A DNA stretch of 64,000 nt from Pegethrix bostrychoides GSE-TBD4-15B (GTDB lineage: Bacteria; Cyanobacteriota; Cyanobacteriia; Elainellales; Elainellaceae): positions 1-64,000 of the forward strand of contig JAHHHV010000088.1 of NCBI GenBank assembly GCA_019359155.1, written 5' to 3'. The notes beneath the pieces were generated by a model. That model was not told where the DNA came from. It worked only from the letters and a program-made list of their open reading frames with translations, and did no database searches. This document shows, piece by piece, positions 1 through 64,000 of this stretch (the stretch's first letter is position 1; every line of letters begins with the position of its first letter). Position numbers and translations under genes: made by a program.

Positions 1-252
<252 letters not shown>

Positions 253-286
253 GGAACGGTTAAGGTTTAGACTTGCACTCAATCAG

Positions 287-313
287 AAGCGCCTCGTAAA
301 TGGGGCGCTTTTT
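287..313 (+). terminator. Rho-independent terminator of psbA
   Basis: A 7-bp stem AAGCGCC/GGCGCTT (287-293 with 304-310) closes a 10-nt loop and is followed by a T run. It sits 35 bp after the psbA stop codon. Confidence 0.85.
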
Positions 314-421
314 ACATTGCATGATGCTTGACAGCCCGCCGGACAAACAGCACCTTACGATACAGTCCTCCAATACTCCGCCGTCCTACGATGGCGGACA
401 GGAGTTTCAGATGCGAATGAT

Positions 422-949
422 ATGACCGCTACTGGGTTATCCGACAGCATGTTTTACTACTTTGCCTACGGCTCCTGCATGTGCCCCGTGGATCTCAAGC
501 GCTCGTTGGGCGAGCCAATGCAAGACTATGTAATGGGCACAGCTAGGCTCGCAGGCTATCGACTCGGCTTCTTTCGGCGTTCTGAGCGGCGCAACTGCGG
601 CGTACTGGATATCGTCCCTGATCCGGCAGCATCGGTCGAAGGCGTCCTCTATTGCCTACCAGAACGGCTCAGCGCTAGCCTTGATGAGCGTGAAATTGGC
701 TATCAGCATGAGACTATCCAAGTGACGAGTGGCGGACAGCTTTACTCCAACGTTCGCACCTACAGCGTCATCGATAAGCTCAGCCAAGAACATGCGCCCA
801 ACGACTGGTATGTCAGCATCGTGCTGCGGGGAGCTGTCACTTGTGGCCTGCCAGAGCAATATTGCTGGCAGCTATTTCACCATATGTACAGACTACAACA
901 GCTAGATCATGGCAAACCAGAGCATCACAGGCTGTTGAAATCGGCCTAG
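422..949 (+). CDS. Gamma-glutamylcyclotransferase-like (AIG2/GGCT fold) protein
   Basis: A 175-residue protein of the gamma-glutamylcyclotransferase-like superfamily, whose members cyclise gamma-glutamyl amines to 5-oxoproline or act on related amides. The N-terminal YFAYGSCM block is the family's substrate-binding YGSNxx loop with Cys in place of Asn. The mid-protein LDEREIGY block supplies the conserved acidic residue expected to be the general acid/base. Length is normal for the family. The ATG at 422 has no strong Shine-Dalgarno; a second Met (MFYYFAYG) nine residues in is an alternative start, and it lies right at the conserved core. The gene stands alone between psbA and a sensor gene. 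The actual substrate is unknown. Confidence 0.8.
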   Translation: MTATGLSDSMFYYFAYGSCMCPVDLKRSLGEPMQDYVMGTARLAGYRLGFFRRSERRNCGVLDIVPDPAASVEGVLYCLPERLSASLDEREIGYQHETIQVTSGGQLYSNVRTYSVIDKLSQEHAPNDWYVSIVLRGAVTCGLPEQYCWQLFHHMYRLQQLDHGKPEHHRLLKSA

Positions 950-1144
950 TTTTCTCAGTAATATCCGATTTATGTAAGTACTTTTTACAACAATAGACTG
1001 ACAGCTTTATCAAGCCTGTCTGAAACCATTATTATCTCTCAGTAGCTCTCTGGAAAGGATTTCTACCGCTGTTTGTCTCCTGCTGTTTGGGAACTGAGAA
1101 CGACGGGAACTTTAGGTATAGTGAATGACCGCCTCTCAAATGGG

Positions 1145-2551
1145 ATGGCACTTATGGGGAACCTGAAAAATGGGGTTGTTGAAATGGTCCCGGACGAACG
1201 ATTTGATAACTTTACGCCTGCCGCCACCGAGCAACAGCGCCTACAAACGCTGGAAAAGCTGAATCTACTCGAATCTGGCAGTCTGCCCGTGTTTGAAGAG
1301 GCGACCCAAACCGCCGCGCATCTTTTGAATGCTCCGATCTGCGTGCTCGGCATTCTCGATCGCGATCGGGTCTGGTTTAAGTCGGCGGTTGGGCTGTCGC
1401 GGATTGGCCTGATGAATAGCCTCGCTACCAGTCGGCAGATGCCGCGACAGGACGCATTTTGTGCTCAGGTAGCTGAAGATCAGCGACTGCTCTCAATTCC
1501 AGATGCAGCAGCCAACGATTCCGCCTATGCTCACAATCTGCTCGTGCAGCGCTACGGCATTCGGTCCTATCTGGGCGTGCCGCTGATTGCTGCCAACGGC
1601 CATTGCATCGGTAGCTTGGCAGTCATGGGGCTGGCTCCCCGCCTATTCTCTGAGCAGGATATCGCCTTTCTAGAGCTGATTGGCCGCTGGGCGATGAGCG
1701 AATTTGAACGCGATTTGATCCAGGCTGATCGGTCGCGGATGGGGCGCTCAGCTCAGTCTCTTAAGCCAGTTTCTGTGCCAGTCAGTGCCTCTATTAAGAC
1801 AACGCTGCTGAGTCAGATGACGCAAGAGCTGTCCACGCCGCTCACCTCAATTTTGGGCATGGCCAAGGTGCTGAATCAGGGCATCTACGCCTCGCGTCCT
1901 GAGAAGCAGCAGGAATATATTCAGATCATTCACAACAGCGGCCAGTATTTGCTCTCGCTGGTGAATGAAATCATGGAGCTGGGTGCATTAGAAGACCAAA
2001 ATCCAGCCTTAAATCTTGCGCCCGTCGATATTGAAATGCTCTGCCAACAGGCAATCGGTACGCTGCAACAGATTGCCCAACGCCGCGAGCAGCAGATTCA
2101 GCTAACCGTCGAACCGGGCAACCGGATCTGGACGCTAGATAAAGATAAAGTGCGGCAAATGCTCTATCACTTAGTCTTTAGCGTGGTGCAGTCTGCCAGC
2201 TCTGAAAGTGTGGTGCGGCTGCATGTCTCGCGCAGGCAGCAGGGACTTCAGCTGGCGGTCTGGGCTTCACATCCCTGGCTAGGCGAAGGAATCTCCTCCA
2301 TTGAACCCGCACAGGCGTTTGACACAGGTTGGGCTGCCGCTGATCCGGCTGTCGAAACGCGCCAAAGTCTGGGGCTGTCACTGAGTCGGCAGCTAGCCGA
2401 ACTGCATGGCGGTGAGATTGCCGTGCAGGGCAATGCCGAAGCAGGCTATCGCTACGTGCTGCATCTGCCGCAGTTGAGCGTTCAGTCAGAGGTCAGACCT
2501 GAGGCTACTGAGGCTAAAGCTGAAACCAAAGCTGAGGCCAAAGCAGGCTAG
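1145..2551 (+). CDS. GAF-domain protein with degenerate histidine-kinase core
   Basis: A predicted soluble sensor of about 468 residues from the ATG at 1145; the frame is open back to a TTG at 1073, so the N-terminus is uncertain. Order: short N-terminal helix with the RLQTLEKLNLLES signature that precedes many GAF domains, GAF domain (about residues 45-195), HisKA-like dimerisation helices (about 225-285) and an HATPase_c-like domain (about 310-445). The phosphoacceptor His is replaced: the H-box reads MTQELSTPL where active kinases have xxHELRTPL. The N-box lacks its Asn (YHLVFSVVQSA) and the G1 box lacks the DxGxG pattern; only a G2-like LGLSLSRQLAELHGG is retained. The C-terminal tail is an Ala/Lys/Glu imperfect repeat. 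I infer a pseudokinase that signals by dimerisation or partner binding, not phosphotransfer. Confidence 0.8.
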   Translation: MALMGNLKNGVVEMVPDERFDNFTPAATEQQRLQTLEKLNLLESGSLPVFEEATQTAAHLLNAPICVLGILDRDRVWFKSAVGLSRIGLMNSLATSRQMPRQDAFCAQVAEDQRLLSIPDAAANDSAYAHNLLVQRYGIRSYLGVPLIAANGHCIGSLAVMGLAPRLFSEQDIAFLELIGRWAMSEFERDLIQADRSRMGRSAQSLKPVSVPVSASIKTTLLSQMTQELSTPLTSILGMAKVLNQGIYASRPEKQQEYIQIIHNSGQYLLSLVNEIMELGALEDQNPALNLAPVDIEMLCQQAIGTLQQIAQRREQQIQLTVEPGNRIWTLDKDKVRQMLYHLVFSVVQSASSESVVRLHVSRRQQGLQLAVWASHPWLGEGISSIEPAQAFDTGWAAADPAVETRQSLGLSLSRQLAELHGGEIAVQGNAEAGYRYVLHLPQLSVQSEVRPEATEAKAETKAEAKAG

Positions 2552-2598
2552 CTGCTTCAGGTTATCGCGATCTGCTACGAATCTTCGTCTGAATTTTT

Positions 2599-2628
2599 TG
2601 CCCTGGTTGTTACCACCGGGGCATTTTT
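2599..2628 (+). terminator. Rho-independent terminator after the GAF pseudokinase
   Basis: A TGCCCTGG arm (2599 on) pairs with CCA and GGGCA (to 2623) around a short loop, followed by TTTTT. It lies about 50 bp after the stop codon at 2551. Confidence 0.75.
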
Positions 2629-2810
2629 GTATGGGGAACTGGTCGCAAATCTAAAATCAAACCAAACCTGGTCGAACTCTTAGGCCAACGCGCTATTCTG
2701 GTGGAAGGCTTGAGCAAATTAATCAGGTCGCTTGTGACCACAGCTTGTGACATAGCTTCCCAAGCAGCTTCTAAAACTTCCGATGGGCAGCAGCCTGCCC
2801 GAAACCCAAC

Positions 2811-3332
2811 ATGCCTAGAACTCAGCGCAACGATAATTTCATCGACAAGTCTTTCACGGTCATGGCCGACCTGATCTTGAAGATCATGCCTGCTAGCCAT
2901 GCTGCCAAACAAGCCTTTGCCTACTACCGCGACGGCATGTCAGCTCAGGCAGATGGCGAATATGCCGAGGCGCTCGCTAACTATGAGGAGGCGCTGACCC
3001 TAGAAGAAGATACACGCGACCGCAGCTTCATTCTCTACAATATGGCGCTGATCCATGCCAGCAACGGCGAGCATGAGCGGGCGCTAGGAATTTATCACGA
3101 GTCGCTGGCGCTCAACCCCAATATGCCGCAGGCGCTCAACAATATTGCGGTGATCTATCACTTTTTGGGCGAGCAGGCGCAGGAAGCGGGCGATGTTGAG
3201 GTGAGTGATGCCTATTTTGACCAGGCCGCCGAATACTGGCAGCGTGCCGTGCGGCTAGCCCCCAACAACTACATCGAGGCGCAGAACTGGCTGAAGACCA
3301 CGGGACGCTCTCAGATGGATGTGTTTTTCTAG
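2811..3332 (+). CDS. ycf3: Photosystem I assembly protein Ycf3
   Basis: A 173-residue tetratricopeptide-repeat protein that acts as a chaperone for assembly of PsaA/PsaB-containing photosystem I at the thylakoid membrane. The N-terminus [15 protein letters not shown] is the diagnostic Ycf3 start. Three TPR units follow: the first around [20 protein letters not shown], the second around [21 protein letters not shown], the third around [16 protein letters not shown]. The C-terminus [14 protein letters not shown] is also conserved. Length equals that of cyanobacterial and plastid orthologues. The start at 2811 is fixed by homology. It is followed by gatC after a 60-bp gap and may be co-transcribed with it. 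Confidence 0.97.
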
Positions 3333-3392
3333 GTTTCAGCCTTCTCAGGTTTAATTAATCTCTTAGCCAATTTCTTTTCATCCCCAACCCCC

Positions 3393-3695
3393 ATGATTGA
3401 CCGCGAACAGGTGCAGAAGGTCGCGCACTTAGCCCGCCTAGAGCTAACGCCAGCAGAAGAAGCTAAGTTCACAACACAGCTCAACGGCATTCTTGACTAC
3501 TTTGAACAGCTCAGCGAGCTAGATACCACCCATGTTGCGCCCACCACGCGCGCGATTGATATGAGCAACATCACCCGCCCTGACAACCTGGAGACTTACG
3601 CTGATCGTAGCCAGATTTTGGCCAGCGCCCCCGATCCAGAGGAAACCGCGCAGGGCGAATTTTTCAAAGTGCCCAAAATCATCGGCGGCGAGTGA
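3393..3695 (+). CDS. gatC: Asp/Glu-tRNA amidotransferase subunit GatC
   Basis: A 100-residue GatC, the small subunit that ties GatA to GatB in the GatCAB complex converting mischarged Glu-tRNA(Gln), and where relevant Asp-tRNA(Asn), to the amidated form. The N-terminal [19 protein letters not shown] and the central [20 protein letters not shown] blocks are family signatures, and the C-terminal segment ends [11 protein letters not shown] as expected. The gene is intact and standard in length. gatA and gatB are not nearby, which is usual in cyanobacteria. Confidence 0.95.
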
Positions 3696-3720
3696 CCGAG
3701 CGGCTGAGATTTTAGGCGAG

Positions 3721-4185
3721 CGAGATTCTAGCGATAAATCACAGAGAGCTGCTGCATACATTGAACAAGCCAGCCAAGAGCAGGCGACCGAACTCGATCT
3801 ATCGGGCCACAACCTCACCGCTCTGCTACCAAAGATTGGCCAGCTCACCAAGCTAAAAACGTTGCTACTAGACCACAACCAGCTGTGTGAGCTGCCTCAT
3901 GCTTTGAGCAGCTCACACAGCTCAAGACGCTTACCTTCAACCATAATTTGCTGGAGCAGCTGCCGCCCGATATCCAGCAGTTCGCCAATCTGGAAAAGCT
4001 AGATCTGCGACGATCTGCTGCCGATTCCGCCAGAGCTATTGGGACGGGCCAATTTGGGGCAGGAGGAGCCAGGACAGGCCGCGACGATTTTGAACTACTA
4101 CTTTGCACTCCAGCACGAAGCCAAAAAACCGCTGAATGAGGCGAAGGTGCTGCTAGTCGGGCAGGGCAGCGTTGGCAAAACTTCG
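3721..4185 (+). pseudogene. Decayed leucine-rich-repeat/Roc GTPase (ROCO-type) gene fragment
   Basis: Three consecutive reading frames together give a recognisable LRR-Roc protein. The first frame (from about 3724) reads ATELDLSGHNLTALLPKIGQ and LKTLLLDHNQLCELPHAL. A frame change near 3909 leads to QLKTLTFNHNLLEQLPPDIQ and LEKLDLR. A second change near 4011 leads to IPPELLGRANLG, ATILNYYFALQ and KPLNEAKVLLVGQGSVGKTS, which is the Walker A of the Roc domain. Homology stops immediately after Walker A; the rest of Roc, COR and any effector domain is missing and there is no clear start codon. This is a 5' remnant with two frameshifts and a 3' deletion, abutting the inverted-repeat element at 4202. 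Confidence 0.8.
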
Positions 4186-4201
4186 CGGACAGGAGATTGT
4201 A

Positions 4202-4431
4202 TTAGAACTTACGCATTGACAAGAGTGCAGAAATATGGTGAGTTTAGATGAATCCCTCAACCTTATCCAATTGTGAGAGATGCGAATTGAGGGATTGATC
4301 GACAGCCTTTATCAGGTGTCGCGGCAATTATCCATCCCGGTGATTCGACAGTTCATCCTAAAAAACCTTCTAGAACCCGCTTCAGTGTGACAACTCACAT
4401 CATTCTATTTCTGTCAATACGTAAGTCCTAA
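4202..4431. mobile_element. 230-bp MITE-like element with 20-bp terminal inverted repeats
   Basis: Left end TTAGAACTTACGCATTGACA (4202-4221) matches the reverse complement of the right end TTAGGACTTACGTATTGACA (from 4412-4431) at 18 of 20 positions. The interior has only short broken reading frames, so it is a non-autonomous element or IS remnant. TA dinucleotides lie symmetrically near both ends, which would fit an IS630/mariner-type target, but no longer target duplication is seen. The GGACTTACG end resembles transposon ends I associate with cyanobacteria; family not assigned. It sits between the truncated LRR-Roc remnant and the histidine kinase start at 4441. Confidence 0.65.
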
Positions 4432-4440
4432 GATAAACCA

Positions 4441-5343
4441 ATGGGCTGGACAACCTCAGCAATTTTCTTGGTCATCGCGATTAGCTTGACTATAGCAATC
4501 GGCATCGGCAGACTCAGCCGCAGACCGCCCGCAGCGCTAGCTCTGCCAAAACCTGATCAGCTATCGCCAGAATCCAGTCAAGAGGCGCTGAATGCAGAAC
4601 TGCATCAAACCCAGCTTGCCTGCCAGATGGCGCGTGAGTCAGAGCAGTTTAAGGCTGGATTTTTGGCGCGTACCGCCCACGAACTGCGCTCTCCGCTCAG
4701 CAGCGTCATGAGCTTGCAGCAGCTCGTCCTCAGCGATCTCTGCGAAGACCCGGCTGAAGAGCGCGAAACTGTTGCTCAAGCCTATGCTGCCGCTCAGAAG
4801 CTGCTGAGTCTGCTCGACAAGCTGATTGCTGTCTCAAAAACTGTCTACGGCAGCGAACCGCTGAAGCTGAAGCCCGTCAGCCTCGAAGATCTGCTGATGG
4901 AAGTCGAAAGTCTGCTGATGCTGCCAGCCCAAAATCGCCGTCAGCAGCTGATCCTGGAATATCCTGATCCAGATCTTCAGGTCATGGCCGACCCAATCTG
5001 GCTCAGGCAGGTTTTGGTCAGCCTGATTGATACCCCCATGCGGCTGATGCAGGAAGGTCGGATCACGGTAACGCCGCAAGTCAAAGCGGATAGGCTATCG
5101 ATTCAAATTACAGACGAACGCCCCGCCACTTTTTGGCAGGAATCGTTAGATCTGCTTCAGCAGTTGAGCGACCCGCAGCCTGTTGACAGCTTAAGCGACC
5201 AGCCTTCGGGCGGTCTGTCACTGCTCACCAGCCAGATGGTTTTGGAGCAAATGGGCGGCGGTTTGGAGCTGGTTTCTGTGCCTTCAGCCGCCGATCCCAC
5301 TACGCAAATTCGCTGCTTTTTGCCGCTGGTTCAGCCAAGCTAG
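4441..5343 (+). CDS. Small membrane histidine kinase with degenerate ATP-binding boxes
   Basis: A 300-residue protein with one N-terminal membrane helix (about residues 5-23), no recognisable sensory domain, a HisKA domain with the phosphoacceptor intact (His80 in TAHELRSPL) and a HATPase_c-like C-terminal half. The N-box Asn is missing (QVLVSLIDTPMRLMQ) and G1 reads ITDERPATF rather than DxGxG, while a G2-like GGLSLLTSQMVLEQMGG remains. It might receive phosphate from another kinase in a heterodimer, or be inactive; autokinase activity is doubtful. The start ATG lies 10 bp after the inverted-repeat element, so any promoter must be within or before that element. The stop codon overlaps the convergent ABC transporter gene by 4 bp. 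Confidence 0.75.
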   Translation: MGWTTSAIFLVIAISLTIAIGIGRLSRRPPAALALPKPDQLSPESSQEALNAELHQTQLACQMARESEQFKAGFLARTAHELRSPLSSVMSLQQLVLSDLCEDPAEERETVAQAYAAAQKLLSLLDKLIAVSKTVYGSEPLKLKPVSLEDLLMEVESLLMLPAQNRRQQLILEYPDPDLQVMADPIWLRQVLVSLIDTPMRLMQEGRITVTPQVKADRLSIQITDERPATFWQESLDLLQQLSDPQPVDSLSDQPSGGLSLLTSQMVLEQMGGGLELVSVPSAADPTTQIRCFLPLVQPS

Positions 5344-7097
5344 ACCGGGCTTTCCACCTCAGACTGCATCACATGCTGCTCCCAGAGCTGGCGATACAGA
5401 CCATCTTGAGCCACTAGCTCGCCATGCGTCCCGGACTGAACAATTTTGCCGTGATCCATCACCAAAATCCGATCTGCCGCCGCTGCTGCCGAAAGTTGAT
5501 GCGAGATAAACAGTACGGTCTTACGCGCTCTGTCTTCTGAAAGATTTTTAAGGATATCTGTGGCGGTCTGATTGTCCACGCTGGAGAGCGCGTCGTCCAA
5601 AATCAGCACGGGCGCATCTACCAAGAGGGCACGAGACAGAGCCGTGCGCTGCCGCTGTCCACCAGAGAGCGTGATGCCGCGTTCGCCCACAATCGTTTTG
5701 TACTGCTGCGGAAAGGTGAGAATTTCGGGATGAATCTGGGCTTGCTTAGCGGCAGCTTCGACCTCCGGCTGTTCACGGATCGGGTCGCCGTAGCGGATGT
5801 TGTTTTTGACCGTGGTGCTGAACAGAAAGCTCTCCTGGGGCACATAGGCAATCGCCGCCCGCAGGTCGCGCAGCCGAATCTGGGTGATGTCGTAGCCGTC
5901 GAGGTAGAGCTGGCCAGGGTCGAGTTCTAGGAGGCGCGGCAGGGCATTGGCTAAGGTAGACTTGCCAGAGCCAATCGGCCCAACAATCGCCACCGTCTGA
6001 CCTGCCTCGACGGTGAAGCTGACATCATCGAGTGCCGGATGCTCAGCGCCGGGGTAGGTATAAGACAGATGGTGAGCGCTTAGCCAGCCGCGCACGTCCG
6101 CTCGCGGCAGCGAAATCGCGCTGGGCGTATCCTGAATTTTGGCCGGGGTGGAGAGAATTGCTTCCAGTCTGTCAATACTCACTTCGCCGCGCTGATAGGC
6201 CGTAATCGTAAAGCCCAGTAGCGCCGTCGGGAAGACCAGCCGTTCGGCAAACAGCAGCAGCGCCACAAAATTGCCGACGCTGAGGCTACCGTTGGCGATG
6301 CTGCCCACGCCCAACGCCAAAATCACAATCTGGCTGATGCTAGCCAGCCCGCGCAGCAGCGGAAACAGAGTGTTCTGCGACTTAGACAACTTCAGGTTGG
6401 CGCTCAGCAGCTTTTGGTTGCGTTGGCTAAAGGCGCGCCGCTCGTTGGCTTCCTGGGCATAGATTTTGATCAGCGCCATGCCGCTCATATCTTCTTGGAT
6501 CAAATCGCTCAGCTCAGCCGTCTCCTGCTGCACGGCTAGCTGCTGCGCCCGTAAGCGCGTGCTAAAGAGCTGCACCAAAATCAAAATGCAGGGGTAGACT
6601 GCCAGTGCCGCCAGCGTCAGCTTGACGTTGATCCCTAGCATAGCGGGCAGCGTCAGCGCATAGGCAAACAGCATATTCGCCAAGCTCAGCACCGCAAACC
6701 CCAAAAGCCTGCGGACATTTTCGACATCGCTGGTGGCGCGGCTGATCAGGTCACCGGGAGTATTCACCGCGAAATAGGCCGGTTCTAGCGTCAGTAGATG
6801 CCGGAAGATTCGCTGCTTTAGGTCAAACTCTACCTGCCGCCCCACGCCAAACAGAATCACCCGCGAGGTCATCCGCATCACCCACATCAGTGAGGCTAAG
6901 CCGACAATTAGCAGCGCGTAGTAGATCACCTGGCTCAGATCAAAATCTTGCTGGAGATTATCAAGCCCATTGCGAATCAGCAGCGGAATAGAGACCCCCA
7001 GCGCATTCACCCCAAACAGCGCCAAAATACCGAGCGCTGCCTGCCGCCAGTGGGGGCGCATATAGAGGCCGAGCGTTCGGAGACGAGACTGAGCCAT
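5340..7097 (-). CDS. ABC exporter half-transporter (MsbA/MdlB type, permease fused to ATPase)
   Basis: A 585-residue type IV ABC exporter with an N-terminal six-helix membrane domain (about residues 15-310) and a C-terminal nucleotide-binding domain (about 340-570). Walker A is GPIGSGKST, the Q-loop is in AIAYVPQESFLFS, the signature motif is LSGGQRQR, Walker B is APVLILDDALSSVD and the H-loop is LFISHQLS. All catalytic elements are present, so a homodimer is expected to be active. The intracellular-loop segment EPAYFAVNTPGDLISRATSDVE is typical of the MdlB/YheH group of putative multidrug or lipid exporters. The substrate cannot be deduced. It is single-gene and converges on the histidine kinase with a 4-bp overlap. 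Confidence 0.93.
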   Translation of the reverse strand: MAQSRLRTLGLYMRPHWRQAALGILALFGVNALGVSIPLLIRNGLDNLQQDFDLSQVIYYALLIVGLASLMWVMRMTSRVILFGVGRQVEFDLKQRIFRHLLTLEPAYFAVNTPGDLISRATSDVENVRRLLGFAVLSLANMLFAYALTLPAMLGINVKLTLAALAVYPCILILVQLFSTRLRAQQLAVQQETAELSDLIQEDMSGMALIKIYAQEANERRAFSQRNQKLLSANLKLSKSQNTLFPLLRGLASISQIVILALGVGSIANGSLSVGNFVALLLFAERLVFPTALLGFTITAYQRGEVSIDRLEAILSTPAKIQDTPSAISLPRADVRGWLSAHHLSYTYPGAEHPALDDVSFTVEAGQTVAIVGPIGSGKSTLANALPRLLELDPGQLYLDGYDITQIRLRDLRAAIAYVPQESFLFSTTVKNNIRYGDPIREQPEVEAAAKQAQIHPEILTFPQQYKTIVGERGITLSGGQRQRTALSRALLVDAPVLILDDALSSVDNQTATDILKNLSEDRARKTVLFISHQLSAAAAADRILVMDHGKIVQSGTHGELVAQDGLYRQLWEQHVMQSEVESPV

Positions 7098-7192
7098 GTC
7101 AAGAGAGCAGGTGAAGGAATCAGCAGGCTAGGATTGCGTGGCTTGTAATACTAACCATAAGCCACGACTACTGTATCGTATTTGGCCTGTAT

Positions 7193-7237
7193 CCAGCTTG
7201 ACTAGACCCAGCTTGACTAAACCCAGCTTGACTAAAC
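7193..7237. repeat. 15-bp x 3 tandem repeat at the 3' end of the YdcF-like gene
   Basis: Three units of CCAGCTTGACTARAC occupy 7193-7207, 7208-7222 and 7223-7237. The right-hand unit contains the stop codon of the minus-strand gene ending at 7232, so the array begins at that stop and extends into the spacer. Confidence 0.9.
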
Positions 7238-8320
7238 CGCCAGCGGGTCGGCCAGCCAGCCCCGCATGAAGTAGTAAACCGTCGTCAGATATTCGTTCAC
7301 CACTCGCGAGGTGATCACCAGCGCTTCAGCGCTCGGCAGCAGGTCAGTCAGAGCCGCAAGCTGAAAGCCGCCCTGAAGCTGAAAAATATAGAAATCAGTC
7401 GGGCGCGGCGTGACTTCAAAACTGAGCCGGGCAAAGGTGGAAGAGGCGCGTCGGATCATAATCGCCGGAGTCACCAGCACAATCGGAATTTTGGGGCCTC
7501 CCAGCAGCGGCCCATTGGGATTGTTGCAGGGAACCGTGTTGGGCGGACAGTTGCTTCCGCCCGACCCACCCGTCAACAGCAGCCGGATGGCCACTGCGCT
7601 GCTACGCGGATCTGTGCCGACGGGGTCAATCTTGATTTGGCTTTGCGGTACGCCATGACTGGTGAGCACATCAATCACGCCCGCTGCTTCCCCTGGCTTG
7701 GGTCGCCCCAACTCATCAACAGGCTGCGGCCCAATGCTGACTATTACCAATGGTGTACTGCCGCGCTGCGTCCGGTTGAGATACAGGTCGGCAGCATAGA
7801 GCAGTCGAGACTGCAACGCGACGCTGATGCCGATTTCTGGCTGGGTAATTTGGGCGCGGATGCGGGCGGTGGGATCGCGGGAAAATGAGCTGTCGTCTAG
7901 CACCACAATCGCCTGCACCTGACGCGGATTGCTCGCTTCTTGACGGCTGACAGCCTCCATGATGTTGCGCTGCTCGGTTTGGGCGGTAAGCAGATAGGCG
8001 GTGATTGGCAGGCTGCAAATTAGCAGCACCAGAAAGGCTGAGAGCACCTGTGAGCCGTTCACCTTCTCAACGCCATTTGCCAGCGCAATCGAGAGCAGCG
8101 TCAGGGTCAGCCCCAGCGGGCGCAGTGGGAAGGAAATAATCGCCCAAAGGATGCCGACAGTAGGGTTGCTGGGATAGATGAAGGCCATCGCAATCAGCGA
8201 GATGAAGACTGCTACCCCAAACCAGGCAAAATATTTGGTGTTGTAAATCGAAGGCCAGATTGCCTTTAACAGGTAGTACAGCCCCACCAGCAGCAAAATT
8301 TGCGTAATCAGCTCGAACAT
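7232..8320 (-). CDS. Membrane-anchored YdcF/ElyC-like (DUF218) protein
   Basis: A 362-residue protein with about four predicted membrane helices in the first 120 residues followed by a soluble DUF218/YdcF-like Rossmann domain. The soluble part starts with the strand QAIVVLDDS, where the family usually has VVLGGG. It continues through a substrate-loop region (IDPVGTDPRSSAVAIRLLL) and the family's late motif (LVTPAIMIRRASSTFARLSFEV then PRPTDF). YdcF-type proteins bind S-adenosylmethionine or act in envelope/undecaprenyl metabolism (ElyC, SanA); the departure from the glycine-rich loop leaves the ligand uncertain. The insert SGGSNCPPNTVPCNNPNG looks like a flexible loop with two Cys. Location next to a polyprenyl sugar-phosphate transferase gene fits an envelope role. 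Confidence 0.7.
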   Translation of the reverse strand: MFELITQILLLVGLYYLLKAIWPSIYNTKYFAWFGVAVFISLIAMAFIYPSNPTVGILWAIISFPLRPLGLTLTLLSIALANGVEKVNGSQVLSAFLVLLICSLPITAYLLTAQTEQRNIMEAVSRQEASNPRQVQAIVVLDDSSFSRDPTARIRAQITQPEIGISVALQSRLLYAADLYLNRTQRGSTPLVIVSIGPQPVDELGRPKPGEAAGVIDVLTSHGVPQSQIKIDPVGTDPRSSAVAIRLLLTGGSGGSNCPPNTVPCNNPNGPLLGGPKIPIVLVTPAIMIRRASSTFARLSFEVTPRPTDFYIFQLQGGFQLAALTDLLPSAEALVITSRVVNEYLTTVYYFMRGWLADPLAV

Positions 8321-8544
8321 GCCTGACTTCCCTTAATTCCCGCGTGATCTCTGTTGCTGTAATCTCAGCAGAGCGCAAATCCAGCAGGCCAAATATTAGC
8401 CTGTATAACTCTACTCAAACTGAGTCAAAATCACACAGACCGTGCAGGAATTTTAGGAAATTTTGGCAAAGGAGAACTCAGGGATTCACCCCCAACGCAG
8501 CTGTTTGCTCCCCAGCATTGGCTTTCATGAAAAATGAGTCTGCT

Positions 8545-9264
8545 CTAATATGCGCCCGTCTTGTTAAGCAAAACAATCAGCGTGCGCCAGATCAAAACTA
8601 AGTCGTAGAGCGGTGTCCAGCGCTGCTGATAGCGTAGATCTAACTTGAGTACCTGCTCAAAGTCCTTGACAGTGGAGCGGCCATGCACCTGCCACTCGCC
8701 AGTAATTCCTGGCTTGACGCTAAGCCGCTGCCAGTGATGCGGCCTATAGCGGCTCACTTCATCCTGCGTGGGAGGACGGGTGCCCACCAGACTCATCTCG
8801 CCTCGAAACACGTTCCAAAACTGCGGCAGCTCATCCAGGCTGGTTTTGCGTAAAAAACGTCCGACTCGCGTAATGCGCGGATCCTGCTTATTCTTGAAGA
8901 TTAAGCCATTGGCCTCGTTTTGCACCACGGCTTTCAGCGCGTCGGCATTTTGCACCATTGAGCGAAATTTGAGAATGGTGAAGGGTTTACCCTGCAAGCC
9001 AAACCGCTGCTGCCGGTAGAGCACTGGGCCAAGGCTATCAAGCTTGATCGCCACCGCAATTGGCAAAAACAGCAGTCCCAGCGCTAGCAGGCCAACGACT
9101 GATCCAGCCAGATCGATCGAACGCTTGATGGGGCTGACTGCCGACGGGTGAATCGCTCCAACTGCTGCTGCCGAGGCTGTGGCATCAGAGCTAGAGGTCA
9201 AACCAGAACCGCCAGTTCCCGATTCTTGACCAGCCTCTGAATTTTGGGGCGCAGGATCTAACAT
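8545..9264 (-). CDS. Polyprenyl-phosphate sugar-phosphate transferase (WcaJ/RfbP C-terminal type)
   Basis: A 239-residue initiating glycosyltransferase that moves a hexose-1-phosphate from a UDP-sugar to undecaprenyl phosphate, starting exopolysaccharide or O-antigen-like repeat synthesis at the inner membrane. After a low-complexity Ser/Ala-rich 50-residue N-terminus comes the membrane hairpin (IDLAGSVVGLLALGLLFLPI). The catalytic domain follows, with YRQQRFGLQGKPFTILKFRSM, RKTSLDELPQFWNVFRGEMS and LVGTRPPTQDE; these contain the conserved KFRSM, the DE pair and the RP motif. It lacks the large N-terminal domain of full-length WcaJ. It is unusual in standing without a surrounding polysaccharide cluster. 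ATG at 9264. Confidence 0.92.
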   Translation of the reverse strand: MLDPAPQNSEAGQESGTGGSGLTSSSDATASAAAVGAIHPSAVSPIKRSIDLAGSVVGLLALGLLFLPIAVAIKLDSLGPVLYRQQRFGLQGKPFTILKFRSMVQNADALKAVVQNEANGLIFKNKQDPRITRVGRFLRKTSLDELPQFWNVFRGEMSLVGTRPPTQDEVSRYRPHHWQRLSVKPGITGEWQVHGRSTVKDFEQVLKLDLRYQQRWTPLYDLVLIWRTLIVLLNKTGAY

Positions 9265-9677
9265 GGGTCAAGTCTGGGATAGGTTGGACGGGAGGTGAGA
9301 GTCCGACAGAGCACTAGCCCAAATCTCAGGCGCAGCGACGAGAACCAGTTTGGGGCGAACAACCAGATGATGACTTGGTAGGGCAGCCCGTACCAGCAAT
9401 TTGAGCCAAATTCAAGCAGATTTGACGCAGAATTAAGCAATTTATCTGTGAATCATGACCCAAGCAACCCACTTTATTAGAGATTAGAGATGGTTTCAGC
9501 CATTCTGTCTAGTGAGACCTGATACAAAGATGGCAAAACTTTAGCGGTGCTTTGCTTTTGTAAACTTTTGATGAAGATACGTCAATTCAGCCCTTATTAA
9601 CCCATCTCAGCATAGAAAACCAGCAGTGAAGACTTGGCGGATCCCCCTAAAACCTTGCTGTTCTGCCAATATCGGGA
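9265..9677. other. 413-bp spacer with no recognised gene
   Basis: Between the sugar-phosphate transferase start and tRNA-Ser I see no protein-coding frame with a plausible start and no clear repeat or structured RNA. It presumably holds the promoter of the transferase, which reads leftwards. Confidence 0.5.
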
Positions 9678-9762
9678 CGGAGAGGGGGGGATTCGAACCC
9701 CCGTTGAGTTGCCCCAAACCTGATTTCGAGTCAAGCGCATTCAACCACTCTGCCACCTCTCC
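9678..9762 (-). tRNA. tRNA-Ser (anticodon CGA)
   Basis: Read on the minus strand it gives an acceptor stem GGAGAGG (9762-9756) pairing with CCTCTCC (9685-9679). Next come a D arm, an anticodon arm CTTGA/CTCGAAA/TCAGG with anticodon CGA, a long class II variable arm, and a T arm with GGTTCGAATCC. The discriminator base is G, as expected for serine tRNAs. CCA is not encoded. It reads UCG codons. Confidence 0.95.
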
Positions 9763-9808
9763 AAAGGTAACTGAACTATTGTAGTGCTTGACCAGGCAAT
9801 CGGGTAGC

Positions 9809-12151
9809 CTATTCGGCGGCGGCCTGCTCCAGACGCAACCGCACCGCGCCTTCCTGCTGGAGCCGATGTAGCTCAACCTGATGTTGCTGGAGCCACAGCT
9901 CTGTTGTCGAATCAATCTCCTCTCCAAAGTCAATCGCCAGCTTGGGGTTCAGCTTTTCTAGCAGCTTGGGCGAGAGCGCTTGGCCTGACCAACCGATGCC
10001 GTCTACTGGCTTAAGTGACTTAACAAAACGCTCTTGCTGTGCGATCGACGGCGATTCATCAAACCACAGCCAGGTCTGCCCGCTCAACTGCATCGCGAGA
10101 ATATCAGGATTACTGTGAATTACGGTTACTGTAGCCAAACCAGCCTTCACAGTTTGACCGAACGAAAGTGCCATCGCCGTACCGTGATCTGCGACTTGGG
10201 CTTGCAGGGCTCGATAGTCCTGATTATGCTGAGCTATATTTTTAGCTCCAGAAAATCCAGCGCTGCTGTAAAAAAAGCGAGGCAGCTTAGATACAAAAAT
10301 CTGCTTCAGGCCATCCAGTTCACGCTCACTGATCTGGGGTGCTACCACCCAATCCAAGTGATTCACACCTTGCCGCTGCAAAAACGGCAGCACGATGAAT
10401 TCGGCATCTTTGGCATGACCACTGTGAATCAAACCAACCGTTCCCTGATCCTGCACCACCAGCACTGACCGTTCAGCAGTCGCCAAAACCGTCACCTGTG
10501 ATTGGGTTGCGCTGTAGCCAGCAGGTACAGCCACCAGCGTCATGCCTACCATTAGCGCCAGCCACCAGTAGCGATGCAGCTTTGGCCAGCGCCAAATCAG
10601 GCCAATTAGTCCATACATGACCACAACCAGCGCTGGATGAACGGTGCCAACGGCAAAATTAGCCCCCGGTAGTTGACTGCCCAATTCAGCACCTTTGAGA
10701 AACCCATGCGTTGGATAATAGAGTGTCCAGGCCAGCAGACCACCTAATTTGGGATAAATTAAAGCCCCTACTGCGCTAATCATACCGCCCAAACTAATCA
10801 GCGCAATCAGTGGACTTACAATAATGTTAATCAGAATGCTGTAGGGCGCTACTACGCCAAACACAGCCAACATCAAAGGCAACGTCCAGAGATAGGCAGA
10901 AATTGGGATTGCAAATATCGGAATCAGATTGCTGGGCAGCCAGTCAAACCATTTTGAGACTATCGGCACTGTGACCAATAAGCCTAACGTTGCTAGGAAA
11001 CTAAGCAGAAAGCCTAAGTCCCATATCCAGAGCGGATTGTAAATCAATAGCGCCACTGCTGCCATCAGCAGCGATCCGAGTGGCTTCACCTTGCGATTTG
11101 CGGTGAGGGCAGCCAGCGCCACAAAACCCATGATTCCGGCTCGCAGCACCGAAGGCTCAAGTCCGGTGAGGCCGAGATAGAGCAGCAGAATGCCGCTGCC
11201 TAAGCCAAATCGCCAGCGATTCGACAGCCGCTGACTCAGGGCTAAAACGACCCCAACCAGCAAGGTCACCTGGGTTCCAGAAGCAGCCAGCGCATGTGCC
11301 AACCCTGTCTGCTTAAACTGATCTTGAATCTCGTAAGGAATATCGACCGCCGCTTTGCCCATCACCATCGCGCTGACCAACGCACCCTCTGGATTCCCCA
11401 AGCCGCGCTCCTGCACCTGCATAATCCGCTGCCGCATCGCCCAAAGCAGTGGCGCAGGCTCTCGATCGCTGAGGTAAGTTAGCTCCATACCATTCAGTCC
11501 TGCAGAAATGCCTTGCTGAGCCAGATATTTTTCAAAGTTAAACCCACCCGAATTGGTAGGTGGCTGGGGCGCGTAAAGTTTGCCCGTCACCGTCACGGTT
11601 CGTCCCGGATAGAGCTGCTCGCCTGCTGGGCGCGGCAGGGTGACGTAGAGTTTGCCGGTCACGGGCTGAGGCGTTAGGGAGACGGCTGACAGATCACCTG
11701 ACGGATCAGCTGACGGATTGGCTGACCTGATTTCGGTAGCTGCTAACTCAAACTGAAGCTTCTGGCTGCGGGTTAGTCGCGGTGCAGAAACCACCTTGCC
11801 GTCAACTGCAAACGCCTTGACCTCCGCTTTGGCAAAGGCGGCAGATGGGCAGCGCGCAACCGCAGTCTCACTCCAGATTGCGTGACAGACATCCGAACTG
11901 CTGGGCTGAGGTAAGCGAACTTGAAAGTAGAGTCCTGCAACGAAGCCGAGCAGTCCGGCGATCAGCCAAGCCCATCTAGGCAATCCGCGCCAAACTCGCT
12001 TGCCCAAACCAACGGCCAAACCAGCAGCCAGCAGCCCCAGCAGCAAGCTGATAGCCATTCCTAGCGGCAGGCCAGCCACTGAACCCGGAACGCCAGTGAG
12101 CAACAGCCCCAAAATAAAAGACAGCCCCAGAAGCGTCGAAATCTCAGCCAT
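9809..12151 (-). CDS. comEC: ComEC/Rec2-family DNA uptake channel protein
   Basis: A protein of about 780 residues that forms the inner-membrane channel for single-stranded DNA in natural transformation. N-terminal membrane helices are followed by the extracytoplasmic DUF4131/OB-like region (to about residue 230). The competence domain carries the hallmark HALAASGTQVTLLVG and many membrane helices. The C-terminal metallo-beta-lactamase-like domain spans about 560-780. That last domain has lost the HxHxDH metal site: the expected position reads LDWVVAPQISERELDGL, so nuclease activity is unlikely. I chose the ATG at 12151; an in-frame GTG lies 9 bp earlier. Both starts lie at the 3' foot of a strong stem-loop described separately. 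Confidence 0.93.
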   Translation of the reverse strand: MAEISTLLGLSFILGLLLTGVPGSVAGLPLGMAISLLLGLLAAGLAVGLGKRVWRGLPRWAWLIAGLLGFVAGLYFQVRLPQPSSSDVCHAIWSETAVARCPSAAFAKAEVKAFAVDGKVVSAPRLTRSQKLQFELAATEIRSANPSADPSGDLSAVSLTPQPVTGKLYVTLPRPAGEQLYPGRTVTVTGKLYAPQPPTNSGGFNFEKYLAQQGISAGLNGMELTYLSDREPAPLLWAMRQRIMQVQERGLGNPEGALVSAMVMGKAAVDIPYEIQDQFKQTGLAHALAASGTQVTLLVGVVLALSQRLSNRWRFGLGSGILLLYLGLTGLEPSVLRAGIMGFVALAALTANRKVKPLGSLLMAAVALLIYNPLWIWDLGFLLSFLATLGLLVTVPIVSKWFDWLPSNLIPIFAIPISAYLWTLPLMLAVFGVVAPYSILINIIVSPLIALISLGGMISAVGALIYPKLGGLLAWTLYYPTHGFLKGAELGSQLPGANFAVGTVHPALVVVMYGLIGLIWRWPKLHRYWWLALMVGMTLVAVPAGYSATQSQVTVLATAERSVLVVQDQGTVGLIHSGHAKDAEFIVLPFLQRQGVNHLDWVVAPQISERELDGLKQIFVSKLPRFFYSSAGFSGAKNIAQHNQDYRALQAQVADHGTAMALSFGQTVKAGLATVTVIHSNPDILAMQLSGQTWLWFDESPSIAQQERFVKSLKPVDGIGWSGQALSPKLLEKLNPKLAIDFGEEIDSTTELWLQQHQVELHRLQQEGAVRLRLEQAAAE

Positions 12152-12154
12152 GTA

Positions 12155-12207
12155 AAGCACCCTGAATTTAGCTGGAGTCTGCTGCCTCGCAGCGACTCAG
12201 GGTGCTT
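12155..12207 (-). promoter_or_regulatory. Two-tier stem-loop covering the comEC translation start region
   Basis: An 11-bp perfect inverted repeat (AAGCACCCTGA and TCAGGGTGCTT; 12155-12165 with 12197-12207) encloses a second hairpin GTC-GCTGC-GAG-GCAGC-A-GAC. On the minus-strand transcript the structure begins 6 nt after the DUF4079 stop codon and its 3' arm ends 3 nt before the comEC ATG at 12151. The only purine-rich Shine-Dalgarno-like bases (AGGG, spaced 8 nt) and the alternative GTG start lie in the stem. Only three T follow, so a terminator is possible but a translational or attenuator role is as likely. Confidence 0.7.
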
Positions 12208-12213
12208 GGATTG

Positions 12214-12729
12214 TTAAATCGACAAGCCCAGCTTCAGCCCAAACAGCGCGTGCAAAAACAGCAGACAGAGCGCTGCACTCCCCAAATAGGCATGGGCAGT
12301 CCGCAGCTCTAGCTTATTTTTCCCGAAGCGAGTTGCAGCCAGCAGAGCGTTTACGGTTAGTAACAAAACGGCAGCTGACCCTGTCCAAAAATGTGGGCTG
12401 GCGAGGATTGGCTGCTGCTGCATCACCAGCGACAGCAGGCCGCCCGTATAGCCCAGCACAATAAATAAGTACATTAGGGGCGCAATTTTTTTGTGGTCTG
12501 TCCAGCTTTTGGCCGCCTCTGCCTGGCCCATTGTCCCACCCATTGTCTCGCCCATCTTTCTGCTCAATGCTCTGCCTCGCCATCCCGTCAGGCCAACAGC
12601 GCTGCCCATCACAAACACCACAATTCCCATCATCAGCGGATGCCCCCAATGCACAATCGGCTCTGGCAGATCCATCTGACGAAACCAGGCGGCAACTGGC
12701 TCTAATAGCTGACTGAAGCGCTCTCCCAT
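12214..12729 (-). CDS. DUF4079 four-helix membrane protein
   Basis: A 171-residue integral membrane protein with four predicted helices and the HWGHPLMMGIVVFVMGS and LRTAHAYLGSAALCLLFLHALFG segments typical of the cyanobacterial/plastid DUF4079 family. Its paired His residues in helices recall cytochrome b561-like haem binding, though function is not established. The start at 12729 is supported by GAGGAAG six to seven bases upstream; the frame is open 14 codons further. It lies directly upstream of comEC on the same strand, separated by the 53-nt stem-loop. Confidence 0.8.
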   Translation of the reverse strand: MGERFSQLLEPVAAWFRQMDLPEPIVHWGHPLMMGIVVFVMGSAVGLTGWRGRALSRKMGETMGGTMGQAEAAKSWTDHKKIAPLMYLFIVLGYTGGLLSLVMQQQPILASPHFWTGSAAVLLLTVNALLAATRFGKNKLELRTAHAYLGSAALCLLFLHALFGLKLGLSI

Positions 12730-12839
12730 CGGATCTTCCTCTCTGTTTCTTTGAAGAAATGTTAAGAGCATTTTACGCCTAAAACAATCGGCAGCGCGAC
12801 CCTTAGTCCAGCGCTGCCGATGAGCTTGCAGATTTGCCT

Positions 12840-13724
12840 CTAGATTTCAGCTACGGCTCGCTCGACCAACCGACGAGTCAGCGTCTGCACGCCCGTATGT
12901 CGGTAATATTTCACCGATACATCCAAGAAAGCGCCCAGGTAGTCCATCTTGTCGCTGGAGACTTCCACAAACTTGGAGAGGTTATCGACTAAGCCTTTTT
13001 GAGTTAGCCCCTTCGACGAGACGAAGTTATCCATCCAGCCCTTCGTAGACTCAAAGCTTTCGGTGATAAAGCTCAGCTTGCCCGCATCGTTATTTCCCGG
13101 AATCAAGTCCTTGACTCCTTTGAAGGTTTGATTGCCGCTGACCTCAGAGGGACTCATGCCCTTGATCATCGTCAACGCCTTGTCGGTAAAGCCAGCCCCT
13201 AGCGGAATCAAGCCGTCAAAGCAGACTAGCGCCGCCATCCGCATCAGCGACTCGCCGCCATAGTCTTTGAGCGCTGCGAGAAAATCGCCAATGCTATCGC
13301 CCGGAATGCCGTTGATTTGGCAAAAGGCTACTAGCTCTGTCACCAGTTTCACGGTCAAATCAATGCTCTGGGCGCGCTCTGGCTTCGGCGTAATATTCTT
13401 CAAAAATCCCAGAAACGTATCCTGTCCAATCCGATTGGCGAGCGCCGCCGTTCCCAGCAGGCCGGAAGCAGAATCAACTGATTCATAGAGCCAGAGCGCC
13501 CTTTGATAGCCTTGCGACTTATCGTTGTAGAGCGTCACAGCCCGCTCCCCAATCTGCTGAATCAGCGATTCGTCTGTTTCACCGGTTACCGTGCGGATCG
13601 TATTATCAAATCCCACGAGGTTGTTCCATTGCCCCGGCACCACAAAGTCCAGCGACTTCAAGGCCGAAACCGTCAGTCCGCCTTTCGGCAGATCATCCAC
13701 CAACTCATATACTGGCTTACTCAC
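12840..13724 (-). CDS. Conserved-looking soluble protein of unknown function
   Basis: A 294-residue protein I do not recognise. It starts with GTG at 13724, supported by AAGGAG about eight bases upstream. There is no signal peptide or membrane helix; composition suggests an alpha-helical soluble protein with a helical repeat-like middle (IDLTVKLVTELVAFCQINGI, SLMRMAALVCFDGLIPLGAG) and a C-terminal helix LTRRLVERAVAEI. It is followed (110 bp) by DUF4079 and preceded (70 bp) by a lipoprotein gene, all minus strand. The three may be one transcription unit. The smooth codon use and good ribosome site argue that it is a real gene. Confidence 0.75.
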   Translation of the reverse strand: MSKPVYELVDDLPKGGLTVSALKSLDFVVPGQWNNLVGFDNTIRTVTGETDESLIQQIGERAVTLYNDKSQGYQRALWLYESVDSASGLLGTAALANRIGQDTFLGFLKNITPKPERAQSIDLTVKLVTELVAFCQINGIPGDSIGDFLAALKDYGGESLMRMAALVCFDGLIPLGAGFTDKALTMIKGMSPSEVSGNQTFKGVKDLIPGNNDAGKLSFITESFESTKGWMDNFVSSKGLTQKGLVDNLSKFVEVSSDKMDYLGAFLDVSVKYYRHTGVQTLTRRLVERAVAEI

Positions 13725-13794
13725 AATGCGGCTCCTTATCTTAAAAATGCAGAACGCTGAACTTGAAGCCGGACTTGCCGACTGAACCTATGGC

Positions 13795-14484
13795 TTAGCC
13801 AGCAGGCTGAGGAATCAAGACAGGCGGCAAATCGTCGGCAGCGGCAGGCTTGATAGGCTTAGCAACTGGCGGCTGGAGAGCTTTGACATCTGCCGTCGCG
13901 TCATCAGTGGCCTGCTTGACAACAGCCTGCGCTTTTTGAGTGGCGGTGGTCGGCAGGTTGGTCAGCTTCTCAGCGCCCTCTAGCTGGGCTAGGCCTCTGA
14001 GGTCAAATTTTTGTAGCCAAGCTACGCGGTCTGCTTGGGTAAACTCCGGATCGCGTGAGAGCACTTTCACCTGATAGCGATTATTAACCAGTATGCCGGT
14101 TGACATCGTGCCCTGGTTGACGGACGGATAGCCCGCAACCGACTCGGTGCTGTTTTGATACTTGAGCGCCGCCGCAGGCAGATTGGCCGTGTCGCTCACC
14201 GACAGCATCGCTACATTTTTGCCGTCTTTGTTGAGCTTATATTCTGCAAAACCTTTTTTCTCTTGTGCCGGAACGACCCGGTAGGTTCCGGTTGGATCTG
14301 GGAAGAACTTATTGAATGTTGAGCCCTGTTCAGAAGCTTTGACAACAGCAGTCTGTGCGCCTCTGCCCGTCGTCTCTTTTTGCACTTCAGCATAGCGTGA
14401 AGGGGCTTTAGAGCAGGCGGTTACCAAAAGCAACAGGCTGAGCATAACGGGGGCAAGCGCCCTGAGCCAGCGAGCAAATTTCAT
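13795..14484 (-). CDS. Putative lipoprotein
   Basis: A 229-residue exported protein. The N-terminus has a positively charged start, a hydrophobic stretch and a lipobox LVTACS, so Cys about residue 24 would be lipidated after signal peptidase II cleavage. The mature part includes DPTGTYRVVPAQEKKGFAEYKLNKDG and resembles PsbP-like or similar beta-rich lumenal/periplasmic lipoproteins only vaguely; no family assigned. The C-terminal 40 residues are Pro/Ala/Lys-rich and probably disordered. Start chosen at 14484 because AGGAGA lies six bases upstream; an earlier in-frame Met at 14508 has none. It lies between two unknown genes on the same strand. Confidence 0.75.
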   Translation of the reverse strand: MKFARWLRALAPVMLSLLLLVTACSKAPSRYAEVQKETTGRGAQTAVVKASEQGSTFNKFFPDPTGTYRVVPAQEKKGFAEYKLNKDGKNVAMLSVSDTANLPAAALKYQNSTESVAGYPSVNQGTMSTGILVNNRYQVKVLSRDPEFTQADRVAWLQKFDLRGLAQLEGAEKLTNLPTTATQKAQAVVKQATDDATADVKALQPPVAKPIKPAAADDLPPVLIPQPAG

Positions 14485-14581
14485 CTTTGTCTCCTGAAAA
14501 TGCAGCAAATAACTGAATTTTAGCGGAATACGTCACCAGGGTCGCAGTCCCGCAAAAGAACGCAATCTATCTAGAAACCAT

Positions 14582-14630
14582 CCTCTAGATGGATTGCAGA
14601 AATTAATTTCGGCTGAGTGCAATCTAGAGG
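14582..14630 (-). repeat. Inverted repeat (hairpin) between two unknown genes
   Basis: CCTCTAGAT plus GGATTGCA (14582-14598) can pair with TGCAATCTAGAGG (14618-14630) with a small bulge, around a loop containing GAAATTAATTTC. A related GCAATCTATCTAGA lies at 14562-14575. The hairpin follows the 159-residue gene ending at 14635 on the minus strand but has no T tract, so it may be an RNA-stabilising or processing structure. Confidence 0.6.
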
Positions 14631-14634
14631 CAAT

Positions 14635-15114
14635 TTAAACTGCGAATGCCGCTTTGATTTTGGCCAGTGCAGCCGCTTCCTTTTCACTCACTTTGGGATT
14701 GCCTGAGCCAAACAAACCGCTGCCTGCGGCGTTAGCAACGGCATCTGCACAGTCGTACACAAACTGCTTGAACTCCGAGATTTCTGCGGGCGTTGCTTTA
14801 TCGCCAATCGCCGCGACTGCGGTTTCAACAGTCGCTAGTGCTTTATCGACAACTGCACCAGACTGCACGTCTTCAGGCTTGATGTCAGGCTTCTCCAGCT
14901 TGACACTGCCGCCCTTAATAGCAGCCTCTGAAAACACGGCCTGAATAATTGAATTGTTGGGATATTTTTCCGCCGCTCCAGCCACTTGCTTCGACATCGC
15001 AGCTGCCTCAATTGCCGTTGAGACAATCCCCATATCAACCATCGCTACCGCCATGCCAATCATCATTGGCGCTTCAGCGACCTTACTCATTTCTTCGGAT
15101 GTATAAGCTGCCAT
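14635..15114 (-). CDS. Ala-rich helical protein of unknown function
   Basis: A 159-residue protein I cannot place. It is rich in Ala, Val and Lys and looks mostly alpha-helical. An N-terminal amphipathic or membrane-associating segment (MMIGMAVAMVDMGIVSTAIEAAAM) is followed by two helical segments, EISEFKQFVYDCADAVANAAG and VSEKEAAALAKIKAAFAV. The layout vaguely recalls TerB-like helical bundles, but this is only an impression. ATG at 15114 with AGCTTAAAAA upstream gives no strong ribosome site; GGGAGC lies about nine bases before. First gene of the minus-strand run 15114 to 12214. Confidence 0.65.
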   Translation of the reverse strand: MAAYTSEEMSKVAEAPMMIGMAVAMVDMGIVSTAIEAAAMSKQVAGAAEKYPNNSIIQAVFSEAAIKGGSVKLEKPDIKPEDVQSGAVVDKALATVETAVAAIGDKATPAEISEFKQFVYDCADAVANAAGSGLFGSGNPKVSEKEAAALAKIKAAFAV

Positions 15115-15329
15115 TTTTTAAGCTCCCTGTTGGTTCTGTTGAGAAAACTCTAAATGAACTTACCACTTCCAAGCCTAAAAAAGGCAGATGTTCAGCTATT
15201 TCTTGACCTGATTTGTCGCATATTGATTCAGCCTAAATCCCGAATTATCATCATTGGCACGTTCCCAAGTTTGAGCAGGAGATAGTCCATAGCAGGTATT
15301 GATAAACACACCCCGATTCAATCCCAATT

Positions 15330-15458
15330 GTGCATTTTAAAACTTACAGTCTGCTATTCCCTTGGGAGGATTTAACAGTTGAGCTAGCCAATGAGTTAGG
15401 CCGACGAGCTGATCAACTAGAGTATGCCAAAGATACAGGCTATGGAACCACAGGTTAA
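15330..15458 (+). CDS. Possible small ORF or gene remnant (42 codons)
   Basis: In the 468-bp gap between two minus-strand genes a plus-strand frame from GTG 15330 encodes a 42-residue peptide with helical character, DLTVELANELGRRADQLEYA, ending before a TAA at 15456. There is no Shine-Dalgarno at the GTG; the GGGAGGAT at 15391 lies within the frame. It may be a fragment of a lost gene. No family recognised; the rest of the gap shows nothing except the terminator at 15493. Confidence 0.2.
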   Translation: MHFKTYSLLFPWEDLTVELANELGRRADQLEYAKDTGYGTTG

Positions 15459-15490
15459 TTCAACATGTAAAACTATCGTTCAACAACCGA

Positions 15491-15514
15491 AAAAGAGCCC
15501 CAATTGGGGCTCTT
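15491..15514 (-). terminator. Rho-independent terminator for the 15583-16467 gene
   Basis: A perfect 9-bp inverted repeat AAGAGCCCC-AATT-GGGGCTCTT at 15493-15514; on the minus strand it is followed by a T run (AAAAA at 15490-15494 on plus). It lies 70 bp after the stop of the minus-strand gene. Confidence 0.85.
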
Positions 15515-15582
15515 GCCAAATTGCGTCTGAGGTTTAACTCAACTCACCACAGCCACCTACGACTACCTACGACTGAATGGGT

Positions 15583-16467
15583 CTAGCGTCTGCGTCCACC
15601 CGATCTGCGTCTTGCGCCACCGCTGCCAAAGCCACCCGGGCTTCTGGTCTTGCTGGGGCTAGTTTTGGAGCGCTGGAGGTCGGTTGAACCGTAACCTGAG
15701 CCAGTTGAGCGGTTGCCCTGATTGACGCTGGGCGATTTGGTGGCTGTGCCTGTACTGCCTCCAGCCGCGCTGGGTGAACGGCGAAGCTGTCCGGTTGTGC
15801 GAAAACTCTGCTGGTTTTTGACCGCAGCGGGCGGCGCATTGTATTTGGTGCGATAGCTGCTGACCGCGTCGTTGTAGCTGTTGCCATAGCCGCCGTAGCC
15901 CGTCATGACCCGCCCTGGCGAGTAGATGGGCGGCACGTAGTAGCGCGGCGCAAACAGCAAGTTGCCGATCGCCTGACCCGCTAGCGCTCCGGCGAAAGGC
16001 GACCAGAAGTTGGACTCACGCCGCACCACGACAGTTTCTTCCTGACCTGTCTGGGGATTAGTCTGCGTCTCGACGACGTTGTGCACATATTCAATCCGGA
16101 AGTCTTCGCTCAGATAGAGGACGGGCTGGGCATTTTCGACTTTTAAGTAGGGTTTTTTGCCCGCTTTAATTTCGTCATCCGTCAGCCGCGCCATTTGCAA
16201 ATTTGTGGCCCGGTAGAGCGGCGGCGCACCTGCGGGAGTATCCAGCAGCATCAGCGCATACTCACCGCTGCCATCGTCATAAGTAGCCTGCTGTACCGGA
16301 TAGCTGCCGTCTGCAATGGCAGTGGGAGCCGCAGACTGTGCCGCCACGGGAGCAGAATCAGTCGAGTTGAGCGCGGTCGAATCATCGGCGCAGGCAAAGG
16401 TAGAAACCGAGAGGCCAAACGCCATCGAAATCACTAAAAATTTACGGATCATAGTTTGGTAATTCAT
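15583..16467 (-). CDS. Exported protein with glycine/arginine-rich C-terminus
   Basis: A 294-residue protein with a secretory N-terminus (KFLVISMAFGLSVSTFACADD) that may be a lipoprotein signal, since the FACA segment resembles a weak lipobox. The middle has a beta-rich segment (GSGEYALMLLDTPAGAPPLY, VLYLSEDFRIEYVHNVVE) and a short hydrophobic SPFAGALAGQAIGNLLFAP. The last 100 residues are Ser/Thr/Gly-rich and very basic, ending in GGARRRSGGRRR. Such a tail could bind nucleic acid, acidic polysaccharide or peptidoglycan; function unknown. The first Met has GAAG upstream; an in-frame Met five codons later is possible. The DUF1517 gene lies upstream on the same strand (61 bp). Confidence 0.7.
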   Translation of the reverse strand: MNYQTMIRKFLVISMAFGLSVSTFACADDSTALNSTDSAPVAAQSAAPTAIADGSYPVQQATYDDGSGEYALMLLDTPAGAPPLYRATNLQMARLTDDEIKAGKKPYLKVENAQPVLYLSEDFRIEYVHNVVETQTNPQTGQEETVVVRRESNFWSPFAGALAGQAIGNLLFAPRYYVPPIYSPGRVMTGYGGYGNSYNDAVSSYRTKYNAPPAAVKNQQSFRTTGQLRRSPSAAGGSTGTATKSPSVNQGNRSTGSGYGSTDLQRSKTSPSKTRSPGGFGSGGARRRSGGRRR

Positions 16468-16528
16468 TGCTTCATGTGTGGTCTGTTGAGGTGTAGCAGT
16501 GAGGTACAGCAGTGAGCAGGGGCATCAG

Positions 16529-17122
16529 CTAGAGCGGAATCAGCTCTGGAAAATTCATGATCAGCTGCTCAGGTGTCAGCAGATCGCCGAGTTCAGCGGG
16601 AGAGAAATGCAGCTGAACAGCTCTGACTCGCTCTGTATCCAGACTGATGATCGCTTTGAGGCCAGCTTTGAGAGCACCTAGATCGGCAAGATCGGTTTCG
16701 AGCGCGGCAATTTCGCCCTCGTAAGCCAGCGTCAAAATCACAACCAAGTTTTGCGTCACGGGCAGCGAGAGCAGATCTTCATCGCTCGGCTCGGCTGGCA
16801 TCTCCACACCATAGCGCTGGGCAGAGTCGGTAAACAGCTCCGCCACATAGTCGCCAGCATCGGCTTCGTCCCAGAACAGATCGCCCTCGTTGGCTGCCGA
16901 GCGCCAGTAGAGATCATAATCCAGCAGGCTCTGGCAGACCTGAGCCAACCCTTCAGCCAAAGTGGGCAGATCGCCTTCTGCCTCAACGGCTTCACGCGCC
17001 GTCTGGTTGAGCATTCCTAGCAGAGGAGCCACCTCTGCGCCTGCCAAATGCACCAGAATTCGGCAGACCGCAATCCGAGTTTTGCCACTCATCCGGTTCA
17101 GGCCATCGCGCCAAGCACTCAT
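16529..17122 (-). CDS. DUF1517-family soluble protein
   Basis: A 197-residue protein matching the C-terminal part of the cyanobacterial/plastid DUF1517 family. A helical middle (EGLAQVCQSLLDYDLYWRSA) is followed by NLVVILTLAYEGEI and then the characteristic ending RVRAVQLHFSPAELGDLLTPEQ and LIMNFPELIPL. Typical family members carry an N-terminal membrane segment and a Gly/Arg/Ser-rich linker that are absent here; curiously, the downstream neighbour at 15583 has a basic Gly/Ser-rich tail. Function of the family is unknown. ATG at 17122. Confidence 0.65.
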   Translation of the reverse strand: MSAWRDGLNRMSGKTRIAVCRILVHLAGAEVAPLLGMLNQTAREAVEAEGDLPTLAEGLAQVCQSLLDYDLYWRSAANEGDLFWDEADAGDYVAELFTDSAQRYGVEMPAEPSDEDLLSLPVTQNLVVILTLAYEGEIAALETDLADLGALKAGLKAIISLDTERVRAVQLHFSPAELGDLLTPEQLIMNFPELIPL

Positions 17123-17331
17123 ATCGATATCCTGCTAAAGTTCCGGGTTTATGAAAGCTACTTCAAAGCTATTTTGGAGCATCCCCATTCTAGGCGGTTC
17201 CGAAGCAAGGTTGAAACGTTGGCAAGATACGGATTTCTCGACTGCTGCCGCTCGATTTCAATCTTAATTAATCTATGCTATCCCGTCAGGTTTATATTCC
17301 TACTTTATATTCCTCCTACTGTTGTACAAGT

Positions 17332-18288
17332 CTACTCAGCTTTGTATCCCACAACCTGATTGCGACCTTGAGCCTTAGCCTGGAGTAGATATTGGTCAGC
17401 CCGATGCAGCAACTCAAACCCCTGAGCGTCGTCGCTGGGCTGGAGCGTCGCGGTTCCGGCGCTAATCGTAATTGTCAGGTCGAGCTGTTCATCGACGGCA
17501 AAGGGCTGCTCGCTGACAAGCTGACAAAGCCGAGCGGCAATCCGCATCGCCTCTGGAGCATCCGTATTACTGAGAATAATCACGAACTCCTCGCCGCCAT
17601 ACCGGAACGGCGTGTCGTAGATTCGCAGATTGTGGCGCAGCCGCGCTGCTAAAAACTTCAGCATCTGATCACCCGTCAAATGTCCGTAGGTGTCATTGAT
17701 CGCCTTGAAAAAATCTACGTCCAGCATAATCACGCTCAGCGGAATGCTGCGGCTGCGGGCGTTCTGAATTTGACGCGGCAGCTCCCATTCAAAGGCGCGG
17801 CGGTTGTTGAGCGAAGTCAGCGGATCAGAGAGCGCAATGGCCGAGAGCACATCGTTGGTATGCATCAGCTCGCGATAGGTCTGCACCTGCCGCAGGCCAA
17901 CCCGGATCTGCGCCTGGAGCAGCCGCTGTGAGTCGCGCACCGCAGCGGCTATGCCTTGGGGCAAATATAAATAGGCATCTGCCCCAGCTTCTAGGGCAGA
18001 TGCTCTCCGCTCTAGCTCAGTGGCTGGGCTAGAGCGATCCTGGTCTTCGACAACGGTGCAGTAAATCCAAGCCAGCCGACTCTCGGCCTTAATTTGCCCA
18101 CAGAGCGCGAGACTTTGTTCTTGGACTGCCTGCACCAAGACTAGCTCAGGCTGCTGCGCCAAAATTAGCGGCATTGCCTCTAGGGGATCAGCCAGCGTTT
18201 GAATCGCTAAGGTCTTAATTGTTTGAATCAGATCTAGAAGCGGATTGCAGAACTCTTCGTCCCCAATCAGCAAAATTGCAGCATCCAT
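17332..18288 (-). CDS. Diguanylate cyclase with pseudo-receiver domain
   Basis: A 318-residue protein with an N-terminal receiver-like domain (residues 1-125) and a C-terminal GGDEF domain (about 150-318) that makes cyclic di-GMP from two GTP. The active-site motif GGEEF (231-235) and the metal-binding DVDFFKAINDTYGH are intact. The inhibitory I-site RxxD is present as RIYD (222-225), five residues before GGEEF. The receiver lacks the phospho-accepting Asp (PELVLVQAV), the acidic pair is only partly kept (LIGDEE) and the Lys before the late Pro is Tyr (AYLYLP). Phosphorylation is therefore unlikely and the domain is probably a dimerisation or protein-interaction module. Stands alone on the minus strand. 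Confidence 0.88.
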   Translation of the reverse strand: MDAAILLIGDEEFCNPLLDLIQTIKTLAIQTLADPLEAMPLILAQQPELVLVQAVQEQSLALCGQIKAESRLAWIYCTVVEDQDRSSPATELERRASALEAGADAYLYLPQGIAAAVRDSQRLLQAQIRVGLRQVQTYRELMHTNDVLSAIALSDPLTSLNNRRAFEWELPRQIQNARSRSIPLSVIMLDVDFFKAINDTYGHLTGDQMLKFLAARLRHNLRIYDTPFRYGGEEFVIILSNTDAPEAMRIAARLCQLVSEQPFAVDEQLDLTITISAGTATLQPSDDAQGFELLHRADQYLLQAKAQGRNQVVGYKAE

Positions 18289-18631
18289 TAACGTTTAGAC
18301 AACTACTCTCTGAGTAGCCCGGTCAGATTCTGAGAGCCTCGGTAAGATACCACGAATCTCTAGCTCAGGATTTTCAGCACAGGACTCTAGCCTAAAACTG
18401 ACCCAGAGCGCTCTTCACAGCAATTCGCTTTCACAGCAGCTCTCAGTAGCTCTACCATTCTTCCTTCTATGATGCCTATTCTAACAAACCCCTGCCCAGC
18501 GCCATTTGGCTGACTGCGGTTTAATCTAGCGGTTTGATCTATGAAGTCGGGGCAGGTCTGAATAATTTTTGTCGAATCTGGCAACATGACTGAAAATAGG
18601 AGAGATCATCACTCTCTTTCCTGCTGACCCC
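18289..18631. other. Divergent 343-bp intergenic region upstream of alaS
   Basis: The region separates the minus-strand cyclase from alaS and must contain both promoters. No gene is evident. AGGAGAG at 18599-18605 is too far from the alaS ATG (18632) to be its ribosome site; I see no T-box-like leader. Confidence 0.5.
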
Positions 18632-21256
18632 ATGTCCATTCCTCGCAGCGGTGCTCAAATTCGCCAGACGTTTCTCGACTTCTATGCGGCTAGAGGGCAT
18701 CAAATTCTGCCCAGCGCCTCTCTAGTGCCTGAAGATCCCACCGTGCTGCTGACGATTGCCGGAATGCTGCCGTTTAAGCCGATTTTTCTAGGGCAGCGGC
18801 AGGCGGAGTTTCAGCGTGCCACTAGCTCCCAGAAATGCATTCGCACCAACGATATCGAAAATGTGGGGCGCACGGCTCGACACCACACGTTTTTTGAGAT
18901 GCTGGGCAACTTCAGCTTTGGCGATTACTTCAAATCAGAGGCGATTGCCTGGGCTTGGGAACTATCGACCGAGGTGTTTGGCCTGTCGCCTGAGCGACTG
19001 GTGGTGAGCGTGTTTCGAGACGACGACGAAGCCTTTGCGATCTGGCGCGACCAGATTGGTATCCCGGCGCAGCGGATTCAGCGCATGGACGAGAAAGATA
19101 ACTTCTGGCAGTCTGGCCCAACCGGTCCCTGCGGCCCCTGCTCCGAGATTTACTACGACTTCCACCCGGAGCGCGGCGACGAGATTGATCTTGAAGATGA
19201 CAGTCGGTTTATCGAGTTTTACAACCTGGTGTTCATGCAGTACAACCAGGATGCAGCGGGCAATCTCACGCCGCTGCAAGCCCAAAACATCGACACTGGG
19301 CTGGGGCTGGAACGCATGGCGCAGATTTTGCAGCGCGTCCCCAACAACTACGAGACCGATCTGATTTTGCCGATTATTAAAACGGCGGCAGAAATCGCCC
19401 AGCTCGACTATGCCAGCGCCAATACCGCCACCCAAGTTTCGCTGAAGGTGATTGGCGATCACGTCCGCGCCGTGGTGCATATGATTGCGGACGGCATTAC
19501 CCCCAGCAACGAAGGGCGGGGCTATGTGCTGCGCCGCTTAATTCGGCGGGTGGTGCGCCACGGACGCTTGATTGGAATTGAGCGCGAGTTCACGCCAGAG
19601 GTAGCCGAGACGGCGATTTTGCTCTCCGAGGCAGCCTATCCCAACGTGCGGCAGCGCGCCGAGTCAATTCAAGCCAGCCTCCAGCTCGAAGAGGCCAAGT
19701 TCCGCGAAACGTTGGAGCGCGGTGAGAAGCTGCTGGCTGAGCTGATGGCTCATCTACCCACAGGCGGCGAAATTGCCGGAGCAGATGCCTTTAAGCTCTA
19801 CGATACCTTCGGCTTTCCACTAGAGCTGACCCAGGAGATTGCTGAAGAGCAGGGCTTTACAGTCGATCAGCCCGGATTTGAGGCAGCGATGCAGGCACAG
19901 CGCGAGCGCTCCCGAGACGCGCATGAAACCATCGACCTGACCACGCAAGGCAGCCTCGATAGTCTGGCAGCCGACCTGAACGAAACCAAATTTCTGGGCT
20001 ACGACCAGTCGGCCAGCGAAGCCACAGTTACCGTGCTCATGGTGGAAGGACAGCCCGTGCAGTCCGCCGCCGCCGCAACTCAGGTGCAGATTGTGCTGGA
20101 TCAAACGCCGTTTTACGCCGAGTCGGGCGGGCAGATTGGCGACCGGGGCTACCTCAGCGGCGCAGATCTGCTGGTGCGAGTCGAAGATGTTCAGAAGGGC
20201 GGCAGCTTATTTGTGCATCACGGCAAAGTCGAGCGCGGCGCGATCCAGGTGGGCGAGCGGGTGACAGCGCAGATCGATCTGACCTGTCGGCGGCGGGCAC
20301 AGGCCAACCACACGGCGACGCACTTGTTGCAGGCGGCGCTGCGGCAGATTGTCGATGACAATATCGCTCAGGCAGGTTCACTGGTTTCGTTTGAGCGGCT
20401 GCGGTTTGACTTTAACCTGCCGCGTCCGGTCACAGCAGAGCAGCTTCAGCAAATTGAATCTCAGGTGAATCTCTGGATTGCCGAGGCGCATCCCGGCGAA
20501 GTTGGGATCATGCCGATTGCGGCAGCCAAAGCCAAAGGCGCGATTGCCATGTTTGGCGAAAAGTACGGCGACGAGGTGCGGGTGATCGACTTTCCTGGCG
20601 TTTCGATGGAGCTGTGCGGCGGCACGCATGTCAGCAACACGGCTGAAATTGGCCTGTTCAAAATCATCTCGGAATCAGGTGTCGCTTCTGGCATTCGACG
20701 AATTGAGGCGGTGGCTGGGCCCGCGGTGCTGGCATATCTCAACCTCAGAGATCAGGTGGTGCGCGAGCTGAGTGAGCGGTTCAAGGCCAAGCCGGAAGAG
20801 CTGCCGGAGCGGGTGACGGCCTTGCAAGCCGAACTCAAAGCTAGCCAAAAACAGCTCGAGGCGCTGAAGTCAGAGCTGGCGCTGGCGAAATCTGACCAGC
20901 TTTTGCAGCAGGTAGAGGTAATCGGCGCGTTTAAGCTGCTGGTGGCCGAGCTGTCGGCGGTCGATGCAGAATCGCTGAAAACGGTGGCCGAGTCACTGCT
21001 GCAAAAGCTGGGCGAGGGAGCGGTCGTGCTGGGATCGGTGTCTGAGCCGGAAAAAGTGAGTTTGGTGGCGGCTTTCAGCAAGTCAGTGAATGCTCACGGC
21101 CTTCAGGCAGGCAAGTTTGTGGGGGCGCTGGCCAAGCTCTGCGGCGGCGGCGGCGGCGGCAGACCCAACCTGGCGCAGGCTGGCGGGCGCGAACCCGACA
21201 AGCTGCCTTTAGCGCTGCAAACAGCGCGTGAAGAGCTGCAAGCTGGCCTAAGCTGA
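18632..21256 (+). CDS. alaS: Alanyl-tRNA synthetase
   Basis: An 874-residue class IIc synthetase that charges tRNA(Ala) in the cytoplasm. The aminoacylation domain (about residues 1-450) has motif 1 around [21 protein letters not shown] and the [10 protein letters not shown] segment. The editing domain (about 550-720) carries both zinc/editing motifs, HTATHLL and CGGTHV, so mischarged Ser/Gly can be hydrolysed. The C-Ala part (about 720-874) has a coiled-coil helix and the glycine-rich [15 protein letters not shown]. Length is normal and nothing is missing. Its last 9 bp overlap the convergent oxidoreductase gene. Confidence 0.98.
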
Positions 21257-22309
21257 ACCCGCTATGGCATCTCGCACGATTTGAGCGGTGGCCGGCGCCA
21301 GCAGCACGCCGTTGCGGTAATGCCCGGTCGCCAGCAGCACATGCGGATATCCCAGCAGCGGCTCCACAATTGGCGCAGGGCGATTTACAGGCCGAGGCCG
21401 CAATCCTGACCAGCTTGAGATCCGAACCGCTGCGGCCAACTCTGGCCAGAGGGCAATAGCTCCCTGCCAGACTTCTTCTAAAGGCTCTGGAATTGGCGCA
21501 TTCTCAGCTAGATCAAATTCCACCGTCGCGCCCACCCAATACTCGCAACTTCCCAGCGGCACCAGATGAATATCCTGTCCAGTGATAATGGGCTGAAACT
21601 CCGGCTTGCCCAGTGGCTTTGTCGTCTTCACGCGGATTGCCTGTCCCAGCACGGGTGATAGCGTCACCTGCGGCACCGGCAGCAGCGGCGTAGAGCCTAG
21701 ACCCGCCGCAATCACAATCCAATCGGCTTCCAGCTCACCTGCTGAAGTTTGCAACCTACCGTTAGCAGCGAGCCGCTGCACCTCGATATCAAACCGAAAG
21801 CAGGCTCCTCGTCGTTGAGCAGCTTCCACCAGCGCCAGCGTTAGCGCCGTCGGATCAATCTGGCCATCTTGCGGCGAGTAGAGTCCGGCTTTGAGATCTG
21901 ACGGCTGCACCTGCGGACAGTGAGCCATCACCTGATCAGGCGACCAGAATTCTAGCCGCCAACCCTGCTGCTGCCGTAGCTCAGCCAGCGCTTGCCACTT
22001 GACGAGATCCTCTTCCGAAAAGCCTAGCTTCAAAATGCCTTGCGGGTTCCAGGGTAAAGCATGACCCAATGCCGTCTCTAGCTCAGGAATCAGCTCGGCA
22101 TAGCGCAGAATGCTGATTTGACGCATTGCCCAGGCTCGGCCTTTCGTCTTCTGGCTAATCACGCCCATCAGTACGCCCAGTGCCGCTCCGGTTGCGGCCT
22201 GAGCCGGAGGCTGGCGATCTAGCACCGTCACCTGAAGGCCAGACTGCGTTAGCTCATAGGCCAACATCGCGCCAATAATGCCGCAGCCTACGACAATCAC
22301 CTGCTGCAT
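21248..22309 (-). CDS. FAD-dependent glycine oxidase-like enzyme (ThiO/DadA family)
   Basis: A 353-residue flavoprotein. The N-terminal [19 protein letters not shown] is the FAD-binding GxGxxG fold, followed by VLDRQPP. The late FAD contact is [16 protein letters not shown], and the substrate-domain signature [18 protein letters not shown] is typical of ThiO-type glycine oxidases. ThiO oxidises glycine to the imine needed for the thiazole moiety of thiamine; other members deaminate D-amino acids. In many cyanobacteria ThiO is fused to ThiG; this one is free-standing, so the thiamine role is likely but not proven. It starts 14 bp after psbQ on the same strand and is probably co-transcribed with it. 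Confidence 0.85.
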
Positions 22310-22323
22310 ACTGGCCTTAAATC

Positions 22324-22764
22324 CTAGCCTGGGATGAGCTGAAAGAACGATTCAAAATCACGCAGCGCCTCGCGATAGTTGCTAGTAGCTTTGGCAAAGT
22401 CGCGGGTCTGAGCCGCCTCATCGATGGCGATTAAATGATCGAATACCTCTTGAGCCGAGTCTTGGGCAGTTTTCTGAACTTTGGGTTCCAGGCTGCGAGC
22501 CAGACGAGCCATCCGCACCCGCAGTTCGCCTAGCGGCCCGTGGATGAAAGATTCTACGTCGTTCCACTGCTCTGTCTCAATCAAAGGCGCAAGTTCATCC
22601 ATGCGGTCACGCAAGGTCTGAATGTCGGCGCTGTACCGCTGGATCTGCTCAAGCTGTGCTGTGCTGTAAACCGGGCCTTTGGCGGCAGGCGTGCCGCCGC
22701 AGCTCACCAAAACGGTCGCCAGAATTACTAAAACAAATGTCAGAATCGAACGATAACGTGTCAT
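22324..22764 (-). CDS. psbQ: Photosystem II extrinsic lipoprotein PsbQ (CyanoQ)
   Basis: A 146-residue thylakoid-lumen lipoprotein that binds the lumenal face of photosystem II and stabilises the oxygen-evolving complex. The signal sequence ends in a lipobox VLVSCG. The mature protein has the four-helix PsbQ pattern, with the family motif QIQRYSADIQTLRDRM, the W...FIHGPLGELR block and a final helix ALRDFESFFQLIPG. Start taken as ATG 22764; a TTG seven codons earlier is possible. It is followed closely by the glycine-oxidase-like gene and preceded (106 bp) by lepB. Confidence 0.93.
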   Translation of the reverse strand: MTRYRSILTFVLVILATVLVSCGGTPAAKGPVYSTAQLEQIQRYSADIQTLRDRMDELAPLIETEQWNDVESFIHGPLGELRVRMARLARSLEPKVQKTAQDSAQEVFDHLIAIDEAAQTRDFAKATSNYREALRDFESFFQLIPG

Positions 22765-22870
22765 GTCTAGATTATCTCTTACCAAAATGCCAACAGCTTT
22801 CGCTCTACTCTGACCTTATCAGCAAGCTGTCCCCGGTTGAAGAGTGAGCGCTATTTACTATCAATCAAAT

Positions 22871-23662
22871 TCAGGGTTGAGCAGGCTGAGGCTCGACGGG
22901 TGCAGGTTCAACGGGTGGCACGACTTCAGGCACAGCTTCAGGCGGCTCGACGGGGGAAGTAATCGGTGGCGGGGCAGATTCGCTGCTAGCAGGCAGAGCT
23001 TCACCTTGGGTGGGCTGAGCGGTAATGCTGCCAATCCGGTTGGGGGGCCAGAAGCGGAATGTCGCTCGACCGATCAGGTTTTCGCGTGGGACTGGCCCCC
23101 AAAAATGACCATCGCAGCTATTGTTGCGATTATCACCGAGCACCAGATACGAATCGGGCGGCACGACGCTGGGCGGCAGCTCATAGTCAGGCTCAGCGGC
23201 AATGTAGCTCTCCTGCAAAGGCCGATCGTTAATCAAGACCGTGCCACCGCGCACTTCAACTGTGTCTCCCGGCAGGCCGACGACGCGCTTGATGAAAGCA
23301 TCTTTGATTTTGACATTGGCATTCTGCGGTCCCAGACAGTATTTGGCCGCAGCATCTGGCGGCATGAACACCACAATGTCGCCGCGCTCCGGGTCATGGA
23401 ACCGATAGCTCACCTTCTCAACGATTAGCCGATCGTTGATTTGCAGCGTTGGCACCATTGACTCAGAGGGAATATAGCGAGCTTCAGCCACAAACTGGCG
23501 AATGCCCAGCGCCAGCACTAGGCTGAGGCCAATTGTTTTAACAATTTCTTTCCAACCCTCTTCAGGCTCCGGCTGCTGCGGCTTGCCGATTGATTTCGCG
23601 GGGTGAGCTGAAGGCTGAACAGGGTGCTTCTCTGAAGAATCTGGGTCTAAATTCGTAGGCAT
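22871..23662 (-). CDS. lepB: Signal peptidase I with a long proline-rich C-terminal tail
   Basis: A membrane-bound serine protease of about 263 residues that removes signal peptides on the outer face of plasma or thylakoid membranes. One N-terminal membrane helix (IGLSLVLALGIRQFVAE) precedes the catalytic Ser in YIPSESMVPTL and the catalytic Lys in FIKRVVGLPGD. The conserved LVLGDNRNNSCDGHFWGPVP box follows. Two features are unusual: a soluble Pro/Glu-rich N-terminal 35 residues and a 50-residue C-terminal tail made almost only of Pro, Glu, Ala and Val. Start at ATG 23662; TTG four codons upstream is possible. The downstream neighbour psbQ is itself an exported protein, though processed by signal peptidase II. 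Confidence 0.95.
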   Translation of the reverse strand: MPTNLDPDSSEKHPVQPSAHPAKSIGKPQQPEPEEGWKEIVKTIGLSLVLALGIRQFVAEARYIPSESMVPTLQINDRLIVEKVSYRFHDPERGDIVVFMPPDAAAKYCLGPQNANVKIKDAFIKRVVGLPGDTVEVRGGTVLINDRPLQESYIAAEPDYELPPSVVPPDSYLVLGDNRNNSCDGHFWGPVPRENLIGRATFRFWPPNRIGSITAQPTQGEALPASSESAPPPITSPVEPPEAVPEVVPPVEPAPVEPQPAQP

Positions 23663-23886
23663 GGGTTCGGGCAAGTTTCCCCTAATTCGGGCGATGTTGG
23701 GATGGAGTTGTCTGGCTTAAGCTTTAATGAATTCTAACTGCTGATCTGCGAACTTCGACCATCAGCTCAGACTCGGTCTAGACTGACGCTTACCGGAACC
23801 TGCCGAAGATCACCCCAAAGCCGCCAAAAACTGATTGTAGCCTTTCCAGTTTTGACTCGCTATTCCTGCTGCCACTCTCTACCACT

Positions 23887-25212
23887 ATGACAACTCCTGA
23901 ACTGCTGATCCGCCAAGCCAGAGTGCTGCTGCCCGACGGTGACTTCCTGTTAGGCGACGTGCAAATTCGCGGCCATCAAATTACGCAGGTCGCACCAGAA
24001 ATTCCTGCTGAGTCTGCTGAAGCTACAGAAATTGACGCGGCTGGCCTGACTTTGTTGCCCGGAGTGATCGACCCGCAGGTGCATTTCCGCGAGCCGGGAC
24101 TGGAATATAAAGAAGATTTTTTTACGGCCAGCTGTGCCTGTGCCAAAGGTGGTGTTACCTCGTTTTTGGAAATGCCCAACACGCGCCCGCTCACAGTCAA
24201 TCAGGCGATGCTTGACGACAAGCTGGATCGCGCTGCCGCAAAGTCACTGGTCAACTACGGCTTTTTTATTGGCGCAACTGCCGACAATCTGGACGATCTT
24301 CTCACGGTTACCCCCACCTGCGGCATCAAGATCTTCATGGGATCGATGCATGGGGCGCTGCTCATTGATCAAGAGGCGCTGCTGGAAAAGATCTTTGCCA
24401 AGGGCAGTCGTCTGATTGCGGTTCACGCCGAAGATCAGGCCAGGATTCTGGAGCGTCGTCAGCAGTTTGCAGGCCGCACCGACCCAGCCGTGCACTCGCA
24501 AATTCAGGACAACCAGGCAGCATTGCTGGCAACGGAGCTGGCGCTCAAGCTCTCAAAGCGCTACCGTCGCCGTCTGCATATTCTGCATCTGTCTACCGCT
24601 GAAGAGGTCGATCTGCTGCGGCAAGACAAGCCCGCCTGGGTGACTGCCGAAGTGACACCTCAGCATCTTGTGCTCAACACCAGCGCCTATGAAACGATCG
24701 GCACGCTAGCTCAGATGAACCCGCCAATTCGCTTGGCTCACGACAACGAGGTGCTGTGGCAAGCATTGCGCGACGGCGTGCTTGACTTCATCGCCACCGA
24801 CCACGCGCCGCACACCCTTGAAGAAAAGTCGCAGGGCTATCCCAATAGCCCGTCTGGAATGCCGGGGGTCGAGACTTCACTAGCCGTCATGCTGACCCAA
24901 GCGATGCAGGGACGCTGCACCGTGCCGCAGGTGTCGCACTGGATGTCTACGGCCGTCGCTGCCGCCTACGGCATTCCCCTCAAAGGCGCGATTGCTCCCG
25001 GCTACGACGCCGATCTAGTGCTGGTTGATTTGAACAACTATGCCCCACTTAAGCGTGAGGAGCTGCAAACCAAATGCGGATGGAGTCCGTTTGAGGGCTG
25101 GAACTTGACGGGCTGGGCAGTCACGACGGTTGTGGGCGGTCAGGTGGTTTACGACCGGGGCAAACTGAATCTAGCGGTGCGAGGCCGACCGCTGGCGTTT
25201 ACAAACTCCTAG
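23887..25212 (+). CDS. pyrC: Dihydroorotase
   Basis: A 441-residue cyclic amidohydrolase that interconverts N-carbamoyl-aspartate and dihydroorotate in pyrimidine synthesis. Metal ligands: the first His pair is partly changed (DPQVHFREPG instead of DxHxH), which is seen in some dihydroorotase-like proteins. Later ligands are HAED, HILHLST and the FIATDHAPHTLEEK aspartate. The carboxylated-Lys region GIKIFMGS appears present. Because of the DPQVH variation it could be a non-catalytic PyrC-like partner of PyrB, but the remaining active-site residues are intact. Shares 14 bp at its 3' end with convergent pgeF. Confidence 0.9.
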   Translation: MTTPELLIRQARVLLPDGDFLLGDVQIRGHQITQVAPEIPAESAEATEIDAAGLTLLPGVIDPQVHFREPGLEYKEDFFTASCACAKGGVTSFLEMPNTRPLTVNQAMLDDKLDRAAAKSLVNYGFFIGATADNLDDLLTVTPTCGIKIFMGSMHGALLIDQEALLEKIFAKGSRLIAVHAEDQARILERRQQFAGRTDPAVHSQIQDNQAALLATELALKLSKRYRRRLHILHLSTAEEVDLLRQDKPAWVTAEVTPQHLVLNTSAYETIGTLAQMNPPIRLAHDNEVLWQALRDGVLDFIATDHAPHTLEEKSQGYPNSPSGMPGVETSLAVMLTQAMQGRCTVPQVSHWMSTAVAAAYGIPLKGAIAPGYDADLVLVDLNNYAPLKREELQTKCGWSPFEGWNLTGWAVTTVVGGQVVYDRGKLNLAVRGRPLAFTNS

Positions 25213-26062
25213 TCCCACTTACAATCCCTGACCACTGTACTTTCTTCTGCTGATCGCGGCGATAGGAGAAGAACAAATCGGGATTTTGGTAGGTGCAGTA
25301 GGGCGCAATCGCGATTTGATCAGGTTCAAAGCCAAGCTGGGCGAGCTGGAGCACGTTCACCTTTGGCACATCTAGCCGCAGTCGTCCGGGCTGCGGATCA
25401 GGCAAAACGGGCGAGTCAGTCATCTGGAGCAGCCGCTGGCAAAAGTCGGCGAGCCGCGGGCTAGCAGATTCAGGTTCAGATTGATTGCCCAGATCCAGCT
25501 CAGCTTCAGCAAACAGCGTCGCACCCACTTGAGCCGCCACCGTTTCTGAAACTTGGTACTGCTCCCCAGCAATCGCAGGGCCAATTGCTACGCGCAGATC
25601 GGCAATCTGGCTCCCCTGTGCCTGCATCTGCGCCACCGCAACGGGCAAAATCTTAGTTGACGTGCCGCGCCAGCCTGCATGAACTGCCGCCGTCTGTCCG
25701 GTGGCTAAATCGCCAATCAAAATCGGCGTGCAGTCTGCCGTACAGACCCAAATCGCCTCAGCCGCTACCGTAGAAACTAAGCCATCTGCTTCCGCCAAGC
25801 TAGTCTCGAGACCTGGATCAATCGGCACAAGCTCACCTGCCCGCAGGACTCGATTGCCATGCACCTGCTTGAGTCGATAAACCGGCGGGCATGTCTCCAA
25901 CGGCACTTCTAATGGCAGCAGGCTGACCAACTCTTCCGGCAGACGCGGCCAGAGTTGATTCGTAAAAAAGCCATGCGCCCAGTCTTTGAGCAGATCGCAG
26001 GTGAGATAGGCTCCAGTCGTTTCAGCCTGCAATCCAACGGTTTGCCAGCGCCAAGTTTGCAT
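25199..26062 (-). CDS. pgeF: Peptidoglycan editing factor PgeF (YfiH/laccase-domain purine-nucleoside enzyme)
   Basis: A protein of about 287 residues of the YfiH/DUF152 family. Members remove wrongly inserted L-Ser from peptidoglycan precursors and also act as zinc-dependent purine nucleoside phosphorylase/deaminases. Hallmarks are VCTADCTPILIGD, the AAVHAGWRGTSTKIL block with the metal-binding His, AIGPAIAGEQYQVSE and the C-terminal LFFSYRRD. Cys and His ligands are all present. Start taken at ATG 26062; a GTG three codons earlier is open. The 3' end overlaps pyrC by 14 bp. Confidence 0.93.
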   Translation of the reverse strand: MQTWRWQTVGLQAETTGAYLTCDLLKDWAHGFFTNQLWPRLPEELVSLLPLEVPLETCPPVYRLKQVHGNRVLRAGELVPIDPGLETSLAEADGLVSTVAAEAIWVCTADCTPILIGDLATGQTAAVHAGWRGTSTKILPVAVAQMQAQGSQIADLRVAIGPAIAGEQYQVSETVAAQVGATLFAEAELDLGNQSEPESASPRLADFCQRLLQMTDSPVLPDPQPGRLRLDVPKVNVLQLAQLGFEPDQIAIAPYCTYQNPDLFFSYRRDQQKKVQWSGIVSGTRSL

Positions 26063-26140
26063 GAATTGCACCCGATCAACAGCTTGCTTTTAACTAGGTT
26101 AGAGCGTTTATAGATTAGTGCAAATGAGCGTAAAAGACCT

Positions 26141-26794
26141 CTAGGGCTGGGCCTGCTGGATCATCTGGATAATCTCGGCATTGCCCTGCTGTTTAGCCAC
26201 GGCTAGCAGATCGCGCCCATCAGCAGGCTTGACCGTCGCTCCAGCCTGCAACAGCAGCTTCACGATCGCCGGATTGTTGCTCTGGATGGCAAATTCTAAG
26301 GGAGTTAGACCAGAAGTCACTCGATTGGGATCTGCGTCCTCCTCCAGCAGAAGTTGCACAATTGATGTCTGGTTGGCGACAATCGCCTCAATCAGGGGTC
26401 GATAGCCTTCATCTGCGGCAATGTCAACCTTCGCGCCTCGCTCCAACAACAGCTGCACAATCTCGGTGTAACCCAGCGTTGCCGCACTCGCCAGCGCATA
26501 GCCGCTGTAGAGATCCCCCGCATCGGGGTCTGCGCCCCGCTCTAGCGCCACTCTCACATCTCCCAAACGACCTGCGGACACGGCATCTAGCAAGGCCTGA
26601 TCGAGATCTGTGACCTGCGCTGTGAATTGAGCGATCTGAGCTGAGGCTGTTGAAATCGGGGGAGCTATCTGCGGCATCTGCACAGGCATCTGCGCTTCAG
26701 AAGCATGGCTCGACTGTTCCCAGCTAATCAGGCCAGCTGTGCATAGTAGGGATAAACTGAGCCGACCCAGTCTACGGACAACAGAGGAACGCAT
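26141..26794 (-). CDS. Exported ankyrin-repeat protein
   Basis: A 217-residue protein with an N-terminal signal peptide (RLSLSLLCTAGLISWEQSSHASEA) and about four ankyrin repeats between residues 80 and 215. Examples are AVSAGRLGDVRVALERGADP, YTEIVQLLLERGAKVD, QTSIVQLLLEEDADPN and NPAIVKLLLQAGATV. Ankyrin repeats bind proteins; here the export signal puts the partner in the periplasm or thylakoid lumen. No enzymatic domain. It is followed on the minus strand by pgeF after a 78-bp spacer and the two may be co-transcribed. Confidence 0.85.
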   Translation of the reverse strand: MRSSVVRRLGRLSLSLLCTAGLISWEQSSHASEAQMPVQMPQIAPPISTASAQIAQFTAQVTDLDQALLDAVSAGRLGDVRVALERGADPDAGDLYSGYALASAATLGYTEIVQLLLERGAKVDIAADEGYRPLIEAIVANQTSIVQLLLEEDADPNRVTSGLTPLEFAIQSNNPAIVKLLLQAGATVKPADGRDLLAVAKQQGNAEIIQMIQQAQP

Positions 26795-27028
26795 AATAAA
26801 CAGATAAACAGTGCTGTAGTCTTCCAGTTGACCGCAAAACTACAGGTTTGTGTTCTGCCTTCATCAAAACTTTAACTAGCCGTTGGGGGGAAGCTTTGTC
26901 GTTCGCTGCGGTTAATTAATATGATCTGGAGGGTTTAGAACTAGTTTGGAACCGGTTTGGAACTGCCTAAATTACCTTTCGTCAAGAATGTGGTACTTTT
27001 ATGGGCGTTGGGTTGGTGGGCGCTATGT

Positions 27029-27082
27029 TGTCGCCAGACTGTCGGCTAGACTATCGGCCATGTTGTCAGCCACATTATCGCC
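27029..27082. repeat. Five phased TRTCRSC motifs upstream of the M23 peptidase
   Basis: Motif copies start at 27029, 27040, 27052, 27064 and 27076 (TGTCGCC, TGTCGGC, TATCGGC, TGTCAGC, TATCGCC), spaced 11-12 nt. The array ends 77 bp before the peptidase ATG. It could be an operator array or a diverged tandem duplication; a 113-codon frame running through it is not convincing. Confidence 0.55.
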
Positions 27083-27159
27083 ACCGCGCGATTTAGCTCT
27101 CGGTTCTAGCCTTGCCGCCTTAGACCAAATCTCTGTACCAATGCAGGATCAATGCAGGA

Positions 27160-28401
27160 ATGACTCGTTTGAAGCAACTATCTCCCCAACACTGTCTCTC
27201 GCTCTCTCACGTGCTTTGGCTAGGCGGATTGTGGCTGAGCGCTCTCCCGGCACTGGCTCAGACCCCGTCAGAGATGGTCGTCCCTAGCGCCCAAGATTTG
27301 CTGGCTCCAGCTGCACCAGCAGCTTCGGCTGAACCTGTGCAGCCTGCTGATACTGCGCCCATCGCTCCTGAACCCGTCGCTCAGCCCGAAGCCTCCAAAT
27401 CAGTTGATCTAGAGCTGTCGAGTCCCGGCGGAAATTCTGGAGCAAATTCTGGGGCAAATTCTGGGGCAAATCCGTCGCTGGTTAGTCCCAATTTGGTTGA
27501 GCAAGCGCAGTCTAGCTTTGGGCAATCTACTCCAGCGGCCAACAGTTTTATCGACTCAACTCCCTATTCGCTGGGCGCAACAGATCATCCCAGCGTAGTG
27601 CTGTCCGAGCGCTCAACAGGCTGTCAAACCGTCGTGCAGCCCGGTCAGGCTGCGCCGAACAGCATTTGCGGCAGTGGAGATGGCGCGGCCTGGAGTGCAG
27701 CAACGTATGGGGGCAGCGGCAGCGAGACGAGTTTGGGCGCTGTCTACGGCGGGCGCGTCACGCCATCTGGCAAAGATTTTTACAACTTGACGGCTCGGCC
27801 TCTTGCCAAGATTAGCAGCGCCGCCGTCAACTTCCTATTTCCGCTCTCGGTGCCAGCAGCAATCACCTCAGCGTTTGGCTGGCGCGTGCATCCAGTGATG
27901 GGCGAGAGTCGGTTTCACACCGGTACTGACCTAGGAGCACCTCAGGGAACGCCCGTTTTGGCGGCCTTTGCGGGCAAAGTAGGCGTAGCTGACTTTATGG
28001 GCGGCTATGGGTTGGCTGTCGTGCTTCAGCACCAAAATGGCACTGAAGAGACTCTTTACGGCCATATGTCCGAGATTTTTGTGAAGCCGGGAGAGACCGT
28101 CAAGCAGGGAGATGTGATTGGGCGGGTTGGCAGCACTGGCCTGTCAACTGGGCCTCACCTGCATTTTGAGTTCCGCAAGCAGACCTCAAGCGGTTGGGTT
28201 GTGATGGATGCAGGCGGCGCAATTGACTCAGCCCTCAACCAATTTGTGAGCGCCCTGAAGCTAGGCATCCCCTATCCTCCGCAGCTAGCGCTGATTCGCT
28301 CAGCCAGCTTCACCAAAGCGCTGGAGATGGCTGAGGCTAAGCCAACCGAGAAGGCTGTACAGCCAGAGAGTCACTCAATCTCAACAGAGACGCAGAACTG
28401 A
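27160..28401 (+). CDS. M23-family (LytM) peptidoglycan endopeptidase
   Basis: A 413-residue exported zinc metallopeptidase that cleaves peptide cross-bridges of peptidoglycan. Signal peptide: VLWLGGLWLSALPALAQ. Residues 45-200 are a low-complexity Ala/Pro/Ser linker with a 12-nt (ANSG) tandem expansion. The LytM domain (about 235-350) has the zinc ligands in RFHTGTDLGAPQGTPV (HxxxD) and GPHLHFEFR (HxH), so it is expected to be active. After it come about 60 residues ending in Glu/Lys-rich sequence. GCAGGA just before the ATG at 27160 may serve as ribosome site. Followed at 50 bp by yggT on the same strand. Confidence 0.92.
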   Translation: MTRLKQLSPQHCLSLSHVLWLGGLWLSALPALAQTPSEMVVPSAQDLLAPAAPAASAEPVQPADTAPIAPEPVAQPEASKSVDLELSSPGGNSGANSGANSGANPSLVSPNLVEQAQSSFGQSTPAANSFIDSTPYSLGATDHPSVVLSERSTGCQTVVQPGQAAPNSICGSGDGAAWSAATYGGSGSETSLGAVYGGRVTPSGKDFYNLTARPLAKISSAAVNFLFPLSVPAAITSAFGWRVHPVMGESRFHTGTDLGAPQGTPVLAAFAGKVGVADFMGGYGLAVVLQHQNGTEETLYGHMSEIFVKPGETVKQGDVIGRVGSTGLSTGPHLHFEFRKQTSSGWVVMDAGGAIDSALNQFVSALKLGIPYPPQLALIRSASFTKALEMAEAKPTEKAVQPESHSISTETQN

Positions 28402-28451
28402 ACTGGCTTAACTTGATAGGATTAGAGCAAAGCGCTCAACTATGAATTATC

Positions 28452-28745
28452 ATGACCGCCACCACGATTGCTAGCTGGATGCTCGGCCCCCTGTTGGGGA
28501 TTCTCATCTTCCTGTTCATCTTTCGGATTGTTCTCACCTGGTATCCCCAGGCTGACAGCAGCAAGTTTCCGTTCAGCCTGATTATGCTGCCCACTGAGCC
28601 TTTCTTAATCCCACTTCGCAAGCTGGTGCCCCCGTTTGGCGGCGTAGATATTACGCCAATTATCTGGGTTGGCATCTTCAGCTTTCTGCGCGAGATTTTG
28701 CTGGGACAGCAGGGCTTGCTGACCATGATGAACTATACGCCTTAG
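28452..28745 (+). CDS. YggT-family membrane protein
   Basis: A 97-residue protein with two hydrophobic hairpin segments, LGILIFLFIFRIVLTWYPQ and ITPIIWVGIFSFLREILLG, and the family's conserved FRIVLTWYP and TEPFLIPLRKLVPPFGG motifs. Cyanobacterial/plastid YggT relatives (YlmG/CCB3-like) are linked to haem attachment to cytochrome b6 or to nucleoid/thylakoid distribution; the role here is not shown. Small size is normal. Convergent with the glycosyltransferase-like gene ending at 28754. Confidence 0.88.
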   Translation: MTATTIASWMLGPLLGILIFLFIFRIVLTWYPQADSSKFPFSLIMLPTEPFLIPLRKLVPPFGGVDITPIIWVGIFSFLREILLGQQGLLTMMNYTP

Positions 28746-28753
28746 CGAATGCC

Positions 28754-29656
28754 TTAGCGAGTCAGCTTAGCCAATGCCCGCTGCCAGATTGGCTTTTGCG
28801 GCAGTGCTGTAGGAATAACGGCTACGGGTTTCTCTTCACCCAAGTAGCGGTAATGCTCCCAGATTTCCCAGTATGGGCATCCCGGCTGAATCCGGAAGCC
28901 TGCCCAGTGCAGATATTGCAACGGCTGATTGTGGGTCGGGTCAATCAAAATGTTGCCCTCGCGCCGGAACTGCGGACTGCCTGCCCAGTTGCCTGGAGCA
29001 CCTTCAGGTCGCCGCACCAGGTTCAGCCGCTTGGGAATGCGCTTTAGCACCATGTAGTTGATAATCGGCTGGTCAGAGGTTTTCTGCGAAAAGTCGAAAT
29101 ATTCGGGATGGGCGGCGCATTCGCTGAACAGTTCATACAGCTCGGCCTCAGAAATTAGCCCTTTGTTTGCGCCCCAGAAGCCGCAGTTGAAGATCTCCTG
29201 GCAGTCAGTCTCGCTGAATATGCCCGCTTTGATGACTTCTGGGCTAAACACGTTGCCGATGCCGCCTGCGTGCTGGTAATCAGCGCAGATAAAATCATAG
29301 TCGGCCAGATAGTCGAGCGTCCGGATAATCGGCTCAAACACGACAATATCGGTGTCGATATAGAGAAACTGATCAAACTCGCCAAACCAGCAGGCTTGCT
29401 TGCGGAACTGATTCGGACGCGCGAAAAACTGTTCGCCAAAGGTTTGCTGCAAGCGGCATGACAGCCGCTCGATGAACTCCAGATCGGCATAGACTGTCAC
29501 GCCGTAGGGCGCTAAAGCAGCGGCAACGGCTTGATATGAATCATCGTATGGAATCAAAACGACGGGCGTTTCAGCATCGTAGGCACGGATACTCTTGAGC
29601 AAAGCCACAGCCTGATCGATCACGCGATCGTTGGCAGTAATATAAATTCCGCGCAT
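28754..29656 (-). CDS. Glycosyltransferase-like protein, Npun_R2821/R2823-type (copy 1)
   Basis: A protein of about 300 residues with a GT-A-like architecture: MRGIYITANDRVIDQAVALL at the start, FLYIDTDIVVFEPI with a DxD-type metal motif, and a C-terminal YLHWAGF. It resembles the cyanobacterial family named after Npun_R2821/Npun_R2823, thought to be sugar transferases but uncharacterised as far as I know. Start at 29656 rests on AGGAGAA seven bases upstream; the frame is open 14 codons further. It is the last gene of a three-gene minus-strand cluster and is a divergent paralogue of its neighbour at 29688, sharing the IYITANDRV/ICTLANDHV start and the DTDIV/DADTV motif. Confidence 0.75.
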   Translation of the reverse strand: MRGIYITANDRVIDQAVALLKSIRAYDAETPVVLIPYDDSYQAVAAALAPYGVTVYADLEFIERLSCRLQQTFGEQFFARPNQFRKQACWFGEFDQFLYIDTDIVVFEPIIRTLDYLADYDFICADYQHAGGIGNVFSPEVIKAGIFSETDCQEIFNCGFWGANKGLISEAELYELFSECAAHPEYFDFSQKTSDQPIINYMVLKRIPKRLNLVRRPEGAPGNWAGSPQFRREGNILIDPTHNQPLQYLHWAGFRIQPGCPYWEIWEHYRYLGEEKPVAVIPTALPQKPIWQRALAKLTR

Positions 29657-29687
29657 GAGATTCTCCTGTTGATTGGGTTCTAATGAA

Positions 29688-30689
29688 TCAGCTCTCAAAT
29701 AAATTCAGCTGAGCTAGCTTTTTGACGAGCCGCTGCTGGAAGCTGAGCGGCGCAGCATACGACTGGCGCGAACCGCTTAAAACGGGCTGCGGCTGGTTGA
29801 GATAGCGATAATGTAGGAAAATATCGCGGTAGGGGAAATCCAGATTTTCTCCGGCGCAGAGGCGACTAAATAACTTGCTGGGTAAGCCGATATAGTGCAG
29901 ATAAGTCAGGCGCTTACCGTAGTCGTAGAGCAGATGATTGCGCTGCTGAAAGTGCGGCGAAGTGACAGAGTTGCCAGTGCGCTGCGATTCCGGCAGTGAG
30001 TGAGCCAAATTGAGGCTAGATAAACCTGTCTTCATCACCATGTAATTCAAAATCGTCTGATCAGGTGCCATTGGGTAGAGCACTTCGGCCTCGCCGTTTT
30101 GCAAAGAAGCCAGCAAACTCGCTCTGAGCGCCGCATCAAACAGACCTCGTTTGGCGGCATAGAAGCCCGAGCAGAAGATTTCGGTTTCGATGCGGCGAGG
30201 TGCAAATATTTGGCTCAGCTTGGTCGAATCCAGATCATAGACATGACTCGGATCTTTGTGCTGAAAGTCATAAACCACCCAGTCGTGATGGTCGAGTTCG
30301 GCAAAGACCGCATCGACTGAGTTGAGCAGCACCGTATCGGCATCCATATACAGAAATCGCTCAAACGGCGCGTCAAAGGCGCAGAATCGGCGATGCGTTC
30401 CAATCCGGTGATAGTAGCTTGGGTCAGGATGATGCCAGCGTTGGCGAGCTGTGGGATGAGCATCCCAGATATCTCGCGCAAATTGATCCCAGCGCGCCAT
30501 GGATGCAGCATCGTCGTAGAGCTGAACTTGGGGGCGCTGCCGAATTGCGGCTGTAATTCGGTCGGTTTGCTGGTCATAGGGATAGATGCAGACTGGCATG
30601 GACTGCCCGTAGAGGCTCTCAATGCTGTTCAGCAAAGCGATCAGCTGATCGTAAACATGGTCATTGGCAAGCGTACAGATTCCGTTCAT
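29688..30689 (-). CDS. Glycosyltransferase-like protein, Npun_R2821/R2823-type (copy 2)
   Basis: A 333-residue paralogue of the downstream gene. It begins MNGICTLANDHVYDQLIALL, contains the DxD-type motif in FERFLYMDADTVLLNSVD, a conserved CSGFYAAKRGLFD and a late YLHYIGLP. The pair probably represents two sequential transferases acting on the same glycan or protein substrate. No membrane helix or signal peptide, so it is cytoplasmic. The gap to the next gene is 31 bp and to the GT10-like gene upstream 15 bp, which points to one operon. Confidence 0.75.
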   Translation of the reverse strand: MNGICTLANDHVYDQLIALLNSIESLYGQSMPVCIYPYDQQTDRITAAIRQRPQVQLYDDAASMARWDQFARDIWDAHPTARQRWHHPDPSYYHRIGTHRRFCAFDAPFERFLYMDADTVLLNSVDAVFAELDHHDWVVYDFQHKDPSHVYDLDSTKLSQIFAPRRIETEIFCSGFYAAKRGLFDAALRASLLASLQNGEAEVLYPMAPDQTILNYMVMKTGLSSLNLAHSLPESQRTGNSVTSPHFQQRNHLLYDYGKRLTYLHYIGLPSKLFSRLCAGENLDFPYRDIFLHYRYLNQPQPVLSGSRQSYAAPLSFQQRLVKKLAQLNLFES

Positions 30690-30704
30690 GAGTTGCGCTC
30701 AGGC

Positions 30705-31691
30705 TTAAAGTTTCTCGGCAGATTTTTCGACAAATTCAGACAGCCAGTTGAGCAGATTCAGCTTGTGCAAAATAATCTGTCGAGCCTCGGCAATCGCCTC
30801 TTTAGCGGCATACCAAGCTTCGGGCATGGCCGTGATTTCGCGGATATAGGCCAAACCTTTTTCGTCTAGGCTGGGCAGTCTCAAAAAGCTACCCGGTGGC
30901 AGCAGTCGATCCGCTGCCGATCCGCCGTAATAGATCGGCAGACACCAGGAAAGCAGCGCATCCCATAGCTTTTCGCTCACGTACCAATCGTTGTCGGCAT
31001 AGTTTTCGATGGCCAAGTTGTAGTAGTAAGGAGCCATGCCGTGCCATTTGTTGTCCAGTTCGCCCATGGCCTTCGCTTGAGGCGGTAGTCCACGCCCAAA
31101 TACATCTAGCTCAAGTTGCTCTTCTTTGAGACGCTGCAAGAAAGCAAGGCGCTGCCGGTGGTTTTCGGTACGGTTGATGCCAGATGTGATCCAGCTACAG
31201 GGCTTAACTTTATTGGGAACGCAGCCTTTATCTAGCTGCTCAAACGAGTTAGAGACATACCAGATCGCGGGCATATAGTCGGGTGTGGGCGCAAAGTCGT
31301 CGGGGCCAGAAATATAGCTGCACAAGGGCTTGGCGGCCTCGTAGTTGCGCTGATTCGTTTGCTGCACTTCAGGTAAGGGCGGTTCGCGCAGTAAATAGAT
31401 CGATCGATCTTGCGGTACGCCCCGCCGCTCAGCAGCAGTTGGCATAACTAACTGAGCCTGACTTTTCCCCAGCTTTGCCAACAGCCTCTCCCATCTCAAC
31501 TCCGCTCTCGATAGCGGCTGACAGCGCTGAAAGTCGTATTGGTACATCAGCAGCCAGTCAGGATGCGGCGCATTTTTAAGGATTTGGATGTTTTTCCAAA
31601 CACCAAACGGTTCGGGGGTTTGTTTCCAGAGCCAGTCTGCCTGCGAAAGCCCGCTGTAGGACGAGATCATCCCGACTATCTGTTTGTCCAT
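30705..31691 (-). CDS. GT10-like (fucosyltransferase-fold) glycosyltransferase
   Basis: A protein of about 328 residues. The C-terminal half carries the GT10 signature region: NLAIENYADNDWYVSEKLWD then ALLSWCLPIYYGGSAADRLLPPGSF, which includes the nucleotide-sugar-binding Lys and the YYG motif. An adjacent block is VKPCSWITSGINRTENHRQRL. GT10 enzymes move fucose from GDP-fucose, mostly in alpha-1,3 or 1,4 linkage, but the family also contains other specificities. It is the first gene of the three-gene glycan operon. Start uncertain: ATG 31691 (MDKQIVGMISSYSG) fits the fold, while an upstream ATG at 31730 is also in frame; neither has a clear ribosome site. Confidence 0.78.
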   Translation of the reverse strand: MDKQIVGMISSYSGLSQADWLWKQTPEPFGVWKNIQILKNAPHPDWLLMYQYDFQRCQPLSRAELRWERLLAKLGKSQAQLVMPTAAERRGVPQDRSIYLLREPPLPEVQQTNQRNYEAAKPLCSYISGPDDFAPTPDYMPAIWYVSNSFEQLDKGCVPNKVKPCSWITSGINRTENHRQRLAFLQRLKEEQLELDVFGRGLPPQAKAMGELDNKWHGMAPYYYNLAIENYADNDWYVSEKLWDALLSWCLPIYYGGSAADRLLPPGSFLRLPSLDEKGLAYIREITAMPEAWYAAKEAIAEARQIILHKLNLLNWLSEFVEKSAEKL

Positions 31692-31849
31692 AAGTTTTCT
31701 GAGCGGTTCTGAGCGGTACAGGAGAGTCATCTAGAGTCATCTGTAGAATGCCCGCAAATTGCTCGATCTACCCCGGCGAAAGCGCCTGCATCGTGGTACA
31801 ACCTGTAGAAGTAAAGCTCGCAGAGTCTATGTCAGACTTGGGTTGAACC

Positions 31850-32416
31850 ATGACTCCATCTGAAATTACCGCTGCGCTCACGGCTCTGTACGGCGATGCT
31901 GTGCAAGTCAGCGAACCAGAGTCCTGGCAGGTAGAAGGCGAGGCATTTCGGCTGTTGGTGCTGCTCTCTGAAGATCAGTCCTGGCTGCGGGCGCTGGTGA
32001 CAATTGCTCCGGCGCAGGAGGCTGCCCCGTTTTTTCAGCAGCTGCTAGAGGCCAACTTTGACGAAACGCAGGAGCTGCGCTACGCCCTGTTTCAAGGACT
32101 GCTCTGGGGCATATTTCAGCATCGCGCTGCCAGCCTAGAGGCCGAAGATTTTCAGCAGGCGATCCTGCGCTTGATTGAGCTGCACCAGCGCGGACTGGAC
32201 GACTCGTTTAATCAGCTAGCCGAAACTCAGATTCGCCAGATCGTGCAGGCAGCTAAGCTGCAAGGGCAAACTCTGGAAGCAACCATGCAAACGCTAGAGC
32301 GGTTCTACGAAGAGGGCGTGATGGGCGACCTCAACTCCGGTGCCCAGTCTCGCAGCGAGGTATTGAGTGCATGGCGCTATCAGCTAGAGCGGCTGTGGGG
32401 GGAGGACGAGCGCTGA
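31850..32416 (+). CDS. Conserved-looking acidic helical protein, unknown function
   Basis: A 188-residue protein with no signal or membrane segment. The first 60 residues (EPESWQVEGEAFRLLVLLSE, then a Trp-Leu strand) look alpha/beta and recall the CesT/YbjN-like chaperone fold, while the rest is helical and acidic (EDFQQAILRLIELHQRGLDD). It ends with a predicted amphipathic helix LSAWRYQLERLWGEDE. I cannot name a family. It lies divergently from the GT10 gene and convergent with dxr (one base between the stop codons). Confidence 0.65.
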   Translation: MTPSEITAALTALYGDAVQVSEPESWQVEGEAFRLLVLLSEDQSWLRALVTIAPAQEAAPFFQQLLEANFDETQELRYALFQGLLWGIFQHRAASLEAEDFQQAILRLIELHQRGLDDSFNQLAETQIRQIVQAAKLQGQTLEATMQTLERFYEEGVMGDLNSGAQSRSEVLSAWRYQLERLWGEDER

Positions 32417-32417
32417 A

Positions 32418-33602
32418 CTAGACCGCCACCGGACTCTCCAGCTTGCCAGCCACCGCTAAAACTTCTCGCCGTGCCCACTGATCAAGCTCTAGAATATCTT
32501 CTAGTCTGGGGCTAATTTGGTGCTGAGCCTGATGGCGATCGCAGATAGTTTCGATGAGATGCGGAATATCAAGAAAGCGAATTTTTTCGGCCAGAAAGAG
32601 CGCTACGGCCTGCTCATTAGCGGCGTTGAGCACCGCAGGCATCGTGCCACCCATCCGTCCGGCAGCATAGGCCAAATTCATACAGGGATATTTCTGGTGG
32701 TCGGGTTCGCGGAAGGTGAGATTGCCCGCCTTGACCAGATCGAGCGGCTCCCAGTCAGTGGCAATTCGCTCCGGGTAGGAGAGCGCGTAGAGCAGGGGCA
32801 GCCGCATATCCGCCCAGCCCAGCTGCGCCAGCACCGAGGTATCCTGTAGCTCAATCAAAGAGTGAATAATGCTCTGCGGATGAATCACGATATCGATCTG
32901 GTCGTAGTCTACGCCAAATAAATAGTGCGCCTCAATCACCTCCAAGCCTTTGTTCATCAGAGTGGCTGAGTCAATCGTGATCTTTTGCCCCATTGACCAG
33001 TTGGGATGCTTAAGTGCATCGGCTACCGTGACATTGGCCAATTGCTCAACGGGCAGATCACGGAATGAGCCGCCAGACGCGGTCAGCAGGATGCGGCGCA
33101 GGCCGCCCATTGGCACGCCCTGCAGGCACTGAAAAATCGCCGAATGCTCCGAGTCTGCTGGCAGCAGCTTCACGCCATGTTTCTGCACGAGCGGCAGCAC
33201 CACCGGGCCACCCGCAATCAAAGTCTCTTTATTGGCCAGCGCGATATCTTTGCCTGCTTCAATTGCCGCAATCGTCGGCAGCAGCCCCGCACAGCCGACA
33301 ATGCCCGTCACGACCGCCTCAGCCTCCCCGTAGCGAGCCACTTCCACCACGCCCGCCTCGCCGCCCAGCAAAATCGGCTGCGGGTCGAGATCGGCCACGG
33401 CAGCTTGTAGTCCGGGCAGCTGATCGGCGTTGCAGATGGCGGCAATTTGGGGGCAAAACTGGCGAATTTGAGCAGCCAGCAGCTCGACGTTGCTGCGAGC
33501 TGCTAGCCCGACAATCCGGAACTGATCAGGGTATTGGGTGACAATATCGAGCGTCTGGGTGCCGATTGAACCCGTTGAACCCAGCAGAGTAATTGCTTTC
33601 AC
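32418..33602 (-). CDS. dxr: 1-deoxy-D-xylulose 5-phosphate reductoisomerase
   Basis: A 394-residue enzyme that converts DXP to MEP with NADPH, the first committed step of the plastid-type isoprenoid pathway feeding carotenoids, phytol and quinones. The NADPH fold begins with [17 protein letters not shown]. The catalytic metal site is in [17 protein letters not shown] (Asp, Glu) and [20 protein letters not shown]. The flexible active-site loop is SIIHSLIEL with its His, and [16 protein letters not shown] is represented by [14 protein letters not shown]. Length and domains are standard. Confidence 0.97.
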
Positions 33603-33752
33603 GGCAGATCTCTCATATCTCTCAGGCGCAGCAATTCCACTGCAACTCCACTATAGAGCGACGCGGGATCAAAAAGCCGAGATGACTGCAATCTACCAAT
33701 CCAGGGAACGAATTGAGTACAATCACGCTAGCCCTACTCTCTGAGCGCCACC

Positions 33753-34952
33753 ATGACTAGCCGATCCTCTCAGATCTCTGACAGCCTTGAATCGCGGGCT
33801 GCCTCGGCCTTGATGCCGGCGTTTGTTGAGCCAGCAGCCGAAGAAGACGAGAGTGATTACTTTGAATATTTTGCTGACGAACCGGGCAGCGCTCCAGGCA
33901 CGCTCAACATTGAGGCTGACGCTTCGCCGCCCACCATTTTTCTGATTGACTACAGCGAGTCCAACGCGATTCGGATCAAAATTGACGATCCCGAAGACTG
34001 CATTGCCTACCTCGATAAAGAATCAGTCTCTTGGGTGGACGTGCAGGGCTTGGGCAGCGAGGCGGTGCTGCGGCAGATTGGGCAGGTGTTTGACCTGCAT
34101 CCGCTGGTGCTGGAAGATGTGGTCAACGTGCCGCAGCGCCCCAAAGTAGACGAATTTGACGATCAGCTGCTGGTGATTGCCCGCATGGTCACTCCGCGCG
34201 AGAGCGGACGCGGCTTTGTGGCCGAGCAGGTCAGCCTGATTTTGAGCAAACACTACCTGCTGACGGTGCAGGAGGAGCCAGACTACGATTGCTTTGGCCC
34301 CGTGCGCGACCGGATTCGCACCGCCAAAGGCACGATCCGCCAGCACCAGGCCGACTATCTGGCCTACTCGCTGATTGACGCAATTATCGACGGCTATTTT
34401 CCAGTTCTGGAAGACTACGGCGAGCTGTTGGAAGAACTCGAAGATGAGGTGGTAGAAAACCCGACCCGTCAGAGCCTAGAGAAAATTCACCGGATCAAGC
34501 GGGAGTTGCTGTCGCTGAGGCGAGCCATCTGGCCACAGCGAGATTCAATCAACAGCCTGATTCGCGATGGCAATCACTTAATTGGCGACGAAGTGCGGGT
34601 CTATCTCCGCGACTGCTACGACCATACGGTGCAGGTGATTGACATGGTAGAAACCTACCGCGAGGTAGCCTCCAGCCTGATGGATGTCTATGTATCGTCG
34701 GTGGGCAACAAAATGAACGAGGTCATGAAATTTCTGACCATTGTCTCGACGATTTTTATTCCGCTCACTTTCATTGCCGGGCTGTACGGCATGAACTTCA
34801 ACCCAGAAAAATCACCGCTGAATATGCCAGAGCTGAACTGGTACTGGGGCTATCCGCTCTGTCTGGCGCTGATGGGGGGCATCGCAGCCGTACTTATCCT
34901 CTACTTCAGGCGCAAGGGCTGGTTTGAGAATTTTTCTGGGATTAAAGACTGA
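33753..34952 (+). CDS. corA: CorA-type magnesium/cobalt transporter
   Basis: A 399-residue pentameric Mg2+ channel protein. The long cytoplasmic N-terminal domain contains the acidic extension (EEDESDYFEYFADEPG), the VSWVDVQGL and HPLVLEDVVNVPQRPKVDEF segments and the stalk helix (VVENPTRQSLEKIHRIKREL). The two C-terminal membrane helices flank the selectivity motif YGMNF in FIAGLYGMNFNPE. A TACAAT at 33718-33723 may be its -10 box. Nothing missing. Confidence 0.96.
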   Translation: MTSRSSQISDSLESRAASALMPAFVEPAAEEDESDYFEYFADEPGSAPGTLNIEADASPPTIFLIDYSESNAIRIKIDDPEDCIAYLDKESVSWVDVQGLGSEAVLRQIGQVFDLHPLVLEDVVNVPQRPKVDEFDDQLLVIARMVTPRESGRGFVAEQVSLILSKHYLLTVQEEPDYDCFGPVRDRIRTAKGTIRQHQADYLAYSLIDAIIDGYFPVLEDYGELLEELEDEVVENPTRQSLEKIHRIKRELLSLRRAIWPQRDSINSLIRDGNHLIGDEVRVYLRDCYDHTVQVIDMVETYREVASSLMDVYVSSVGNKMNEVMKFLTIVSTIFIPLTFIAGLYGMNFNPEKSPLNMPELNWYWGYPLCLALMGGIAAVLILYFRRKGWFENFSGIKD

Positions 34953-35041
34953 AGAACAGCCTGCAGGCTGCCCCAAGCGACCTGATCAGAAACCTGATAG
35001 GATCGCTGAGATTTCTATTCCCCTAGCCCCACCCGAACGCT

Positions 35042-35554
35042 ATGGATCTGAAGGCTCTGATTCGCGATATTCCCGATTTCCCTAAGCCCGGTATTCTGTT
35101 TCGGGACATTACCACCCTACTGCGTGACCCGCAGGGGCTGCAATACACAATCGACAGCATGGCCGAAAAGTGTCAGGATCTGGCGCCTGATTACGTGATT
35201 GGCATGGAGTCTCGCGGCTTTATTTTTGGCGTGCCGGTGGCCTGCAAGCTAGGCAAAGGCTTCATTCCAATTCGCAAGCCCAACAAGCTACCTGCGCCAG
35301 CCTACACAGTGGAATATGCGCTGGAATATGGCACAGATCGGCTGCAAATGCACCAGGATGCTTTCGCGGCAGGCAGCCGGATTTTGATTATCGATGATCT
35401 GATTGCCACAGGCGGCACGGCAGATGCCGCAGCCCAGCTGGTGCAGGAGGCGCAGGGTGAACTCGTCGGCTTTGGCTTCATTATTGAATTAGCGGCGCTA
35501 GAAGGGCGCAAGAGTTTGCCTGATGTGCCAATTGTGACGCTGCTGCAATATTAG
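35042..35554 (+). CDS. apt: Adenine phosphoribosyltransferase
   Basis: A 170-residue purine salvage enzyme forming AMP from adenine and PRPP. The N-terminal [21 protein letters not shown] is typical, as are [13 protein letters not shown], the flexible-loop segment [20 protein letters not shown] and the PRPP-binding [17 protein letters not shown]. Complete and of normal size. It precedes an ABC permease gene by 24 bp on the same strand. Confidence 0.97.
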
Positions 35555-35578
35555 AACCAAACTCGCCGCATTTTTCTC

Positions 35579-36631
35579 ATGACTGCCACATCCAATTCGT
35601 CCGCGCAACGCTTCAAGACCCAGGCTTTACGCATCGCCAACAGCGAAAGCTTCGGCTATGTGGTGAAGCGAATTTTGCAGGCATTGTTGACGCTGCTGCT
35701 GGCCTCGGCGCTCAGCTTTTTCATCGCTCAGATGATGCCAGGAGATTTCTTAGACCAAATGCGGCAAAACCCGCAGGTCTCCCAGGAAACGCTAGAGCGC
35801 TATCGCCAGCTGTTTGGCTTAGATCGACCGCTCTGGGAGCAGTATTTTCGCTGGCTGTCTCAGATCATCACGCGCGGTGATTTTGGCCTCAGTTCTTCTT
35901 ATGCGATGCGGTCAGTGAGTTCGCTGCTCTGGGAGCGGGTTCCGGCCACGCTGCTGCTGGCGATTACCTCGCTGGTCGTGACGTGGGCAATTGCGATTCC
36001 GCTGGGCATTTTGGGCGCGGTTCACCAAAACCAGGGACTAGATCGCAGCCTGCGGGTGCTGAGCTATATCGGGCAGGGCTTTCCAACGCTGATTACGGGG
36101 CTGCTGCTGCTGTTTTTTGCTCAGCTGACCTCGCCGCTGTTTCCGGTCGGCGGCATGACCAGCATCGATCACGCTGACCTCAACTGGCTGGGCAAAATCC
36201 TGGATATTGGCTGGCACTTAGTCTTGCCAACGCTGGCGCTCAGCATCACTAGCTTTGCAGGCTTGCAGCGGATCACGCGGGGCGAATTTCTAGACGTGCT
36301 GCGTCAAGACTATATCCAGACAGCTCGGGCTAAGGGACTATCTGAGCGCCGCGTCATCTATGTGCATGCGCTGCGAAACGCCATCAACCCGCTAATCACG
36401 CTTTTGGGCTTCGAGTTTGCCAGCCTGCTGGGCGGAGCCTTCATCACCGAAAACTACTTTAGCTGGCCGGGGCTAGGACGACTCACCCTGCAAGCCGTGC
36501 AGTCGCAGGATCTCTATCTGGTGATGGCGAGCCTGATGATGGGCGGGGTGATGCTGATTTTGGGCAATCTACTGGCGGATTTAGCGCTGAAGGGCGTTGA
36601 TCCTCGCATCAAGCTCTCTGAGCTTAACTGA
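35579..36631 (+). CDS. DppB/OppB-type ABC transporter permease
   Basis: A 350-residue inner-membrane permease of a dipeptide/oligopeptide/nickel-type ABC importer. It has an N-terminal cytoplasmic extension and then the first helix (ALLTLLLASALSFFIAQMMPG, followed by the GD of the family), about six helices in all. The EAA-type coupling loop DYIQTARAKGLSERRVIYVHA is present. The second permease, the ATPases and the binding protein are not in the window, so substrate is unknown; scattered opp/dpp genes are common in cyanobacteria. Close spacing to apt suggests co-transcription. Confidence 0.92.
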   Translation: MTATSNSSAQRFKTQALRIANSESFGYVVKRILQALLTLLLASALSFFIAQMMPGDFLDQMRQNPQVSQETLERYRQLFGLDRPLWEQYFRWLSQIITRGDFGLSSSYAMRSVSSLLWERVPATLLLAITSLVVTWAIAIPLGILGAVHQNQGLDRSLRVLSYIGQGFPTLITGLLLLFFAQLTSPLFPVGGMTSIDHADLNWLGKILDIGWHLVLPTLALSITSFAGLQRITRGEFLDVLRQDYIQTARAKGLSERRVIYVHALRNAINPLITLLGFEFASLLGGAFITENYFSWPGLGRLTLQAVQSQDLYLVMASLMMGGVMLILGNLLADLALKGVDPRIKLSELN

Positions 36632-36641
36632 ATAGTATGCC

Positions 36642-36671
36642 GTGCTGAAATTATGTGTGCTGAAATTATGT
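36642..36671. repeat. 15-bp x 2 tandem duplication
   Basis: Two exact copies of GTGCTGAAATTATGT (36642-36656 and 36657-36671) in the spacer between the permease gene and acpP, starting 11 bp after the permease stop codon. Confidence 0.9.
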
Positions 36672-36854
36672 GCGCTGAGCCAGGATGTTTTTTGAGGCTC
36701 TGCTAAAAGCAAAACGCGATGCCGTAAGATAGGGAGATGCCCAAAGTCAGCCTGTTTCGCGGCAGCTTGTCGTGTGAGTGGCAAGCTATCGGGTGGTTTG
36801 GCTATAACAAATAGCTGCTACATTGGCTACTGCATCGAGTTAGAAGGAATTGGT

Positions 36855-37100
36855 ATGAGTCAAGAAGAGATTTACAGTCGGGTCAAGAAGATTGTGGCGG
36901 ATCAGCTGAGCGTTGATCCCAGCGAAGTGAAGCCGGAAGCCAGCTTCGCCAACGATTTAGGGGCAGATTCTCTCGATACAGTTGAGCTAGTGATGGCGCT
37001 AGAAGAAGAGTTCGATATCGAGATTCCAGATGAGGCCGCTGAAGGCATTGCAACTGTGCAGGCAGCTGTTGACTACATCAAAGACAAAGCGGCGGCTTAG
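36855..37100 (+). CDS. acpP: Acyl carrier protein
   Basis: An 81-residue acyl carrier protein that holds growing acyl chains on 4'-phosphopantetheine. The attachment site is the Ser in [19 protein letters not shown], and the acidic helix II is standard. ATG at 36855 is preceded by AGAAGGAA at a good distance; an open frame upstream to 36774 is not coding. First gene of the acpP-fabF-GNAT-SDR group. Its stop codon lies in the first unit of a 17-bp tandem repeat. Confidence 0.97.
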
Positions 37101-37139
37101 GCTGGGTGTGAGCTTAGGCTGAGTGCAAGCTTAGGCTCG
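37095..37139. repeat. 17-bp tandem repeat starting at the acpP stop codon
   Basis: Units GCTTAGGCTGGGTGTGA (37095-37111) and GCTTAGGCTGAGTGCAA (37112-37128), plus an 11-nt partial copy to 37139. The acpP TAG is inside unit 1. Confidence 0.85.
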
Positions 37140-37216
37140 ATTGGGGGCGGACAGCGGTTCGCCCAGTTTACACATCATTTATTTATTCTGTTTTGAGATA
37201 AATTTAAAATTCCGTC

Positions 37217-38464
37217 ATGACGATTGAGCTAAAGCGAGTAGTAGTGACCGGCTTGGGGGCAATTACGCCCTTAGGGAACACGGTGGCTGAATATTGGGAA
37301 GGGCTAATCAGCGGGCGCAACGGCATTGCCCCGATCACGCTGTTTGATGCCTCTCAGCATGATAGCCAGATCGCAGGTGAGGTGAAGGGATTCGATCCGC
37401 TCACCTACCTCGACCGCAAGGAGGCCAAGCGGATGGATCGGTTTGCCCAGTTTGGCGTTTCGGCCAGCAAGCAGGCGCTGGCGGATGCCGAGTTTGTGAT
37501 TAACGATCTCAACGCCGAGCAGGTGGGCGTGGTGATTGGCACCGGAATCGGCGGACTCAAGGTGATGGAAGAGCAGCAGGAAATCTACCTGAATCGCGGC
37601 CCCGACCGATGCAGCCCGTTCATGGTGCCGATGATGATTGCCAATATGGCCGCAGGCTTGACGGCGATCCAAACGGGTGCAAAAGGCCCTAACAACTGCA
37701 CCGTGACCGCCTGTGCCGCAGGCTCCAACGCGATTGGGGATGCCTTTCGACTGGTGCAGCGCGGCTATGCTCAGGCGATGATCTGCGGCGGCACCGAGGC
37801 AGCAGTCACGCCCCTGTCGTTCGCCGGATTCTGCTCCTGTCGCGCCATGTCAACCCGCAACGACGACCCCGCCCATGCTTCACGTCCGTTTGACATAGGC
37901 CGCGACGGCTTTGTAATGGGCGAAGGCTCCGGGATTTTGATTTTAGAAGAGCTAGACCATGCGCTGAGCCGAGGCGCGAAGATCTACGCCGAAATTATCG
38001 GCTACGGCATGACCTGCGATGCCTACCACATGACCAACATTGCGCCAGGGGGCGAAGGTGCGGCCAGAGCCATGTCGCTCTGCCTTAAGGATGCGGGCGT
38101 AACCCCTGAGCAGGTTAGCTACATCAACGCGCATGGCACCAGCACCCCCGTCAACGACCCCAACGAAACAGCGGCAATCAAGACCGTGTTTGGCGACCAT
38201 GCTCACCGACTCACCGTTAGCTCCACCAAGTCCATGACCGGACATCTGCTGGGCGGTTCTGGCGGCATTGAGGCTGTAGCTTCGGTAATGGCGGTGGCGC
38301 ATGACCGTGTGCCTCCCACTATCAACCTGGTTAACCCCGACCCCGCCTGTGACCTCGACTACGTGCCCAACCAGAGCCGCGCCCAGACCGTTGAGCTAGC
38401 CATGTCCAACTCGTTTGGATTTGGTGGGCATAACGTGACGCTGCTGTTTAAGAAATATCGCTAG
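37217..38464 (+). CDS. fabF: 3-oxoacyl-ACP synthase II (FabF)
   Basis: A 415-residue beta-ketoacyl-ACP synthase that extends acyl-ACP by two carbons using malonyl-ACP. The catalytic Cys is in [18 protein letters not shown] and the two His in [13 protein letters not shown] and [13 protein letters not shown]; the C-terminal [14 protein letters not shown] is conserved. All three residues of the Cys-His-His triad are present. Follows acpP by 116 bp and precedes the GNAT gene by 4 bp. Confidence 0.97.
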
Positions 38465-38468
38465 AGCA

Positions 38469-39623
38469 ATGGCCATCTCAGCATCCCGCACTGGAGCGAT
38501 TGAAATCCGCCCTGTGAGCAGTCCGCAAGAGCAGGAGCTGTTTCTCGATCTGCCGCAGCAGATCTATGCGGGCGATCCCAACTGGGTGCCGCCGTTTCGC
38601 AGCAGCTTGGCCAAGCAGCTCTCGGCTGAAAATCCGTTTTTAGAATATGGCCAGATGCAGCCGCTGATTGCACTTCGGCAGGAACAGGTAGTAGGACGAG
38701 TCGTGGCTGCCGTCAATCAGCGGCTGATCGAACGCGAGGGACAGCCAGTGGGGCTGGTGGGCTTCTTTGAGTGCCTGAATGATTTGACGGTGGCTGAAAG
38801 CCTGCTGGCGGCGGCCTGCGACTGGCTGCGGGAGCAAGGCATGACGCGAGTGCGCGGGCCGATTGATCTTTCGACCCATAACGGCTGCTTATTCTTGGTC
38901 GAAGGCTTCGAGACTGCGCCCATGATCTTGATGCCCTACAACCCGCCCTACTACCCGCAGCTGTTTGAGCAGATGGGCTGGCAGAAAGTGCAAGATGCCT
39001 ACTCCTACGACTTTCCGCTAGATGGGGCACTGCCGCCTGAATTTGAGAAGGGCTATCGGATCGCCTGCAAGTCGGGCGTGACATTCCGCCCAGTTCATAC
39101 CAAGGGCGCAGAGTTTGAGGCTGACGCGCGCAATATCTATCGGCTCACCAGCCAAATGTTTGCCAATAACTACAGCGCTACCCCACGCACTGAGGAAGAG
39201 TTTTTGGCCGAAGCGCATGACCTGCAAAGCTTGATTGACCCAGACTTATTCCCGATAGCTGAGCATAATGGCGAGATGGTCGGCTACTGGATGGGCTTGC
39301 CCGACTACAATATCGCGCTGAAGCATATCAACGGCAAGCTGGACTGGCTGGGGACGCTGAAGTTTCTCTGGTATCGGCGCCAGATTAATCAAGGGCGAGC
39401 CGTGCTGTTTTGCTCGCTGCCTGAATACCGCCGCAAGATGGTGCCGCTGGCGCTAATCTATCTGGGGATGCAGGGCGGCATCAAAAAAGGTAAGCCTTAC
39501 AGACGCGCTGAGTTGGGGCATGTGTTTGAGAGCAACTCGGCCTCGCGCCGCTTGATTGAGGCAGTGGGTGGCCAGATTTGCAAGACGTACCGGATGTACG
39601 AAAAGCGACTGGAAAACTCATGA
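38469..39623 (+). CDS. GNAT-fold acyltransferase-like protein
   Basis: A 384-residue protein with two GNAT-like halves. The first has IYAGDPNWVPPFRSSLAKQL, a polar ENPFLEYGQMQPLIALRQEQ followed by VVGRVVAAVNQ, GFFECLNDLTVAE and WLREQGMTRVRGPIDLSTHN. The motif PMILMPYNPPYYPQLFEQMG follows. The second half includes RAELGHVFESNSASRRLIEAVGG, the usual end of an acyl-CoA/ACP-binding GNAT fold. This long GNAT family includes, as I understand it, the bacterial ceramide synthase of Caulobacter, but that equivalence is a hypothesis here. It begins 4 bp after fabF and overlaps the SDR gene by ATGA, so it is translationally coupled to acyl-ACP genes. No membrane helix. Confidence 0.75.
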   Translation: MAISASRTGAIEIRPVSSPQEQELFLDLPQQIYAGDPNWVPPFRSSLAKQLSAENPFLEYGQMQPLIALRQEQVVGRVVAAVNQRLIEREGQPVGLVGFFECLNDLTVAESLLAAACDWLREQGMTRVRGPIDLSTHNGCLFLVEGFETAPMILMPYNPPYYPQLFEQMGWQKVQDAYSYDFPLDGALPPEFEKGYRIACKSGVTFRPVHTKGAEFEADARNIYRLTSQMFANNYSATPRTEEEFLAEAHDLQSLIDPDLFPIAEHNGEMVGYWMGLPDYNIALKHINGKLDWLGTLKFLWYRRQINQGRAVLFCSLPEYRRKMVPLALIYLGMQGGIKKGKPYRRAELGHVFESNSASRRLIEAVGGQICKTYRMYEKRLENS

Positions 39624-40606
39624 AAGCCTTAGTCACAGGAGCAAGCGGCTTCACGGGGTCGCATCTGGTCAAGGCGCTAGAGCAGCAGGGGCACCAGGTC
39701 GTGGCGCTCGTCCGCAAGACCAGCAATCTGTCGCGGCTCACGGGCAGGCAGGCTCAGCTCGTCTATGGCGACATTACCGACCGCGCCGCGCTGCAAACGG
39801 CAATGCAGGGTATTGATTGGGTCTTTCACGTTGCGGCCTATGTCGAACTAGGTTTGGTTGACGCAGCTAAAATGCAGCAGATCAACGTTGAAGGCACCAG
39901 AGCCGTGCTAGAAACTGCTGCCCAAGTTCCCAGCCTTGCCAAGCTGATCTATTGCAGCACGATTGGCATCTATGGCGACACGGGTGGCCGGGTGATTGAC
40001 GAGCACTTTCAGCGTCAGCAGCAGGGATTCTCTTCAGCCTACGATTCGACAAAGTATGAGGCGCAGCAGCTCGTCGAGCAATTTGTGGCGCAAGGACTGC
40101 CTGCCGTTAGCCTGATGCCCTCCGGCATTTTTGGTGCTGACGATCCGCATTTTGGCCCGGTGCTGCAAGCGTTCCTCAAAGGCAATCTGAAGCTCTGGGC
40201 AGGCGGCGAGCGGATTACGGGGATTGTACATGTGGATGATCTGGTAGCAGCGATGCTGCTAGCCGCCGCAAAAGCCAGCCCTGGCTCGCAGTACATCATT
40301 TCAACTGGCGACCTAACGACCCGCGCCATGTTTGAATTCTGCAGCCGCGAAACAGGAATTTCAGCTCCCTGGGATGTGCCCCAGCCGCTGGTTCGGATCA
40401 TCGGCAATCTGCTTGATCCAGTTGGCCGTATCCTGGGCTGGCAGCCCCCCATCAGCCGCGAGCGGGTGCACTATATTTACGATCGCTGCGTGCGCGTGGA
40501 CGGCAGCAAGGCTAAACGCGAACTCGGCTGGCAACCTCGCTCGGTTGAGCAAACTCTGCGCGATTCGCTGGCACGAGATTCACTGGCACGAGATTTGCTG
40601 GCCTAA
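39620..40606 (+). CDS. Extended SDR (NAD-dependent epimerase/reductase family)
   Basis: A 328-residue Rossmann enzyme. The N-terminal MKALVTGASGFTGSHLVKAL binds NAD(P). The catalytic Ser-Tyr-Lys is in LIYCSTIGIYG and SAYDSTKYEAQQLV (YxxxK). The long C-terminal substrate domain is of the type seen in HpnA-like hopanoid-associated epimerases, dihydroflavonol-reductase-like enzymes and the CerR oxidoreductase of bacterial ceramide synthesis. The start at 39620 gives an ATGA overlap with the GNAT gene. The last 16 residues (RDSLARDSLARDLLA) arise from a 15-bp tandem duplication. It ends one base before the convergent exporter ATPase gene. Confidence 0.82.
   Translation: MKALVTGASGFTGSHLVKALEQQGHQVVALVRKTSNLSRLTGRQAQLVYGDITDRAALQTAMQGIDWVFHVAAYVELGLVDAAKMQQINVEGTRAVLETAAQVPSLAKLIYCSTIGIYGDTGGRVIDEHFQRQQQGFSSAYDSTKYEAQQLVEQFVAQGLPAVSLMPSGIFGADDPHFGPVLQAFLKGNLKLWAGGERITGIVHVDDLVAAMLLAAAKASPGSQYIISTGDLTTRAMFEFCSRETGISAPWDVPQPLVRIIGNLLDPVGRILGWQPPISRERVHYIYDRCVRVDGSKAKRELGWQPRSVEQTLRDSLARDSLARDLLA
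40562..40602. repeat. 15-bp tandem duplication at the SDR C-terminus
   Basis: GATTCGCTGGCACGA (40562-40576), GATTCACTGGCACGA (40577-40591) and a partial third copy GATTTGCTGGC. In frame; adds the ARDSL repeats to the protein end. Confidence 0.9.
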
Positions 40607-41419
40607 CTAAGCTGACTGCGATTCCTCGCGACCGCCGCCGCCCAGCTGAGTGGATTGGAGCAGACCATCTTCAATATGTACCACCCGGTCAGCCTCTTCA
40701 ATGATCCGGACATCGTGCGTCACCATGACCACCGTGCGGTTTTGCTCTTTGGCTAGCTTTCGCAGCAGCGCCACCACCGCCTGACCACTGCGGGAGTCGA
40801 GCGCTGCCGTCGGCTCATCAGCCATAATAAAATGCGGATCGCCCGCCAGCGACCGGGCAATCGCGACTCGCTGCTTCTGGCCGCCTGAGAGGTCGCGGGG
40901 CAGGCTGCTGGCCTTGCCCTCTAGCTCCACCTGTGCCAACAGCCGCAGCGCCTCCTGCTTGGCAGCGCGGCCTTTCATACCTTTCATCTCCAGCGCTACC
41001 ACGATATTTTCTATGGCAGTTAAAGCTGGAAATAGGTTGAACTCCTGGAAGATAAAGCCAATATTTTTGAGCCGAAACCGCGCCAGCTGAGAGCGCGACA
41101 TCCGGGTAAGATCTTGCCCCAGCAGCGAGACGCTGCCAGCTGAGGGGGTCAAAATGCCGCCTAAGATCGAGAGCAGCGTTGTTTTCCCGGAGCCTGACGG
41201 CCCCATCAACAGCTGAATATCGCCCCGATAGATGTCGAGGTCGATATTTTTGAGCGCCTGAAACCGCTGGCTGCCGCTTTGAAACACCATTTCGACACCG
41301 CGCGCCACAATCGCTCTGGCTCCGGCATCTGCTGAGCTAGCCGCCATGTTTTTATCCTGATTGCAGGTCAGAGCTGGCTCGGTAAAGTTGATTTGGAAGT
41401 TAATTGGCGTAGCAGTCAT
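40607..41419 (-). CDS. DevA-type ABC exporter ATPase
   Basis: A 270-residue ATPase of the MacB/LolD/DevA group that works with FtsX-type permeases. Walker A is GPSGSGKTT, the Q-loop FIFQEFNLFP, the signature LSGGQKQRVAIARSLAG and Walker B HFIMADEPTAALD. It has an extra 40 residues at the N-terminus; Met25 (MAASSADAG) is an alternative start. In heterocyst formers DevBCA exports glycolipids through the envelope with TolC. DevC is encoded 330 bp upstream on the same strand, but no DevB (membrane-fusion) gene is in the window. Confidence 0.92.
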   Translation of the reverse strand: MTATPINFQINFTEPALTCNQDKNMAASSADAGARAIVARGVEMVFQSGSQRFQALKNIDLDIYRGDIQLLMGPSGSGKTTLLSILGGILTPSAGSVSLLGQDLTRMSRSQLARFRLKNIGFIFQEFNLFPALTAIENIVVALEMKGMKGRAAKQEALRLLAQVELEGKASSLPRDLSGGQKQRVAIARSLAGDPHFIMADEPTAALDSRSGQAVVALLRKLAKEQNRTVVMVTHDVRIIEEADRVVHIEDGLLQSTQLGGGGREESQSA

Positions 41420-41548
41420 GGGTCGTTTGGGGTGGTAAATCGCGGCTCGGTCTTGCAGGTTTGGCCTTGAAGCTTACTGCTAAAGCCAAATAGGCAGCAG
41501 CTCTCTCACTTTATGCAGTATGCAAGCTTTCGACAGGGATAGTTTGGA

Positions 41549-41659
41549 ATCTGGCACAGTCCTTGATCTGGCACAGCCACGAAAAAAGGGCGCTGTCGTC
41601 GCACAACCTAGCTTTAGCCTGTTCGAAATTCATATCTGGCACATTACAAATCTGTCACA
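41549..41659. repeat. Two pairs of ATCTGGCACA motifs in the devC-devA spacer
   Basis: Copies start at 41549, 41566, 41634 and 41650 (the last ATCTGTCACA). Each pair has a 16-17 nt spacing. The spacer of 329 bp between the exporter permease and ATPase genes contains no credible gene, so these are candidate operator sites for the ATPase gene. Confidence 0.6.
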
Positions 41660-41748
41660 TCCGAAAGCAAACAATGAGAGTAGATCCACAGGCATGGGTC
41701 GAAAATTCGGACTGTACCTGTATCAGTTGGAACTCGCATCAGGGCTGA

Positions 41749-42984
41749 TCACGACTTGAACACGATAGCCGGGTCAACCCGCGTCACTTTTTGAATCGCA
41801 AATACGGCTGCTCCCACACACATAAACACCGTCAGCCCCAAAATCCCAGCCGCCATGGGGGGCGTAATCAGAATCATGATCCCCTGAGTGCGAAACGTCC
41901 AGACTCCCAGCCCAAAGCAGAGCGCTAGGCTTGGCACATAGCCCAGCAACCCCATCCAGAGCGCCTGCCGAATAATAATTCCATAGACCACCTGATCAGA
42001 AACACCCATGGCCTTCAGCGTCGCAAACTCCTTCAGGTGATCTGAGACGGAGGAATAGAGAATTTGGCCAACAATCACAATCCCGACAATTACGCCGACC
42101 GTGGCTCCAAGCCCCAAGATAAAACCAACGCCCGTGCGCCGTACCCAAAAGTCGCGCGTCTGGCTGGCCATTTCTGCCTGAGTCAGTGCCACCGTGCCGG
42201 GAACGGCAGTCTGAAGCCGCTGCTTGAGCGCCTGCAAATCTTCACCGGGCTGGGCGCGCACCAAGACATAGCTGATTGAATCGGTTGCGGCTAGCGGCGA
42301 GGGCTTAGGGGTTGTGGCACTCGGCTCTTTTTGGTAAACATTCGTGCAGAGAAAATCGCCTTCCTGTAGCCGACAGTTGAGATTGGCCGACAGTCCGCTG
42401 GTGGCAAAGGCCTTGGCGTTCTCGACGGAGGTAAATAAGTAGGGACTAGAGGTAATCGACTGCGCGCCTTTGACCAGCCCCACCAGCTGCAGCGGCGTTG
42501 ATCCCAATGAAGCCGTAGCGCCTACTTGATCAACGCCCAAGCTATTCAAGATTGACTCGTCGGCCATCACGGTGTAGGGCTGCATCAAGTCTTGAATGCT
42601 GCCGCTCTGCAAGGTAAAACTGCTGAACAGCTGACCTTCTGGCTCAAAGCCAAACATCCGAATCGCGTTAATTTCACCCGTTGGACTGCGCCAGATGCCA
42701 CCCGTCATCACCAGTGGCTCAGCCAGCGCTACGCCTGCCACCTGCTGCACCTGATCGAGCGTGGCCGCAGGCATGGGCAGGGTGAGTTCGAGCTGCACCA
42801 TATCTTTATTGGCCAGCCAAATATCGGCATCGGCATGGTCAACAATGATGCCCACTGAGCGAACAAAGCCGCTGAGCACGCCCGTCTGGATTGTTACCAG
42901 ACTCACCGCAAACATAATGCCAGCTTGAGCCACCAGAAAGCGCGGGATGTCCTCAAATAAATTTCGGCGGGCAATCGAAGACAT
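41749..42984 (-). CDS. DevC-type (MacB/FtsX) ABC exporter permease
   Basis: A 411-residue permease with the MacB-like architecture. One N-terminal helix (FLVAQAGIMFAVSLVTIQTG) is followed by a periplasmic MacB-core domain (about residues 45-285) and three C-terminal helices of the FtsX domain (VGFILGLGATVGVIVGIVIV, then the loop FATLKAMGVSDQVV, and the last two helices). The periplasmic domain contains a Cys pair (NCRLQEGDFLC). It is the DevC-like partner of the ATPase at 40607. Upstream, at 43061, lies a 20-bp motif shared with another intergenic region. Confidence 0.9.
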   Translation of the reverse strand: MSSIARRNLFEDIPRFLVAQAGIMFAVSLVTIQTGVLSGFVRSVGIIVDHADADIWLANKDMVQLELTLPMPAATLDQVQQVAGVALAEPLVMTGGIWRSPTGEINAIRMFGFEPEGQLFSSFTLQSGSIQDLMQPYTVMADESILNSLGVDQVGATASLGSTPLQLVGLVKGAQSITSSPYLFTSVENAKAFATSGLSANLNCRLQEGDFLCTNVYQKEPSATTPKPSPLAATDSISYVLVRAQPGEDLQALKQRLQTAVPGTVALTQAEMASQTRDFWVRRTGVGFILGLGATVGVIVGIVIVGQILYSSVSDHLKEFATLKAMGVSDQVVYGIIIRQALWMGLLGYVPSLALCFGLGVWTFRTQGIMILITPPMAAGILGLTVFMCVGAAVFAIQKVTRVDPAIVFKS

Positions 42985-43028
42985 GCTGAAACCTTAAAAC
43001 GTTAAGAAATAGCGCAAATCGTAAACCT

Positions 43029-43058
43029 TAGTTTGGGAGTCTTAAGTTTGGGAGCCTT
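43029..43058. repeat. Short tandem duplication upstream of devC
   Basis: TTAGTTTGGGAGTC is followed by the near-copy TTAAGTTTGGGAGCC between the devC start and the shared 20-bp motif. Confidence 0.7.
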
Positions 43059-43060
43059 GT

Positions 43061-43080
43061 AAAATCCAACTCGGCTCTAA
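43061..43080. promoter_or_regulatory. 20-bp intergenic motif shared with 51747-51766
   Basis: AAAATCCAACTCGGCTCTAA here and AAAATCCAACTTGGCTCTAA at 51747 differ at one base. Both lie 74-77 bp from the nearest downstream start codon (devC here, the lipoprotein at 51840 there), in opposite relative orientation. The core CCAAcTTGG is palindromic, as expected of a dimeric regulator's site. Confidence 0.5.
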
Positions 43081-43215
43081 AAGCCTCTTTCACCCAAAAA
43101 GCTTTGCAATAGTATCGGGCTTCTCTCATATTCTGACAAGCTTTAGAGCAATTAAGTTTCGCGCAGGTTTGCGCTCGACAGCGAAATCTAGCAGGAATTT
43201 ACAGGAATTTAACAG

Positions 43216-43977
43216 CTAAGACTCGCCCGCTTGAGAATCAGCAGTTGCAGCTAGAGCCTGCTGCGCTATTTTGGCTCCATAGAGCGTGGTAGCCAGCGTC
43301 GCCGCTAATCCTAAACCCTGAATTCCCCATCGCAGCGCTGGGTTGGGGATACTCGTGACGTTGAGAGTTGCTAGGCTGCCTGCCAGCGAACCCAGATAGA
43401 CATAGAGCAACGTACCGGGCAGCATCCCCCAGCAGCCCAGCGCATAGTCGCGCAGCGAGACGCTGGTAATGCCAAACGCATAGTTGAGCAGATTGAACGG
43501 GAACAGCGGCGACAGGCGAGCCAGCAGCACAATCTTGAAGCCCTCGCGCTCAACTGCCCTATCAATTGCCGTGAATTTAGGATAGGACTGAAGCTGACGA
43601 CTCACCCAGTTGCGGACGAGATAGCGGCCTGTCAAGAAGGCTAAAATCGCGCCGAGGCTGGCTCCTAGCATGACGTAGAGCGTACCTTGAGCGACACCAT
43701 AGATGAAGCCCGCTCCCAGCGTCAGCAGTAATCCCGGCACAAACAGCAGGGTTGCCAGCACATAGAGCGCCACAAAAGCCGCAACGCCAGCAGCGCCCCA
43801 GCCCTGCACCTGAGCCAGCAGGGTTTGAAGCGCGGTTTGCAGATGCCAAGCTGAATCGGCAGCCGGGGCTGAGTCAGCCAGTGCCGGGAGCGCAAAGGTC
43901 AGCCCAGCCGTGAGCGCAGAGGCAGCGAGGATGAGCTGGGTGAGATTGATTAGCGAACCTGAAGTTTTAGACTGCAT
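43216..43977 (-). CDS. TVP38/TMEM64-family (DedA-like VTT) membrane protein
   Basis: A 253-residue protein with about six hydrophobic segments and the VTT-domain motifs LLLTLGAGFIYGVAQGTLYV, LGASLGAILAFLTGRYLVRN and the membrane-re-entrant LARLSPLFPFNLLNYAFGIT. VTT proteins are linked to phospholipid scrambling or undecaprenyl-phosphate recycling. An N-terminal signal-like helix ends ALADSAPAADS, so the N-terminus may be outside. It is followed on the minus strand by devC 231 bp downstream; nothing else in that gap is coding. Confidence 0.88.
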   Translation of the reverse strand: MQSKTSGSLINLTQLILAASALTAGLTFALPALADSAPAADSAWHLQTALQTLLAQVQGWGAAGVAAFVALYVLATLLFVPGLLLTLGAGFIYGVAQGTLYVMLGASLGAILAFLTGRYLVRNWVSRQLQSYPKFTAIDRAVEREGFKIVLLARLSPLFPFNLLNYAFGITSVSLRDYALGCWGMLPGTLLYVYLGSLAGSLATLNVTSIPNPALRWGIQGLGLAATLATTLYGAKIAQQALAATADSQAGES

Positions 43978-44115
43978 CGGGCTTTCACGACTGCTGTTTC
44001 CACTGTAAAGGCATTCTGCAAAGGTTGAATGATCACAGGCTAAGGCCAGCTTAAAAATTGGCTGAGTAAAGGAATTTAAACTGAAATCAAATATTAAGTA
44101 ACGTTAAGACCTACT

Positions 44116-45261
44116 ATGTATACCGATGGGCAGTTGCCGAGGCTTGGTTTTCGAGCCGTCTTGTCGGCTGCAAATCAGCTGCTTTTTATTGATATTGACA
44201 ACGTGACTCCCAATTTAACTGTCCGCCCTCCCGTGCGAGATGCCTTGCCATTTACGCTGCAAGATGTCCGCAGCGCCATTCCAGCCCATTGCTTCCAGCC
44301 CAACTTGGGGCGGTCGCTGGCCTACTTCTTTTTAGATACTGGGATTATTACGCTCTTATTTTGGGTGGCTGTGCAGCTTGACAGCCTTTGGTTTCTGCCG
44401 ATTTACTGGCTGGCGCAAGGCACAATGTTTTGGGCGCTGTTTGTAGTGGGGCATGACTGCGGCCACGGATCGTTTTCGCGGCATCGCTGGCTGAATAACT
44501 TGATTGGGCATTTGAGCCATGCGCCAATTTTGGTGCCCTACCACGGTTGGCGGATTAGCCACCGAACACACCACGCCAACACGGGCAATATTGAAACCGA
44601 CGAAAGCTGGTATCCGGTCACCGAGAGCCGCTACAACCAGATGACCTGGGTAGAAAAGTTGGCGCGGTTTCATTTGATTCTATTTCTCTATCCGCTCTAT
44701 TTGTTTAAGCGTTCGCCCGGTAAAAAAGGCTCGCATTTTCTGCCCAGCAGTCCGCTGTTTCGCCCCAGCGAGAAATGGGATGTTCTGACCAGCACGATTT
44801 GCTGCATGCTGATGATCGCGGCGTTGGTCACCGTTGGCTTCAGCTTTGGCTTTGGGTTTTTGCTGAAGTTTTACCTGATGCCCTATCTCGTTTTTGTAAT
44901 GTGGCTTGATTTGGTGACGTTTTTGCACCATACAGACGCTGAAATTCCCTGGTATCGCGGCGAAGACTGGTACTTCCTAAAGGGAGCGCTCTCCACAGTC
45001 GATCACGACTACGGCATCATCAACCCGATTCATCACAATATCGGCACCCATGTCGTGCATCACGTCTTCCTCAGCATTCCGCACTATCACTTGCTGGAGG
45101 CCACGGCAGCAGCGAAACCAGTCTTGGGAGAGCACTATCGCAAGTCGAAGCTGCCCATCTGGAGCGCGCTGTGGTCAGCCTACCGCAGCTGCTTTTTTGT
45201 CAGCGATCAGGGCAGTCAGATCTACTACCAGAAGCCAGCCCAGAAGCCAGCCCAGAAGTGA
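44116..45261 (+). CDS. desB: Omega-3 acyl-lipid fatty acid desaturase
   Basis: A 381-residue integral membrane di-iron desaturase that introduces the omega-3 double bond into glycerolipid-bound acyl chains, using ferredoxin. The three His boxes are HDCGH in FVVGHDCGHGSFS, HRTHH in ILVPYHGWRISHRTHH and HVVHH in NIGTHVVHHVF. The sequence around the second box (ANTGNIETDESWYPVTES) is characteristic of DesB and the plant FAD3/FAD7 omega-3 enzymes rather than DesA. The C-terminus ends in a KPAQ repeat generated by a 12-bp tandem duplication. Monocistronic. Cyanobacterial desB is commonly cold-induced. Confidence 0.93.
   Translation: MYTDGQLPRLGFRAVLSAANQLLFIDIDNVTPNLTVRPPVRDALPFTLQDVRSAIPAHCFQPNLGRSLAYFFLDTGIITLLFWVAVQLDSLWFLPIYWLAQGTMFWALFVVGHDCGHGSFSRHRWLNNLIGHLSHAPILVPYHGWRISHRTHHANTGNIETDESWYPVTESRYNQMTWVEKLARFHLILFLYPLYLFKRSPGKKGSHFLPSSPLFRPSEKWDVLTSTICCMLMIAALVTVGFSFGFGFLLKFYLMPYLVFVMWLDLVTFLHHTDAEIPWYRGEDWYFLKGALSTVDHDYGIINPIHHNIGTHVVHHVFLSIPHYHLLEATAAAKPVLGEHYRKSKLPIWSALWSAYRSCFFVSDQGSQIYYQKPAQKPAQK
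45229..45258. repeat. 12-bp tandem duplication at the desB C-terminus
   Basis: CAGAAGCCAGCC occurs at 45229-45240 and 45241-45252, then CAGAAG before the stop codon. It encodes the QKPAQKPAQK tail. Confidence 0.9.
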
Positions 45262-45302
45262 GTTTAGAAGTGAAGCTGTGGCTGGATGGCAATTAGCCTG
45301 CG

Positions 45303-45851
45303 TCAAGTCGCGTCAATATACTCTCGCCAGCGCGTAATCTGGCCAGCCGCAAAATCGACCACAATTACGTCGTCAGCCACCGTGCGCTGGCCGGTCGCGG
45401 TTTCGGTATCTTCCCAGTGCCATTCCACCGCGACCTGATTGCCTTCTGTGATCAGGCGATGAATTTCGATCTGCACGCTGGCGTGGTTTTCCAAGAAGGC
45501 AGCTGTCACCGCCCGAATTTCTTCCCGCCCCCGGTAGATCTGTCCCGGCACAACAAACTCACCCGTCTCGCTAAACAAAGCCGCAAACGCATCGGCATCT
45601 CCCGTTATCCAGGCTGTGCGGGCAGTTTGAATCGCCTGATGCATTGGATTGGGCTGGGCAGCTTGAGCCATAGAAGTCATTGGGGCGAGCAGGGCTGAAC
45701 CGTGAGCCGGCAACAGCGTCGGCAGGATTTGGGGCAGCAGCAGCACCGTCAAGATGGTCATAGAGATGAGCGCAAGACTGACGGCTAGCATTACGCCTGC
45801 CATTGCCAGCTTGCCACCCAGACGCAACTTGGATAAATGCCGTTCTGCCAT
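45303..45851 (-). CDS. Membrane-anchored SnoaL/NTF2-like (SgcJ-type) protein
   Basis: A 182-residue protein with an N-terminal membrane helix (LAMAGVMLAVSLALISMTIL, continuing through a long hydrophobic run). The NTF2-like domain covers about residues 68-182: AIQTARTAWITGDADAFAAL, FVVPGQIYRGREEIRAVTAA and VAVEWHWEDTETATG are typical of the SnoaL/SgcJ group. Such domains bind small ligands or act as isomerases; the ligand here is unknown. Its stop codon lies 41 bp from the convergent desB. Confidence 0.8.
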   Translation of the reverse strand: MAERHLSKLRLGGKLAMAGVMLAVSLALISMTILTVLLLPQILPTLLPAHGSALLAPMTSMAQAAQPNPMHQAIQTARTAWITGDADAFAALFSETGEFVVPGQIYRGREEIRAVTAAFLENHASVQIEIHRLITEGNQVAVEWHWEDTETATGQRTVADDVIVVDFAAGQITRWREYIDAT

Positions 45852-45893
45852 CTCAATTCTCTATCTCAATTCTCCACAGGTTTATGTCTAGAT

Positions 45894-46406
45894 TCAAGCC
45901 AGCTTTTGCTTGAGTTCGGCCAGCTGTTCTGGACTGAGGCTGACCTGAATTTCTAAACGCTGCGGTTCGTCGCGCAGCACCAAGATGGCCTGTTCGCCGG
46001 AGCGCAGCACGGATAGCTGCGGCTGGGAAATTTTCACCTGCTGATAGACAACCTGGGGCAGCGCCACTCGAATCACCACGCCGCGCTGTGACTGGGGATA
46101 GATGTAAAGCGTCTGCCGCAGCTTGTCTAGCTCTAGCCTGTAGGGTGTCGTGTTGCGCTCCTCCTTGGCATCAGGCTTTTGCCAGTAGAGCGTGATTCCC
46201 CGCACCTGAGGCTGAGTCACCACAAAAGTTTCATCAAACCGCTGCGGCTCCCAGTTCAGGTCAGCCACCGCGCCCGTTTCGGGAAGCAGCCGCTGCCGCC
46301 AGGTGATTTCCTGTCCGTTCAGGCTCGTCCACCACTGGCTAATTTCGGCGAAATACTGGACGTTTCTGGGATCGGCATTTTCTTGCTGCCAAATTGCTGT
46401 TTGCAT
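45894..46406 (-). CDS. Unknown soluble protein
   Basis: A 170-residue protein with no signal or membrane segment and mostly beta-strand prediction. The Trp-rich start (AIWQQENADPRNVQYFAEIS, then QWWTSL) is followed by alternating strands such as GITLYWQKPDAKEER and RLEIQVSLSPEQL, and a C-terminal helix. I do not recognise the family. It lies 42 bp upstream of the SnoaL-like gene on the same strand and could be co-transcribed. Confidence 0.7.
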   Translation of the reverse strand: MQTAIWQQENADPRNVQYFAEISQWWTSLNGQEITWRQRLLPETGAVADLNWEPQRFDETFVVTQPQVRGITLYWQKPDAKEERNTTPYRLELDKLRQTLYIYPQSQRGVVIRVALPQVVYQQVKISQPQLSVLRSGEQAILVLRDEPQRLEIQVSLSPEQLAELKQKLA

Positions 46407-46519
46407 GATTGCCCTGCTGCTAGGAGCTAAAAATTACGGCCAAAACCTACTGCTAAAGCCAGCCTACCGCAGAGAGGCTCAAACCCGCAGTTACTCAACC
46501 TATCAATCAGACTATCCAT

Positions 46520-46987
46520 CTAAGACCGCACGCTCTGCCGTCGTTTGGCCAAATACTGCTGATGGTAGTCCTCCGCCAGCCAGTAGTCGCCAGCGGGCTG
46601 GATTTGGGTAACGATTGGCTTGTCGTAACGCCCTGATGTCTCTAGCTGTTGCTTAGACTGGACGGCAATCATCATCTGCTGCTGCGTATGGTAAAAAATT
46701 ACCGAGCGATATTGCTCACCCCGATCCGCACCCTGTCGGTTCAGGCTGGTTGGATCGTGGATCTGCCAAAACAAGTCGAGCAGCACTGGGTAGGTGATAA
46801 GGGCTGGGTCATAGTCCAGCTGAGCCACTTCGGCATGGCCGGTAATCCGCGAGAGCACATCCAGGTAGCAGGGATGTGCGAAGTGACCGCCCATATAGCC
46901 TACTGAGGTAGAAACAACCCCAGGCTGACAGCGAAACTTATCTTCAACGCCCCAAAAGCAGCCTGCCCCAAACGTGGCTTTCTCCAT
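46520..46987 (-). CDS. msrA: Peptide-methionine (S)-S-oxide reductase
   Basis: A 155-residue MsrA that repairs oxidised methionine. The N-terminal motif FGAGCFWGVED contains catalytic Cys10; GYMGGHFAHPCYLDVLSRIT and GHAEVAQLDYDP (with the substrate-binding Glu) follow. HDPTSLNRQGADRGEQYRSV is also conserved. It is short compared with MsrA proteins that carry a C-terminal resolving Cys: no Cys occurs after about residue 45, so recycling probably relies on another thiol. Confidence 0.95.
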   Translation of the reverse strand: MEKATFGAGCFWGVEDKFRCQPGVVSTSVGYMGGHFAHPCYLDVLSRITGHAEVAQLDYDPALITYPVLLDLFWQIHDPTSLNRQGADRGEQYRSVIFYHTQQQMMIAVQSKQQLETSGRYDKPIVTQIQPAGDYWLAEDYHQQYLAKRRQSVRS

Positions 46988-47073
46988 CTCTCTCAGTTTT
47001 TTAATTTTTAATCAGGTCTTTAATCAGGACTTCACTTCCCGAAAATTCTAGCGAACAACGCGGCGGCTAAGAG

Positions 47074-47673
47074 CTAGGCAATCGCAGCGCTAATCATCGA
47101 GCGGGCGGCTGTACTTAAGCCAGTCCCAAAGGCCGGAATCAGCAGGATGATCATCAGCATAAACAGCGCCCAGCGATTCCGCTGCAAGGAACTCAGCGGC
47201 GGAATGATTTCGCAGAGCACTTGGAAGCCGTCCAGCGGCGGAATCGGCAGTAGGTTGAGCAGAAACAGCACCAAGTTGATCTGCGAGGCCAGCAGCAAAA
47301 TTTCGGGATGCGCCAGATTTAGCAAAGCACTGAACTTGTAGAGCCCAATCAGCAAAAACCCAATCGCCAGATTCGCCAGCGGCCCCGCCACAAACACCAG
47401 AATGCTGCTCAGCTTGCCCCAGCGAAACCGAGTGGGGTTGACGGGCATCTGTCCCCAAGCCAGCCCCGCCACGCAGAGAAAAACTAGCGACTGCCAGCTG
47501 AGCAGCCGGATGGGGTTGAGCGTCAAATGACCGCTGACGCGCGGCGTGTCGTCTCCCTGACTCAAGGCCATATAGCCATGCGCCAGCTCATGCAGCATCA
47601 CTGAAATCACGACGATGGTGACTGTAGTAAAAAAGCCAGTCGGATTAGAAAACAGATTGTGAATAAACAGCAT
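47074..47673 (-). CDS. M50/site-2-protease-like membrane metalloprotease
   Basis: A rhomboid-sized, five- to six-helix protein of about 199 residues of the M50 family (YwhC/FAM-like short subgroup). The zinc motif is VMLHELAHGYMA (HExxH), and the third ligand Asp is in LLPIPPLDGFQVL. These peptidases cut proteins within the membrane. No PDZ domain is present. Start taken at the Met before FIHNLFSNPTG (47673); the frame is open to 47763 but that part does not look like family sequence. The region just upstream holds a 16-bp tandem repeat. Confidence 0.85.
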   Translation of the reverse strand: MLFIHNLFSNPTGFFTTVTIVVISVMLHELAHGYMALSQGDDTPRVSGHLTLNPIRLLSWQSLVFLCVAGLAWGQMPVNPTRFRWGKLSSILVFVAGPLANLAIGFLLIGLYKFSALLNLAHPEILLLASQINLVLFLLNLLPIPPLDGFQVLCEIIPPLSSLQRNRWALFMLMIILLIPAFGTGLSTAARSMISAAIA

Positions 47674-47750
47674 AGTCTGCCAGATTAATAGGATTTTCAG
47701 GGAGGGCAGCCCGTAAAACGCGCCTTTCAGCACACTTTCAGTGCAGCGAC

Positions 47751-47782
47751 TAGAACGCCCCAAGCTTAGAATGCCCCAAGCT
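47751..47782. repeat. 16-bp x 2 tandem duplication
   Basis: TAGAACGCCCCAAGCT (47751-47766) and TAGAATGCCCCAAGCT (47767-47782), with a partial third copy (CAGGATGCCC). Intergenic, between divergent genes. Confidence 0.85.
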
Positions 47783-47874
47783 CAGGATGCCCAACGCGGC
47801 CCCTAGCCCCAGCCCTCGCCGCTCGCCCCAATGCTGCCCGCCTGACTATCGATATCCGCACCCGACCGTACCTG

Positions 47875-49422
47875 ATGCAGCCTGACGCGATGCGAGAGAA
47901 TAGAGCCAACAACCTTCGCACTGCAACCATGTCTTACGGTGTCTCCGATTCTCTGACTCCAGCTGCTCCAGCGCCTAATACATCACCCAAAACCCTACAA
48001 GCTCGGCACTTTAGTCTGGCGCGCTCCAGCATCAAGCAAACGCTGAATCGCTACATGCAGCAAGTGAAGTACCGTGGCCAAAAGCGAGACGGCCAGCGAG
48101 ATGGCCAAAGAGATAGCCAGCGGAGCTACAGCCCTGACAGCACCGAGCTGCAAGCCACGCTCAAGACTGACTGCGACCGCTTGACAGCCAGTTTGGAAAA
48201 GCTAGAGCAGGGCTTGATTCGGATTGCGGTGTTTGGGCTGGTGAGCCGGGGTAAGTCAGCGGTCATCAACGCGCTGATTGGCCAAAAGCTGCTGCAAACC
48301 GGGCCACTGCATGGCGTGACGCAGTATCCACGCTCGGTCTACTGGTCTGATTTGGCAGGGGGCAGCAGAGCTAGAGCAATGAACATCGAGCTGATTGACA
48401 CGCCGGGACTGGATGAAGTGGGCGGCGAGAGTCGGGCAAGCATGGCGCGCCAAGTCGCGGAGCAAGCGGATTTAATTTTGTTTGTGGTGGCGGGAGATAT
48501 TACTCGGACTGAGTATCAGGCGTTGAGCGAGCTGCAAGCCGGATGCAAGCCCGTGATTTTGGTGTTTAACAAAACCGATCTCTACCCCAACCAGGACAGA
48601 CAGACGATCTATCGCAAGCTGGAGACGCTGTTTGCGGCGGATAGTTTGCTGACGAATCGACCTGTGCTGGCGGCCCAAGATATTGTCCGGGTGGCTGCCG
48701 CGCCTGCGCCGATTCAGCTACGGGTGGAATGGTCAGATGGTCGGGTGACGCATGAATGGGAAACACCGCCTGCGGAGATCGAGGAGCTGCGGCAAAAGCT
48801 GCTGGAAATTCTGGAGCGCGAAGGCCAATCGCTGCTGGCGCTGAACGCCCTGCGGCAAGCCCGCGCAACCGAGGCCGATCTAGCGCAGAAAACGCTGCGG
48901 CTACACCAGGAAGAGGCCGAAGCGCTAATCTGGCAGTTTGCCAAGTGGAAGTCGATTGCGGTGGCGGCAAATCCGGTGGCAGTGCTGGATCTGCTGGGCG
49001 GCGCGGCCACCGATCTGGTGATGATTCGCAATCTAGCGCAGCTATACGGCCTGCCCATCACGAATCATGAGGCGGGCAAGCTGCTGCGAGCGATTCTCTG
49101 GAGTTCGGGGAGCCTGCTGCTGGGGGAACTGGGCAGTGGCCTGCTGCTGGGCGCGGGGAAAAGTGCGGCTGCGGTGGCCAGCGCCTTTGATAGCGTGTCG
49201 GGGGTGATGGCTTATGGCAGCGCGGCGGTTGCCCAAGCCAGTCTGTCGGGCTACGGCTCCTACCGGATTGGCAAAGCAGCGCAGACTTATCTAGAGCAGG
49301 GCTGTACCTGGGGGCCGCAGGGAGTCGATACAGTCATCAACGAAATTTTGCAGCAGGTGGATGCTGAAACGATAATTCATCGGCTGCGTCAGGAGTTGCG
49401 ACCTCAAGCAGCAGAAAAATAG
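47875..49422 (+). CDS. Large GTPase with DUF697 membrane domain
   Basis: A 515-residue GTP-binding protein. A 75-residue basic N-terminal extension contains a 12-nt (RDGQ) tandem expansion. The GTPase domain (about 115-290) has G1 GLVSRGKSA, G3 LIDTPGLDEVGG and G4 VFNKTDLY. A predicted helical linker leads to a DUF697-like C-terminal domain (about 345-500) with hydrophobic helices (WKSIAVAANPVAVLDLLGGA, LLLGELGSGLLLGAGKSAAA). Such proteins peripherally bind membranes; roles in cell-volume or envelope control are proposed for relatives but not proven. The start is uncertain: 47875, or Met19 (47929, MSYGVSD). Divergent from the M50 gene. Confidence 0.85.
   Translation: MQPDAMRENRANNLRTATMSYGVSDSLTPAAPAPNTSPKTLQARHFSLARSSIKQTLNRYMQQVKYRGQKRDGQRDGQRDSQRSYSPDSTELQATLKTDCDRLTASLEKLEQGLIRIAVFGLVSRGKSAVINALIGQKLLQTGPLHGVTQYPRSVYWSDLAGGSRARAMNIELIDTPGLDEVGGESRASMARQVAEQADLILFVVAGDITRTEYQALSELQAGCKPVILVFNKTDLYPNQDRQTIYRKLETLFAADSLLTNRPVLAAQDIVRVAAAPAPIQLRVEWSDGRVTHEWETPPAEIEELRQKLLEILEREGQSLLALNALRQARATEADLAQKTLRLHQEEAEALIWQFAKWKSIAVAANPVAVLDLLGGAATDLVMIRNLAQLYGLPITNHEAGKLLRAILWSSGSLLLGELGSGLLLGAGKSAAAVASAFDSVSGVMAYGSAAVAQASLSGYGSYRIGKAAQTYLEQGCTWGPQGVDTVINEILQQVDAETIIHRLRQELRPQAAEK
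48088..48123. repeat. 12-bp x 3 in-frame tandem duplication in the GTPase N-terminus
   Basis: GACGGCCAGCGA, GATGGCCAAAGA and GATAGCCAGCGG follow each other and encode RDGQRDGQRDSQR. Confidence 0.8.
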
Positions 49423-49457
49423 GCTGGGTACGTTTACGGCTGCACTGACCGGTACGC

Positions 49458-49889
49458 TTACTGGCGCTTCAGCACAGACAGCAACCGATCTTTGGCCTGA
49501 CTCATCGCTGCGCCAATACCCGCTGGGCTGAGGCCGGACTGCGGCGGCACGGCGAGCTGAATTTCATCGTCTTTGAATTCCTTGAGACGATAGCCATATT
49601 CAAGCTGCCCCTGGTTTCTCTTCAAGACCGGATAGATCCGCAGCGCCCCTTGTAGCAAGTCAGCCTGATTTGCAAAGATCGCCTGGTCAATCTGGCTGGA
49701 GCGCTTTACCGCGATTACGCCCACCGGGAACCAGTTTTTCTGACCCTGCACCCGGATGTAAACCTCGTAGTCGGGCAACCCGTCCGTTTTCATTCTTTCG
49801 TACATCTGGGATGCCTTAGCCCGTTCGGAGGAGCGCTTGGAGGGCTGAGGCTTAGGCGGGGTCTTGCCGAATCCGAGGTTTTTGGACAT
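49458..49889 (-). CDS. HHL1-like (DUF6523-type) photosystem II-associated protein
   Basis: A protein of about 143 residues resembling the cyanobacterial/plant HHL1 family. A Lys/Pro/Ser-rich N-terminus (GKTPPKPQPSKRSSERAKAS) precedes the conserved core GLPDYEVYIRVQGQKNWFPV, then VIAVKRSSQIDQAIFANQAD and LLQGALRIYPVLKRNQ. In Arabidopsis HHL1 is a thylakoid protein that protects photosystem II under high light; a cyanobacterial role is inferred. The plant membrane helix is not seen here. Start 49889 has GGAGT eight bases upstream; an earlier Met (49904) has none. Family assignment is from memory of the motif pattern. Confidence 0.6.
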   Translation of the reverse strand: MSKNLGFGKTPPKPQPSKRSSERAKASQMYERMKTDGLPDYEVYIRVQGQKNWFPVGVIAVKRSSQIDQAIFANQADLLQGALRIYPVLKRNQGQLEYGYRLKEFKDDEIQLAVPPQSGLSPAGIGAAMSQAKDRLLSVLKRQ

Positions 49890-49984
49890 GAGTATTGACT
49901 CCATAAACTTAGTAAAAGTTTACAGCTTTTTAAGGAACCTCAGCAAGCGGCTTGCCGATCCCACTTGCTTAACCTGCGGCCTTG

Positions 49985-50049
49985 CCCCGCTGACTCACCC
50001 CGCTGACTCGCCCCGCTGACTCACCCCGCTGACTCGCCCCGCTGACTCA
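49985..50049. repeat. 13-bp x 5 perfect tandem array
   Basis: Five units of CCCCGCTGACTCR from 49985 to 50049; the last base alternates A, G, A, G, A, so the array is also a 26-bp dimer repeat. Intergenic between two minus-strand genes: downstream of the GST-type gene (stop 50060) and about 100 bp upstream of the HHL1-like gene. Confidence 0.95.
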
Positions 50050-50059
50050 GCCAGCTAAT

Positions 50060-51043
50060 TTAGCTCAACCGATCGCGCCCTGGATCAGTCTCAAAATCTA
50101 GCATTGGGCCTTTTGGCACAATCCGCGACGGGTTTACCTTGGGATGGCTGATGTAGTAGTGACGCTTGATGTGATCCAGATTGCAGGTTTCTTTAACGCC
50201 GGGAATCTGATAAATGTCGCGCAGGTAGCCCCAGAGGTTGGGGTAGTCGATGATGCGGCGCAGGTTGCATTTGAAATGCACGTAGTAAACCGCGTCAAAC
50301 CGCAGCAGCGTTGTGAACATGCAGATATCAGCCTCGGTGAGCTGATTACCGCAGAGATAGCGCTGCTGACCCAGCACAGCTTCCCAGTGGTCGAGAGCCT
50401 CAAATAACTCAGCTACGGCTGCGTCATAGGCAGATTGCTGAGTGGCGAATCCGGCGCGATAGACCCCGTTGTTGATCGGCTGATAGATGGCATCAATGGT
50501 GTGGTCAATCGTTTCTTGCAGATCTGCTGGACAGAGATCGCGCTCAGCCTGTTCAGCCTGTCCAGCTTGCTGAACCGCGCCAAACTGCTGATCCAGCATC
50601 CGGATAATTTCACGCGACTCGTTGTTGACAATGGTTTGACGCTGCTTGTCCCAGAGAATCGGCACTGTCACCCGACCTGTATAGTGCTGATCGACTTTGA
50701 TATAGAGCTGCCAGAGGTACTGGGCTTGATTCACCGAGTCTGGAATGCAGCCCGCCCCGTCCGAAAACTCCCAGCCATGTTCTCCCATCACCGGATCAAC
50801 CACCGAAACTGAAATCGCGTCGCTTAGCCCCTTGAGCTGCCGCATGATTAGCGTCCGGTGTGCCCAGGGACAGGCCAGCGAGACGTACAGATGATAGCGG
50901 TTGGCCTCAGCCTTAAAGCCGCTCGACCCATCTGCGGTAATTGCGCTGCGAAACGTGGTGGAAGGCCGCATAAACTGCCCCTTCTCATCTTCCTGCTGCC
51001 GCTCTGATACCCATTTGCCGCCCGAAAGCAATCCGAGTCCCAT
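50060..51043 (-). CDS. Xi-class glutathione transferase (glutathionyl-hydroquinone reductase)
   Basis: A 327-residue enzyme of the YqjG/ECM4 family, which reduces glutathionyl-hydroquinones. The catalytic Cys is in YVSLACPWAHRTLIMRQLKG, where CPWAHR is the class signature. The all-alpha C-terminal domain includes YQPINNGVYRAGFATQQSAY, LTEADICMFTTLLRFDAVYY and IDYPNLWGYLRDIYQIPGV. Length and motifs are standard. It may detoxify quinones formed in photosynthetic electron transport; that is inference. Confidence 0.94.
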   Translation of the reverse strand: MGLGLLSGGKWVSERQQEDEKGQFMRPSTTFRSAITADGSSGFKAEANRYHLYVSLACPWAHRTLIMRQLKGLSDAISVSVVDPVMGEHGWEFSDGAGCIPDSVNQAQYLWQLYIKVDQHYTGRVTVPILWDKQRQTIVNNESREIIRMLDQQFGAVQQAGQAEQAERDLCPADLQETIDHTIDAIYQPINNGVYRAGFATQQSAYDAAVAELFEALDHWEAVLGQQRYLCGNQLTEADICMFTTLLRFDAVYYVHFKCNLRRIIDYPNLWGYLRDIYQIPGVKETCNLDHIKRHYYISHPKVNPSRIVPKGPMLDFETDPGRDRLS

Positions 51044-51236
51044 TGGTTTGATCTCCTGCTCGTCACTTGCATCATCACTACCAGCATCCTATCGGCTACA
51101 GCCCAACCCGAAAACCCCACATTGGTCTGATATGGGATCTGATATTGGGCAGATGCATCTTCAGGGTGATTGCAAATGAGCGCAATTTCTACGACCCTGA
51201 AGAGCAGGTTATTTCAGCTTATTTCAGCAAAGCAGC

Positions 51237-51713
51237 ATGATTAAATCCTGGATGGTGATTGGCGGCTTGGCCTTGCTGCTAGCGGTGATTGGCGGCAGCA
51301 TTTTGCCCCCCAAGGGTGTGCAGTGGTTTAACCGCCTGCGCCGCCCCCGATGGCTGACCTTTGAAAAGCTGATCCCAGTCATCTGGACATTCGTGCTAAG
51401 CTGCGGAGTCTGGTCAGCCGTTCAGGTTTGGGAGCAAGATCCGGGCAGCAGGCAAACCTGGATGCTGATGGCGGGCTACGCGATCTTGGAGGTTGCCATT
51501 TTGGCCTACAGTCCGGCGCTGATGATTGGCCGTAGCCTCAAGCTGGGCATGATTGTCGGAGCTGTAGGTTTTGGGATTGGTCTAATTTTGACGCTCGCCG
51601 TACTCAACGTCAGCAGCAGTGCGGCCTTGCTGCTGCTCCCCTTTTTGATTTGGAGTCCAATTGGCACCTACACAACCTGGGCAATGCTGAAGCTCAATTC
51701 AACAGAAGCATAG
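51237..51713 (+). CDS. TspO/MBR-like membrane protein
   Basis: A 158-residue protein with five hydrophobic helices and the TspO-type N-terminal sequence NRLRRPRWLTFEKLIPVIWT. The typical C-terminal WNxxxxxxNP-like pattern is not obvious, so this is a divergent member. TspO proteins bind tetrapyrroles and sterol-like ligands and respond to stress. No strong ribosome site; ATG 51237 begins directly before the first helix. Convergent genes are absent; the lipoprotein gene follows 126 bp later on the same strand. Confidence 0.75.
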   Translation: MIKSWMVIGGLALLLAVIGGSILPPKGVQWFNRLRRPRWLTFEKLIPVIWTFVLSCGVWSAVQVWEQDPGSRQTWMLMAGYAILEVAILAYSPALMIGRSLKLGMIVGAVGFGIGLILTLAVLNVSSSAALLLLPFLIWSPIGTYTTWAMLKLNSTEA

Positions 51714-51746
51714 ATTTTCTGTAAAAATCGGCCAAGATGCGGTGCA

Positions 51747-51766
51747 AAAATCCAACTTGGCTCTAA
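51747..51766. promoter_or_regulatory. 20-bp intergenic motif shared with 43061-43080
   Basis: AAAATCCAACTTGGCTCTAA, one mismatch from the copy upstream of devC. It lies 74 bp before the lipoprotein ATG at 51840. Core CCAAcTTGG is palindromic. Confidence 0.5.
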
Positions 51767-51839
51767 GATCTTTAACCGAAGGCAGCAGGTTAAACGAGCT
51801 TGCCCTGAGTTTCCGGTTATTGGCTTTAGGAGAAGATTC

Positions 51840-52364
51840 ATGCGGCTGGCAACACCTGCGGTTAAACAGATCTATCGAGTTTCGGGACTGCTGGCTCTGG
51901 GGCTGGTGCTGGCGAGTTGCTCAGACAGCAAGGTTTCTCAATGCAGCAAGCTGATTGAGATCGCAAATCAGGCGGTCACGGGTGTCAAAGCCGTGTCTGA
52001 GAATCCTAACCCTGACAATATCAACTCAATGAACAAAATCGCCGACGTGGCGAATACCGCTAAAGCTTCCATGCAGGAGCTGTCATTGAGCGATCCACAG
52101 CTGAGGGACTATCAGACACGCTTTGTGGCCATGTACACCGACACAAATCAGGCGACTCGCGATCTGGTCACGGCGGCTGAGGCCAAAAACGCTCAGTCTG
52201 CTCAGCAGGCGTTTGAGTCGCTGAAGACAGCCACGGCTCAAGAAGGGCCTCTTGTCACGGCAGTCAATGACTACTGCAAGGTGCAGCCCGTCACCACGGA
52301 GTCGCCCTTAGAAGCTCCGGCAGCTAGCCCTAGCGTCAGCCCTACTGCATCGCCAACGCCATAG
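51840..52364 (+). CDS. Putative lipoprotein
   Basis: A 174-residue exported protein with a lipobox LVLASCS in the signal sequence (Cys about residue 29). The mature region is helical and Asn/Ala/Glu-rich, with SKLIEIANQAVTGVKAVSEN, INSMNKIADVANTAKASMQE and LVTAAEAKNAQSAQQAFESL. It ends with a Pro/Ser/Ala-rich tail (SPSVSPTASPTP). GGAGAAG eight bases upstream supports ATG 51840. No family recognised; the helical character and two more Cys (QCSK near the start, YCKV near the end) could make a disulphide. Confidence 0.75.
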   Translation: MRLATPAVKQIYRVSGLLALGLVLASCSDSKVSQCSKLIEIANQAVTGVKAVSENPNPDNINSMNKIADVANTAKASMQELSLSDPQLRDYQTRFVAMYTDTNQATRDLVTAAEAKNAQSAQQAFESLKTATAQEGPLVTAVNDYCKVQPVTTESPLEAPAASPSVSPTASPTP

Positions 52365-52492
52365 CTTGGTTAAGCGGGAGCCAGTAGAGACAGCCGGGAG
52401 CGAAGTCAGGGCAAATCAATTTTGTATGCCAAAGCACCTTGAACTTGGCTGAGAACGGCGAAGATTAGGCTAGCTAAAGTGAGGGCGAACTG

Positions 52493-52745
52493 ATGCAGAA
52501 TCGATTGCGACACCGCAGTTTCAACGAATGATGGCTGAGGCGGATTTTGGCGCTGCTGTTGGGGTTGCTGCTGTTTGCTGAGGCAGAGGCAGTGCGAGCG
52601 CAGGGTGAGAAATTGGTGAACGATAGAGTAACCGTGGCTCAGACTTCGGATCAGAATACTGCGAATACGGAAGCTGATCAAGCGTTTCAAGAGGGGCTTC
52701 GACTGTTTTAGGAGGGTAGCAAAGAGTCGTTGCAGCGAGCAAGCA
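52493..52745 (+). pseudogene. 5' remnant of an exported TPR (CHAT-type) protein gene
   Basis: A frame with two stop codons reads MQNRLRHRSFNE, stop, WLRRILALLLGLLLFAEAEA (signal-peptide-like) and then ADQAFQEGLRLF, stop, EGSKESLQRA. The end of this resembles the start of the first repeat of secreted cyanobacterial TPR/CHAT proteins. Homology ends there, 36 bp before the stop of the convergent dynamin gene. I infer a truncated, decayed gene. Confidence 0.55.
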
Positions 52746-52781
52746 GGCACTTGCCATGCAGCGCTGAGACAGACTGGGGCG

Positions 52782-54515
52782 CTAGTTCAGCTGAGTTGCC
52801 ATTTTGCTAAACAGCGCCTGCGAGTCAGTTTTAATTGCCTGGTAGTCAGTTAAGATTGGGGCAATTTCCTGCTCTTCGCGCTCCACGCAGTCGTAAAACT
52901 GGACGAAAATTCGCTCCACTTCCTCATAGATCAGACTCAGCTTTTCGTTGAGTCGCTGAGTCACCTCAACCTTAAAGCCATCTTTTTCGTCGTCCAGCGC
53001 CTTTTCAAATCGCTGAATAATTTGATTGCGCTGCCATGCAATCCCGACCGCAAACACGACCACGCCAATCCCAGCGAAGGCAATTCCAATCGCGTCCAAA
53101 ATTGCTTCAGCCACCGTAAACTGAACAATATGCATCACAATACCCGCCACGGCAGCAAATGCGCCCCCGACAATTCCAGATGCCATATTGTCTGCATTAG
53201 CCGAGAGCGTATCCAGCAGCCCCGCTTCGCTGAACAGACGGTCTACTTTAGCCCGAACACTCTCAATCACCTCCTGCCGTCGTTCTAGCACTTTAATCGA
53301 GATCAAGTTGTTGGGCAGGTAGGACTTCTGGATGCTGTTGAGATCTTGCGTTAAGCCTTCGAGCAGCTGTCGAATCCCGTCTACAAAATGCTGTGCGCCC
53401 TCATTAGAGACTTCTTCCAGCGAGTATTTCAAATCGTGCTCACATTTCTCCTGAAAGTCGTTGATCCAGGTTTGCAGCGAAGCCTCTTTGTTGAATAGGC
53501 CGACGAACGAACGGCGAATCACCGTAAACACCGACAGGCTCTCGCGAAAGTCCTGCTTAATTTGCCCCGCAATGCTGTCATAGCGACCCACCAAGCGCTC
53601 GGCCAGATTGTTCACCTCGTAGCGCGAGCGACTGCGTCCGGCCTCAATTTTTTGCTGAATCGAATTGACCGTTTTGCGATCTGCCTCTAGCTGAGTTTGC
53701 AGCGCCACAACATCGCCTGACAGCGCATCAATAATTTTTTGGGTCGTGCTGCCCACCGAGCGCAGCTTGATTTTATAGCCCTCGCCGCTGGCCACCATCT
53801 GCTTAATGTAGTCGCGCACCGCAGCAAAGCCGCTGGTTTCGTGCTCGCCATGCAGTTCCTGGTCAGCCGAGGTCACAAAAATAGTGGGTGACTTAATCTG
53901 CTTCAGGTTGGCATATTCCTTGACGCGCTGAACGTTGATTTCTAAATCAGCGGGTCGGAGCAGATCAGCCTGCTGCAAAATGAACACTACTTTTTTACGC
54001 CATTCAGCGCTGACGAAATCAAGAAAATCCCAAGCGCTCTTTTGGTATGGATTTTTAGCGAACAGCACAAAGAAAGTGAGGTCACTATTGGGAATGTACT
54101 TTTCAGTAATAATTTGATGCTCAGTAATGATCGTGTTTGTACCCGGCGTATCGACGATCGAGATATCTTTGAGAATTTCAATCGACAGGCCAATTTTGCG
54201 AAGATTTGGCTCAACCTGCGTCACAAAGCGATTGTCAGAATAGACGATTTGCTGAATCGAGTCGGTGCAGGGTTCAATATCGGTCGGGCAAACCTCGGCT
54301 TCGAGCAGCGCATTCACAAAGCTGCTTTTGCCCGCCTTAACTTCGCCCACCACCACAAACAAAAACGGCTCGGCAATATTGCGTCGCAGTCCCTCAACGG
54401 TTTCTTGCAGCTTTTGATTGTTGAGATGAGCGGAGAGTCGCTGCAAGCTCTGCAAAAGCTCGTTGAGGCTCCCGCGATAGTCTTGCAGGTCTTGATCCAG
54501 AATTTGGCTGCTCAT
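52782..54515 (-). CDS. Bacterial dynamin-like GTPase
   Basis: A 577-residue dynamin-superfamily protein. G1 is VVVGEVKAGKSSFVNALL, switch I has TDIEPCTDS, G3 is DISIVDTPGTNT and the G4 position reads FILQQADLL, so the usual TKxD is altered. Helical stalk segments surround a membrane-inserting hydrophobic pair (GIVGGAFAAVAGIVMHIVQF and AILDAIGIAFAGIGVVVFAV), comparable to the paddle of Nostoc BDLP. The long coiled-coil regions suggest self-assembly. Such proteins remodel or fuse membranes; thylakoid or plasma membrane is likely. Upstream gap of 187 bp is shared with divergent prmA. Confidence 0.88.
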   Translation of the reverse strand: MSSQILDQDLQDYRGSLNELLQSLQRLSAHLNNQKLQETVEGLRRNIAEPFLFVVVGEVKAGKSSFVNALLEAEVCPTDIEPCTDSIQQIVYSDNRFVTQVEPNLRKIGLSIEILKDISIVDTPGTNTIITEHQIITEKYIPNSDLTFFVLFAKNPYQKSAWDFLDFVSAEWRKKVVFILQQADLLRPADLEINVQRVKEYANLKQIKSPTIFVTSADQELHGEHETSGFAAVRDYIKQMVASGEGYKIKLRSVGSTTQKIIDALSGDVVALQTQLEADRKTVNSIQQKIEAGRSRSRYEVNNLAERLVGRYDSIAGQIKQDFRESLSVFTVIRRSFVGLFNKEASLQTWINDFQEKCEHDLKYSLEEVSNEGAQHFVDGIRQLLEGLTQDLNSIQKSYLPNNLISIKVLERRQEVIESVRAKVDRLFSEAGLLDTLSANADNMASGIVGGAFAAVAGIVMHIVQFTVAEAILDAIGIAFAGIGVVVFAVGIAWQRNQIIQRFEKALDDEKDGFKVEVTQRLNEKLSLIYEEVERIFVQFYDCVEREEQEIAPILTDYQAIKTDSQALFSKMATQLN

Positions 54516-54702
54516 CCCAACCTTGTCCTCAACTAAGTTTCTACTGAATTTTTAATTTTCAGCAAGTTGACAGCAATCTAATCGCGATCTGATCACGTCT
54601 GCTTTTACTCTCTAAGATAGTACGAATCTAGGGGCAGCGTTGATTGAAGCCGTCTGAATCTCTGCTATCGCCTTGCAAACCCACCGCCGTCCATAACCTG
54701 CC

Positions 54703-55668
54703 ATGACCTGGATTGAAATTTGCACCAGCGCCACCGATGAAGGACTGGACTGGATCTGTACAGCTCTGAGCGCCTTAGCTCCAGCCGCTCCAGAGACAGC
54801 CAGCCCCGAAATCCAGATTTCCAGCTCAGCCGACTCAAACTGGCAGTTTCAGGTGCAGATCTACCTGAAGCAACCCGCCCCTCCCGGCAGTCTGGCTCAA
54901 ATTCAGGCGGCGCTTAGCCCAATGCAGCGCACCAGATTAATCAGCCCCCCCGCAACCTATCTAACGGATCAAAAGCCTGATCCCCAGCCGCTACAGCAGC
55001 AGTTCGGTCGCTTCGTACTCTCTCCAACCCACCCCCTAGCCCCTGACCAGATCCCGCTCCATCTCACGCCGAGTCTAGTTTTCGGGCAGGGTGCTCATCC
55101 GGCCACGAGGCTGGCTCTCCAGCTGATTGAGCAGCATGTCAGTGACGGAATGCAAAGCCTCGATTTGGGCACAGGCACGGGCATTTTGGGGCTGGCAATG
55201 GCCAAGCTGGGAGCCACCGTGCTGGCGCTAGACAATGAACCTGCGGCTATAGCAGCGGCATCAGCAACTATGCGGCTTAACCAAGTCGAGGCCCAAGTCA
55301 CGGTAAAGCGGGGCAGTCTGGGGCAGGGCAGCGAGCTGGGGCACTGGCTAGGCAATCAGCTGGGGCAGGGGCTAAGCAGCGATCTAGACGCTACGCCAGC
55401 CGTTCCGCCAGCTGCTCAGTTTGACTTGATTGCGGCCAATATTTTGGCGCGGATTCACCTGGCGCTGGTGCAGGATTACCGATTGGCGCTGCGCCCCAAC
55501 GGCATCTTGATCACCGCCGGATTTACCACCGAGTTGGCAGCCGAAGTTGAGAGTGCGTTGGCTGAGGCTGGATTTGAGCGGCTAGAAGCAGTACAGCTCA
55601 ACGAATGGGTCGCCTTAGCGCATCGCCTCAGCGCATCGGCTCTCCCCATGTTTGGAGGATTTGCCTGA
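54703..55668 (+). CDS. prmA: Ribosomal protein L11 methyltransferase
   Basis: A 321-residue SAM-dependent enzyme that trimethylates ribosomal protein L11. The N-terminal substrate-recognition domain starts TWIEICTSATDEGLDWICTA. The Rossmann domain has LVFGQGAHPATRLALQLIEQ, SLDLGTGTGILGLAMAKLGA and the DLIAANILARIHLALV segment (NIL in place of the usual NPPY-like motif, as normal for PrmA). The N-terminal half is Pro/Gln-rich and longer than in E. coli. A large loop between strands 4 and 5 (about residues 205-240) contains Gly/Gln-rich sequence. Complete. Confidence 0.93.
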   Translation: MTWIEICTSATDEGLDWICTALSALAPAAPETASPEIQISSSADSNWQFQVQIYLKQPAPPGSLAQIQAALSPMQRTRLISPPATYLTDQKPDPQPLQQQFGRFVLSPTHPLAPDQIPLHLTPSLVFGQGAHPATRLALQLIEQHVSDGMQSLDLGTGTGILGLAMAKLGATVLALDNEPAAIAAASATMRLNQVEAQVTVKRGSLGQGSELGHWLGNQLGQGLSSDLDATPAVPPAAQFDLIAANILARIHLALVQDYRLALRPNGILITAGFTTELAAEVESALAEAGFERLEAVQLNEWVALAHRLSASALPMFGGFA

Positions 55669-55724
55669 TCTTAAGCTCGCTCCAGTCCAGCGAAATCCCA
55701 ATCTTGGCCGATCCCGATCTTGGT

Positions 55725-55730
55725 TACAAT
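55725..55730 (+). promoter_or_regulatory. Possible -10 box of mgdA
   Basis: TACAAT lies 33 bp before the mgdA ATG. A TTGGCC at 55704 gives only a 15-bp spacing, so the promoter assignment is tentative. Confidence 0.3.
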
Positions 55731-55762
55731 AAGCATGGACTCGCAGTGATTGCAAATAACTT

Positions 55763-57241
55763 ATGCAGGGGAATTCCTGGCAAGACGAAGAAGCCTACGG
55801 CGAATTGGAGCCAATCAACTCCCTGCTGTCTGAGCTATCCGACTCACTGACCGACTTAGAGCAAAACCTGGAAAGCAATATCAGCCGCTTTAGCGCTGGA
55901 TTTAGGGGGCGTAGGCGTAAGGCGGCTCTGGGGCTAGCTGTGATTTGGAGCAGCGTGCTGGGGCTACATCTGTTTGCCTATGGCTCCTGGCTGGTGATGG
56001 TGCTGACGGGGGTGATGGGCCTTCATGCGCTGCGGGTACTGGCAGCAAGTCCAGCTCCTCTGTCTGGATCCCTGCCTGGATCCCTGTCTGGCGATGACCC
56101 CGCCGCCTATTATCCCTACGTCTCAATCCTGGTTTCAGCTAAAAACGAAGAGTTCGTGATCGGCAAGCTCGTCGAAGATCTTTGCAATCTAGACTATCCC
56201 CGCAGCCGCTACGACCTCTGGATCATTGACGACAATAGCAGCGACTGCACCCCAATTCTGCTGGAAAAGCTGGCGCAAGACTACCAAAATTTGCAGATTG
56301 TCCGGCGCACGCCAGATGCCTCAGGCGGCAAGTCGGGAGCGCTCAACCAGGTCTGGATGCAGACCGAGGCGGAGATTGTGGCCGTGTTTGACGCTGATGC
56401 CACGGTTCCCCAAGATTTGCTGCGGCGCGTGCTGCCTCTGTTTGAACGCCAGCAGGTGGGCGCAGTTCAAGTGCGGAAGTCCATTTCAAACGGGCTGACC
56501 AACTTCTGGACACGCGGGCAGGTGGCCGAAATGGCCTTTGATAGCTACGTGCAGCAGCAGCGGATTGCCATGGGCGGGATTGGCGAACTGCGGGGCAACG
56601 GCCAGTTTGTGCGGCGGCTGGCGCTGGAACGCTGCGGCGGCTGGAATGAAGAAACCATCACTGATGATCTAGATCTGACGATTCGGCTACAGCTTGACCG
56701 CTGGGATATTGATCTGCTGATGATGCCTGCGGTAGCTGAAGAGGGCGTGACTAATGCCGTCGGGCTGTGGCATCAGCGCAATCGCTGGGCAGAAGGCGGC
56801 TACCAGCGCTACCTCGACTACTGGCGGCTGATTGCTCAAAACAAGCTGGGCACAACCAAAACAGTCGATCTGGTCATGTTTTTGATGACGCAGTATTTGC
56901 TGCCCACGGCGGCAGTTCCCGATTTCCTAATGGCGTTGATTCGCAGCCGTCCGCCCGTGCTGATGCCGGTGACGAGTCTGGCGCTGGTGTTTTCGTTTAT
57001 CAGCATGTTCAGCGGTCTGCGCCAGATCCGCCGTTCCGCCGACCCATCCAAGCGCTTGACCGCAGTCCCGCACTCGCTCACCGCCATTGCTCAGCTCAGC
57101 GCTCAAACAGGCTTGGGTGCGCTGTATATGCTGCACTGGCTGCCGGTAATGGCTAGCACAACGGCGCGTATGGCAATCCGGCCTAAGCAGCTCAAGTGGG
57201 TGAAGACGGTGCATCACGGCAGCGCGGATGCAGCTAGCTAG
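55763..57241 (+). CDS. mgdA: Monoglucosyldiacylglycerol synthase (GT2; Sll1377/MgdA type)
   Basis: A 492-residue membrane glycosyltransferase of family 2. The cyanobacterial MGlcDG synthase makes the glucolipid precursor of monogalactosyldiacylglycerol, the main thylakoid lipid. A 70-residue N-terminal region precedes two helices. The catalytic domain has VSILVSAKNEEFVIGKLVED, the D residues of WIIDDNSSD, VFDADATVP and TITDDLDLTIRL, and HQRNRWAEGGYQRYLDYW (QxxRW). Two C-terminal helices are followed by RPKQLKWVKTVHHG. The match to Sll1377-type sequences includes the long GGIGELRGNGQFVRR block. A 12-bp tandem repeat adds residues before the catalytic domain. Confidence 0.88.
   Translation: MQGNSWQDEEAYGELEPINSLLSELSDSLTDLEQNLESNISRFSAGFRGRRRKAALGLAVIWSSVLGLHLFAYGSWLVMVLTGVMGLHALRVLAASPAPLSGSLPGSLSGDDPAAYYPYVSILVSAKNEEFVIGKLVEDLCNLDYPRSRYDLWIIDDNSSDCTPILLEKLAQDYQNLQIVRRTPDASGGKSGALNQVWMQTEAEIVAVFDADATVPQDLLRRVLPLFERQQVGAVQVRKSISNGLTNFWTRGQVAEMAFDSYVQQQRIAMGGIGELRGNGQFVRRLALERCGGWNEETITDDLDLTIRLQLDRWDIDLLMMPAVAEEGVTNAVGLWHQRNRWAEGGYQRYLDYWRLIAQNKLGTTKTVDLVMFLMTQYLLPTAAVPDFLMALIRSRPPVLMPVTSLALVFSFISMFSGLRQIRRSADPSKRLTAVPHSLTAIAQLSAQTGLGALYMLHWLPVMASTTARMAIRPKQLKWVKTVHHGSADAAS
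56060..56095. repeat. 12-bp in-frame tandem duplication in mgdA
   Basis: CTGTCTGGATCC, CTGCCTGGATCC and the partial CTGTCTGG follow one another and encode the LSGSLPGSLSG linker. Confidence 0.85.
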
Positions 57242-57282
57242 TTTAGGAGTTTGCCATACGCTTTGAGATCTGTCCCAGTAAA

Positions 57283-57363
57283 ATGAAGTGGGTAAAGCAA
57301 ATCGTGCCTCTAGCGGCTCTGGGTTTGGCCTGGATTTTACCGGGATTGGGCGAGTCTACCTGA
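57283..57363 (+). CDS. Possible 26-residue hydrophobic peptide
   Basis: ATG 57283 to TGA 57363 encodes MKWVKQIVPLAALGLAWILP plus six residues: a basic start and one hydrophobic segment, like a signal peptide or single-span small protein. There is no clear ribosome site. It could be the start of a lost exported protein; the rest of the 290-bp gap shows no gene. Confidence 0.25.
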   Translation: MKWVKQIVPLAALGLAWILPGLGEST

Positions 57364-57532
57364 GAGTTCAGGTTAGATTAGTCGGATTGGCCGGATTCAT
57401 GGGCGAATCTCTAATGTGATCTCTAATTTGGTTGACTTGCCCTGCCCCAACAACAGCGGTTGATTGCATCCTAGTAGAAGCGTTCCAGTATAAGCCTTAC
57501 GCTCAGTCTCACCCCCAGCAAGGAGGATCTGC

Positions 57533-58231
57533 TTGATTTCGTCTGTTGTACCCATCCAGCGCAGCAAATCGCTGCACGAACAAACCTACCAAGCGCTGCG
57601 TACCAGCATCCTCTCCGGCGATCTGGCTCCGGGAGAGCGACTGGTGGAAACTCAGCTGGCGCAGCGCTTGCAGGTCAGCCGTACCCCAATCCGCGAGGCG
57701 ATTCGGCAGCTGCAAAAAGACGGGCTGGTGACGGTGGACGGCCTAGAGGGGCTGCAAGTCACCACCATTTCCGCTGCCGATGCCGCCCAGCTCTACGACT
57801 GCCGACTGGCGCTGGAGACGCTCTCCGTGACGGGTGCCTGCTTGCAGATGAGCGCTGAGCAATTGCTACACTTGGAGGCCAACGTGCGGGAGGCTGAACA
57901 GCTGATGCTGCATCCGCCTGCCGTACTCAACGTGATGCAGATGCTGGACTTAGACTATGGCTTTCATCGTCTGATTGCGGAGAGTTCGGGCAATCGCTGG
58001 CTGGTGACGCTGCTGGACCAGGTGTTTGACAAAATGATGCTGCTGCGGATGCAGACGACGCGCCAAAACCCGGAGGTGCTGGAAATCCGGATTGAGCATG
58101 GTCAGATCTATCAGGCGATTGTACAACGCCAAACTGAAGCTGCCCTAGCCGCCCTCCAAGAGCATCTGCTGGCCAGCAAAGCGCGCGTGGTTGGAGAACT
58201 GGGAGAACTTCAGCAGATGCAGCCAGATTAG
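57533..58231 (+). CDS. GntR-family (FadR/VanR-type) transcriptional regulator
   Basis: A 232-residue regulator with an N-terminal winged helix (residues 8-75; LHEQTYQALRTSILSGDLAPG, then LAQRLQVSRTPIREAIRQLQ) and a C-terminal all-alpha FCD ligand domain (about 85-220) with the pattern D...H..I that can bind a metal plus a small acid (LDYGFHRLIAESSGN, then RIEHGQIYQAIVQ). It begins with TTG at 57533: AAGGAGG sits six bases upstream, which fixes the start. FCD regulators usually control sugar-acid or fatty-acid catabolism. The convergent neighbour is a zinc dehydrogenase that could be a target, but the genes do not share a promoter. Confidence 0.9.
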   Translation: MISSVVPIQRSKSLHEQTYQALRTSILSGDLAPGERLVETQLAQRLQVSRTPIREAIRQLQKDGLVTVDGLEGLQVTTISAADAAQLYDCRLALETLSVTGACLQMSAEQLLHLEANVREAEQLMLHPPAVLNVMQMLDLDYGFHRLIAESSGNRWLVTLLDQVFDKMMLLRMQTTRQNPEVLEIRIEHGQIYQAIVQRQTEAALAALQEHLLASKARVVGELGELQQMQPD

Positions 58232-58239
58232 CAGTCTCT

Positions 58240-59265
58240 CTAAGGCAGCATCGCCACCTTCACAACCCGTCGCGCCTTCATATCCTGAAATACCTGCTCC
58301 AAGTCACAGAGCGGACGCTGTTCGCTAATCAGCAGCTCAAACGGTAGCTCCCGACTCGCCAATAGCTCTAGCGCTGAGCGCACATACTGCGGCGTGCTGT
58401 GAAACACCCCCTTTAGCGTTAGCTCGCTGTAGTGCAACTGCTCGGTATTGAGGCTGATGCGGCTATCGCGCGGGCAGCCGCCAAACAGGTTCACCGTTGC
58501 GCCAGGGCGAGCGCAGGCAATTGCCAGTTCCCAGACCTGCGGCGAACCCGTCGCCTCTACTACCAGATCCGCGCCCCAGCCATCGGTGAAGCGCTTGACT
58601 AGCCCCGGAATATCGGCAATTTTGTGGTGATTAAATATCTGTACCGCGCCCAGCCTTTCGCCAATTTGCAGCCGCGCTGTGCTGCCGCCAAACAGATAGA
58701 CCTCTGCCCCTAGCCGCGCCAATGCCGCCACAAACATCAGGCCAATCGCCCCGTCGCCCAACATCACCACTCGATCCCCTGGCTGCACGTTGGAGCGCGC
58801 CGCCCCGTGCAGGACGCAGGCTAACGGCTCGGTCATGGCGGCCACTGCATCAGGCAGATGCGGCGGGACGGGCAGCATATTATGGCGGACAATCGCCGCA
58901 GGCACCCGTAAATATTCAGCAAAGGTGCCGTTATTGAAGCTCAAGTTGGCGCAGAGTGAATATTCCTGCTTCTGGCAAAAAAAGCAGTTAAAGCAGGGAG
59001 CCGAGTTGTTGGCCACTACCCGGTCGCCCAGCTGCCAGCCCGTCACGCCCTCGCCCAGCGCCCAAATCTGGCCTGCTGCCTCATGCCCAAACAGCGTTGG
59101 CGGCTTCAGCATTTTGGCATGACCGCCCCGCCGCCAAACCTTCAGATCAGTCCCGCAGGTAGTGGCGGCTCCCACCTTCAGCAGCACTTCCCCTGCGGCT
59201 AGCTCTGGTAGATCGCGCTCTTCTAGCCGCAGGTCTTCAGCCCCATAGAGTAATGCTGCTAGCAT
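58240..59265 (-). CDS. Zinc-dependent medium-chain dehydrogenase
   Basis: A 341-residue MDR-superfamily alcohol/polyol dehydrogenase. Catalytic zinc ligands are Cys in TTCGTDLKVW and GHE in LFGHEAAGQI; the structural zinc tetrad is CFNCFFCQKQEYSLC. The nucleotide fold reads VVMLGDGAIGLMFVAALARLG with Gly-x-Gly-x-x-Gly. Sequence pattern resembles the threonine dehydrogenase/sorbitol dehydrogenase group; the substrate is not determinable. It ends 8 bp from the GntR stop codon. Confidence 0.9.
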   Translation of the reverse strand: MLAALLYGAEDLRLEERDLPELAAGEVLLKVGAATTCGTDLKVWRRGGHAKMLKPPTLFGHEAAGQIWALGEGVTGWQLGDRVVANNSAPCFNCFFCQKQEYSLCANLSFNNGTFAEYLRVPAAIVRHNMLPVPPHLPDAVAAMTEPLACVLHGAARSNVQPGDRVVMLGDGAIGLMFVAALARLGAEVYLFGGSTARLQIGERLGAVQIFNHHKIADIPGLVKRFTDGWGADLVVEATGSPQVWELAIACARPGATVNLFGGCPRDSRISLNTEQLHYSELTLKGVFHSTPQYVRSALELLASRELPFELLISEQRPLCDLEQVFQDMKARRVVKVAMLP

Positions 59266-59320
59266 CTGCCCCTTATCCCTGCTTACTTATACCTTCTTAA
59301 ATGTATAGTCATCCCCAATA

Positions 59321-59342
59321 AAAAACGGGGCGCTGAACCCCG
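59321..59342 (-). terminator. Terminator of the three-repeat secreted protein gene
   Basis: CGGGG (59326-59330) pairs with CCCCG (59338-59342) around a 7-nt loop; on the minus strand a run of six T follows. It is 38 bp after the stop codon at 59380. Confidence 0.85.
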
Positions 59343-59379
59343 CTTACCTTCCAAGCGTTAGCTGCGATCGGCAGGTCGC

Positions 59380-59763
59380 TTACATATTGAGGCCGATGCC
59401 GTAGGTTTCTTTCATGGTTTCGTACCAGGTTGCCGTATCGGGGCTGGTGCCGGTGCCGCCAAACTCATCAGTGACAGGCGTACCCTCAGCTGCCGCCGTC
59501 TCGCTCGGCACGCCATACTCTTCTCGGATCGATTCTGCCCAGACGGGGACATCGGAACTCTGAGCGTCTGTGACTGGCGTTTCACCAGAGAAGCCATACT
59601 GCTCGTTGATTGACTCCAGCCAGGTGGCGCCATCTGGAGAAGTGCCCGTGAAGCCGTATTCATCGGTAATGGGGGTAGCGGCTTGGGCGATGCTAGGCAA
59701 GGTCAGGCCAGAAGCCAGCGCCATACCCAAGACAGCCAGACCAACACGAATATTAGAGCGCAT
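59380..59763 (-). CDS. Secreted protein with three DE(Y/F)G repeats
   Basis: A 127-residue protein with a signal peptide (VGLAVLGMALASGLTLPSIAQA, cleaved near AQA/ATP). The rest is three about 30-residue repeats. Repeats 1 and 3 are nearly alike (TPITDEYGFTGTSPDGATW and TPVTDEFGGTGTSPDTATW), each followed by an (E/Y)xxxxx-YG segment (ESINEQYGFSGE; ETMKETYGIG). Repeat 2 is shorter (TPVTDAQSSDVPVWAESIRE, then EYGVPSE). The protein is acidic, has no Cys, and its repeats look like short helix-plus-loop units with aromatic YG ends. I know no family. GGAGG eight bases before ATG 59763 sets the start, and it has its own terminator, so it is a real monocistronic gene. Confidence 0.8.
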   Translation of the reverse strand: MRSNIRVGLAVLGMALASGLTLPSIAQAATPITDEYGFTGTSPDGATWLESINEQYGFSGETPVTDAQSSDVPVWAESIREEYGVPSETAAAEGTPVTDEFGGTGTSPDTATWYETMKETYGIGLNM

Positions 59764-59839
59764 GTTTAAGTTCCTCCAAAAAAATATCATCCACACTGAA
59801 ATTTAGGAAACTGACGGTCAGGAGCCGCAGTTACACCGC

Positions 59840-59876
59840 TATTGAGCGATGAGCTAACTATTGAGCGATGAGCTGA
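59840..59876. repeat. 19-bp tandem duplication
   Basis: TATTGAGCGATGAGCTAAC (59840-59858) is followed by TATTGAGCGATGAGCTGA (59859-59876) in the spacer between divergent genes. Confidence 0.85.
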
Positions 59877-59948
59877 TGAGTTGGGCAAAATCGCCCAGCT
59901 CTAGCTGATTATAGGGAGTCGGCAACGAAAAATCAAAGTTTGCGATCT

Positions 59949-59976
59949 TAGCGTGAATCCTCGTCCGGCTTACAAT
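59949..59976 (+). promoter_or_regulatory. Candidate sigma-70 promoter for the GH57 gene
   Basis: TTAGCG near 59949 and TACAAT at 59971-59976 are separated by about 17 bp; the ATG is 27 bp after the -10. The -35 matches the consensus at only three of six bases. Confidence 0.35.
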
Positions 59977-60002
59977 CTAGACAAAGCTCGCAGGATAGAC
60001 CT

Positions 60003-61505
60003 ATGAACGCCGTCACTGCCCATTCGCCCACCAGCCTGCCCACCAGCCTGCCCACAGCCCAGCTCGATCTGCCGCCAATCAGCGGATGGGAAGCCGAAAT
60101 CCAGCAGGTGATGGCTGCCGATGCGCCCGTCTTTTTGCCTCAAACTAATCTGAAGCTAGAGAATATTCGCTCCGGGTTTGCCTGCGCCCTGCATATGCAC
60201 CAGCCGACGATTCCAGCAGGCTGGCAGGGCGCGCTGATCAGCAATCTGCAATATATGTACGAGCATCCCGGCGAGGGCGACAACCACAATGCCGACCCGT
60301 TTGCCGGGTGCTATCGCCGCATGGGAGAGCTGATTCCTCAGCTGGTGCAGGAGGGCTGCAATCCCCGCATCATGCTCGACTATTCGGGTAACTTGCTCTG
60401 GGCGTTTGAGCAAATGCAGCGCCGGGATATTCTGGATGCGCTGAAGCGAATTGCCTGCGATCCGCAGTATCAGCCGCATGTCGAGTGGCTAGGCACAATG
60501 TGGAGCCATGCGGTGGTGCCTTCCACCCCAATCCCCGATTTGAAGCTGCATATCCGAGCTTGGCAGCACCAGTTTGCCGCAATCTTTGGCTACGAGGCAC
60601 TCCAGCGCGTCCGGGGCTTCTCGCCGCCCGAAATGCATCTGCCCAATCACCCCGACCAGCTCTATCAGTACATCAAGGCGCTGAAAGACTGCGGCTACCG
60701 CTGGCTGTTGGTGCAGGAAGATTCAGTGGAGACGCTGAGCGGCGCACGCTTGCCCCAAGCACAAAAATATCTGCCGAATCGGCTGGTGGCGCACAGCACA
60801 TCTGGCGAGACAGTCAGCATCACGGCTTTGATCAAAACGCAGGGATCAGATACAAAGCTGGTGGCGCAAATGCAGCCCTACTTTGAAGCCAAAGGTTTGG
60901 ATCGGCAGGGGATTGGCTCAGTCTCTGTGCCTGCGCTGGTCAGCCAGATTGCCGACGGTGAAAACGGTGGCGTAATGATGAACGAATATCCGCGCGATCT
61001 GCTGCGGGTCTACCGCGAGATCCGCGACGGCGGGGGCAATCAGACGGGCACAGTCGCACTCAATGGCAGCGAATATTTGGAGCTGATTCAGTCAGCTGGC
61101 CTCGCGCCAGACGACTACCCGACCTGTCAGGCGGTGCAGCAGCAGAAAATCTGGAGCCGGATTGATCCTGGGCACGCCACGCCCGCCGCTGTCGAGCAAA
61201 TCATTGCCAAGCTAAAACATGCTGACTCTGGCTTCCACATGGACGGCGCTTCCTGGACCAACAATATTAGCTGGGTGCAGGGCTACGACAACGTGCTGGA
61301 GCCGATGAGTCAGCTCAGCGCCGCCTTCCACCAAAAGTATGGGGCACAGCCTGAGTTGACCACGACCCGTCAGCCTGAATACCAGTCCGCGCTGCTGCAC
61401 AACCTGCTGCTGCAAACCAGCTGCTTTCGCTACTGGGGGCAGGGAGCCTGGACAGATCACGCCCGCGAGCTATATCGGCGCGGTCTGGCGATCACCCAAA
61501 GCTAA
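60003..61505 (+). CDS. Glycoside hydrolase family 57 protein
   Basis: A 500-residue cytosolic enzyme of family GH57 (alpha-amylase, branching or transglycosylase group acting on alpha-glucans such as glycogen). The N-terminal strand motif is HMHQP (residues 64-68). The catalytic nucleophile is Glu210 in FSPPEMHLPN. Other conserved segments are IMLDYSGNLLWAFEQM and WLGTMWSHAVVP. A second acid is probably Asp in the C-terminal half (FHMDGASWTNN); not confirmed by alignment. The N-terminus includes two CCCACCAGCCTG duplications. Exact specificity unknown. It overlaps the convergent GT2 gene by 4 bp. Confidence 0.87.
   Translation: MNAVTAHSPTSLPTSLPTAQLDLPPISGWEAEIQQVMAADAPVFLPQTNLKLENIRSGFACALHMHQPTIPAGWQGALISNLQYMYEHPGEGDNHNADPFAGCYRRMGELIPQLVQEGCNPRIMLDYSGNLLWAFEQMQRRDILDALKRIACDPQYQPHVEWLGTMWSHAVVPSTPIPDLKLHIRAWQHQFAAIFGYEALQRVRGFSPPEMHLPNHPDQLYQYIKALKDCGYRWLLVQEDSVETLSGARLPQAQKYLPNRLVAHSTSGETVSITALIKTQGSDTKLVAQMQPYFEAKGLDRQGIGSVSVPALVSQIADGENGGVMMNEYPRDLLRVYREIRDGGGNQTGTVALNGSEYLELIQSAGLAPDDYPTCQAVQQQKIWSRIDPGHATPAAVEQIIAKLKHADSGFHMDGASWTNNISWVQGYDNVLEPMSQLSAAFHQKYGAQPELTTTRQPEYQSALLHNLLLQTSCFRYWGQGAWTDHARELYRRGLAITQS
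60027..60056. repeat. 12-bp tandem duplication near the GH57 N-terminus
   Basis: CCCACCAGCCTG at 60027-60038 and 60039-60050, followed by CCCACA. Encodes PTSLPTSLPT. Confidence 0.9.
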
Positions 61506-62443
61506 ACCGCTTTGCGGTTCAGTCTACGGCTCAACTGGCGACTTAACTGGTGGCGTAGCGAAATTTTGACTCCAACCCAGAGCTGATCCCAAAATAGATT
61601 CCAGAAATAGCCATATTGAGGAAAGCACCGAGCCAGCAGTAAATCTCCCCAGAACATAGTGCGGACTTCCTCCTTCCAGTCGCCGACGACGTAGCGAACC
61701 TGCTCTGATCCGTGTAGCCAGTGGCCAATCACCTGCTCTGACTGGAAGAATTTAGCCTGCACAAACAAGCCCAGCAGCCGATCCAGGCTCCAAAACGGCA
61801 TCCAGGTGAAGTGCCCGCTCCGGCTGCTGGCCAGCAAATCTAGCAGAGCAGGTTGGGCTAAGCTCCGCTTCCAGACGATATTGTTGAAATTTTCGATATG
61901 AGCGCCATGATGATCGGTGCGATGGGTATTCAGCCAAAGCGCGCTGAGCTTAAACGGATTGTCGAGGGGCGCAATCGGCACCTGCTGTAGAATCTCGGCT
62001 GCGGCTTGGTTAGCTTCTTTACGGCGCACCTCCTGCAACTGCTGGATCTGAGGCAAGGCATCCCAGTCTCGCCGAATCAACGCCTGATCGGCTTGGGGGA
62101 TTTTTCGCTTACAAAGACGCAGGCACCAGCTCTCTGGATATTGTTCAAAGTAGCTAGGAATTAAGTCAGCAACCTGCGGATGCAGAAAGTCATCGTCATC
62201 TAGCGCCAGCATATACTCACCTGAAGCATTCACCAGCCCTGTGCTGCGCTGAATCAGCTCACCTTTATAGGGACTACGCAGCGTTTTGACCCTTAGATCA
62301 TCAATGACTCTAGGTGTTGCTTCGGGCGGATAAACCAAGATAAATTCAACTGCGCCTTGAATTGCCAGGAGCTGCGCTAGCCAATAATCTGTAAAGTTGC
62401 CCCGCGTTGGGGTAATAATCGAGAGCAAGATAGGGTTGGCCAT
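61502..62443 (-). CDS. GT2-type glycosyltransferase-like protein
   Basis: A 313-residue protein with a GT-A fold start: LLSIITPTRGNFTDYWLAQL and the metal-binding LALDDDDFLHPQ (DxD). The middle has an all-helical insertion and the C-terminus is rich in aromatic residues and Arg (RHQLSRQLSRRLNRKAV). Family membership as a nucleotide-sugar transferase is likely from the DDDD motif, but the acceptor is unknown. No membrane span, although the aromatic-rich segment (FFQSEQVIGHWLHG) may interact with lipid. It overlaps the GH57 stop by 4 bp. Confidence 0.75.
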   Translation of the reverse strand: MANPILLSIITPTRGNFTDYWLAQLLAIQGAVEFILVYPPEATPRVIDDLRVKTLRSPYKGELIQRSTGLVNASGEYMLALDDDDFLHPQVADLIPSYFEQYPESWCLRLCKRKIPQADQALIRRDWDALPQIQQLQEVRRKEANQAAAEILQQVPIAPLDNPFKLSALWLNTHRTDHHGAHIENFNNIVWKRSLAQPALLDLLASSRSGHFTWMPFWSLDRLLGLFVQAKFFQSEQVIGHWLHGSEQVRYVVGDWKEEVRTMFWGDLLLARCFPQYGYFWNLFWDQLWVGVKISLRHQLSRQLSRRLNRKAV

Positions 62444-62641
62444 TCAGAGAGTTGAGCTGTACTCAAGCAGGTAGTTGAATTCACGTTGCCCCGATTTGCC
62501 CAGGCTGAAACTAGGAGATCACACGGCAACTCTTCATAAAATCTTTCTAAAATCCGTAGAAATACCCCTGGTCAAATTCTGGCAAATCGGCAAGAGTATT
62601 CAGAAGTTATGAGCTTCTCTACATCCCTCTTTGGTTAGAAC

Positions 62642-62881
62642 ATGGTGAAAAAACCTGATCGCGCACCTCTCTTAATTGCGCTGTGCAGTGTAGCCGGTCT
62701 GTTGGTGGGTGCCACCTCCAGCCAAGCCGAAATGAATCAGTGCCTCAACGACGCTACGCCCTCTAGCCAGTGTCTGACCCAAAATCCAGTTGCCAAACGG
62801 GTTGAGGGCATGAGCATGGGCTTGTTTGCCGGAGCAGGAGCTGCCGTTGCAGCCACCTGGCGGATGAAGGCGAGCCGGTAG
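62642..62881 (+). CDS. Small exported or membrane protein of unknown function
   Basis: A 79-residue protein. It has an N-terminal signal-like segment (LLIALCSVAGLLVGATSSQA), then two Cys nine residues apart in the order C-LNDATPSSQ-C, then a hydrophobic segment (GLFAGAGAAVAATW) and a basic end. The layout is a small bitopic or exported protein with a possible disulphide. The stop lies two bases before the convergent amidase gene's stop. Weak ribosome site. Confidence 0.6.
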   Translation: MVKKPDRAPLLIALCSVAGLLVGATSSQAEMNQCLNDATPSSQCLTQNPVAKRVEGMSMGLFAGAGAAVAATWRMKASR

Positions 62882-62882
62882 C

Positions 62883-64000
62883 TCAGCTAACGACTGGAGC
62901 CGCCACAACCCCCGTCTGCTCTAGTTCAGCCGCCGCTCGCAAAATCAGCGCTTCCTGGTACGGAGCCGCAATGATCTGCACGCCGAGCGGCAAGCGTCCC
63001 GGCTGCTGAATCGGTACCGATATAACGGGCAAACCAATAAAAGACAGCGGCTGCGTGTAAAGCCCCAGATTCGGGCGCACCAGCAGCTCAACACCGTCTA
63101 GCGTCATGGTTTGCTGACCAATCAGCGGTGCAACGCAGGGCGTAGTCGGAGCCAAAATCAAATCGACCTGCTGGAAAACCTCGCGGATCTGATCGCGGTA
63201 CCAGCGGCGAAATCGCTGAGCCTGCAAGTACCAGGTGCCGGGAATCAGCGCTCCGGCAATAAATCGGTCGCGGGTTGCGGGGTCAAAATCCTGGGGTCTG
63301 GTCTTGACCCGCGACAGGTGCAGATTGCTGCCTTCGCTGGCGGTGATAATATAGGCGGCGGCTCGCGCCAGTCCCGCTGCGGGCAGGGTGACGCGCTGAG
63401 TAGCTCCCAACGCTTGCGCCACCTGCTCGACTGCTGCAAACACCTCCGGCTCGCCGCTCTTGGCAAAATAGCCGTCTGCCACCGCAATGCGTAAGCCCGC
63501 TAACCCCTGCCCCAACTGCGGCAGGCAAGCCTGCATGGGGCGAGTCGTGCAGACGGGATCACGCGGGTCTGAGCCTTGCAGCAGGTCAAAGCTGAGCGCC
63601 AGATCGCGCACTGAGCGGGCAAAGGGGCCAACATGGTCGAAGCTGCCCGAAAACAGGTAGGTGCCTGCCCGCGACAGTCGGCCATAGGTGGGCTTGAGGC
63701 CAAAAATTCCGCAGAAAGCAGCCGGGACGCGAATCGAGCCATTGGTATCTGAACCCAGCGTCAGCGGCACCAAGCCTGCCGCAACGGCTGCTGCCGAACC
63801 GCCGGACGAGCCGCCCGTGACCCGATTCAGGTCATGCGGGTTGTGGCAGGCTCCGTAATGGCTGTTTTCAGTGACAAAGCCATAGGCATATTCGTCCATG
63901 TTCAGCGCCCCGATGAGCACGGCTCCAGCCTGACGCAACTTGGCGATTGCTGTAGCATCCTGGAAGGCGGGCGAGTTGTCCTGGTTGATCTTAGAACCCG
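62883..64000 (-). CDS. AtzE-type amidase (amidase signature family), truncated at right edge
   Basis: At least 372 residues of an amidase-signature enzyme; the start lies beyond the window. Present are [12 protein letters not shown], the signature [20 protein letters not shown] with its cis-Ser, and [20 protein letters not shown] with the nucleophile Ser. [19 protein letters not shown] and the end region [20 protein letters not shown] follow. The catalytic Lys is expected upstream of the visible part. The pattern DPRDPVC and the [11 protein letters not shown] segment resemble the AtzE group (biuret/1-carboxybiuret hydrolases) more than GatA. AtzE works with the small subunit AtzG, which may be just off the edge. 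The frame is open to base 64000. Confidence 0.9.

Follow-up and report, generated by a model that had tools for sequence, protein, structure and literature searches.

The 62-nt gap between the stop codon of a DUF4079 gene and the ATG of comEC is mostly filled, on the minus strand, by a stable hairpin, and the start of comEC is predicted to be closed by it. The hairpin lies in a stretch of 64,000 nucleotides from Pegethrix bostrychoides GSE-TBD4-15B, all of which was analysed (hereafter, the window). We regard it as about evenly probable that the hairpin is a static brake, weakly or not regulated, within a DUF4079-comEC transcription unit. DUF4079 and comEC would be co-transcribed; some DUF4079 transcripts would end at the hairpin, which is terminator-like with a weak U-tract; and read-through mRNA would bear the folded stem into comEC, where it would hide a good ribosome-binding site belonging to comEC itself, such that little ComEC is made. 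This reading builds on computed features: the stem itself, the order of the genes, the predicted closure of the start, the same stem kept by the closest relative and, in some family members, terminator-like stems with T-runs that reach the comEC ATG.

The hairpin and the comEC ribosome site

An earlier note on this DNA reported a perfect stem of 11 bp, with a further stem of 8 bp inside it, in the gap between DUF4079 and comEC; both are confirmed from the sequence (Table 1). In the minimum-energy fold the outer stem is retained and a different inner arrangement is preferred, with the 8-bp inner stem as an alternative. The 53-nt hairpin has a folding energy of -31.0 kcal/mol (z -5.88), and none of 200 dinucleotide shuffles was equally stable; the fold of 12120-12225, put forward in the earlier note as a check, gave z -3.35. 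With 400 nt of context, ten of the 11 outer pairs are predicted to form with a probability of at least 0.98, and the outermost pair with a probability of 0.51. When the genome was searched at the DNA level, the hairpin gave only short partial matches and no second copy, and we rejected a mobile or repeated element. The sequence CAGGGTGCTT has 11 matches in the genome, two of which are the arms of the hairpin and nine of which lie inside open frames of at least 260 codons. No Rfam family matched the hairpin at gathering score, with only weak, chance-level matches near the site; the scan of the whole window at that score returned tRNA only, and by this measure the hairpin matches no described family of regulated RNA switches. 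The only tRNA gene of the window, tRNA-Ser (anticodon CGA), lies just 3' of comEC on the same strand, at 9675-9763 (-).

Table 1. Coordinates of features around the DUF4079-comEC gap of the window
Feature	Position	Strand	Remarks
Second 11-bp perfect stem, then TGTTTT	12787..12821	-	Between the preceding gene and DUF4079
DUF4079 gene, 5' of comEC	12214..12771	-	Longest ORF; simple gene caller start 12729; Pfam PF13301, E 9.4e-33
DUF4079 stop, TAA	12216-12214	-	
Outer stem, 5' arm, AAGCACCCTGA	12197..12207	-	Starts 6 nt 3' of the DUF4079 stop; 12207-12197 pairs perfectly over 11 bp with 12165-12155
Inner stem, GTCGCTGC / GCAGC-(A)-GAC	within 12177..12196	-	8 bp with a bulged A; read from sequence and folds
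Outer stem, 3' arm, TCAGGGTGCTT	12155..12165	-	Finishes 3 nt 5' of the comEC ATG
GGGTGC, Shine-Dalgarno-like site and comEC-associated conserved 6-mer	12157..12162	-	Anti-SD duplex -6.3 kcal/mol; enriched 5' of comEC
comEC ATG	12151-12149	-	Aligns with ATG starts of relatives
comEC, DNA-uptake channel	9809..12151	-	Pfam Competence PF03772 and DUF4131 PF13567

Leader hairpins that sequester a ribosome site are a known general kind. The comEC hairpin resembles them in that its 3' arm holds a Shine-Dalgarno-like site that is paired in the predicted fold, with the start occluded; it differs in that no trigger, ligand or alternative structure was found for it in the 400-nt fold or in Rfam. The pairing of GGGUG with the anti-SD sequence is stronger than that of 77% of 346 genes, and positions 12165-12157 have an unpaired probability of 0.0 in the 400-nt fold, that is, the Shine-Dalgarno site is predicted to be fully paired. 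The ribosome site of comEC is therefore above average but predicted to be closed. Opening positions -20 to +5 at the comEC ATG has a computed cost of 17.4 kcal/mol, which ranks sixth among 345 sampled starts of the genome, and a cost of 16.5 kcal/mol with longer context, which ranks third among 91 same-strand genes with gaps of 20-150 nt; we called the control starts with a simple gene caller, and some are wrong. The earlier note had placed both the ribosome site and an alternative GTG start in the 3' arm. The ribosome site is borne out, but the GTG (12160-12158), although in frame in the window, is not so in L119 (genome G013), L011, L012 or L015, and we rejected it as a start.

Stems at the same place in relatives

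The gene order DUF4079 then comEC recurs in many cyanobacteria. We retained 55 comEC loci in one survey and 57 in another; a locus was discarded if comEC was missing from the retrieved DNA, if its match began beyond residue 20, or if its gap was identical to another. The relative with the closest ComEC (G013; 70% identical) has a stem at the same place, with 13 pairs in the fold and without a T-run. Among the 12 pairs that align between G013 and the window, nine are unchanged, two are changed on one side, one is changed on both sides and none is broken; these changes were read by eye from two folds, and automatic alignment put the 5' arms out of register. For the check for compensatory changes proposed in the earlier note, pairing is kept in G013, but an alignable stem occurs in two genomes only, too few for statistical support.

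In other relatives the place is occupied in various ways. The stem of G012 is longer, imperfect and followed by TTTTTC-ATG, that of G011 is imperfect, and that of G010 is of other sequence. Within the same family, L010, L029 and L032 have canonical terminators, in each of which T6-T7 comes after the stem and leads straight into the comEC ATG, and L027 has a stem with TTTATTT after it; the DUF4079-comEC gaps of L015, L017 and L021 are only 15-26 nt long. The comEC ATG overlaps the DUF4079 stop in seven of the 55 loci (L050, L051, L058, L079, L097, L099 and L107), and several Nostocales have a terminator-like hairpin followed by a longer leader before comEC. Stems of relatives other than G013 are unrelated and mostly non-alignable, and some relatives lack the stem yet retain the 3'-arm sequence. 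Given gaps and stems so varied, the arrangement changes fast and the exact stem is confined to a small clade. Six Nostocales loci (L073, L075, L076, L092, L104 and L117) share a terminator-like hairpin, AAAGCCCG..CGGGCTTT, between DUF4079 and comEC, followed by a conserved TATAAA..GATGAACTATACTTCACC that looks promoter-like by eye.

Occlusion of the comEC start was compared across 21 genomes of the family, leaving out L037, L120 and L121 (comEC downstream of DUF4079) and loci without a determined comEC start; the controls were the other genes of the same 5-20-kb stretch, 3-17 per relative, with 344 starts for the genome of the window. In 11 of the 21 genomes, occlusion of the comEC start reaches the 90th percentile or more (median 90th; KS p 5e-5), and all five genomes of the same genus fall between the 97th and 100th percentile. 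The start is not occluded in L015 (0, with only three controls), L030 (29) and L021 (30), and is near the middle in L017, L022 and L026 (57-62). Stems that end no more than 12 nt from the start are stronger at comEC than at 115 control genes (p 3e-6; related genomes), and at least five T in the 8 nt before the ATG occur at six of 21 comEC genes versus ten of 344 controls (p 1e-4; related genomes). All of these family p-values are too optimistic, because the control sets are small and the genomes are related. The stem of L012 exceeds the span limit of the family stem scan, which gives it too weak a value; its occlusion is at the 67th percentile with 70 nt of context and at the 100th percentile of seven genes with 110 nt. 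When 57 cyanobacterial comEC starts were set against genes from the genome of the window, the median occlusion percentile was only 59, so strong occlusion is not general for comEC.

Possible termination at the hairpin

Terminators may be L-shaped, with a U-tract, or I-shaped, without one, the latter being a recognised class in the available text of PMC7406221, which also gives cyanobacteria as having no known Rho homologue. The comEC hairpin is like an intrinsic terminator in being a stable, G+C-rich stem-loop (-31 kcal/mol, z -5.88) directly after a stop codon, at a place where L010, L029 and L032 have the L-shaped form. It is unlike one in its weak U-tract (no canonical U-tract follows the stem directly, the tail after the last G-C pair being TTTACATG), in its long, branched loop, and in the end of its stem 3 nt from the comEC ATG, over a ribosome site. 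By a T-score rule, the hairpin scores 2.61, or 1.12 from the stem end, versus 4.0-5.0 in L010, L012, L029 and L032. The second stem in Table 1 is probably the terminator of the unit preceding DUF4079, and scores 2.60, so the T score alone does not exclude termination at the comEC hairpin. A terminator scan of the window with loops of 3-8 did not list the hairpin.

Long stems are frequent elsewhere in this genome. In a sample of 464 kb, comprising the window and a further 400 kb, there are 28 perfect stems of at least 11 bp (loop 3-45), versus about 3.6 per block shuffle. Called genes contain 11 of the 28, and the other 17 are intergenic; divergent gaps make up one third of the intergenic DNA, yet hold only one of these 17. 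Therefore, long stems of this genome tend to mark the ends of genes. A 14-bp perfect stem also lies over the called start of a histidine kinase gene (dCache, HAMP, HATPase) on contig C64 of the same genome (L134:3548-3597, +); this start is among the most occluded sampled, and may be miscalled.

The position of 16 of the 17 intergenic stems outside divergent gaps, the canonical terminators that L010, L029 and L032 have in this gap, and the recognition of U-less terminators together with the lack of a known Rho in cyanobacteria in the available text of PMC7406221 are all points in favour of a plain 3'-end hairpin of DUF4079, an I-shaped terminator or a 3'-end stabiliser, with comEC separately started and the overlap with the ribosome site functionless. 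We consider this rather unlikely, since the stem is retained in G013 without any T-run, and ends 3 nt from the ATG in the window. Those 3 nt leave no room for a promoter between the stem and the ATG. A scan of 9000-16000 listed no consensus promoter on the minus strand at 12151-16000, a weak test by which a start belonging to comEC itself could be missed.

Termination near a start codon has a precedent in Escherichia coli mdtJI, where, in the available text of PMC7815308, premature termination in the 5' leader is dependent on spermidine, a uORF and Rho, and generates a 3' end six nt into the ORF. What the two cases would share is a transcript end only a few nt from a start codon; at comEC, however, the stem would be intergenic, and the phylum has no known Rho. 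The earlier note had offered an attenuator with read-through control as an alternative to a translational switch. Several family members have a terminator-like stem and a T-run in this gap, which fits that alternative; regulation is unsupported.

The GGGTG[CT] element and possible control of comEC

Conservation is seen in the sequence of the 3' arm; the pairing of its motif is not generally conserved. Among 1702 6-mers in an open count that covered 60 nt 5' of each of 51 non-redundant comEC genes, GGGTGC ranks first, being present at 11 of the 51 versus two of 651 control genes (binomial 8e-16). Within 35 nt of the start, GGGTG[CT] occurs at 14 of the 51, again versus two of 651; its bearers include the window, L119, L011, L012, L015, L042, L055, L085, L121, L193, L199 and L229. 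A second, phylum-wide set gave a weaker signal, with GGGTGC in three and GGGTG[CT] in six of 57 upstream sequences of 60 nt, one of the six (L181) having a misplaced start; six of the 70 loci in this set were dropped, and several of the remaining 64 starts are misplaced, diluting the motif counts. Over 105 upstream sequences, 19 of the 22 occurrences of GGGTG[CT] start at -35 to -5, and the motif favours one strand, with the complementary [AG]CACCC appearing only twice, which disfavours a remnant of the DUF4079 terminator. The motif is also present in four of 41 comEC loci without DUF4079 in the fetched stretch, these stretches being short enough that DUF4079 may lie beyond. A motif common to competence genes was rejected: between -60 and +30, GGGTG[CT] occurs in only three of 27 dprA and two of 29 comF loci (30 loci fetched for each, the rest having no usable start; positions relative to the first possible start), and three of these five matches sit at the start codon itself.

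Near the ATG, GGGTG[CT] may simply be a ribosome site. About half of the cases are too far upstream for a Shine-Dalgarno sequence. In L022, L030, L042, L085 and L121, a separate Shine-Dalgarno-like sequence, read by eye, lies 3' of the motif. Tentatively, and with low probability, a comEC-specific GGGUG(C/U) at -35 to -5 would be selected across many cyanobacteria and, given the cases too far upstream, read by a factor other than the 16S anti-SD, with the hairpin of this genus having evolved as a lock over it in post-transcriptional control of DNA uptake. The element is a more novel lead than the hairpin.

The earlier note had proposed a post-transcriptional switch of competence, and a regulated switch or attenuator could be opened by a factor, by a signal, or by a ribosome at the stop codon of DUF4079, which lies 6 nt before the stem. 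The predicted occlusion of a good ribosome site, the closeness of the DUF4079 stop codon to the 5' arm, and the comEC-associated element within the 3' arm would all suit such a switch, which we nonetheless judge to be quite improbable. No known RNA family was matched in Rfam, there was no sign of a competing structure in the single 400-nt fold, the stems of relatives are mostly non-alignable, and a ribosome at that stop codon would, by our reckoning, open no more than the outer few pairs, leaving GGGUG closed. In addition, across 23 loci the 3' arm is scarcely more paired than with shuffled upstream sequence (mean unpaired probability of the motif 0.22 versus 0.27). None of 60 shuffles left the motif as paired in L009, L119 and L199, and 5-7% did so in L010, L193, L030 and L121; the other 16 of the 23 loci are unremarkable, including G011 and G012 from the same genus, in which pairing was no better than in shuffles. 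Of the earlier proposal, the predicted closed start is supported, with the comEC start among the most occluded sampled and the stem kept in G013; a regulated switch has no positive support. A chance stem without function is improbable: about 3.6 perfect stems of at least 11 bp are expected by chance in 464 kb, and the stem is alignable in two genomes only, but its z is -5.88, it is kept in G013 despite a ComEC only 70% identical, and starts are occluded in five of five same-genus genomes.

For a static brake, we count the z-score, the outer-pair probabilities, the occlusion ranks, the strength of GGGUG, the stem in G013, the occlusion across the family, the T-runs and the lack of a consensus promoter in the scan. 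Against it, we count the weak U-tract, which is absent in G013, homologous stems in two genomes only, the ten of 21 family genomes below the 90th percentile, the motif pairing in G011 and G012 that is no better than in shuffles, and the fact that comEC could have its own start site.

Control of comEC after transcription would not be without parallel, as ComN is a post-transcriptional regulator of the comE operon in Bacillus subtilis; the likeness is a comEC-containing mRNA controlled after transcription, and the difference is another phylum and another operon. In cyanobacteria, comEC is described as a dusk-peaking competence gene of Synechococcus elongatus (PMC7125226), and the available portions of PMC7125226 and PMC9429965 treat competence with reference to the circadian clock, darkness, sigma factors and gene content, and do not deal with a comEC leader. 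Among the matches listed for the comEC and DUF4079 literature, no title concerned a comEC leader hairpin, which is not proof of its absence from print.

If the brake reading is true, the hairpin would add one more example of ordinary cis-acting RNA control. Should terminators or stems that hide the ribosome site often hold comEC down, having the competence genes need not mean being transformable. If stems restrain comEC, the short leader would be a testable cause of non-transformability, and the GGGTG[CT] element offers one concrete site to test.
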